A stretch of DNA of 32,202 bases from positions 1-32,202 of the forward strand of contig JAFGDN010000013.1 of assembly GCA_016932095.1 (NCBI GenBank), in the 5' to 3' direction. Below the pieces are notes generated by a model that saw only the letters and a list, made by a program, of their open reading frames with translations, was not told the origin of the DNA and searched no databases. Below, piece by piece: positions 1 through 32,202 of the stretch; positions within the stretch are counted from its first letter, which is position 1, and each line of letters starts with the position of its first letter. This DNA is from Sedimentisphaerales bacterium (GTDB lineage: Bacteria > Planctomycetota > Phycisphaerae > Sedimentisphaerales > Anaerobacaceae). The position numbers and the translations under genes are program-made.

Positions 1-1
1 A

Positions 2-445
2 AATTACGGCGGCGAAGCTGCTTATACCCCCGCACTCGGTTCCGAAGTCAAAAAAGACGACGGCTCTGCCGTCAAATGGCAGCAGTATATTTCTGAGTTC
101 TCCGAAATTGACTTTTTCTCAGTCGATTTCCTTAAGCTCGAACCAGGCCAGGAAGACGTCCTCTGCTACGCCGCCTGCTGGCTCGATTGCGACGCTGATA
201 AAGAAGTTGACCTGCGCATCGGCTCTGACGACGGCTACAAGCTCTGGGTCAATCATAAAGAGGTCGGCATCGCCCACGAATACCGTTCAATGGAAATGGA
301 CCAGGAAACATACAAGGTCAAGCTCAACAAGGGCAAAAACCTCATCCTGCTTAAGGTTGACCAGGACTACGGCGAATTCGAGTTTATGCTTCGCGTGGCC
401 ACAGCCGAAGGCAAGGAAGTGCCCGGTATAACGGTCTGGAATTAA
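2..445 (+). CDS. C-terminal part of a secreted PA14-like / beta-sandwich protein (5' end outside window)
   Basis: An open frame enters from the left edge and runs 147 residues to TAA at 443-445. The visible part contains DLRIGSDDGYKLWVNHKEV followed by LNKGKNLILLKVDQDYGEF. This pattern (a 'GSDDG..lWvN' strand pair, then 'L..G.N.illKv') is typical of PA14-like or related beta-sandwich domains that bind glycans or sit on secreted enzymes of planctomycetes. The frame has the GC-rich third positions of the neighbouring aro genes. A hairpin with a T run follows 17 bases after the stop. The N-terminal domains are not visible, so the enzyme or protein type is unknown; assignment to the PA14 group is by motif only. 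Confidence 0.75.
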   Translation, partial: NYGGEAAYTPALGSEVKKDDGSAVKWQQYISEFSEIDFFSVDFLKLEPGQEDVLCYAACWLDCDADKEVDLRIGSDDGYKLWVNHKEVGIAHEYRSMEMDQETYKVKLNKGKNLILLKVDQDYGEFEFMLRVATAEGKEVPGITVWN

Positions 446-461
446 AACTAAACGCTAATAT

Positions 462-502
462 TACCCGGCGGTCCGCCTCATACCGGCCCGGCGGGTATTT
501 TT
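462..502 (+). terminator. Probable Rho-independent terminator after the PA14-like gene
   Basis: The arms TACCCG (462-467) and CGGGTA (492-497) can pair. The 24-base GC-rich loop contains further pairing potential, and the right arm runs straight into TTTTT. It lies between the upstream stop codon and the aroA start, so aroA probably has its own promoter. The outer stem is only 6 bp, so the call is moderate. Confidence 0.5.
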
Positions 503-551
503 CTGTCTGTTGTTTTCAAACCGCAGGCAATCTGTTAAAATATCACCGATT

Positions 552-1829
552 ATGAAGTTAATTGCAGGTAAATCACGGTTAAACGGGTCGGTTACAATAC
601 CCGCGTCGAAATCACACACGATTCGCGCGGTCGCAATCGCATCTTTGGCGCAGGGCGAAAGCTCCATACGCAATCCCCTAAACTCCGGCGACACCCTTTC
701 GGCTGTAGGTTGCTATCGCGCCCTCGGCGCCCGAATAGATACCTTTGAAAACTCCTGCTGGAAGGTCACGGGCACGGCAGGATGCATCCATACGCCCAGA
801 GAGGCCATACACGTAGGAAATTCCGGCACAACACTCCGGCTGGCGATGGGCTCTGCCGCCCTTGCGCCGGCCGGGCAGACAATAACTTTCACGGGCGACG
901 AGCAAACCACATCCAGACCCATAGGTCCATTGATGCGAGCCCTCGAAGACCTCGGCGCTAAATGCATTAGTATCGCCAACAACGAAAGGGCGCCGGTGGC
1001 AATAACAGGCCGGCTCAAAGGCGGTAAAACCTCAATCGAGGCCTTCAGCAGCCAGTACCTCTCATCGCTGCTTTTATGCACGCCGCTGGCGGAAAAAGAC
1101 AGCATTATCGACGTCCCGCTTCTTAATGAGCCGGGTTACGCAAAAATTACCGTTGACTGGCTCAAAAAACAAAAAATCGAACTTGAAAAACGGGGCCTTC
1201 GCCATTTCAAAATAAAAGGCGGCCAGGGCTACAAGGCGTTCGACGAGCAAGTCCTCGCCGACTTCTCAAGCGCGACGTTTTTTTTATGCGCAGCAGCCCT
1301 CATTGGCGACGAGGTAACGCTCCAGGGCCTGGATTTCGCCGACAGCCAGCCCGACAAGGCCGTTGTCGATTATCTCAAAGCTATGGGCGCTGATGTAACA
1401 GCGGGCAAAAAATCGGTTACCGTAAGGGCCAGACCCCTTAAAGGCATCGAAATAGATATGAATACAACGCCGGATGCGCTTCCCGCTATGGCCGTTGTCG
1501 CGGCCTTTGCCGAGGGAACCACCCGGCTCGTAAACGTCCCTCAGGCCAGGACCAAGGAAACAGACAGAATCAAATGTATGGCCGAAGAGCTTTACAAGCT
1601 CGGCGTCGCAGTCGATGAATTACCCGATGGCTTGATTATACGAAACAGTAAACCCAGGAAAGCCAGGATTAACGGCAGGGGCGACCATCGTATTGTGATG
1701 GCGTTATCCATCGCTGGTATGGCGATGGACGGCCACACCACCATCGATACCGCCGAGGCGATGAACGTTACTTTTCCGGAATACGTTAATCTGATGAAAA
1801 GCATCGGTGCAGATTTAGAGCTTAGGTAA
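552..1829 (+). CDS. aroA: 3-phosphoshikimate 1-carboxyvinyltransferase (EPSP synthase)
   Basis: The enzyme transfers the enolpyruvyl group of phosphoenolpyruvate to shikimate 3-phosphate, the penultimate step of the shikimate pathway in the cytoplasm. The 425-residue product has the family length (about 420-440). Visible motifs are the N-terminal substrate-binding PASKSHTIR (about 17-25), GNSGTTLR (89-96), the QARTKETDRIK segment (about 330-340) and GDHRIVMALS (about 377-386). I start at ATG 552, where the homologous segment MKLIAGKSRLNGS begins. The longer frame from 510 adds 14 residues without family similarity and has no clear Shine-Dalgarno. The stop codon at 1827-1829 overlaps the ribosome site of aroC, so the two genes are almost certainly one transcript and probably translationally coupled. 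Confidence 0.96.
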   Translation: MKLIAGKSRLNGSVTIPASKSHTIRAVAIASLAQGESSIRNPLNSGDTLSAVGCYRALGARIDTFENSCWKVTGTAGCIHTPREAIHVGNSGTTLRLAMGSAALAPAGQTITFTGDEQTTSRPIGPLMRALEDLGAKCISIANNERAPVAITGRLKGGKTSIEAFSSQYLSSLLLCTPLAEKDSIIDVPLLNEPGYAKITVDWLKKQKIELEKRGLRHFKIKGGQGYKAFDEQVLADFSSATFFLCAAALIGDEVTLQGLDFADSQPDKAVVDYLKAMGADVTAGKKSVTVRARPLKGIEIDMNTTPDALPAMAVVAAFAEGTTRLVNVPQARTKETDRIKCMAEELYKLGVAVDELPDGLIIRNSKPRKARINGRGDHRIVMALSIAGMAMDGHTTIDTAEAMNVTFPEYVNLMKSIGADLELR

Positions 1830-1833
1830 GGAG
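1828..1833 (+). promoter_or_regulatory. Shine-Dalgarno of aroC overlapping the aroA stop
   Basis: AAGGAG begins inside the aroA stop codon and sits 6 bases before the aroC ATG at 1840. It fixes the aroC start and suggests coupling of aroC translation to termination on aroA. Confidence 0.75.
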
Positions 1834-1839
1834 TTCAAG

Positions 1840-3174
1840 ATGATAGGTTGCCACATTGGAAGAATGTTCCAGGTTACAGTAGCGGGCGGCTCATATCAGG
1901 AGGGCCTTACGGCTGTTGTCCAGGGCCATCCACCAGGAATGTTGCTGAACGAGCAGGAAATCTATGGCGACCTGCTGCTGCGAAAGCCCGGCGCGGATGA
2001 GCTATCAAGCCCCCGAAAAGAGCCGGATTTGCCGATTATATACTCGGGGCTTAACGCCGCTGACACAATCGAGGGAGCGGGCAACACCAACCATACCAAC
2101 GGCACACCGCTTACGATTCTGATACCGAATCTCGACAGGCACTTTATTCATATTAAGCAGTATCAGGACACCAACCGCACGCCGAGACCCGGCCACGCAT
2201 CCTGGGCGTCATTTGTCAAATACGGCCCCGACGACGATTCAATCGGCGCCGGAATCTTCAGCGGCAGATACACCTCAACTATCGTTGCCGCCGGTTACGT
2301 TGCCAAAAAAGTGCTCAGAAAATGCGGCATCAGGGTCTTCGCTTATGTCAAGGAAATCGCCGGCGTCAAATGCCCCGAAATTGACCACGAAATGGCCTTT
2401 CAATGCACTGAAAACTATAAAAAAATGCGTTGCGACCTTGACCCGTTTTACCAGGAAATCTACGTCAAAGGCCGGGTCAATATGGATATGCGATTCCTCG
2501 AAAAAGCGGCTGTTTTCGCCCAAATCGAGAAAGAAATCGACGCCATCCGCGACAAGGCCCCAAAAATGAGCGAAGGCGGGATAAAAGACAAATACGGCGT
2601 TCACCATATCGTAAACTGCCCCAATATAGACGCCGCACAGGCAATGACCGAGGCCTGTAGTAAAATCTCAGCCGGCGGCGATTCAGCGGGCGGATTGGTT
2701 GAAGTTGTCGCATTAGGCGTGCCCACTGGCCTGGGTGAACCCGTCTTTTACAAGCTCGACGCCGAATTAGGCAAGATGCTCGGTATCGGTGCCGTCAAGG
2801 CCGTAGAGGTCGGCGCGGGTTTGAACGTCAAAGATATGACCGGCAGTCAGGATAACGACCAGATGCACTCCGAGAACGGCAAAGTTGTCTTTGATTCAAA
2901 TAACGCCGGCGGTATTACGGGAGGCCTCTCAACCGGCCAGCCCATTATCGTTCGCCTGGCCGTCAAGCCCACGCCGACTATCGCAAAACCACAGCATACG
3001 ATTGACAAATACACGCTCGAAAACAAGCAATTAGCCGCTATAACCAGGCGCGACCCGACTATCACCGCCCGTATCTGGCCCGTCGCCGAAAACTACACCG
3101 CAATCGTCCTGCTCGACCACCTCCTCGCCCATTTCGGCTATCAGCGCCTCAAGGAGAAATTTTATCAAAGGTAA
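1840..3174 (+). CDS. aroC: Divergent chorismate synthase (AroC family) with altered active-site motifs
   Basis: Chorismate synthase converts EPSP to chorismate using reduced FMN. The family is clear from RPGHA (116-120), GVPTGLGEPVFYKLDAEL (about 293-310), NNAGGITGGLSTGQPI (about 354-369), VKPTPTI (375-381) and the end motif RRDP...WPVAENYTAIVLLDHLL. Its position directly after aroA agrees. At 444 residues it is longer than the usual 350-400, with extra sequence between about 185 and 275. Several normally invariant residues differ. The N-terminal FGESHG motif, whose His takes part in catalysis, reads AGGSYQ (Tyr19). The GRSSARET motif reads GIFSGRYT, losing Arg and Glu. RHDPC reads RRDPT. The second catalytic His (in RPGHA) and the late Asp are kept. 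It may be a working variant of this lineage or an enzyme with changed chemistry. Confidence 0.85.
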   Translation: MIGCHIGRMFQVTVAGGSYQEGLTAVVQGHPPGMLLNEQEIYGDLLLRKPGADELSSPRKEPDLPIIYSGLNAADTIEGAGNTNHTNGTPLTILIPNLDRHFIHIKQYQDTNRTPRPGHASWASFVKYGPDDDSIGAGIFSGRYTSTIVAAGYVAKKVLRKCGIRVFAYVKEIAGVKCPEIDHEMAFQCTENYKKMRCDLDPFYQEIYVKGRVNMDMRFLEKAAVFAQIEKEIDAIRDKAPKMSEGGIKDKYGVHHIVNCPNIDAAQAMTEACSKISAGGDSAGGLVEVVALGVPTGLGEPVFYKLDAELGKMLGIGAVKAVEVGAGLNVKDMTGSQDNDQMHSENGKVVFDSNNAGGITGGLSTGQPIIVRLAVKPTPTIAKPQHTIDKYTLENKQLAAITRRDPTITARIWPVAENYTAIVLLDHLLAHFGYQRLKEKFYQR

Positions 3175-3330
3175 GTAAGCATGAACACACCCACAAACCG
3201 GTCGGCAAAACCATCCTCGTTAAATCAAAGAGGTCCCCAGTTTAAAATCTCGCATCCGCCGTAGGTGATGAGTTCAAAAAAAAGAAATCTTTATCAAACC
3301 AACTCCTAAACTAAAGAAAAGGAGGTCAAA

Positions 3331-4350
3331 ATGTTTACGAGAACCTCATTTGCGATTTTGGCGTTGATTATCCTCGTCGTGATTACGTCCGTCACTGCAA
3401 AAGCCGATTTTGTCAAGGCATGGGGAGGCAATGATGAGGGTCAGTGCGATGTCCCCGAGCCAAATGCCGGTTTTGTATCCATCGCGGCGGGCTACCTTCA
3501 CAGCTTAGGGCTGAAGTCAAATGGCTCTATTGTGGCCTGGGGATATAATGACTATGGCCAGTGTTCAGTCCCTGAGCCCAATACGGATTTTGTGGCCGTT
3601 GCCGCGGGCTACCTTCACAGCTTAGGGTTGAAATCAAATGGTTCTATTGTGGCCTGTGGCAGCAATAGCTCTAGTCAGTGTAATGTGCCTGAACCTAATG
3701 CGAATTTTACAGCTATCTCAGCGGGTGAGTATCACAGTTTGGGTCTGAAATCAAACGGCTCTATTGTGGCCTAGGGCAACAACAATTTCGGACAATGTAA
3801 TGTCCCTGAGCCAAATGCCAGTTTTATATCCGTCGCTGCGGGTTATCTCCACAGCTTAGGGCTGAAATCGGACGGTTCTATTGCGGCCTGGGGATACAAT
3901 AGCTCAGGTCAGTGCAATGTCCCTGAACCAAATACAGATTTTGTGGCTGTTGCGGCGGGCGAGTATCACAGTTTAGGGCTAAAGCAGAATGGTTCTATTG
4001 TCATCTGGGGCCATCCTGGCGCAGGAAGTGTTCCTGAGCCGAATACGGATTTTACGGCTATCTCAGTAAATCGAGCCCACAGTTTAGGGCTGAAATCGGA
4101 CGGCTCTATTGTCGCCTGGGGTAACAACGATATTGGCCAGTGTAATATCCCCGAACCAAATACGGGTTTTGTCGCCGTTGCGGCAGGCGGATATTTCAGT
4201 TTAGCCATTGTTCGGCGTTGTGACTATGAACTCTCCGGCGATTTGAACGCCGATTGCATAGTCGATTTTTATGACTTTGCGAAAATGGCTTCAAACTGGC
4301 TGATTGATTGCTATGCCGAGCCGGATAACCCGCAATGCGTGCCTAAATAG
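3331..4350 (+). pseudogene. Secreted RCC1-like seven-repeat protein with dockerin-like tail, interrupted by an in-frame TAG
   Basis: A strong Shine-Dalgarno (AAAGGAGG, ending about 6 bases before the ATG) precedes a signal peptide (residues 1-25, ...VTAKA). Seven RCC1-type repeats of about 38 residues follow, each like WGYNDYGQCSVPEPN...HSLGLKSNGSIVA. RCC1 repeats fold into beta-propellers. The reading frame is open from 3331 to 4350 except for one TAG at 3772-3774. That TAG stands exactly where the conserved Trp (TGG) starts repeat 4, so one base change explains it. Repeat 3 has the same Trp changed to Cys (TGT at 3655-3657). After the repeats comes GDLNADCIVDFYDFAKMASNWL split as a single dockerin-like motif near the C-terminus. 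TAG also ends this gene and the big protease gene, so codon reassignment is unlikely. It is a recent pseudogene, a truncated 147-residue product, or a base-calling error. Confidence 0.85.
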
Positions 4351-4365
4351 CCCCGGTCACAGCGC

Positions 4366-4406
4366 AAATAAAAAGGCCCCGTTTTTTACCGGAGCCTTTT
4401 ATTTTT
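4366..4406. terminator. Bidirectional Rho-independent terminator between convergent genes
   Basis: The arms AAAAGGCCCCG (4371-4381) and CGGAGCCTTTT (4390-4400) pair with one mismatch around an 8-base loop. The + strand continues into ATTTTT. The - strand reads a matching T-rich run from the AAATAAAAA before the left arm. It serves both the RCC1-like gene (+) and the protease gene (-), which converge here. Confidence 0.85.
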
Positions 4407-4427
4407 CTACTGAATTTTAACTGCACA

Positions 4428-7400
4428 CTACAATCCGGGAACACCTTTAGGGCCAATTGTATGTGTCTGCGAGCAGGCCTGGTTGCCTGCTTCGTCCCTG
4501 ACGCAAACCCTCCAGTTCAATTCCCTGCCTGTGCCGAAGGACTGGTTCACGTAAACGTCATAGACAATATTGGTGCCGTCGTAAGTCAGCCGCCAGCCCG
4601 TATAATCCCCTTCACTATATACCACGTTACTCAAGGAAACCGGTGTGCCTACGAGAATCGGACGCTGCGCTGCTGGTATCTTATTGTCGCTGTTCAAGCT
4701 GCTGTCGTCTGTGCATACGAACCTGACCTCTATGGGGCCGCCGCTGTCGTCAACAACGCCCGAAACGTTAACCACTACCTTGTGCCACCAGTTATTCCCG
4801 AACCACCAGTAGAATTGAACGCTGCTGGTGTTCGTGTCGGGGGTACTGAGGGTGTTTACATCAGGTAAAATTATTATCACAGGCGGCGTCGGCGGAGTAA
4901 TGTCGGCGTTGCCTATGCCGGTTACGCACACCGTGTTAGACCATCCCGTAGCGTTGTTGGAGTCATCGCGGGCCCTCACCCTGTAGCAATACTCGTAGCC
5001 GGCTTGCAGGCCGATGTCCGTGAACATCGGGTTTGTCTGCCAGTCGCTGTCGGTTCCGCCGGGGTTGCCCGTTGTTTCCTCGAACTGATACTGGATCTGG
5101 CCTCCGCTGTCGTCGCTGGCTAATTTCGCAATCATTGAAATCGACGTAAGCGACGCAATATTGGGCTCAACCTGCCACTGCATCGGGTCCGGCTCAGGCG
5201 GCGTTGTGTCTTCGCCGATGGAAATCCTTTCTCCAAACAGCCAGCAGTCCGAGAACTCATCCAAATCGTACTCATCCATCTCCAGCCAGGACAACGCAAA
5301 ATGAGCGAAATCCTCAAATGCCACAATGCCGTCGCCGTTGTAATCAAACAACAGGCATCCTCCGACCAGCGGATAATGATAACCCATATCGACGATACCG
5401 CTGTCTTTTACGTTATCCGTCCGCGTCGTATATGTGCTCAGGCCGAACTTGCTTACAAGGTCGGCGCCCGCGTCAACGCAGGGGCTTGTTATAGATTGCC
5501 CCGCTGCGACTTGGCTGAGGTGATAGTTATTTGCGTCAGCGCTAACAAACCGCGGATTTGCGCTTATGACGTTGGCATCCACGTTCAGGACGCAGCCCGG
5601 GTCGTATGATATCGAGCCGGCAATCTGGTTCACATCACTGTGATTTACATCCACTACGGACGGATTCTCCGCGATGCCGACCGTTATCTCCTTGCCTACT
5701 ATAGCGGAATTGCCCCAGATAATGCTGTTCAGAACGTTTGTGTAATTGCCGTAAGCGCAATACAGGCCGCCGCCCCTTCCGCCGGGCGAGCTGTTGCCCG
5801 TTATTGTGCAGTTGACAATGTTGGCGTCGCTGTGCCATACAGCCGCAATACCGGCGCCGCCGAGTAATCCCCTGTTTTTGGTAATCAGGCAGTTCTTGAC
5901 GAAGACAGAGTTATTCTGGTCCGGCTCACCGCCGTCAACCAGCCGGCTGGAGGCATAAATACCGCCGGCGTGGCCCAGCGAATTGTTGTCGGCTATAACA
6001 GTGTCGATAATATCGACAGTCGCTCCGAATATGGCTATGGCTCCGCCAACGCTGCCGGCGGCGTTTGCGTCGTTGCCTGTAAAGATGTTTCTGTTGACTT
6101 CACCCCATCCGCCGTTGACAAGCAGTCCGCCGCCGTGGATGGCCCTGTTGGATGACACGTTACTGTCCGAGATTTCGATATCCGACCGTGACGAGAAGAC
6201 GCCGCCGCCAACGTCCGCGAGGTTTCTGCTGAATATGCAGTCCCGCAACGCAGCCGTCGCGCCGTCTTCTAATGCCAACGCCCCGCCGAAGCTGACAAAT
6301 CCGTCGCTGACGGCCGGCAGCTTGCAGGGGTCGGCGACATTGTCGGCAAATACGCAATTATTGAACGTGGCGGAACTGCCCGTCGCCATATAAATGGCCC
6401 CGCCCAAAGTATCTATTCTGTAATTTACAGTCGGTTCTTGTCTTAAGTTGGGAAGCCAGCCATTCTGGCCTGTGATTCCATTTAGACCACCGTTACTGCG
6501 GTTGTTTATAAAGGAACATTTCTCAAATTTCGGTGCGCTGTCTCTGTCGATAAAAACCGCGCCGCCGAGACCGCTGTGGTCTTTCGGTAAGCGGCCATAG
6601 CCATCGTAGTATCCTGAAACTGGTTCCCATATAACGTTAGCACTTTCAGGGTAATACCAGCCGCCGCCTTTTCCACCTCGTCCATAAACCGGTTCGCCGC
6701 CCCCATTTCCGCCGTCGCCGCCATCGCCGCCAATCGCTCTGTTGTTGGAGAGGGTGCAATTGATAAAGGTCGGATTGCTTGGGCTACTCAAAAAGTCCCA
6801 TCCATAGTAAGTGTTGCTGATGTAAACGGCCCCGCCATACGCAAATCCGGGCCAGCCGCCGTTGCCGCCGACGGGATGTTCGGAGACCCCGGTCGCCTCA
6901 TTTACCTCGGTGCTGCCGTCAGCCCCGTTTCCGCCGTCGCCGCCCTCAAAATAGCAATCATCTATGACGCAATTTATAATCGTCGGCGAGGCGCCGTACT
7001 GGCATTGCACGCCCATTGCATAATACGACCCGCCGCTTACCCCGTCGTAGTGAGGATTGTCTTCGTCGTCAGGTTCGCCGTCTATTCCATCGCCCCCATA
7101 GGCATTGAACCCCCTTATTGTAATTCCCTGCAGTCGTGTAAGCGGACCGACCTGGAAGAACCTCAATGCGGCACCTACTGTCGCTTCCTGACCTGAGTCC
7201 TGTTCGATAACGGTTGCTGCGACCACGGCCGGGTCGTATGGGTCAACGCTTGTTATCGTTATATCCTTTCCCCATATTTCAAAGCCGGCCTGCGTGTAGT
7301 AGGACTGTGGAGAAGGCATAATCTGAATTATATCCCTAGGTTGTGCCTGGTCTATGGCCGCCTGAATCGTCGGATAAGCGGAGCTGGCGCCGACGTTAAG

Positions 7401-10400
7401 AATTCTGGGCCTGTAAAACGTGACCGTAACCTGCCTGTGCCCGTCCATTCTCACGGTGTTCCGATTCGCTTCAGAATAATCGTTATCGGTTCCTTCCCAT
7501 ATAACTAGGTCAGCGGAATTATTGGGCACGGCAACGAGTGTAACACGGTCGCCCGGGAACTGAAGCGTCCGGCCTGAAGGCGTAACCGTGCCGTCGCCGA
7601 TGATAATAACGTCCAGGTAATACTTGCCGTCCGGCTCGAACGCGACTATGACCGTCCTGTCGGAATCCATAGTAACTGTATTATTCGGCTCAGTTGACGC
7701 GTCGTCGTCGGCGCCCGTCCATCTCATAACACGGAAATTCGGGTCGGCCTCGGCCATAAGCTGAACAACCATGCCCGGTGTCACATCGCGAGTGGCGGGA
7801 ACAGCCCTGGCTGTAATCGTAAACGGGTCGTTGCCGTCTCCCGTCGCGATTATATTGCCGTCGGGAGGAAAGCCCCCCGATGTCTCTACGGCGATGGTCA
7901 ACTGGAACTGGTGGAACGCGACCCTGACTACCTTATCTGAATTCATAGTAACGGTATTATTCACGTCGGTGGATGCGTCGTTATCAGTCCCTGACCAGTT
8001 CAATATCTTAAAGCCAACGTCTGCGAGCGCCTGTAATGAAACGACGGCTCCGGCGCTGACGAACCGGCTGTCGGGGGCCTCGATGATAAACGGGTCGCTG
8101 CCGCCGAGCTGCGCGATTAACTGTCCGCCCGTTTCATCGACGACCTCGATAGTAAGCAGATACTGCGACACTTCGGCGGCTTTTGCGTAATGATAGCCCA
8201 AATCAACGATGCCAACATCGCCGACCTGGTCGGTTCTTGTCGTTAAGCCGTCCAAGCCGAGAGCAACAGCAGTGTTATTACCCGCGTCCAGACAGGGGCT
8301 GTTTTCCACCTGCCCCGCCGCGGTCTGGCTTAAATAGTATGCCGTTTCATCGAGATAGGGGCTGATGAACAGCGGGTCATCGTCAAAGCTGGTGGAATAC
8401 CACCATAAAAATTCCGGCTCTTCGGTAAAAATAGCCCACGGGCCGCCCTCAATGTCGCTGTAATCGACATCAACGTAAGCGATTGGGTAATACGGGTCGC
8501 TTCCGCGAGGGCTTCCTGCCGCTATTTGAGGGCCGTAAGCGGCGTAGTTACCCCAGACGATACTATTAATCACCTCGACGTAGGCGTAACCCTCTTTGCA
8601 GCTTATACCGCCGCCGGCGCCGGTCGAAAAATCAGCGGTGAAATTGTCGGCCACCGTGCAGTTGGTCAACTGTGTCCAGGCCCCTAATTTGCAGGCAAGG
8701 CCGCCGCCTTCCTCAGAAGCGCTGTTGTCGGTAATCAGACAGTTCGTTAATTCAAGCGGCGATGAGGCCCAACCTTCTGTAAAGATGCCGCCGCCGTAGT
8801 CGCCGTTTGCAAAGTTGTCTTTGAGAGAGGTGTTGACAATAAGACCTGATGTATTCCGCAGAGCAATACCACCGCCGACGCCGCCCTGAAGTGTCCCCTC
8901 GTTTAACCTTGCGGTATTACCGGTTATGTTACAATCGAGCAGGTCTAGTGTAGAGTCAAGGCAGCTTATCGCGCCGCCCTGAGTGGCCTGGTTTCCTACG
9001 AAGGTATCGGCCTCTACAGTTAAATTCCCGAACCAGATGTTTATGCCTCCGCCGCCGCCATCGCCGTCGCCGCCGCCGGCGTTATTGCTGGTGAAACGTG
9101 AGTTGTAGAGTGTGGTATAAGATTTAGTAAAAGGGGAACCTGAACTGTCAAGGCCGCCTCCGGTGTAATAGGATATGTTGCCGTTGAAATTACAGTCGGT
9201 CAGGGTCAATGTCCCGAATTCCTGGCGTAGTCCGCCGCCGAACACGGTTGCTGAGTTATTGGTGAAGTTGGTAGTGCTGATGTTCAGGTTGACGGGGCTT
9301 GAATAAAATGCACCGCCGCCCTCGCCGTTTCCCCAAAATCCTTCATAACCGTTATCGCCGGGCGTTGTTCCGTCGCCACCTTCGCCGCCCTGACCTCGAA
9401 GTGCATTGCTGTCAAAAAACGCGTTGCAACCTATAAAGGTGCAGCCGATGATGGTCGCATGGCTTGCCTGTTCTACATAAATACCTCCGCCCTTGATAGA
9501 GGTAATATCGCCGCCGTTGCCTCCGTTGGCGCCATCCTGGCCTTCGTCGCCATCGCCGCCGTCGCCGCCGTTGCCGGCGACTGCGCCCTGACGAACGTAA
9601 TTGGAAATAAACCGGCAATCCTTGATAACCGGATTACTGCCCGGGCTGACGTATATTCCGCCTCCAAGCGCAGGACCCGAGTTACCGCCTCTGCCGCCGT
9701 TTTGTGGTTCTTTTGCTTCCGTTTGCGTTTCTGGATCAGCAGCAGAGCCGTCATTGCCGTCTCCGGCGTCCTGGCCGTTGCCGCCTATGGCAAAGCAATC
9801 CCTTATTATACATTTATAAATCGTCGGACTTGACGGTGTGCCGCCTTGGTCGGGGTCGGAGCCGATAAGTATTCCTCCGCCTGCGCCCGCCAAGCCGTCA
9901 TTGCCGTCGTAGGCGTCCAGCGGTTCGTCCGGCATTGGCGGCCAGGCCTGGCCGGTTGCACGACCGTTTATTATGGTCAATCCGGCCAAAATACTTGTCG
10001 GTCCTTCGCCGCTGTTGAAAACAAAACCGCGTGCAGCCCACCAAGGCGGAGTCGGAAGGGTATTGCCCTGTGCGTTTATGATGGTGTTCGCCACTATATC
10101 AGGATTTTCCGGGTCGATACTTCGAACAGTTATAGCTCGGCCCATAAAGGTCAGGTTGCCTTCAAAATAGGTGCCAGGGCTTATCTCGACAATATCGCCC
10201 GTGGCTGCGTTAAAAATAGCGCTTTGAATAGTTGAATAAGGTATGGGAACGGTCAGCACCCTCGGGCCTGTCGTCAGGACAACTGATTCTTCAGTGGACC
10301 AGTCGGTCATCAAAAGGGTTAATTTATCCCTTGCCCTGCATCTAAATCTGTATCTATCTCCATTAAAAGTTAATCCCGTGCGAACAAAGGTGTCACTTGT

Positions 10401-12152
10401 CTGCCAGCCGGGCCCCTGAAAAGGACCGATGTTTAAGGCGAATTGAAATTCGAATTCGACGCCGCCCTGGTCAACGCCCTTTGCCTTCATACGGATATTA
10501 CAATTGTTGCCGCCCCCGATTCGCTGAATCATCGGTTTGATTGCCCATCTCGTCGGGTTCGGTGCAGGCGGGAGAGTGTCGTCCGGGCCTGGACCGGTTG
10601 TGGCCGTCAGTATGGTTGACCAGTCGGTTTCATTGAGGTTTGTCGAATTATCTCTCGCCTTGAATCTGAAGCTGTAAGTGGTATTGGCGTTAAGACCTAT
10701 AAAAGAATACAACGGATTTGCCTGCCAGCCGCTGTTTTGGTCGTTGGTGGTGCACTCGAAATAATAACTTATGCCCGAACGGTCGTAGTTAAGTTTGGCT
10801 TCCATCGAAATCGAGCTGGGGCCGGTAGCCGTAGGGACCATTTCCCATTCGGGCGGCATAGGCGGAGTAGTATCCGTGAACGCTTCAAGTGCGGCCGCAA
10901 AAAGGTTCAATCGTCCGCCGGAGACGCATTGAGCGGGCAGCGTGGGGTCAGCCGTCGCCAGCAAAATCTCTTTCACAGCCCGATAGTTCAAGTTGGGATC
11001 TATTGATAAAAGCAATGCACAGGCGCCGGCGACGTGAGGCGAGGCCATTGACGTGCCGCCGTCATAATCGTAAGCGCCGCTGGGAAGAGTGCTAAGAATA
11101 TTCTGTCCTGGTGCGCCGATATCAACCGTAGTCAATCCGTAGTTCGAAAAGCCCGCCCGGCTATCGATATCGGTCGTGGCCATTACCGAGATTATGTTGT
11201 CGAGGTCAAAACTTGAGGGATAAGCGGGCGTTGCATCGTTGTTATTGCCGTAATCATTGCCAGCCGCGGCGACAAAGATAATACCTGCGTCACGGGCGGC
11301 TACAATCGCGTCATAAAGCGGCTGCAAAGCCCAGAGCGGAACACCCAGGGGCATACCGAGGGACGCGTTGATTACACGAGCCCCTTTCAACTGGGCGTAT
11401 TGAACGGCATTAATTATTGCGGAAGTCGGGCCCTCACCGTTGGCGTCCAGACATTTCACCGCCATAATTTTAACGTTCCAGCATACACCGGCCACGCCGA
11501 GATTATTATTGCCTACTGCGCCGATAGTGCCCGAAACGTGCGTTCCGTGGCCTTCGTCGTCCATCGGATTGCCGTCGTTGTTGATAAAGTCGTAACCATA
11601 AACGTCATCTATGAAACCGTCGCCGTTATCATCGATGCCGTTGCCGGCGATTTCGCCGGGATTATTCCACATATTGGCCGTGAGGTCGGGGTGAGTGTAG
11701 TCGGTTCCGGTGTCGGTAACTGCCACGACAATATTGCCGGAGCCGGTTGAGATATCCCATGCGGACGGGGCTTCAATTTTACTCATACCCCATAATTCGC
11801 TGAATCTCGTATCGTTGGGAACAGCGGTTGACTTGCATATGTAGTCCGGCACGGCATATAAAACCGAGGACGACTGTTTCAGGGAAGCCACGGCGTTTTC
11901 GACCGGCGTTGTCGCCGGCAACTGGACCAGCGTCAGGCCCCGGACGAGTGAGTATTCTTTACATATACCGGCGTTAGTGGTTTTCAAGGTGTTGTTGACG
12001 ATGCTGATTTTGGCCGCTGTGGCGGGGGGCTGACCGTTGACGTCGGCGAATCGCACGAGGGCAACGCCCGGTCTGTAAGCCGGCTGATTTGCGTAAACGG
12101 CGCCTGCGAGTAAACATAACGCCGCCACACCGATAAGTATCTGGCGTTTCAT
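4428..12152 (-). CDS. Giant secreted subtilisin-family (S8) serine protease with duplicated beta-helix modules and dockerin-like motif
   Basis: This is a 2574-residue secreted protein with a signal peptide at 1-21 (ending AVYA). The S8 protease domain spans about 110-420. Its catalytic Asp147 is in AVTDTGTDYTHPDL, His202 in EGHGTHVSGT, oxyanion Asn299 in AAAGND and Ser368 in GGTSMASPHVAG, so it should be active. Two FN3-like segments follow (about 425-640), then a right-handed beta-helix module (about 635-1320), three 'bacterial repeat' units (about 1330-1580, each ending like NNTVTM.SD..V.VAF) and a second beta-helix module (about 1585-2260). A dockerin-like motif FDYNGDGIVAFEDFAHFALSWL is split near 2267, then another FN3-like segment and an unclassified C-terminal beta domain. 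Both beta-helix modules end in the same SPC.DAG...TTRTD...GYHY block, so they arose by duplication. The Shine-Dalgarno AAGGAG is 11 bases before the ATG. It follows the secretin gene by 41 bases, probably in one transcript. Confidence 0.93.
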   Translation of the reverse strand: MKRQILIGVAALCLLAGAVYANQPAYRPGVALVRFADVNGQPPATAAKISIVNNTLKTTNAGICKEYSLVRGLTLVQLPATTPVENAVASLKQSSSVLYAVPDYICKSTAVPNDTRFSELWGMSKIEAPSAWDISTGSGNIVVAVTDTGTDYTHPDLTANMWNNPGEIAGNGIDDNGDGFIDDVYGYDFINNDGNPMDDEGHGTHVSGTIGAVGNNNLGVAGVCWNVKIMAVKCLDANGEGPTSAIINAVQYAQLKGARVINASLGMPLGVPLWALQPLYDAIVAARDAGIIFVAAAGNDYGNNNDATPAYPSSFDLDNIISVMATTDIDSRAGFSNYGLTTVDIGAPGQNILSTLPSGAYDYDGGTSMASPHVAGACALLLSIDPNLNYRAVKEILLATADPTLPAQCVSGGRLNLFAAALEAFTDTTPPMPPEWEMVPTATGPSSISMEAKLNYDRSGISYYFECTTNDQNSGWQANPLYSFIGLNANTTYSFRFKARDNSTNLNETDWSTILTATTGPGPDDTLPPAPNPTRWAIKPMIQRIGGGNNCNIRMKAKGVDQGGVEFEFQFALNIGPFQGPGWQTSDTFVRTGLTFNGDRYRFRCRARDKLTLLMTDWSTEESVVLTTGPRVLTVPIPYSTIQSAIFNAATGDIVEISPGTYFEGNLTFMGRAITVRSIDPENPDIVANTIINAQGNTLPTPPWWAARGFVFNSGEGPTSILAGLTIINGRATGQAWPPMPDEPLDAYDGNDGLAGAGGGILIGSDPDQGGTPSSPTIYKCIIRDCFAIGGNGQDAGDGNDGSAADPETQTEAKEPQNGGRGGNSGPALGGGIYVSPGSNPVIKDCRFISNYVRQGAVAGNGGDGGDGDEGQDGANGGNGGDITSIKGGGIYVEQASHATIIGCTFIGCNAFFDSNALRGQGGEGGDGTTPGDNGYEGFWGNGEGGGAFYSSPVNLNISTTNFTNNSATVFGGGLRQEFGTLTLTDCNFNGNISYYTGGGLDSSGSPFTKSYTTLYNSRFTSNNAGGGDGDGGGGGINIWFGNLTVEADTFVGNQATQGGAISCLDSTLDLLDCNITGNTARLNEGTLQGGVGGGIALRNTSGLIVNTSLKDNFANGDYGGGIFTEGWASSPLELTNCLITDNSASEEGGGLACKLGAWTQLTNCTVADNFTADFSTGAGGGISCKEGYAYVEVINSIVWGNYAAYGPQIAAGSPRGSDPYYPIAYVDVDYSDIEGGPWAIFTEEPEFLWWYSTSFDDDPLFISPYLDETAYYLSQTAAGQVENSPCLDAGNNTAVALGLDGLTTRTDQVGDVGIVDLGYHYAKAAEVSQYLLTIEVVDETGGQLIAQLGGSDPFIIEAPDSRFVSAGAVVSLQALADVGFKILNWSGTDNDASTDVNNTVTMNSDKVVRVAFHQFQLTIAVETSGGFPPDGNIIATGDGNDPFTITARAVPATRDVTPGMVVQLMAEADPNFRVMRWTGADDDASTEPNNTVTMDSDRTVIVAFEPDGKYYLDVIIIGDGTVTPSGRTLQFPGDRVTLVAVPNNSADLVIWEGTDNDYSEANRNTVRMDGHRQVTVTFYRPRILNVGASSAYPTIQAAIDQAQPRDIIQIMPSPQSYYTQAGFEIWGKDITITSVDPYDPAVVAATVIEQDSGQEATVGAALRFFQVGPLTRLQGITIRGFNAYGGDGIDGEPDDEDNPHYDGVSGGSYYAMGVQCQYGASPTIINCVIDDCYFEGGDGGNGADGSTEVNEATGVSEHPVGGNGGWPGFAYGGAVYISNTYYGWDFLSSPSNPTFINCTLSNNRAIGGDGGDGGNGGGEPVYGRGGKGGGWYYPESANVIWEPVSGYYDGYGRLPKDHSGLGGAVFIDRDSAPKFEKCSFINNRSNGGLNGITGQNGWLPNLRQEPTVNYRIDTLGGAIYMATGSSATFNNCVFADNVADPCKLPAVSDGFVSFGGALALEDGATAALRDCIFSRNLADVGGGVFSSRSDIEISDSNVSSNRAIHGGGLLVNGGWGEVNRNIFTGNDANAAGSVGGAIAIFGATVDIIDTVIADNNSLGHAGGIYASSRLVDGGEPDQNNSVFVKNCLITKNRGLLGGAGIAAVWHSDANIVNCTITGNSSPGGRGGGLYCAYGNYTNVLNSIIWGNSAIVGKEITVGIAENPSVVDVNHSDVNQIAGSISYDPGCVLNVDANVISANPRFVSADANNYHLSQVAAGQSITSPCVDAGADLVSKFGLSTYTTRTDNVKDSGIVDMGYHYPLVGGCLLFDYNGDGIVAFEDFAHFALSWLEMDEYDLDEFSDCWLFGERISIGEDTTPPEPDPMQWQVEPNIASLTSISMIAKLASDDSGGQIQYQFEETTGNPGGTDSDWQTNPMFTDIGLQAGYEYCYRVRARDDSNNATGWSNTVCVTGIGNADITPPTPPVIIILPDVNTLSTPDTNTSSVQFYWWFGNNWWHKVVVNVSGVVDDSGGPIEVRFVCTDDSSLNSDNKIPAAQRPILVGTPVSLSNVVYSEGDYTGWRLTYDGTNIVYDVYVNQSFGTGRELNWRVCVRDEAGNQACSQTHTIGPKGVPGL

Positions 12153-12193
12153 TTTTAACCAATCTCCTTACAATAATGAATTACTGTAAATCC

Positions 12194-15100
12194 TTAAAGC
12201 CGGCCCTCCATAGCCGCGATGGCCTCCGCGTCGGCCTCCTCCTGTAAAATAATCGTTGGCTTAACAAGAATCAGCAAAACTTGCTGGTCGCCTACCTTGC
12301 TGCGATTTGTAAACAATCTTCCGAGAATGGGAATTTTGCTCAGGACCGGGACTCCCACTTCCTTGTCGTTGGAAGCTGACTTCTTGAGGCCGCCCAGCAG
12401 CAGCGTCCCGCCGTCAGGCACGCTGACCCTGGTTTTGACCCTCGAACGTTCGGTCTGAGGCAGTACTACATTGTAAATAAAGACATCAGTGGCCGTGCCG
12501 AGAGTGCCCACGATGGGCGTCTCAACCTCGCTTTTTTCGAAACCGAGGAAATCCCGCGATTCAGCCACGATATTAAGCAGGACGTGTTTTCTGTCGGGCG
12601 TAATTGTCGGAGTTATGTTAAGAGTAGGCCCAACACGCACCTCTCCATACTGTTGCTCGAAGGAAGAGCCGCCGCCGAAGCTGCTGCCGCCGCCGCCTGT
12701 TGTGCCGCCGGTATTACTGATGCTTACAACCGGCGGCAGGGCGTAACGAATCGTGCGAATAACCTGTAAGGTTGCCGATTCGCCGGTGAGCACTGTAACC
12801 TTCGGTGCAACCAGCGATTCGGTATCGGCGTGCGCCTGTGTGGCCCTGATAAGGAAGTTGGCCTCAAGGTGGTCAAGAATCCCGCCGAACCTGCCTCCAA
12901 AGAAGCCCATTAAAGCGCCGCGTGATATGAATTGCGGGTCGGTTGAGCTTGGGTATCCTGGTGGGAATTGAACGGGACTGCTGCCGATGTCCCAGCTTCC
13001 CGACATTCCCGTTGGCGTCGGCTCCGCCATTTCGAACGAATCGGTCTGCCAGACGGATTGGCCAAAATGGTCGCCCAGGTCCACGACGCCGAAAACGTCA
13101 AGGCCGATTTCTTCGAGCGTGTTTTCACCGACAACGAGGAACCTTGCCTCAATGGAAACCTGGTGGCCAAGCGCGGCGCGCATTTTCAGAAGCAAATCGT
13201 TGATTTCACGGTGGTTTTTGGGGGTTTGCATAACGACGAGCTTTTTTGTTTCGAAAGCAGTAATGGTGCCTTCTCCGCCTGCGTCATACCAACTCGTCGG
13301 GTCAACGGCTTCCTGTATTAGAGCAATGAGATTAGTAATCCGCGTTTCGGCTTCCTGACGGATTGTATCCCTGTCAAGCTCTTCTTCCGTTTCATCGAAA
13401 TATTCTTCAAAAAAAGAACCGCCGCCGCCGCCGCCACCGCCGCCGCCGCCGCGGCCGCCGCCGCCACCGCCGCCGCCCTGACCACTTTCGGAGCTGACGT
13501 AGTAATCAGCCGGCCGACCGACAAGTATGGTAATGTCATAAACCCGGGTTTCCATTTGACCCGGGAGCGACTGCTGGGAAGCTATGTTAATGACTCCATC
13601 CTTTATGATATACCCAAGCCGGGCGAATCCCGCTGAAACGGACTGAAGCAAAAGGTCCAGCGCCGCGGACAGCTTGACGCCCATCAAGGGGTCCATATTT
13701 ATAGGCGTCGTTTGTTCTATGTTGGCGTTAATATATAAGTCGCCCCAGTTGACCAATATTTTCAGCGGAGGGTCAACGGAGTTGCTCATTATTTTTATCG
13801 CCTCACGAATCGGCATTTCAGGAGACAACTCCTGCAGGTTCACAATCTCGTCGAGCTGTTTCTCAACAAGGGCGTTGGCAGGGTCCTGACCCACGGTTTC
13901 TTCCTCTTTCCTGGTCGGCTTGGCATTAAGCTCGGCCCAGGTCGGCGGATAAGTGACCTCGTCGCGATAAGGAATCAGGGTTTTTTCTGTTTCCATAAGC
14001 GTATTGACTCTTTCTTTGCCCTTTTCCCTTGTGATTTCGAGCTGCTTTCGGTAGCTTATCATATCTTCGAGTGTGTCTTTCAGGATAAGCGCCTGGTTGT
14101 GCAGGGGATCGATTGCCAGCAGCATTTCAATCTGTCCGAGCGCCTCTTCGTAACGTTTTTGTTTCTGGAAGTTCTGGGCGTTTGCCAGCAGGTCGTCAAT
14201 TCTTTTTTTACGCTCGCCAGCCATCCTGTCTTTGTATTCCCGCTGGGCAAGCTGGGCCTTGACGCGATTATCTTCCTCCGTCAGTGCAGCGTGAGTCCCT
14301 GCGGTCTCGCTGACCTTTTCCGACAGCAGTCGTAACTGCCCGTCATACTGACGAAACAGGCCGTCGCCGAGATGCTGCTGATTTTCGTACACCACCCTTT
14401 TAGCGTTCTCGATGACCTGCCTTGCCTTTTCAAATTCACCGTTAACGAGCAGGGCATCGACCTTTTCTGAGGCGTCATTGACAACGGCCCTGGTCATACC
14501 GCGAATTACGTTTCTCCTGCGATTAATGACGGCGATATAACCCGTCTGCTCCTTTTCCGGCTCACCTGACGCCGTTGCTAATGATGGAACTTCGGCCGCG
14601 GCGACCGAAAGTTCGGCCATACGATCTTCCTGAACAGGTCTTGCGGTCGCTTTTTGGGGCTGCTCAGCCGGCGCCGAAGTCAGGGGTTGTTGTATAACGG
14701 CGGGTTGCGCCGCAGGCGACTCAGTTTTCGTTTTTTCCTTCTGAGCCGTTATCTTTTCAATTTTTTTCAGGTAATCCTCCGGCGACTCGCCGGGCGCAGT
14801 AGCCAGCAAGCCGCTGGCAGAAACTTTCAGGAATCCCTCGCGGGCCTTTTCGTATTCGCCGGCTCGAAAAGCAGCCACACTCCCTGCGTAAAGCTCTGAA
14901 ATCTGCTTTCTGCTGGCGCCAAGCTCTTTATCTATTGCGTCGAGGCGCTGCCTGATAAGCTGACGTTCGTCATCGGTAAGAAACTCGCTTGTCTGAATGG
15001 TCTGCAGGCGGGCTTCCGCTTCGGCAAACTTCTGCTGTTGGATAAGTTCTGCTGCGGAACGCATCACAGCAAGGGCTGCTTCCCTCTCGAGCGCCGCCTT

Positions 15101-15400
15101 ATGAGCTTTCTGCAGCTCCCTGTTGAGCTTTTCTCTTTGCTCGTTTGTGAGATACTTTTCGTAATCCTTTGCTCTCAGGTAAGACGTTTCAGCGGCAGAA
15201 TAGAGACCTCGCATATACTGCTCGGTTCCAATCTGAATCCAGTTGTCGATTACCTGACGGACAACCTTCTCTTTGTCGCCTTTGGCTTCCTGCGGCGACA
15301 CGTCTTCCGCTAACACCGTTGTTACGGTCAAAATCGACGTTAATAATATGAATAACGGGATTCGAACGGAGTTTTGAGACAACAATTTTAGAGAGTTCAA
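12194..15400 (-). CDS. Secretin-family outer-membrane channel with long repeat-rich N-terminal extension
   Basis: Secretins form large outer-membrane rings for type II/III secretion, type IV pili or phage release. The C-terminal core (about 740-1060) is clear: GHQVSIEARFLVV, GESATLQVIRTIRY, TLNITPTITPD and the signature VPDGGTLLLGG with VPVLSKIPILGRLF. An STN/N0-like domain lies at about 520-608, and a poly-glycine tract of 20 Gly with one Arg at about 641-661 precedes an N1-like segment. The first 450 or so residues are helical repeats (TPR-like, about 45-215), a Pro/Ala-rich linker and a coiled region. This is far longer than in a standard GspD, which has about 650 residues. I start at TTG 15400, because GGAGGAGG (15407-15414) is 6 bases upstream. 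The in-frame TTG at 15406 abuts that site and is less likely. A signal sequence (IPLFILLTSILTVTTVLA) follows. No pilin or secretion ATPase is nearby. Confidence 0.9.
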   Translation of the reverse strand: MNSLKLLSQNSVRIPLFILLTSILTVTTVLAEDVSPQEAKGDKEKVVRQVIDNWIQIGTEQYMRGLYSAAETSYLRAKDYEKYLTNEQREKLNRELQKAHKAALEREAALAVMRSAAELIQQQKFAEAEARLQTIQTSEFLTDDERQLIRQRLDAIDKELGASRKQISELYAGSVAAFRAGEYEKAREGFLKVSASGLLATAPGESPEDYLKKIEKITAQKEKTKTESPAAQPAVIQQPLTSAPAEQPQKATARPVQEDRMAELSVAAAEVPSLATASGEPEKEQTGYIAVINRRRNVIRGMTRAVVNDASEKVDALLVNGEFEKARQVIENAKRVVYENQQHLGDGLFRQYDGQLRLLSEKVSETAGTHAALTEEDNRVKAQLAQREYKDRMAGERKKRIDDLLANAQNFQKQKRYEEALGQIEMLLAIDPLHNQALILKDTLEDMISYRKQLEITREKGKERVNTLMETEKTLIPYRDEVTYPPTWAELNAKPTRKEEETVGQDPANALVEKQLDEIVNLQELSPEMPIREAIKIMSNSVDPPLKILVNWGDLYINANIEQTTPINMDPLMGVKLSAALDLLLQSVSAGFARLGYIIKDGVINIASQQSLPGQMETRVYDITILVGRPADYYVSSESGQGGGGGGGGRGGGGGGGGGGGSFFEEYFDETEEELDRDTIRQEAETRITNLIALIQEAVDPTSWYDAGGEGTITAFETKKLVVMQTPKNHREINDLLLKMRAALGHQVSIEARFLVVGENTLEEIGLDVFGVVDLGDHFGQSVWQTDSFEMAEPTPTGMSGSWDIGSSPVQFPPGYPSSTDPQFISRGALMGFFGGRFGGILDHLEANFLIRATQAHADTESLVAPKVTVLTGESATLQVIRTIRYALPPVVSISNTGGTTGGGGSSFGGGSSFEQQYGEVRVGPTLNITPTITPDRKHVLLNIVAESRDFLGFEKSEVETPIVGTLGTATDVFIYNVVLPQTERSRVKTRVSVPDGGTLLLGGLKKSASNDKEVGVPVLSKIPILGRLFTNRSKVGDQQVLLILVKPTIILQEEADAEAIAAMEGRL

Positions 15401-15406
15401 AGCCAA

Positions 15407-15414
15407 CCTCCTCC
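15407..15414 (-). promoter_or_regulatory. Shine-Dalgarno deciding the TTG start of the secretin gene
   Basis: GGAGGAGG on the - strand lies immediately before TTG 15406 and 6 bases before TTG 15400. Only the second has normal spacing. No ATG or GTG exists near the start of the signal peptide. Confidence 0.7.
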
Positions 15415-15693
15415 AAAAAAAACAACATTTTTCACAGGAATTTTCGCTTCATACAAATCTTCAATATATATACCCGCCGCTTTAGGATAGGTTATACTTC
15501 TGATTATCAGTTTACACAGAAACAACAACTTTTTCAAGTAAAAAATCTCCTCAGTACTTTGCCATATTGACCATACACAAAAAAATCGCGTAAAGTCCTA
15601 TATTATCCCATACATCAATATTAAAATCAAGGTTTTTTACAGGAATATTCTATCTTAGCGATTTATGGAAACGAGTTAAAATAGAAAGATTTT

Positions 15694-15705
15694 CTTCCGC
15701 GGAAG
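15694..15705. promoter_or_regulatory. Perfect 12-bp palindrome, possible operator
   Basis: CTTCCGCGGAAG equals its own reverse complement. It lies 280 bases upstream of the secretin start in a non-coding AT-rich region, where a GC-rich palindrome stands out. A regulator-binding role is only inferred. Confidence 0.3.
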
Positions 15706-15736
15706 GTGTGAAAATAGGCATTTTGGTCATTTCATG

Positions 15737-15757
15737 AAAAACCGACAATGAGTCGGT
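15737..15757 (-). terminator. Short Rho-independent terminator after the periplasmic repeat protein
   Basis: On the - strand ACCGAC, loop TCATT, GTCGGT, then a run of T. It lies about 80 bases after the stop codon at 15834. If it works, the secretin gene has a separate promoter from the 15834-16910 gene. The 6-bp stem and short T run make it a weak terminator. Confidence 0.45.
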
Positions 15758-15833
15758 AAGATTTATCCGCCAGGCATCGGCATTTATACAAAGACGTATA
15801 GCGTCGGTTCTAATTCGGAGCAATTATCGGTGA

Positions 15834-16910
15834 TTAGGACGCTTTCCCGGCCTGAATGATTTTATCGGCAAGTTTTTTCAGACGCACTGCATACTCAGCA
15901 AAGGCGTCGTCGCCTATAATAGCACGGTTTTTGCCGACGACCTCTGTAGCCGAGCGAACAGCGGTTAGCGCCTTGTCGAATTCACCCCGGCCAATAAAAC
16001 GTTCTACTTTTATCGCCGCGTCATCGACAACTGCCTTTGTATAAGCGGAAATGAGCTTTTCTCGATTGTCGGGGGAAGCAGGGGCCTGGGTTTCCTTTTC
16101 CGGAATTGCCTCAGCGGCCGCCTCCAATTCCTTTAGCTGTTGTTGCAGTGTTTGTTTATTATCCCTGACCGGCTCTTTCGGCTCAAACGCAGGCGTGATT
16201 TTCGGGGCGACGGGCGTCTGTCCGGTAATTTGGGCTGACTGACCGGGCGTTTTGAGATGTTCGGTTAGAATATTATCTATCTGGATGAGATAATCTTCGG
16301 CTGTCTGTCCTTTGGGGACGATGAGGATACCCGATTTGGCTACTTCCGCAAAGCCGTTACGTGCGCTTTCGATGTCGCCGGCCCTGTAAAATCCCACACT
16401 TTGATTATACAGCTCGGTTATTTCCATTCTCCGCTTGTCAAAAGCTGCATCGACGGTCTTCAGTTCCCCGGCGATTTGCTCTCGCTCCGGCTCAGAAAGA
16501 TATGGGCTGTTACGAACCTTTTCATACTGGGCCCTGGCTTCTATGGGCCGGCTTTGGTTAAGCAAATCCCTGGCCTGGGCCAGGTATTCAAGCACGGTTT
16601 TTCTTTCGGCTCCTCCCTGGCGCGCCTTGTCGAGGTTTTGCTTAAGCTTCCTTATTTCAGCCGGTGTGAGGTATTCCTGATACTCCTGTGCGGCCTGTAA
16701 CGATTTCTCGGCCTGCCCATAAAGCCCCCTGTTCAACTGGGCAATACCAACCTGAATCCAGTTGTTTCCTTCCTCTCGCAGAACTGCGGCTTTATTTCTC
16801 TCTGGTTTTTCGGCCTTCTGCGCCGCCGACGTGCAAACAACCAGCGCACATAAAACAATCACCGCTGAAAATTGCAGCCGGCCCAAAAATGTTTTCTTCC
16901 TCGAAACCAT
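15834..16910 (-). CDS. Periplasmic helical-repeat (TPR-like) protein, paralogue of the secretin N-terminus
   Basis: The 358-residue protein has a signal peptide (residues 1-30, ...LVVCTSA). Its repeats match the N-terminal part of the secretin encoded next door. NNWIQVGIAQLNRGLYGQAE parallels DNWIQIGTEQYMRGLYSAAE. The EYLTPAEIRKLKQNL, ITELYNQSVGFYRAGDIESAR and TAEDYLIQIDNIL segments all have counterparts there in the same order. The C-terminal AVVDDAAIKVERFIGRGEFDKAL block does as well. It therefore comes from duplication of the secretin extension without the STN, polyglycine and channel domains. The central stretch (about 220-285) is a Pro/Gln/Glu-rich linker. It could be a periplasmic partner that assembles with the secretin through shared repeats, but that is inference. 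ATG start with only a weak ribosome site (GAAAG). Confidence 0.85.
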   Translation of the reverse strand: MVSRKKTFLGRLQFSAVIVLCALVVCTSAAQKAEKPERNKAAVLREEGNNWIQVGIAQLNRGLYGQAEKSLQAAQEYQEYLTPAEIRKLKQNLDKARQGGAERKTVLEYLAQARDLLNQSRPIEARAQYEKVRNSPYLSEPEREQIAGELKTVDAAFDKRRMEITELYNQSVGFYRAGDIESARNGFAEVAKSGILIVPKGQTAEDYLIQIDNILTEHLKTPGQSAQITGQTPVAPKITPAFEPKEPVRDNKQTLQQQLKELEAAAEAIPEKETQAPASPDNREKLISAYTKAVVDDAAIKVERFIGRGEFDKALTAVRSATEVVGKNRAIIGDDAFAEYAVRLKKLADKIIQAGKAS

Positions 16911-16959
16911 ACTTTTCTTTCAAACACGCGTCGAAAAACGAGTTTTTGCACCGCGTGTC

Positions 16960-16987
16960 ATTCTATCATAATATAAATACCCGGCAA
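16960..16987 (-). promoter_or_regulatory. Candidate promoter of the periplasmic repeat protein
   Basis: On the - strand TTGCCG (16987-16982), a 16-bp spacer and TAGAAT (16965-16960) resemble a sigma-70 promoter, 50 bases upstream of the ATG at 16910. The predicted leader contains ACACGCG/CGCGTGT arms (16952-16958 and 16924-16930) enclosing AAAAACTCGTTTTT, so the RNA start could fold. Confidence 0.35.
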
Positions 16988-17015
16988 CAATTGATTTTGG
17001 TCTCCACGAAAGCGC

Positions 17016-19157
17016 TTATGCCCTTACGAGCTGTGTCTCATATAAGCTTTGATAAAGAGAGCAGGTTTGCATCAATTTTTCGTGTCGCCCCTGGGCGATG
17101 ATTCGCCCATTGTCCATTACGACAATCACATCGGCGGCGATTATTGTGCTGAATCGGTGAGCGATTATCAAGCTTGTTCTGTCGTGCATAATCTCTTCGA
17201 GGGCCTTGTGAATCTTGGCTTCGCTGTCGGCGTCAACCTGGCTGGTGGCCTCGTCGAAAATCAAAATTGCGGGATTTTTCAGAATGGCCCTTGCGATAAC
17301 GATTCTTTGAAGCTGGCCGCCGCTGAGACCCGAGCCATGCTCGCCGATAATCGTATCATAGCCGTTCGGAAGCGGCTCAATAAATTCGTGTGCAAAGGCG
17401 CGTTTGGCCGTATCGATAATCTCCTGTTTGCTTGCCCCCGTCTTGCCGTAGCCGATATTGGCTGCTATCGTGTCGTTAAAGGTTACTATTTGCTGCGTTA
17501 CCATAGCAATCTGGCTTCGTAAGCTGTGTAGTGTTGTATCGCGAATGTCAATACCATCTATCAGAACCTGTCCCTCGTCTGGGTCGTAAAACCTCGGTAT
17601 AAGATTTGCCAGGGTTGTCTTTCCCGAGCCGTTAGGGCCCACGATGGCTACCCTGTAACCTGCGCGAATACAAAGATTGACCCCGTTTAGAGCAGGCCTT
17701 TCCGAGCCGGGATACGTGAAAATAACATTTCTGAATTCTATTTTTTTCTGCAGGGGCGCAAGTTCAACAGCACCGGGCCTTTCCAGCTCCAGCGGCTTAC
17801 TCATAATCGCAAAAACTCTTTCAGCCGCGGCGTTTGCCTCCTGAATCTTGTTCCATATATCGCCTGTTCTTCTCATAGAGGCGGCGGCAGCACCCAATAG
17901 GATAAGAAATGTCATAAATTCAACACCCTCCATTTTGTTGTGCGCGACCCAGGTTGCCCCCACCATCAACGCCGCGAAACCGGCCAACATCCCGACTACT
18001 TCCATTATCGGCTGCGTCGCTGCGTCGGTTTTAGATATTTTCAATAACTGCTTTAATACGCGTTTGTTTATCGTCCCAAACGAGGATTGCTCGTATGCCT
18101 GCTGATTATAAACCTTAACAATTTTGAGTCCTGCCATCGTTTCCTGCAGCTTTGAGAGCATCTGCGACCAGGCCATCAGGGATTTCCTGCTTGCCCGTTT
18201 CATCCTTTTGCCTAATGCGACCACAATCCAAAGCGTGGGAGGGCCGCCAAAGAGGAATATTACCGTTAATTTCCAATCCAATATCGCAGCGAAACAAAGC
18301 AGAAAGATTGTGTTAAGGGGTTCTTGCAGGGCTTTTCCGAGAAGAACTTTAATGCCTATGCCCATTGTGCCGGTATCACGTATAAGCCGGCTTACCGAGT
18401 CGCTTGGCCGTTCGCGGGAAAAAAAACCGACTGGCATGTTTATGACATGCACAAAGGCGTCCTCCCGCAAATGATTTATTCCCACCTGCACTACTTTTTC
18501 TGCCAGGTATTGCTGGTGATACCTCGCTATACAGCGAATAACAGTAAGAATTGTCACGGTCAATATAATAAACATTACCGCCTTTGTTCTATTGCCCTCT
18601 GTTTGTCCGCGAGGCGCGACACTTACGGCTTTTTGCGCAATCGCAATAACTTTTGCTTTCAATCCTGTATCAGATAAGCCGTTGAGGTGCAAAATTTTTG
18701 TTTCTTCGTTCAGGCCCGGTCTTTTGATATGCAGGGCGGCGCCGTCACGTCTGGTGGAGGCAAGCTGTTCCAGCAAATCGGTAAATGATGTTTCCTGGCC
18801 GGCAGCAAAGTCGCCGATGCCGATAATGTGGTCTCCCGCCTTAAGCCCGGCGCTCTGAGCAATGCTGTCTTTGTGAACCGAGACCACAAGAAGCGAGTGT
18901 GTGAAATCAGAACTGCTATTACCCGTGAAATCCACGCTCTCAGGCACATAGAAACTCACGCCGTATTGCCACTGACAAATTTTTCTATCCGCCCAGTCGC
19001 GCAATCCCTCCTGTCCGGTCATAACTTTCAACAAAGGTATTACCGTCAGAAAGCTTACCGACAGGAGCACCGAGACAACCACCGCGCTTGTTACGACAAC
19101 GACAACTCGCGGCCACTGCGGCCAGATATACTTAAATACCCGCAAAAATTCCTTCAC
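17016..19157 (-). CDS. MsbA-type ABC exporter (fused membrane and ATPase domains) with a PDZ domain in the first periplasmic loop
   Basis: This half-size ABC exporter probably works as a homodimer at the inner membrane, on a lipid-like or other envelope substrate. Numbered from the GTG start, TM1 is at about 18-42. Then comes a roughly 150-residue extracytoplasmic insertion containing a PDZ-like domain (about 88-160: LLVVSVHKDSIAQSAGLKAGD, then HIIGIGD). The remaining membrane helices run from about 193 to 430. The ATPase domain (about 470-713) has Walker A GPNGSGKT (507-514), signature LSGGQ (611-615), Walker B ILIFDE (631-636) and switch His667. MsbA homologues lack the PDZ insert and have about 580-600 residues. 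I choose GTG 19157 because GGAGAG is 7 bases upstream. TTG 19172 has no ribosome site. The gene starts a same-strand run with the secretin and protease genes. Confidence 0.92.
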   Translation of the reverse strand: MKEFLRVFKYIWPQWPRVVVVVTSAVVVSVLLSVSFLTVIPLLKVMTGQEGLRDWADRKICQWQYGVSFYVPESVDFTGNSSSDFTHSLLVVSVHKDSIAQSAGLKAGDHIIGIGDFAAGQETSFTDLLEQLASTRRDGAALHIKRPGLNEETKILHLNGLSDTGLKAKVIAIAQKAVSVAPRGQTEGNRTKAVMFIILTVTILTVIRCIARYHQQYLAEKVVQVGINHLREDAFVHVINMPVGFFSRERPSDSVSRLIRDTGTMGIGIKVLLGKALQEPLNTIFLLCFAAILDWKLTVIFLFGGPPTLWIVVALGKRMKRASRKSLMAWSQMLSKLQETMAGLKIVKVYNQQAYEQSSFGTINKRVLKQLLKISKTDAATQPIMEVVGMLAGFAALMVGATWVAHNKMEGVEFMTFLILLGAAAASMRRTGDIWNKIQEANAAAERVFAIMSKPLELERPGAVELAPLQKKIEFRNVIFTYPGSERPALNGVNLCIRAGYRVAIVGPNGSGKTTLANLIPRFYDPDEGQVLIDGIDIRDTTLHSLRSQIAMVTQQIVTFNDTIAANIGYGKTGASKQEIIDTAKRAFAHEFIEPLPNGYDTIIGEHGSGLSGGQLQRIVIARAILKNPAILIFDEATSQVDADSEAKIHKALEEIMHDRTSLIIAHRFSTIIAADVIVVMDNGRIIAQGRHEKLMQTCSLYQSLYETQLVRA

Positions 19158-19164
19158 TCGACGT

Positions 19165-19170
19165 CTCTCC
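19165..19170 (-). promoter_or_regulatory. Shine-Dalgarno deciding the GTG start of the ABC exporter
   Basis: GGAGAG on the - strand is 7 bases before GTG 19157. It lies inside the longer frame that begins at TTG 19172, which argues against that longer start. Confidence 0.65.
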
Positions 19171-19176
19171 AATTAA

Positions 19177-19209
19177 GATTGATGAATGATAATTGATTAT
19201 TGATTATTA
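19177..19209. repeat. AT-rich intergenic short repeat (TTGATTATTGAT type), copy 1
   Basis: The sequence is built from TGATTATTGAT and GATAATTGAT units. A closely similar block occurs at 30168-30200 after lepA. Both are outside genes or at a gene edge. Confidence 0.6.
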
Positions 19210-19313
19210 GCGGATAACACTATCAAACACAAAGACGCCCGTCAAGCGCAAAGACCGTTGTTGACGGTTCGGGTCCGGCCTGCTATCTTTTCGGGTTTTT
19301 AAGGATTCGAGCA

Positions 19314-19946
19314 ATGAAAATCGACCGGCTGGTGCTTGGGGAATTCGAGACCAACTGTTACATCCTGCGAAGCTCTGAGCAGGCGACCGACTGCCTGATC
19401 ATCGATACCGGGCTTGACGTTCGCCCGTTAATGGAATTTCTCGAAAATCACAAGGCCAATCCAATAGCGATGGTTCTCACTCATGGCCATATCGACCATA
19501 TCGCAGGCGTCGAGGAGCTGCGGGCCAAATACCCGGCCATTAAGGTTTATATCCACAAGGCCGACGCTGATTTACTGGCTAACTCGGTAAGCAATTTATC
19601 CTTTATGACGGGCGATTCTTTCAGCACTGATGAGGCCGACCATCTTGTTAACGAGCCGGATATCATCGAAAAGGCGGGTATTAAATTGCAAGTCATTCAC
19701 ACTGCCGGTCATACGCCCGGCGGAATCTGTCTTTATGCTGAGCAGGAAGGCGTCGTATTCGTCGGCGATACTCTCTTTGCGGATTCGGTCGGCAGAACGG
19801 ATTTCCCCGGCGGCGATATGAGGCGGCTGATTGACAATATAAAGGACAAGCTGTTGATATTACCTGATGCAACAACCGTTTATCCCGGTCACGGCCCACA
19901 GACCACAATCGGCCGGGAAAAAACACATAATCCCTTTCTGCACTAA
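19314..19946 (+). CDS. Metallo-beta-lactamase-fold hydrolase, glyoxalase II-like
   Basis: The 210-residue protein has the full set of metal ligands of the family: THGHIDH (56-62), His133 in AGHTPGG, Asp152 in GDTLF and His193 in PGHGP. Family members of this length hydrolyse thioesters such as S-lactoylglutathione, or act on related small substrates. The C-terminal glutathione-binding domain of classical glyoxalase II is absent, so the real substrate is open. AAGGA stands 8 bases before the ATG. No signal peptide is present, so it is cytoplasmic. The next gene starts 9 bases after its stop, so they are likely co-transcribed. Confidence 0.9.
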   Translation: MKIDRLVLGEFETNCYILRSSEQATDCLIIDTGLDVRPLMEFLENHKANPIAMVLTHGHIDHIAGVEELRAKYPAIKVYIHKADADLLANSVSNLSFMTGDSFSTDEADHLVNEPDIIEKAGIKLQVIHTAGHTPGGICLYAEQEGVVFVGDTLFADSVGRTDFPGGDMRRLIDNIKDKLLILPDATTVYPGHGPQTTIGREKTHNPFLH

Positions 19947-19955
19947 ACAATTGTG

Positions 19956-20879
19956 ATGCGTAAAAACTCTCCAAGTCACATCGATACGCCTGGAATACTC
20001 AGTTGTGTTGGAACGCTTCTGTGCTGGTCATCTGCTCCATTATTCATCGAGTACCTGACCGGTCATCTTGACTTATGGACACAGAACCTTCTGCGGTATG
20101 GCGCGGCGTGTTTGTTCTGGCTGCCGGTTTTACTAATGGCGGCAAAAGCGGGGCGATTGCCTAAGCGGGTCTGGGTATGCGCATTGCTGCCGTTTATACC
20201 GAATATCATTATGCAAAATCTCTGGGCTGCGGCGTTTTACTACATTGACCCCGGATTTGCCTCTTTATTGGCAACAACAGCGTTTCTGTGGGTCATAATT
20301 TTGTCGATTATATTCTTCACGGATGAAAGGCGATTATTAAAAAACCGGCAATTCCGCCTGAGCATTATTTTATCGCTTGTCGGTCTTGCCGGGGTTATGT
20401 TTTTCCATCCCGCCTTCACCTGCTCATATACGATTATAGGCATAGCAATAATGTTACTTTACGGCTTTATATGGGGGCTTTACGCCGTGGCGGTCAAGGC
20501 GGCGTTAAAGGACATCGACGCGAGGGTGGGTTTTTCAGTGGTAAGCATTTACACCATTGTCTCGTTATTCATACTGATACTTTTCAAAGGCCGGCCGAGC
20601 AGGTGCCTGGAGATGCCCTTTTCCGGCTGGGCGGCGGTTATTGTTTCCGGAATTGTCGGGATAGCCGTTGGACACGTCTTGTATTATATTTCGATTCGCC
20701 GGCTCGGCTCCACAACGCCGTCCTTGGTTCAGCTCGCCCAGCCATTCGTGGTCGTCGTCATTTCTTATGTCATTTTCGGCGAGTCATTGAGCGCATTGCA
20801 GTTGATTTTTGGCGTGGTGTTAATTGCCGGCTCGGCATTGGCTATATTGTCCAAAAGAACTCCTTTGCCGACGGGTTAG
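19956..20879 (+). CDS. EamA/DMT-family membrane transporter
   Basis: The 307-residue protein has about ten hydrophobic helices in two EamA halves (about 15-145 and 158-298). Typical features are LCWSSAPLFIEYL near the N-terminus, WAAAFYYIDPGFASLLATT in the first half and ALYYISIRRLGSTTPSLV-like sequence in the second, where VGHVLYYISIRRLGS is visible. The family exports amino acids, nucleotide precursors or other metabolites across the inner membrane. The substrate cannot be read from the sequence. ATG 19956 is preferred. A GTG directly before it (19953) would add one residue. Neither has a clear ribosome site, which suits translational coupling to the hydrolase gene ending 9 bases earlier. 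Confidence 0.9.
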   Translation: MRKNSPSHIDTPGILSCVGTLLCWSSAPLFIEYLTGHLDLWTQNLLRYGAACLFWLPVLLMAAKAGRLPKRVWVCALLPFIPNIIMQNLWAAAFYYIDPGFASLLATTAFLWVIILSIIFFTDERRLLKNRQFRLSIILSLVGLAGVMFFHPAFTCSYTIIGIAIMLLYGFIWGLYAVAVKAALKDIDARVGFSVVSIYTIVSLFILILFKGRPSRCLEMPFSGWAAVIVSGIVGIAVGHVLYYISIRRLGSTTPSLVQLAQPFVVVVISYVIFGESLSALQLIFGVVLIAGSALAILSKRTPLPTG

Positions 20880-21129
20880 CCCCTGCCCGCTTCCTTCCTG
20901 CAGAAATTCCCACCAGTGTCTCTGCCGGCTGGTCCGATAAAACAGCACATTATATAAAACGGTTTAGTGGATACAGCTTGGTCATATAACATTCCGTTAT
21001 GGCAGTGATTTATACCGGTGATATTGACGTTTATTATTTTTGCCGGCACTGAACTCGTTTACAGGTAACTTGTTGCGCTGGATTCGCCGATTAATTGTAA
21101 ATGGTTGAATCCGAGGGATTTGAAGCAGA

Positions 21130-23178
21130 ATGACGCACGGGAATGAAAATTTCGCAGTCGGCTTGCAATTCATATTTACGTGCCTTGTCCTGATAACGAC
21201 AGGATGGCCGTGCTTTGCGCAGCCAAGCGATACAAGCGGGCGTGAAAATCTTTCTGATATGTCCCTTGAAGAGTTATTGAATGTTTCCATCATAACCTCT
21301 GCTTCTCGCCAGCCGCAAAGAATCGGACAACTCACCGTTCCCATAAGCGTAATTACAGCCGAGGATATTCACTATAGCGGACTAACCAATCTTGCAGAAA
21401 TTCTTCAGTTTGCCCCGGGCGTTGATGTCTTGAAAATTGACCGGCTCAGATACGCCGTCGGCATCCATGGACTGCACGAAACGCTCTCCGACAGAACAAC
21501 TCTCCTTATCGACGGCAGAGAGGCGGATAACCCCGTTTACGGCGGTCCGGATTTCCTGGGTCTGCCGTTGATGCTTGAAGACATCGAGAGGATTGAAATC
21601 ATCCGGAGCCCGGAGAGTGCGGCCTGGGGCGCGAATGCTCTTACCGGCATAATCAATATCGTTACCAAAAGACCTCAGGACGTCACAGGAGCGCTCGGTT
21701 CCACAACCATTAGTGAATTTGGCGATTCTTATAATTATTTCAGGGTCGCACAAAAACAGGACAATTGGTCCTGTCGCATATCCGGCGGCTACCAGAATAC
21801 TGAAAGCTCCGACGACGCTATTGACGGAAGTGCAACATATAAATTTTTGAGGCCCGACCTCAGCGGCTGGTTCGACAACTTCCACGCACGCGACTTTGCC
21901 CGCATCACGCGGTTTGACTCCGAAGCCGAATATGCCGCTTCAGAGGACACAAAATTCCGCCTGGGCGTTGGCCATTCACACATCGAATCGGGCGACACCG
22001 AATATGGCGGCTATTTTCCAATGAAAAACATTCGCGAAGACCACATCCGTTCTTTTACCCGGCTTGAGCATCACTTTGATGACGGCGCAACCGCACATCT
22101 GCAATGGTCCGGCAAATTCTGGAACGCAAACTGGGTCAACATTTCACGGTTTGATACCGCCGAAAACGAATTTGAAGCGCAATTCGACTTCCCCCTAAAC
22201 GACAACCATTTGCTCAGCGTTGGCGCCGATTTCAAGTGGGACCACGTCCAAATGAGCAGGGACACGCCTGAACAGATATATATGCGGGGCTCGCCGTTCA
22301 ATGAATACACGACCGGCGCCTTTATCATAGACCGCCTGCGAATTTCAGAACGCCTGACGCTCGAGGGGCAGATTCGAGGCGATACATACACGCCCACAGA
22401 CCCCGACTGGGCAGGTCGTCTCTCCGCGCTCTATGCCCTCGACAGCCAACGCGACCACGTCCTTCGTTTCAGTGTTGCGAGGGCCTTTCGGGTTCCTCTG
22501 GTTGCCATTCGCAAATTCGCCAGCAACATGTTTGAAATTGCCCCGTCTGTTTATTTGTTCAACCTTGTTCCCACTGATGATTTGGATAACGAGGAAACCA
22601 CCTCTCTTGAGGCAGGTTACTGGGGCAGGTTAACTGACACATTTGCCATCGAGGCCGGCGCCTATTATCAGCGTTTCGACGGACTGATTGGATATCGCCA
22701 AACGACTGATATGCTCGGCCAGACATTTCTGGTCGCCGACAATATTGACGGAGCCGACTCATGGGGTGCAGAACTACAGTTGACCTTCAAAGATAAAGGC
22801 AAGGAGTTCTCCGCCTGGTACAGTTACAACGGCTTCGAATATGATGCTCCGTTGCAGGACCTTAAGGCGTTTTTGCCCAGTCGCCATAAGGCGGGTTTAA
22901 CCGGCCGGCTGTTTCTCCTCGCCGGATGGGTTGTCAACGCCCAGTACAGATTTGCAGATACCACACTTGGTAATCCCTCCCACGGAATAAACGCCGAAAG
23001 CTCGAATCGCCTCGATTTGGTGATATCCAAATCTTTCGCTCAGAACAAGTGCGAGATGATGATAGGCGTTCAGGATATACTTGATAAAACTCATAATCCC
23101 ATAGCGGAAAGCATCCAGTTCACAGGACACGAAACTCCGGGTAGAATGTTCTTCGCACGACTGCAGTTCGCGTTCTGA
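21130..23178 (+). CDS. TonB-dependent outer-membrane receptor
   Basis: The 682-residue protein has a signal peptide (residues 1-31, ...TTGWPCFAQ). The short segment DMSLEELLNVSIITSASR precedes a plug domain (about 60-180) with SVITAEDI, LAEILQFAPGVDV, TTLLIDGREADNP, IERIEIIRSPESAAWG and GIINIVTKRP. The rest is a beta-barrel with alternating aromatic strands, ending in the outer-membrane signal FARLQFAF. Such receptors import scarce ligands using TonB energy. This subtype (SLEELL..S..S, then plug) is often found beside YfiR-like genes, as here. No TonB box can be assigned with confidence. The 250 bases upstream hold no gene, and I found no convincing promoter there. Confidence 0.92.
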   Translation: MTHGNENFAVGLQFIFTCLVLITTGWPCFAQPSDTSGRENLSDMSLEELLNVSIITSASRQPQRIGQLTVPISVITAEDIHYSGLTNLAEILQFAPGVDVLKIDRLRYAVGIHGLHETLSDRTTLLIDGREADNPVYGGPDFLGLPLMLEDIERIEIIRSPESAAWGANALTGIINIVTKRPQDVTGALGSTTISEFGDSYNYFRVAQKQDNWSCRISGGYQNTESSDDAIDGSATYKFLRPDLSGWFDNFHARDFARITRFDSEAEYAASEDTKFRLGVGHSHIESGDTEYGGYFPMKNIREDHIRSFTRLEHHFDDGATAHLQWSGKFWNANWVNISRFDTAENEFEAQFDFPLNDNHLLSVGADFKWDHVQMSRDTPEQIYMRGSPFNEYTTGAFIIDRLRISERLTLEGQIRGDTYTPTDPDWAGRLSALYALDSQRDHVLRFSVARAFRVPLVAIRKFASNMFEIAPSVYLFNLVPTDDLDNEETTSLEAGYWGRLTDTFAIEAGAYYQRFDGLIGYRQTTDMLGQTFLVADNIDGADSWGAELQLTFKDKGKEFSAWYSYNGFEYDAPLQDLKAFLPSRHKAGLTGRLFLLAGWVVNAQYRFADTTLGNPSHGINAESSNRLDLVISKSFAQNKCEMMIGVQDILDKTHNPIAESIQFTGHETPGRMFFARLQFAF

Positions 23179-23298
23179 AGGAACTGGCAAGGGATGTACA
23201 GGAATATAAGAGTGAAATTGAAGAATCGTTTCAAAGAATTTTGAAGTAATAACCGGCTTCATAATGTGCGATATTGATGATGTGGTCGGAACGGTAGT

Positions 23299-23952
23299 AT
23301 GAGATTAAATTTTCTCAAGACGAACGTGTTTATTTTGATTGTCCTCGCGGCGCTGACAGGGCTGCAAGGCAGGGCCATTTGTGCGCAGAGAAATCCTGGT
23401 TCTGCTGAGTATAAAGAGTATAACGTGAAGGCGGCGTTTATATACAATTTCATTAAATTCACCGACTGGCCTGACGACATACCGGCCGAGTCAAATACGA
23501 TTACCATAGGAATTCTCGGCGACGACCCGTTCGGCAACTCGTTTAGCGCCGTCGAGAATACGTTTATTAAAGGCAAGAAGCTGATTATTAAGCGATTCGG
23601 CAGATTCAGCGACCTCTGCAAAAACGGCGACAACAAAGAGAAAAATACCTGCGCTGCTTCAGACATCCTGAAGAAATGCCACCTGCTTTTTGTGTGCAAA
23701 TCCGAAAAAGAACAACTCGAACAAATAATCGGGACTGTTGCGTCTGACAGCATCCTGACGGTCGGCGAGTATGACGGATTTATCGAGGCGGGCGGTATTA
23801 TTAACCTCATACCCTTCGAAAACAAGATTGCCTTCGAAATCAGTATGGTCGCGGCCAAAAAAGCAAACCTTAAAATCAGCTCACAGGTCCTTCGCCTGGC
23901 AAAACGGGTAATAAGCAAGGAAGCTGCTGAAGCGGAACCGCCGGCAAAATAA
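23299..23952 (+). CDS. YfiR-family (DUF4154) periplasmic protein
   Basis: The 217-residue protein has a signal peptide (about 1-29, ...GRAICAQ) and the family hallmark EYNVKAAFIYNFIKFTDWP (about 39-57). It continues with TIGILGDDPFG, a Cys-containing middle, LTVGEYDGFIEAGGIINLI and FEISMVAAKKANLKISSQVL. In Pseudomonas, YfiR is a periplasmic inhibitor of a membrane diguanylate cyclase. In many other bacteria DUF4154 genes sit between a TonB-type receptor and a sensor kinase. Here the receptor is 120 bases upstream, but no kinase or GGDEF gene follows. The next gene is convergent, so the output partner is elsewhere or missing. The arms TAATCAC and GTGATTA (23950-23956, 23978-23984) span the two facing stop codons. 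Confidence 0.88.
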   Translation: MRLNFLKTNVFILIVLAALTGLQGRAICAQRNPGSAEYKEYNVKAAFIYNFIKFTDWPDDIPAESNTITIGILGDDPFGNSFSAVENTFIKGKKLIIKRFGRFSDLCKNGDNKEKNTCAASDILKKCHLLFVCKSEKEQLEQIIGTVASDSILTVGEYDGFIEAGGIINLIPFENKIAFEISMVAAKKANLKISSQVLRLAKRVISKEAAEAEPPAK

Positions 23953-23981
23953 TCACAAATGGTGTTCGAAGGCAAAGGTGA

Positions 23982-24833
23982 TTACTCGAAGTTGTTGTAA
24001 TATTCGGGTTTTCCGTCGTCGCTGTCATATCTCGTGGCGTCGGCGGTCCCGGCGTCAATCCTGATTCGCTCTATATGCTCGGCTTTCTTCGTAGTGCCGT
24101 CAACGGTAACGATTATGCCGTTTATTTTTACGTCTTCGGTGGCGACTTCAAACGGGACAGGCATCCTTGTTCTGAACGATTTGAGAACGCTTTCGACCCC
24201 CCGTCCGATTATCGAGTGATGAGCGCCCGTCATACCTATATCGGTTATATAAGCCGTGCCTTTGGGCATAATTTTCTCATCGGCGGTCGGGACGTGCGTA
24301 TGGGTTCCGAAGACACAGCTTACCCTGCCGTCGAGATGATAACCCATTGCCACTTTTTCGCTGGTGGCCTCGGCGTGAAAATCAACAAAAATAATCTCTG
24401 CCTGCTGGCTGACTTTCGGAAGCAATTTATCAATAGTGTTGTAGGGGCATTCTGCCGGTTTCATAAACAGCCGGCCGATAAGCGGTATCGCGGCTACGGT
24501 TGGGCCTTTACCTGTTTTGTATAGCGCCACGGTTCTGCCTGCCGCAAGCTCCGACCAGTTGACGGGACGGGCGATATTTTCCTGTGTTTCGAGCATCTCA
24601 ATTATCTCTCTTTTGCGATAAGTATGGTCGCCCAGTGTAATAAGATTGACGCCGTATTTTATCAGCTTGCTGTATATCTGCGGCGTAAGACCCGAGCCGC
24701 CGGCGGCGTTTTCCGCGTTAGCTATCACGCAGTCAATCTCTCTCTGCGTTATAAGCTCCCTGAGCTTGTCGGCCAGCACCCGCCTGCCGGGCCTGCCGAC
24801 TATATCGCCTATACAAAGTATATTCAGTTTCAT
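23982..24833 (-). CDS. ymdB: YmdB-family metallophosphoesterase (TIGR00282)
   Basis: The 283-residue cytoplasmic enzyme belongs to a family whose Bacillus member hydrolyses 2',3'-cyclic nucleotides and affects RNA turnover and biofilm genes. Motifs seen: GDIVGRPGR (9-17), NAENAAGGSGLT (39-50), VDFHAEATSEK (about 150-160), FGTHTHVPTADEKIMPKGTA split across about 174-193, and TDIGMTG. The usual GNHTWD metal motif reads GDHTYR here (Asp69 for the ligand Asn). All other metal ligands are present. A C-terminal tail of about 20 residues is extra. It follows rny by 46 bases, as in the conserved rny-ymdB pair, supporting a shared transcript. An AGAGAAG site upstream of the ATG lies in a short tandem repeat. 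Confidence 0.92.
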   Translation of the reverse strand: MKLNILCIGDIVGRPGRRVLADKLRELITQREIDCVIANAENAAGGSGLTPQIYSKLIKYGVNLITLGDHTYRKREIIEMLETQENIARPVNWSELAAGRTVALYKTGKGPTVAAIPLIGRLFMKPAECPYNTIDKLLPKVSQQAEIIFVDFHAEATSEKVAMGYHLDGRVSCVFGTHTHVPTADEKIMPKGTAYITDIGMTGAHHSIIGRGVESVLKSFRTRMPVPFEVATEDVKINGIIVTVDGTTKKAEHIERIRIDAGTADATRYDSDDGKPEYYNNFE

Positions 24834-24843
24834 TTTTAATTCT

Positions 24844-24870
24844 TCTCTGCGGTCTCTGCGTACTCCGCGG
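24844..24870. repeat. Three tandem 9-bp units between rny and ymdB
   Basis: The units are TCTCTGCGG, TCTCTGCGT and ACTCCGCGG. On the - strand this reads as CGCAGAGA-type repeats, and the last unit supplies the purine-rich stretch before the ymdB start. It resembles short CGCAGAG intergenic repeats known from many environmental genomes. Confidence 0.6.
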
Positions 24871-24879
24871 TAAAATCTT

Positions 24880-26460
24880 CTATCTTGCGTATTCGATGCA
24901 GCGAAGCTCGCGCAGCAACGTAACCTGTATTTCGCCGGGGTAGGTCATTTCGGCTTCGACCTTCTTGGCGATATCGCGGGCGACTTTCGCCGCCGACTCG
25001 TCGGGCACTTTTTCGGCGTTGACTATCACGCGAATCTCACGACCCGCCTGAATCGCATACGCGTTTTCGACGCCGGGGAAGCTGTTGGCGATTTCTTCAA
25101 GCTTTTCGAGCCGCTTGATATACCTTTCGAGGGTTTCTCTCCTGGCGCCCGGCCTGGATGCGCTTATGGCGTCGGCGGCGGCGACCAGCGGCGTATAAGG
25201 ATTATTAGGCGGCAAATCCCCGTGATGGCCTTCCACCGCGTTAAGTATCACAGGCGACTCATTAAATCTCCGCAGGAAATTGGCGCCTATGACGGGATGG
25301 CTGCCTTCGATTTCGTGGTCAAGGGCCTTGCCTATATCGTGCAGCAAACCGGCCCGGCGGGCAATCGAGCCGTCAAGCCCGAGCTCGTCGGCCATCACCT
25401 GCGACAAAAACGCGACTTCGACTGAGTGGCGAAGCACGTTTTGGCCATAGCTGGTGCGGTAGTTCAACGCGCCAATCATACTCATCACACGGTTATTGAG
25501 GCCGCGGACGTTTGTCTCGACGGCGGCGTCCTTGCCTAACTGCAGGACCTTTGCGTTTATATCTTTTTTGGTTTGAGCGACAAGCTCTTCGATTCTGGAC
25601 GGGTGGATACGCCCGTCCTGAATCAGCCGTTCCATTGACAGACGCGCCACTTCGCGCCTGACGGGGTCAAAGCCGCTGACGACAATCGTCCCGGGCGTGT
25701 CATCGACAATGACGTCAACGCCGGTGGCTTTTTCAAACGCCCTGATATTTCGCCCTTCCCTGCCTATAATACGGCCCTTCATATCGTCATTCGGTATCTC
25801 AACTGCCGAGACCGTTACTTCGCAGGTTTGTTCGGCGACGTATCTTTGAATCGCCGTGCTGATTATCTCTCTGCCTTTGTCGGCTGCTTTTTCGACTGCC
25901 TCATCGACCTTTCGCTGAATAAGCGCAGACATCTCAAGCTCGCACTCGTCCTCCAGACGCTTTAGGAGCATTTCCTTGGCCTCTTCGATACTCATCGCGG
26001 TCATTTTCAAAAGCTGATTTTTCTGCTGGGCGATGACCGCCGTAAGCTGCTTATCCTTGAGGTCAACGTTTTGGAGCCGTCTTTCGACCTCTTTTCCCTG
26101 CTCCTGCAGGGCTTGCTCTTTCTGCCTGAACTGTTCGACCTGCTTATCGAGCACGTCCTCGCGCTTAGTTAATCGAATTTCTGTTTCACGGAACTCGGCC
26201 CGAATCTGGTTGGCCTCAGCATTAAACTGCTCTTTTCTCTTGATGGTCTCAGCCGCCGCTTCGATTTGAGCGGCCCTGATTATGTTCTCCGACTCCTTTT
26301 TTGCGCCATCCAACTGCCGGTCGATATCCTCGTGGAGGGTCCTGGCCTTTGCCTTATTGATAAACCAGACGGCTATCCAGGTAACAGAAATGCCAATTAA
26401 AAGCCCGGCAACGACGGCGAGAATGGCGGAAACATCAACTTGCATTAGTATCGTATCCAT
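24880..26460 (-). CDS. rny: Ribonuclease Y
   Basis: RNase Y is a membrane-anchored endoribonuclease that starts mRNA decay in bacteria without RNase E-based turnover. The 526-residue product matches the family length and layout: one N-terminal membrane helix (about 12-34), a long charged coiled coil (about 40-200), a KH domain with [15 protein letters not shown] (about 229-243), and an HD domain with [23 protein letters not shown] (about 374-385) and AVEGHHGD. The end [13 protein letters not shown] is also typical. Start ATG 26460 with GGAAGG about 10 bases upstream. ymdB follows in the same direction, the classical arrangement. Confidence 0.97.
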
Positions 26461-26833
26461 ATTTTTCGCCTTCCCTTAATGTAAAAGCACAACCAATAAA
26501 CAATATTTACGCCGATGTGAACTCGTGGGATTCAGAACGGGAAAGCTACGACGTCCGTGGAATGTGAATATGCGAAATGAAATTCTTAACTATTGCGTAA
26601 ATTCACGCCTTTGGCGATTAAATCATCGATTATCCTGATACTCCCCGGTATTTGCTGATAAAAAACACTTTTTCGAGGGTGTGCCCGAAAAATCTTCGTT
26701 TTTATGGTTGTAACCAGTTACGAAGCAGGAAGTTAAAAATGGGTTATTTCCCAAAAACATCAGGATTCCTTGTTTTACGCCTTAAAACATCGATTCCGAG
26801 ATTTCATTCACGCACTTACACCTTTTTTTACCA

Positions 26834-26868
26834 CCCCCGCGTCCTGCTGTCGCAAGACAGCACTGGGG
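26834..26868. other. Stable hairpin with GNRA (GCAA) loop
   Basis: TGCTGTC (26845-26851), loop GCAA, GACAGCA (26856-26862) form a perfect 7-bp stem. CCCC (26834-26837) and GGGG (26865-26868) can extend it after an internal loop. This shape suits a structured RNA or a palindromic intergenic repeat. GAGCGTAGC follows at once and GAAGCAATC some 20 bases later, both resembling the repeat at 30885-30931. Confidence 0.4.
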
Positions 26869-27149
26869 ATGAGCGTAGCTTAATCCGTTGACCTGAAGCA
26901 ATCCTTCAAAAGTTGTCCCACAATTTCTTTCTTCTTCGGCAAACTACAAACAATAGTAAACTGCTTTCAGTAATTGGTCAATAAAAAACATTGCAAAATT
27001 ACTAATTTAGGGAGAAATTTTACCTCTTTGCTGTCTCCGGCAGTCAGATTCACTCTTACCAGCCATATTTTGGCCCCGATTATCGCAAAAAAAAGCAAAC
27101 ACATAGAAGTTATCAGACCTTTTTGCACATAGGTTTGCAAATGCTAAAA

Positions 27150-27177
27150 ACAAATACTGTCAAAATGGGGTATTTGT
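27150..27177. promoter_or_regulatory. 8-bp inverted repeat before hemW
   Basis: ACAAATAC (27150-27157) and GTATTTGT (27170-27177) are perfect inverted copies with a 12-base spacer, ending 14 bases before the hemW ATG. It could be an operator or a leader hairpin. hemW has no Shine-Dalgarno. Confidence 0.35.
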
Positions 27178-27191
27178 GCTAAACTTCTGAA

Positions 27192-28340
27192 ATGAACGTT
27201 GAAAAATCTCACTGCGAACAGTCAGGTTTATATGTGCACATTCCCTTTTGTGAGGCAAAGTGCCGATATTGCGGTTTTTACTCAGAGCCAGTAAGAAACC
27301 ACAATTCAGCCCGGCTGGTTTCGGCAATAATCACCGAATTTCAGATGAGGATTCAGACATCTTTTTCACCTCAAACGATTTATATAGGCGGGGGAAGTCC
27401 GTCCTGCCTGCCACAAGAGCAACTTTCGCGGCTGGTCGGCGAAATCACATCCCGCTGGCCAAAAACCGATGAGTTTACAATCGAGGTCAACCCGGGCCAA
27501 CTAAATAAGACCAGTTTGAGCCAATTGCGTAAAATGGGTGTAAATCGGCTTTCAATTGGTGCGCAATCCTTTGATAATACTGAACTTAGCTTTCTCGGCA
27601 GACGACATTCGGTCGAGAATATTCAAAAAGCGGTTGATGCGGCAAAAAAGGCCGGCTTTCAAAATATCGGGCTTGACCTGATTTTCGCCATTCCCGGCTC
27701 AACTCTGGCATCCTGGGAACATAACTTGATGTCTGCAATTGACTTAGGCGTTCAGCATGTCTCCACTTATGCTCTTACTTACGAAGAAAAAACGCCGCTT
27801 CAAAAGGCCGTTGAGGCGGGCGAGGTTAAGCCGGTGGATGAGGAAACCGACCGGCTGATGTATGAAACAGCCATCGAAAAGCTCGAAAAAGCAGGTTTCA
27901 GGCAGTATGAGATATCAAATTTCGCAAAGCCGGGCTTCGAGTGCAGACACAATCTTAACTACTGGGCGAATTACCCTTATATCGGCGTTGGCCCTGCGGC
28001 GGCCTCATTTTGGAATGACAATCGCACAACAAACATCGCTGAAATAAATACATATATCGAGGCGATTGGAAAAGGGGAAAGTGTAATTGAAGAAAGCGAA
28101 ACGCCAAAGCCATTACAAATCGCCTGCGAGACGGCGGTTTTGAATCTCCGCAGACGTTGCGGTATTTACATCGATGAATTTCAAAAACAAACCGGCTACG
28201 AAGTCCTGAAACTGTTCGCCGAGCCAATCGATAAATACGGGGAGCTTGGATTAATTGAAATGACTGACGGCAGATTGTTTCTTACACGCGAAGCGCTCCC
28301 CATAGCCGACTCAATCCTGTGTGATTTTTCAGACGTATAA
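27192..28340 (+). CDS. hemW: HemW-like radical SAM protein (heme chaperone family)
   Basis: The 382-residue protein has the radical SAM cluster motif C20-EAK-C24-RY-C27-GFY in the context YVHIPFCEAKCRYCGFYS. It also has the SAM-binding GGGSPS (usually GGGTPS), EVNPGQLN, RLSIGAQSFDN and GLDLIFAIPGST. The C-terminal domain has the ISNFAKPGFECRHNLNYW segment that separates HemW and HemN relatives from other radical SAM proteins. The CxxxCxYCxF spacing, without the further Cys seen in HemN, favours HemW, which binds and delivers heme, over coproporphyrinogen dehydrogenase. The start is ATG 27192. No ribosome site is visible upstream. lepA starts 36 bases after its stop from its own promoter. Confidence 0.92.
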   Translation: MNVEKSHCEQSGLYVHIPFCEAKCRYCGFYSEPVRNHNSARLVSAIITEFQMRIQTSFSPQTIYIGGGSPSCLPQEQLSRLVGEITSRWPKTDEFTIEVNPGQLNKTSLSQLRKMGVNRLSIGAQSFDNTELSFLGRRHSVENIQKAVDAAKKAGFQNIGLDLIFAIPGSTLASWEHNLMSAIDLGVQHVSTYALTYEEKTPLQKAVEAGEVKPVDEETDRLMYETAIEKLEKAGFRQYEISNFAKPGFECRHNLNYWANYPYIGVGPAAASFWNDNRTTNIAEINTYIEAIGKGESVIEESETPKPLQIACETAVLNLRRRCGIYIDEFQKQTGYEVLKLFAEPIDKYGELGLIEMTDGRLFLTREALPIADSILCDFSDV

Positions 28341-28351
28341 TTGTCCGTCTT

Positions 28352-28360
28352 TGCTATAAT
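28352..28360 (+). promoter_or_regulatory. Extended -10 promoter of lepA
   Basis: TGCTATAAT (TGn plus a consensus TATAAT at 28355-28360) lies in the 36-base gap after hemW. No good -35 stands 16-18 bases upstream, which is usual for extended -10 promoters. Transcription would begin about 28367, giving only some 10 bases of leader before the lepA ATG at 28377. Confidence 0.6.
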
Positions 28361-28376
28361 AGCAACCTTAAAAATT

Positions 28377-30173
28377 ATGAGCACGGAACACATAAGAAAT
28401 TTTTCGATAATCGCGCATATCGACCACGGCAAAAGCACACTGGCCGACCGCATACTGGAAATCACCGGCACCGTAAGCGACCGCCAGATGAAAGACCAGT
28501 TGTTAGACGATATGGACATCGAGCGGGAACGCGGCATCACAATAAAGGCCTCGGCGGTAACGATGAACTATGAGCATGCCGGCAAAAACTATATGCTTAA
28601 CCTCATCGACACTCCCGGCCACGTTGATTTTCATTACGAGGTCTCGCGCGCGCTTTCGGCCTGCGAGGGCGCGCTTTTAGTCGTTGACGCCACACAGGGT
28701 GTTCAGGCCCAGACAGTCGCCAACGCGTATTTAGCCACGTCGGTAGGCGTCGAGCTTATCGGCGTTATAAACAAAGTTGACCTGCCCTCGGCCCAGCCGG
28801 AAATCACCGCTGAGGAAATCGAGCACGTCTTAGGCATCAAAAAACAGGACTGTTTCAGAATCAGCGCAAAGACGGGTCTCGGCGTTCAGGAGCTTCTTGA
28901 CGCACTGGTAACACTTCTTCCGCCGCCGACCGACCTAAGCGGCGAGCCGACCGCTGCGCTTGTCTTCGACAGCATCAACGACGATTATCGAGGGGTGATA
29001 TGTTATGTCCGGGTATTCGCGGGCGGACTTACACTAAGACAGAAAATCCGGTTTATGGGCGCCGGCAGAACCTACCAGGTAACGGAGCTTGGAAAGTTCT
29101 CGCCGAAAATGTCCGCCGTTGACCGGCTCGGCGCCGGCGAAGTCGGCTACGTTATCGCAAATATACGCCAGCTTTCTGATGTTACAATCGGTGACACTAT
29201 TACCGACGATTCTAATCCTGCCAAGCGGACGCTGCCGGGATATGTGCCGCCGATGCAAATGGTTTTCTCGGATTTTTACCCGGGTAATAACACCGACTAC
29301 CCGAAATTGCGCAGCGCCTTCGAGAAACTGGCCCTAAACGACGCAAGCTTCTCATTCGTCCCGCAAAATTCCCCTGCCCTCGGCTTTGGCTTTCGATGCG
29401 GCTTTTTGGGTCTTTTGCATATGGAAATCGTTCAGGAACGCCTCGAACGCGAGCACAATATCGACGTCGTTCAGACCGCGCCGACGGTCAGTTACGAGGT
29501 CGTGACCAACGACGACAATGTTAAAAAAATCGACTCGCCCAGCGAGCTGCCGGATTTAAGTCATATAAAAGAGCTGCGCGAGCCGTTCGTGCGACTGGAG
29601 ATTATCACCGGAACCGACTCGATTGGCGGGATTATGAAATTAGCCGAAAGCCGACGATGCAGATTACTCAAAACCGACTACCTCAGCCAGAACAGGGTTA
29701 TGCTCGAATACAGGGCGCCGCTGGCGGAAATCGTTTACGACTTTTATGATTTGCTCAAGGGCGTCAGTCACGGCTACGCCACGATGGATTACGAATTCAC
29801 CGGCTTCGAGGCCGGCGATTTGGTTAAAATCAACATCCTCGTCAATAAAGTTCCGGTCGATGCGCTATCATTGATTGTGCATCGAAGCGTGGCGGAATCA
29901 CGAGGCCGAAGGATGTTAGTCCGTTTGCGAAAGGCCATCCCGCGCCACCAGTTCGAGATTCCACTTCAGGTCGCCATCGGCGGCAAAATCATCGCAAGGG
30001 AATCCATTAAGCCGTTCAGGAAAGACGTTACCGCCAAGCTCTACGGCGGCGATGTAACACGGAAAATGAAGGTACTCAAAAGACAAAAGGAAGGCAAAAA
30101 ACGTATGAAAAGCATCGGCGCCGTCCAAATCCCCCAGGAGGCCTTTATGTCTATCCTCGACAATTCTGATTGA
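28377..30173 (+). CDS. lepA: Translation elongation factor 4 (LepA), ribosome back-translocase GTPase
   Basis: The 598-residue GTPase has the standard length (about 600). G1 AHIDHGKS is at 13-20, the G2 region GITI at 53-56, G3 DTPGH at 78-82 and G4 NKVD at 132-135. The LepA-specific C-terminus includes LLKGVSHGYATMDYEF and a Lys/Arg-rich end (VTRKMKVLKRQKEGKKRMKS). LepA acts on stalled or mispositioned ribosomes. I start at ATG 28377, where MSTEHIRNFSIIAHIDHGKS begins as in the family. The frame extends upstream to TTG 28341, but that stretch contains the promoter. No Shine-Dalgarno is present, consistent with a very short leader. The stop codon lies inside an AT-rich short repeat. Confidence 0.97.
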   Translation: MSTEHIRNFSIIAHIDHGKSTLADRILEITGTVSDRQMKDQLLDDMDIERERGITIKASAVTMNYEHAGKNYMLNLIDTPGHVDFHYEVSRALSACEGALLVVDATQGVQAQTVANAYLATSVGVELIGVINKVDLPSAQPEITAEEIEHVLGIKKQDCFRISAKTGLGVQELLDALVTLLPPPTDLSGEPTAALVFDSINDDYRGVICYVRVFAGGLTLRQKIRFMGAGRTYQVTELGKFSPKMSAVDRLGAGEVGYVIANIRQLSDVTIGDTITDDSNPAKRTLPGYVPPMQMVFSDFYPGNNTDYPKLRSAFEKLALNDASFSFVPQNSPALGFGFRCGFLGLLHMEIVQERLEREHNIDVVQTAPTVSYEVVTNDDNVKKIDSPSELPDLSHIKELREPFVRLEIITGTDSIGGIMKLAESRRCRLLKTDYLSQNRVMLEYRAPLAEIVYDFYDLLKGVSHGYATMDYEFTGFEAGDLVKINILVNKVPVDALSLIVHRSVAESRGRRMLVRLRKAIPRHQFEIPLQVAIGGKIIARESIKPFRKDVTAKLYGGDVTRKMKVLKRQKEGKKRMKSIGAVQIPQEAFMSILDNSD

Positions 30174-30200
30174 TTATTGATAATTGATGATTGATTATTA
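30168..30200. repeat. AT-rich intergenic short repeat (TTGATTATTGAT type), copy 2
   Basis: TGATTGATTATTGATAATTG and following bases match the block at 19177-19209 in unit and order. The repeat begins over the last codons of lepA and supplies its TGA stop. Confidence 0.6.
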
Positions 30201-30211
30201 AAGGGGCAAGC

Positions 30212-30235
30212 CCTCGATGCTCGATTCTCGATTTT
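30212..30235. repeat. CTCGAT-type short repeat, copy 1
   Basis: CTCGATGCTCGATTCTCGAT is made of tandem CTCGAT-like units. Related sequence recurs after the antitoxin gene at 30810-30855. It overlaps the left arm of the inverted repeat in front of the toxin gene. Confidence 0.5.
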
Positions 30236-30286
30236 ACAATAAGAAAGGTTTTTGTTTGTCATACTTATATTAGAATTGTAAAATCG
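30229..30286 (+). promoter_or_regulatory. Promoter and 12-bp inverted-repeat operator of the toxin-antitoxin operon
   Basis: CGATTTTACAAT (30229-30240) and ATTGTAAAATCG (30275-30286) are perfect inverted copies with a 34-base spacer. TTGTCA (30256-30261), a 17-base spacer and TAAAAT (30279-30284) make a good sigma-70 promoter, with the -10 box inside the right arm. Binding there would block transcription, as expected for autoregulation by the antitoxin. The toxin ATG is at 30330. Confidence 0.6.
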
Positions 30287-30329
30287 GCAAAAATTGTTGT
30301 CGCTTTTATCTCAGATGAAGGATTGAACA

Positions 30330-30608
30330 ATGAGTTTACGATTCGAATGGAACCGCAAAAAGGCCCTGTTAAATATAAGAAAGCACGGGATAACATTTGA
30401 AGAGGCCTCTACGATTTTTGGCGACCCTTTGTCGCTCACTATTCCCGATACATACCACTCAATCGGCGAAGACAGATTTATTACTATTGGGACATCCGCC
30501 AAAGGCAGGGTACTTGTGGTGGTTCATACAGAACGACAGGACGTTATTCGCATTATAAGCGCACGTAAACCGACAAATAATGAAAGAAACCAGTATGAAC
30601 TTGGCTAA
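30330..30608 (+). CDS. brnT: BrnT-family toxin (DUF497)
   Basis: The 92-residue protein matches the family throughout: FEWNRKKALLNIRKHGITFE (5-24), EEASTIFGDPLSLTIPD, SIGEDRFITIGTSAKGR, LVVVHTERQDVIRIISAR, and the final NNERNQYE. BrnT toxins are small RelE-like ribonucleases that inhibit translation and are neutralised by a downstream BrnA antitoxin. Gene order (toxin first) and the 21-base gap to the next gene fit that type. AAGGA is 8 bases before the ATG. All conserved blocks are intact, so the toxin is probably functional. Confidence 0.92.
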   Translation: MSLRFEWNRKKALLNIRKHGITFEEASTIFGDPLSLTIPDTYHSIGEDRFITIGTSAKGRVLVVVHTERQDVIRIISARKPTNNERNQYELG

Positions 30609-30629
30609 AATAAAGACGTAAGGATTGCT

Positions 30630-30812
30630 ATGAGAAAAGAATATGATTTCAGTAAAGGTGTAAGAGGCAAATACGCCGCTAAATACAAGGCCGGAACCAA
30701 TATCGTTTTGCTCGACCCCGACGTTGCCAAGGTATTCAAGACGCCGCGGTCGGTCAATCAGGCCTTAAGGTCTTTGACTCAAATCCTCAAATCCCAGAGC
30801 CAAAAGGCGTAA
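30630..30812 (+). CDS. Antitoxin partner of BrnT (BrnA-like, probable ribbon-helix-helix)
   Basis: The 60-residue protein is MRKEYDFSKGVRGKYAAKY at its start, then a predicted strand GTNIVLLDPDVAKVF and two helices (PRSVNQALRSLTQIL). This is the shape of a ribbon-helix-helix DNA-binding antitoxin with an N-terminal toxin-binding arm. It lies 21 bases after brnT with AAGGA before its ATG, so the two are co-expressed. It would bind BrnT and the inverted repeat at the operon promoter. The family is assigned by position and shape as much as by motif, so no firm symbol is given. Confidence 0.8.
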   Translation: MRKEYDFSKGVRGKYAAKYKAGTNIVLLDPDVAKVFKTPRSVNQALRSLTQILKSQSQKA

Positions 30813-30855
30813 ATTCTCGATATTTGAACCTTGATGCCTGATTCTCGATGCTCGC
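30810..30855. repeat. CTCGAT-type short repeat, copy 2
   Basis: ATTCTCGATATTTG and TGATTCTCGATGCTCG lie directly after the antitoxin stop and match the units at 30212-30235. The two copies therefore flank the toxin-antitoxin operon. Confidence 0.5.
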
Positions 30856-30884
30856 CCTGCGTAGCTCATCGTATAGGCGAAGAA

Positions 30885-30931
30885 GGGTCATTGCGACCCC
30901 GCCCAGCGCTGGGCGGGGGAAGCAATCTATC
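30885..30931. repeat. Palindromic intergenic repeat with 22-bp perfect palindrome
   Basis: The block runs GGGTCATTGCGA, then the palindrome at 30897-30918 (CCCCGCCCAGC and its inverse), then GAAGCAATCTAT. Elements like CATTGCGA...GAAGCAATC with a GC-rich palindrome between them are known as dispersed intergenic repeats in many genomes. It lies between convergent genes, where it could also slow transcription, although no T run follows. Confidence 0.65.
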
Positions 30932-30934
30932 TCT

Positions 30935-31501
30935 TCACTTAGGCCGAAATATATGATAAATAAATCCCTTAATTGACTGAATCCATCCAAAGTCAGCCAA
31001 AATATCAATCAGTATTGCAGCAATAATACTGCCAATAGTAGCAACGATAATAGCACCAATAAGATGGGATGTTTTCTCAAATATCCAGCCGGGTATCCTC
31101 TTAATTCCCCGGCGTTTCGCAGGTGCAGCATTTTGCTCAATCCCATCAGACACTGCGTCCCGAAGTCGCCGGGCAAGTTGCTTTACGTTATTTACAATAC
31201 GGGTAAAAGTAAGATCCAAAACAAAATCATCCTTATCAGAACCATCTGACAAATTAGCATGAAGTTCAGCATCCAATAGTTGGCGTAAATTCTGAAAGTC
31301 CTTTTTGACCTGTTTACCTAGTTCGGGGCTTTCTCTGAGCAGCAGCGTAATTACTCTGCTTTCACCTTTAGCAATTAGCAACAGAACTCCCTCCAATAGT
31401 TCGGGCAGAGCGAATTTTTCGTTCACTGCCGAATCGACGAAACCTTCTATTATTTTGGCAAACCTTGTGATTACATTGGTTTCTTTTGCAGTCATTACCA
31501 T
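30935..31501 (-). CDS. Protein of unknown function with C-terminal membrane anchor
   Basis: I do not recognise the family. The 188-residue product is mostly predicted helix, acidic and charged (about 1-125), then a basic stretch (PAKRRGIKRIPGW) and one strongly hydrophobic segment (LIGAIIVATIGSIIAAIL, about 147-168), leaving about 20 residues after it. No signal peptide is seen, so it is probably a cytoplasmic domain tethered to the inner membrane by its C-terminus. I start at ATG 31501 because GGAGA is 7 bases upstream. The frame extends to ATG 31546 and TTG 31555, neither with a ribosome site. Codon use is more AT-rich than in the aro or lepA genes, and it lies next to a toxin-antitoxin operon and repeats, so it may be an acquired gene. 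Confidence 0.75.
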   Translation of the reverse strand: MVMTAKETNVITRFAKIIEGFVDSAVNEKFALPELLEGVLLLIAKGESRVITLLLRESPELGKQVKKDFQNLRQLLDAELHANLSDGSDKDDFVLDLTFTRIVNNVKQLARRLRDAVSDGIEQNAAPAKRRGIKRIPGWIFEKTSHLIGAIIVATIGSIIAAILIDILADFGWIQSIKGFIYHIFRPK

Positions 31502-31508
31502 CGACTTT

Positions 31509-31513
31509 TCTCC
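31509..31513 (-). promoter_or_regulatory. Shine-Dalgarno deciding the start at 31501
   Basis: GGAGA on the - strand is 7 bases before ATG 31501. The longer frame would place this site inside the coding region. Confidence 0.55.
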
Positions 31514-31648
31514 AACAAACTTCCCTATTTTAATCCGAACAGGCATTATAGACAACTATTTACAAAAAATGTCTTTGACTTTCAGACATAAAACCAATAT
31601 ATTGAAACTTATATAGCAAATAATCGTTTTTTGAGTAGGAGGTAAGAA

Positions 31649-32125
31649 ATGTTTTTGAGAAATTTACTTGTTGGTATTTGCTTGACGGTGTTTGTTTTTT
31701 CATGCGAATTTGCCCTCGCAATTTGTCCATCAGCCGACCTAACAGGCGACTGTTTTGTCGATTTTACCGATTTTGCTATCTTAACAAGTCAGTGGTTGAC
31801 CGGAGAAGGAGACCCCAATGGCCCTATGGGGATGGTCTGGGTACGCATAAACGATTCTGGCGTTTATGGTTACGAAGGCTTTAACGGTTATATGAGCAAA
31901 TACGAGACAACCAATGCTCAGTACTGTTGGTATCTTAATTCTGTTATGTCTAAGGGCTTGATAACGGTTGCCCCGCTTGGCGGACAACCAGAATATTCAC
32001 TTTGTCTTGTTGTTTATGCGTCAAGTGACATGAACTATTCTCAACCTTATTTTAGAACCTATTGGCCAACACACGAAATCTCAGGAGGTTCCATTGTAGT
32101 AAGTTCATATAGCCCAATTATTTAG
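31649..32125 (+). CDS. Secreted protein with dockerin-like motif and truncated formylglycine-enzyme-like (SUMF1) domain
   Basis: The Shine-Dalgarno AGGAGG is 6-7 bases before the ATG. A signal peptide (1-24, ...CEFALA) is followed by one dockerin-like motif DLTGDCFVDFTDFAILTSQW (30-49). Then comes MGMVWVRINDSG with MSKYETTNAQYCWYLN, the typical beginning of a formylglycine-generating-enzyme-like domain as found in many planctomycete secreted proteins. Such domains normally have 200 or more residues and end with an RLPTEAEWE-like block. Here the frame stops at 158 residues, after NYSQPYFRTYW, before any of the catalytic part. The 77 bases left in the window do not clearly resume the domain. 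It is probably a truncated or decaying gene, and I doubt that it is an active enzyme. Confidence 0.75.
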   Translation: MFLRNLLVGICLTVFVFSCEFALAICPSADLTGDCFVDFTDFAILTSQWLTGEGDPNGPMGMVWVRINDSGVYGYEGFNGYMSKYETTNAQYCWYLNSVMSKGLITVAPLGGQPEYSLCLVVYASSDMNYSQPYFRTYWPTHEISGGSIVVSSYSPII

Positions 32126-32202
32126 AGCCTCTAACATAATGGATAATTTAACAAATGGTTCCAGCAGATTTTGATACAGCCGATAGTCATAAACGCCTGA
32201 TG

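Follow-up and report, generated by a model that had tools for sequence, protein, structure and literature searches.

A stand-alone copy of the N-terminal helical arm of a secretin, encoded beside the secretin gene in Sedimentisphaerales

Architecture of the locus

The window, by which we mean the whole stretch of 32,202 nucleotides analysed here, comes from a draft Sedimentisphaerales genome (G000; 94 contigs, 2.95 Mb in total). On its minus strand the short protein that is the subject of this paper is preceded by an MsbA-like ABC transporter (17016-19172) and followed by a secretin and then a giant S8 protease/beta-helix protein. The short protein and the N-terminal part of the secretin have in common what we refer to as the arm, which was split into three TPR-like repeats (R1, R2 and R3), a linker and a helical block (CB), with one profile built for each module and run on each fetched locus. 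The features are as follows.

15834..16910, minus strand: short free-standing protein, 358 aa, with signal peptide, R1-R2-R3, linker and CB (open reading frame, alignment, module profiles)
16821..16910, minus strand: putative signal peptide of the short protein, without canonical lipobox (pattern scan, first 60 residues)
16626..16796, minus strand: R1 TPR-like repeat, short protein residues 39-95 (module profile)
16446..16625, minus strand: R2 repeat, short protein residues 96-155 (module profile)
16257..16439, minus strand: R3 repeat, short protein residues 158-218 (module profile)
15858..16073, minus strand: CB helical block, short protein residues 280-351, containing the AVV.DA..KV motif (alignment, module profile)
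12194..15406, minus strand: adjacent secretin, 1070 aa, with signal peptide, R1-R2-R3, linker, CB, T2, N0-like domain, N1-like domain and channel
15107..15277, minus strand: R1 of the secretin, residues 44-100 (module profile)
14927..15106, minus strand: R2 of the secretin, residues 101-160 (module profile)
14735..14917, minus strand: R3 of the secretin, residues 164-224 (module profile)
14312..14545, minus strand: CB of the secretin, residues 288-365 (module profile, model)
13997..14251, minus strand: T2, second TPR block of the secretin, residues 386-470, without counterpart in the short protein
13571..13891, minus strand: N0-like periplasmic domain of the secretin, residues 506-612 (label inferred from predicted fold)
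13082..13336, minus strand: N1-like periplasmic domain of the secretin, residues 691-775 (label inferred)
12248..12838, minus strand: secretin channel domain PF00263, residues 857-1053 (Pfam)
4428..12152, minus strand: giant S8 protease/beta-helix protein, 2574 residues, directly downstream of the secretin (Pfam, locus comparison)

The AlphaFold2 model of the short protein (mean pLDDT 85, pTM 0.54, from 46 sequences) contains two confident helical domains, residues 36-220 and 280-357, separated by a linker that is predicted to be disordered here and in the secretin alike. The secretin was modelled from 38 sequences with a mean pLDDT of 71 and a pTM of 0.39, and from about residue 525 to its end the model aligns with solved secretins such as InvG, PilQ and GspD. 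In the models the last CB helix of the secretin continues as a single helix (residues 343-415) into T2, whereas that of the short protein stops. Among NCBIfam models the best matches to the secretin are MshL and Amuc_1098, each under its cut-off and the latter lying in the channel part; none matches the short protein. In many genomes of the family, draft contigs break inside the Gly-rich stretch of the secretin that lies between its N0 and N1 domains.

Relationship between the short protein and the secretin

A preliminary description of this DNA had proposed a 358-residue protein, encoded at 15834-16910, whose blocks recur in the same order in the secretin. The open reading frame exists, and the order of blocks is borne out by a single colinear BLASTP alignment of the two proteins (118/352 identical, 34%; 188/352 positive; 24 gap positions; E 2e-48). 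This alignment extends from residue 18 of the short protein, set against residue 20 of the secretin at the end of the signal peptide, to residue 351, set against residue 365, and covers R1-R3, the linker, which aligns weakly, and CB. The AVV.DA..KV block is common to both proteins and falls within CB (280-351 and 288-365, respectively), so that the likeness is not one of TPRs alone with neither linker nor C-terminal block in common.

Generic TPR similarity was considered as an explanation and rejected. In a search of its own genome, in which 13 candidates were scored, the short protein retrieved only itself and the adjacent secretin at E <= 0.001, and these two sole matches, together with the shared CB, point to a likeness beyond that of TPRs in general. 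The short protein of the window scores 16.9 bits against the Pfam model TPR_16, below its cut-off of 32.7, and TPR_2 matches 25 of 46 arm sequences at E <= 0.01. A fold search with the short protein returned nothing below E 0.001; PilF, PilW and BamD were among its weak matches (E over 0.001, low TM, generic TPR), and the VIA-align rows for the short protein were generic TPR proteins and helical bundles.

All 13 short proteins that we accept (see below) carry R1, R2, R3 and CB in colinear order, and none gave any match to the T2, N0 or N1 profiles. The channel is missing from the short protein as had been described, both by the module profiles and by the lack of a Pfam match to PF00263, for which the adjacent secretin has one match above cut-off. 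The earlier wording that the duplication keeps only the periplasmic part needs narrowing: T2, N0 and N1 are also periplasmic and are absent too, which means that only the N-terminal helical arm was copied. A duplication of the N-terminal part of the secretin is itself upheld by the alignment, a tree of the arms, the module profiles and the gaps between genes at the locus.

Distribution and gene order

The search for related loci reached three, all from one genus (Phycisphaerales MAGs, with two isolates labelled 'fen'). Matches were found in 54 of 61 genomes (the window's own and 60 relatives), in 69 of the 89 genomes of the whole family and in 110 of 125 genomes of the order with completeness of at least 80%. 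A genuine short gene is present in 13 of the 69 matched family genomes (89 searched), namely G000, G001, G002, G003, G006, G008, G012, G016, G022, G024, G032, G034 and G036, and its frame is intact in every one; the protein of G024 is longer, at 519 aa. Three short-like frames were rejected and not counted, that of G018, where the secretin frame is broken, and those of G050 and G081, which lie at contig ends. Outside the family of the window no short frame occurs among the matches listed in the order search, apart from that of G050, a secretin truncated where its contig stops.

The pair also co-occurs in relatives with the same gene order, as the preliminary description had suggested should be surveyed. 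In 12 of the 13 genomes the short gene adjoins the secretin on its upstream side and is read in the same direction; in the thirteenth, G036, its neighbour is tsaB, and the secretin is found on a different contig. Its usual site is between the secretin and the gene that we take to be tsaB by its conserved N-terminal pattern (ETSGR.GS.A); the secretin is divergent from tsaB in most loci. Family loci that lack a short gene have 160-358 nt between tsaB and the secretin (47 measurable loci), and in other families the distance is 134-364 nt (12 loci), as against 1481-1931 nt in the seven short-bearing loci with tsaB adjacent; the gap of 825 in G018 was dropped for its broken secretin frame.

Age and origin of the duplication

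In the arm tree the short proteins of G000-G003 and G032 form one clade (100/100) and their secretins another (100/99). This separation places the duplication before the genus, in keeping with the identity of the window's short protein to those of G001-G003 (48-49%), which exceeds its identity to the adjacent secretin (34%). That all short proteins go back to one event is neither supported nor rejected (p-AU 0.44 with 13 rows, 0.39 without G006). Treated as a label, the short proteins require three changes on the arm tree, and the presence of the short gene requires eight on the secretin tree, which is less resolved and leaves out G018 and G058. The nearest sequence to the short protein of G006 is the secretin of that same genome (49%), and the two genes have 70 nt of upstream DNA in common at 81%, the only such likeness among 11 same-genome pairs examined; on these two grounds the G006 gene may be a separate, younger duplication.

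A conserved promoter-like element, with a consensus of TTGCAA and TATAG blocks, lies within 450 nt before the start of most secretins across the order; the leader that comes after it measures tens to about 180 nt. It was modelled on 61 upstream regions of secretins whose loci lack a short gene, with 47 rows entering the model. Among the short-bearing genomes the element precedes the secretin in G006, G032, G001, G003, G034, G022, G008 and G012 (E 7e-10 to 7.5e-4) and the short gene in G006 (1e-10), G016 (6e-6) and G024 (7e-4), and its occurrence before some short genes fits a tandem duplication in which, for some lineages at least, the promoter would have been copied too. Neither gene of the window has a convincing match upstream (E over 1).

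Selection, loss and drift of arm modules

The short gene is under purifying selection in G001-G003, its dN/dS over three pairs being about 0.14-0.27 by NG86 and 0.33-0.49 by YN00.

The modules that precede CB in the secretin were tabulated for family loci with and without a short gene. Eight of the 13 secretins accompanied by a short gene, the window's among them, have R1-R2-R3, one (G034) has R1-R3, and four (G001, G002, G003 and G016) have R1 alone, having lost the R2 and R3 that the short protein in each case retains. The 50 loci without a short gene comprise 28 with R1-R2-R3, 15 with R1-R2-R3-R3, five with R1-R2, one with R1-R3 and the broken secretin of G018. Double loss of R2 and R3 therefore occurs in 4/13 secretins with a short gene and in 0/49 loci without (Fisher p 0.0013), in a table that leaves out G018 and counts G073 twice for its two loci; G019, G028, G061, G081, G101, G106 and G111 are not in the module table (N-terminus off one frame, contig end or, for G101 and G106, region not fetched). 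On the secretin tree the double loss amounts to two independent events, a number with which an independent-pairs test of short gene against double loss cannot reach significance, and it did not. Short-bearing branches hold a 0.19-0.24 share of the branch length, which gives a chance of about 0.04-0.06 that two random losses would both fall on them. Loss of one repeat occurs without a short gene, of R3 in five family loci and two outside and of R2 in one and one, from which it follows that parts of the arm can be dispensable.

Drift of the modules was scored with profiles trained on 27 secretins, taken only from genomes without a short gene. The short proteins of G001-G003 score 71-75 bits for R2 and 72-78 for R3, where the secretins of short-bearing genomes have means of 51 and 73; that of G016, the fourth double-loss genome, scores 43 and 66. 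In the window pair the short protein and the secretin score 48 vs 46 for R2, 70 vs 67 for R3 and 60 vs 87 for CB. The CB score is lower in the short protein in 13 of 13 pairs (37-73 in 12 short proteins, against a secretin mean of 92), although in G006 it falls just from 110 to 105. By these module scores, R2-R3 of the short protein is held to the standard of the family in the clade of the window and CB, which leads to the ring, is not. Elsewhere R2 of the short protein has decayed to 17-30 bits (G008, G012, G022, G024, G034 and G036; 17-27 with G012 set aside), and one role may not suit all short proteins.

Proposed function of the short protein

The reading that we prefer, to which we give a probability of roughly one half, is that the short protein would be a soluble, trans-acting copy of the secretin arm that works beside its secretin and has R2-R3 as its working part; homology, synteny, selection, module loss and the drift of CB all bear on it. 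The 5' part of the secretin gene would have been duplicated locally and in tandem, giving rise to a secreted periplasmic protein consisting of the N-terminal helical arm alone, which purifying selection then kept and which came to divide the labour with its parent (subfunctionalisation). The copy would have retained R2-R3, presumably a contact module for the inner-membrane platform, a substrate or the cell wall, and its CB would have been released from constraint, that of the secretin leading by the long helix into T2 and the ring. As a soluble adaptor the short protein would dock on the R1/CB stump of the secretin or on T2, and by providing R2-R3 in trans it could have allowed some secretins to shed their own. 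Taken to its end this would amount, in some Phycisphaerae, to a split secretin whose working repeats come from a separate soluble protein born of the channel gene and docked on the R1/CB stump, a picture that we offer tentatively and as the less probable side of the question.

The preliminary description had seen in the short protein either a partner in mixed assemblies or a competitor that tunes the assembly of the secretin. As regards the first, a functional link is favoured by the loss of R2 and R3 only where a short gene is present, but mixed rings are unlikely, as a protein without N0, N1 and channel is not expected to be a ring subunit. The second, in which the short protein would take up the site where the secretin arm binds a partner or sister arms and so limit or time assembly, would suit a secreted protein that has the same arm and lacks the ring-building domains, and its own start, with a gap of about 230-540 nt separating the gene from the secretin, would permit separate expression. 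We nevertheless think it improbable, since the secretins of G001-G003 and G016 no longer carry the copied R2-R3 and leave little common site to contest, while the short gene is still under selection in G001-G003 and canonical R2-R3 persists in the short proteins of all four genomes.

It is about equally doubtful that the short protein is a pilotin-like assembly factor which escorts secretin monomers to the outer membrane in the manner of PilF, PilW, Tgl or TadD. These are TPR proteins (PMC10653833, PMC10499894), the N-terminal TPRs of Akkermansia PilQ have been likened to pilotins (PMC4960237), and PilF, PilW and BamD recur in the fold search, though all above E 0.001 and as generic TPR matches. 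A simple pattern for the lipobox, however, is missing in 12 of 13 short proteins and borderline in G003, most relatives do without the short gene, and the short protein descends from the secretin itself, unlike known pilotins.

A new periplasmic role apart from the secretin, for instance as scaffold or chaperone for the giant secreted protein encoded nearby, appears no better placed than these. It would accommodate the fast divergence of the short proteins in several lineages (end branches of up to 1.8 changes per column) and the free R3 repeat arrays found elsewhere in some genomes, yet the short gene stays by the secretin in 12 of 13 genomes and its R2-R3 is still secretin-like in the clade of the window. 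That the gene is a decaying or neutral duplicate with no function, as its patchy occurrence (13/69 matched family genomes, eight state changes on the secretin tree) might suggest, is very hard to reconcile with a dN/dS well below 1, with frames intact in 13/13 and with the old split that sets the short proteins of G000-G003 and G032 (100/100) apart from their secretins.

Comparison with known systems

Secretins are aided by unrelated TPR pilotins, and their N-terminal modules differ between species. The copied arm is best read as a kind of TPR helper of secretins that is not a canonical lipoprotein pilotin. With PilF, PilW, Tgl and TadD it shares the arrangement of a separate periplasmic TPR protein by a secretin; those proteins are lipoproteins and not copies of a secretin N-terminus (PMC10653833, PMC10499894). 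The PilQ of Akkermansia (Amuc_1098), a secretin from the PVC superphylum, also has TPRs at its N-terminus, in the form of a three-TPR, BAM-like domain described as pilotin-like (PMC4960237); there the TPRs occur only as part of the secretin, the consulted text of that paper describing no free copy, and the likeness drawn here is one of architecture. A further parallel is offered by the AMIN domains of PilQ, N-terminal periplasmic secretin modules whose presence varies by species and which set the site of assembly (PMC10653833); they differ in being cell-wall binders in cis, where the present arm is helical and has its copy in trans. Listings of the open-access literature yielded no paper that deals with a free-standing secretin arm. 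Genomes with the arm in cis only, in cis with a free copy, or mostly in trans form a natural series that would reveal how much of the arm works untethered, and the natural deletions of R2-R3 are material for testing the role of the arm in bacteria with barely studied secretion machines.

Neighbouring genes and further observations

The own genome has four PF00263 loci. Those on contigs C43, C66 and C72 adjoin ATPase, platform and pilin-type genes (named by eye from their N-termini), and the window secretin has no such neighbours. Contig C55 (G000:C55, L158) holds an ATPase, platform and prepilin-type cluster and no PF00263 match, and it is our guess that the window secretin pairs with it. Equally a guess is that the giant downstream protein is a client or cargo of the secretin; in many relatives the secretin is followed by a giant secreted S8/beta-helix protein or some other very long one, of about 1500-3000 aa and often truncated where the contig or region ends.

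Repeats have also been multiplied in cis. The secretin of L072 (G058, 6289-10299) reads R2-R3-R3-R1-R2-R3 and those of L073 and L074 (G044 and G048) have three R3 each, so that arm length varies widely with repeat number. R3-type repeat arrays, in genes for about 290-590 aa, occur away from the secretin locus at G019:C1:4719.8-4721.4 kb, G026:C112, G077:C1:4628 kb, G097:C278 and G110:C11 (L152 among the loci profiled), several with stop codons inside the matches.

Elsewhere in the window, the MsbA-like ABC transporter has a PDZ-like stretch (residues ~82-160) before its matched membrane part. The genes at 21130-23178 and 23299-23952 encode a TonB-dependent receptor and a YfiR-like protein, corresponding, below cut-off, to the NCBIfam pair TOL_0244/TOL_0243. 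Lastly, the two open reading frames at 3331-3774 and 3943-4350 carry the same 'SLGLK..GSIV' repeats in line and are probably one interrupted RCC1-like gene.
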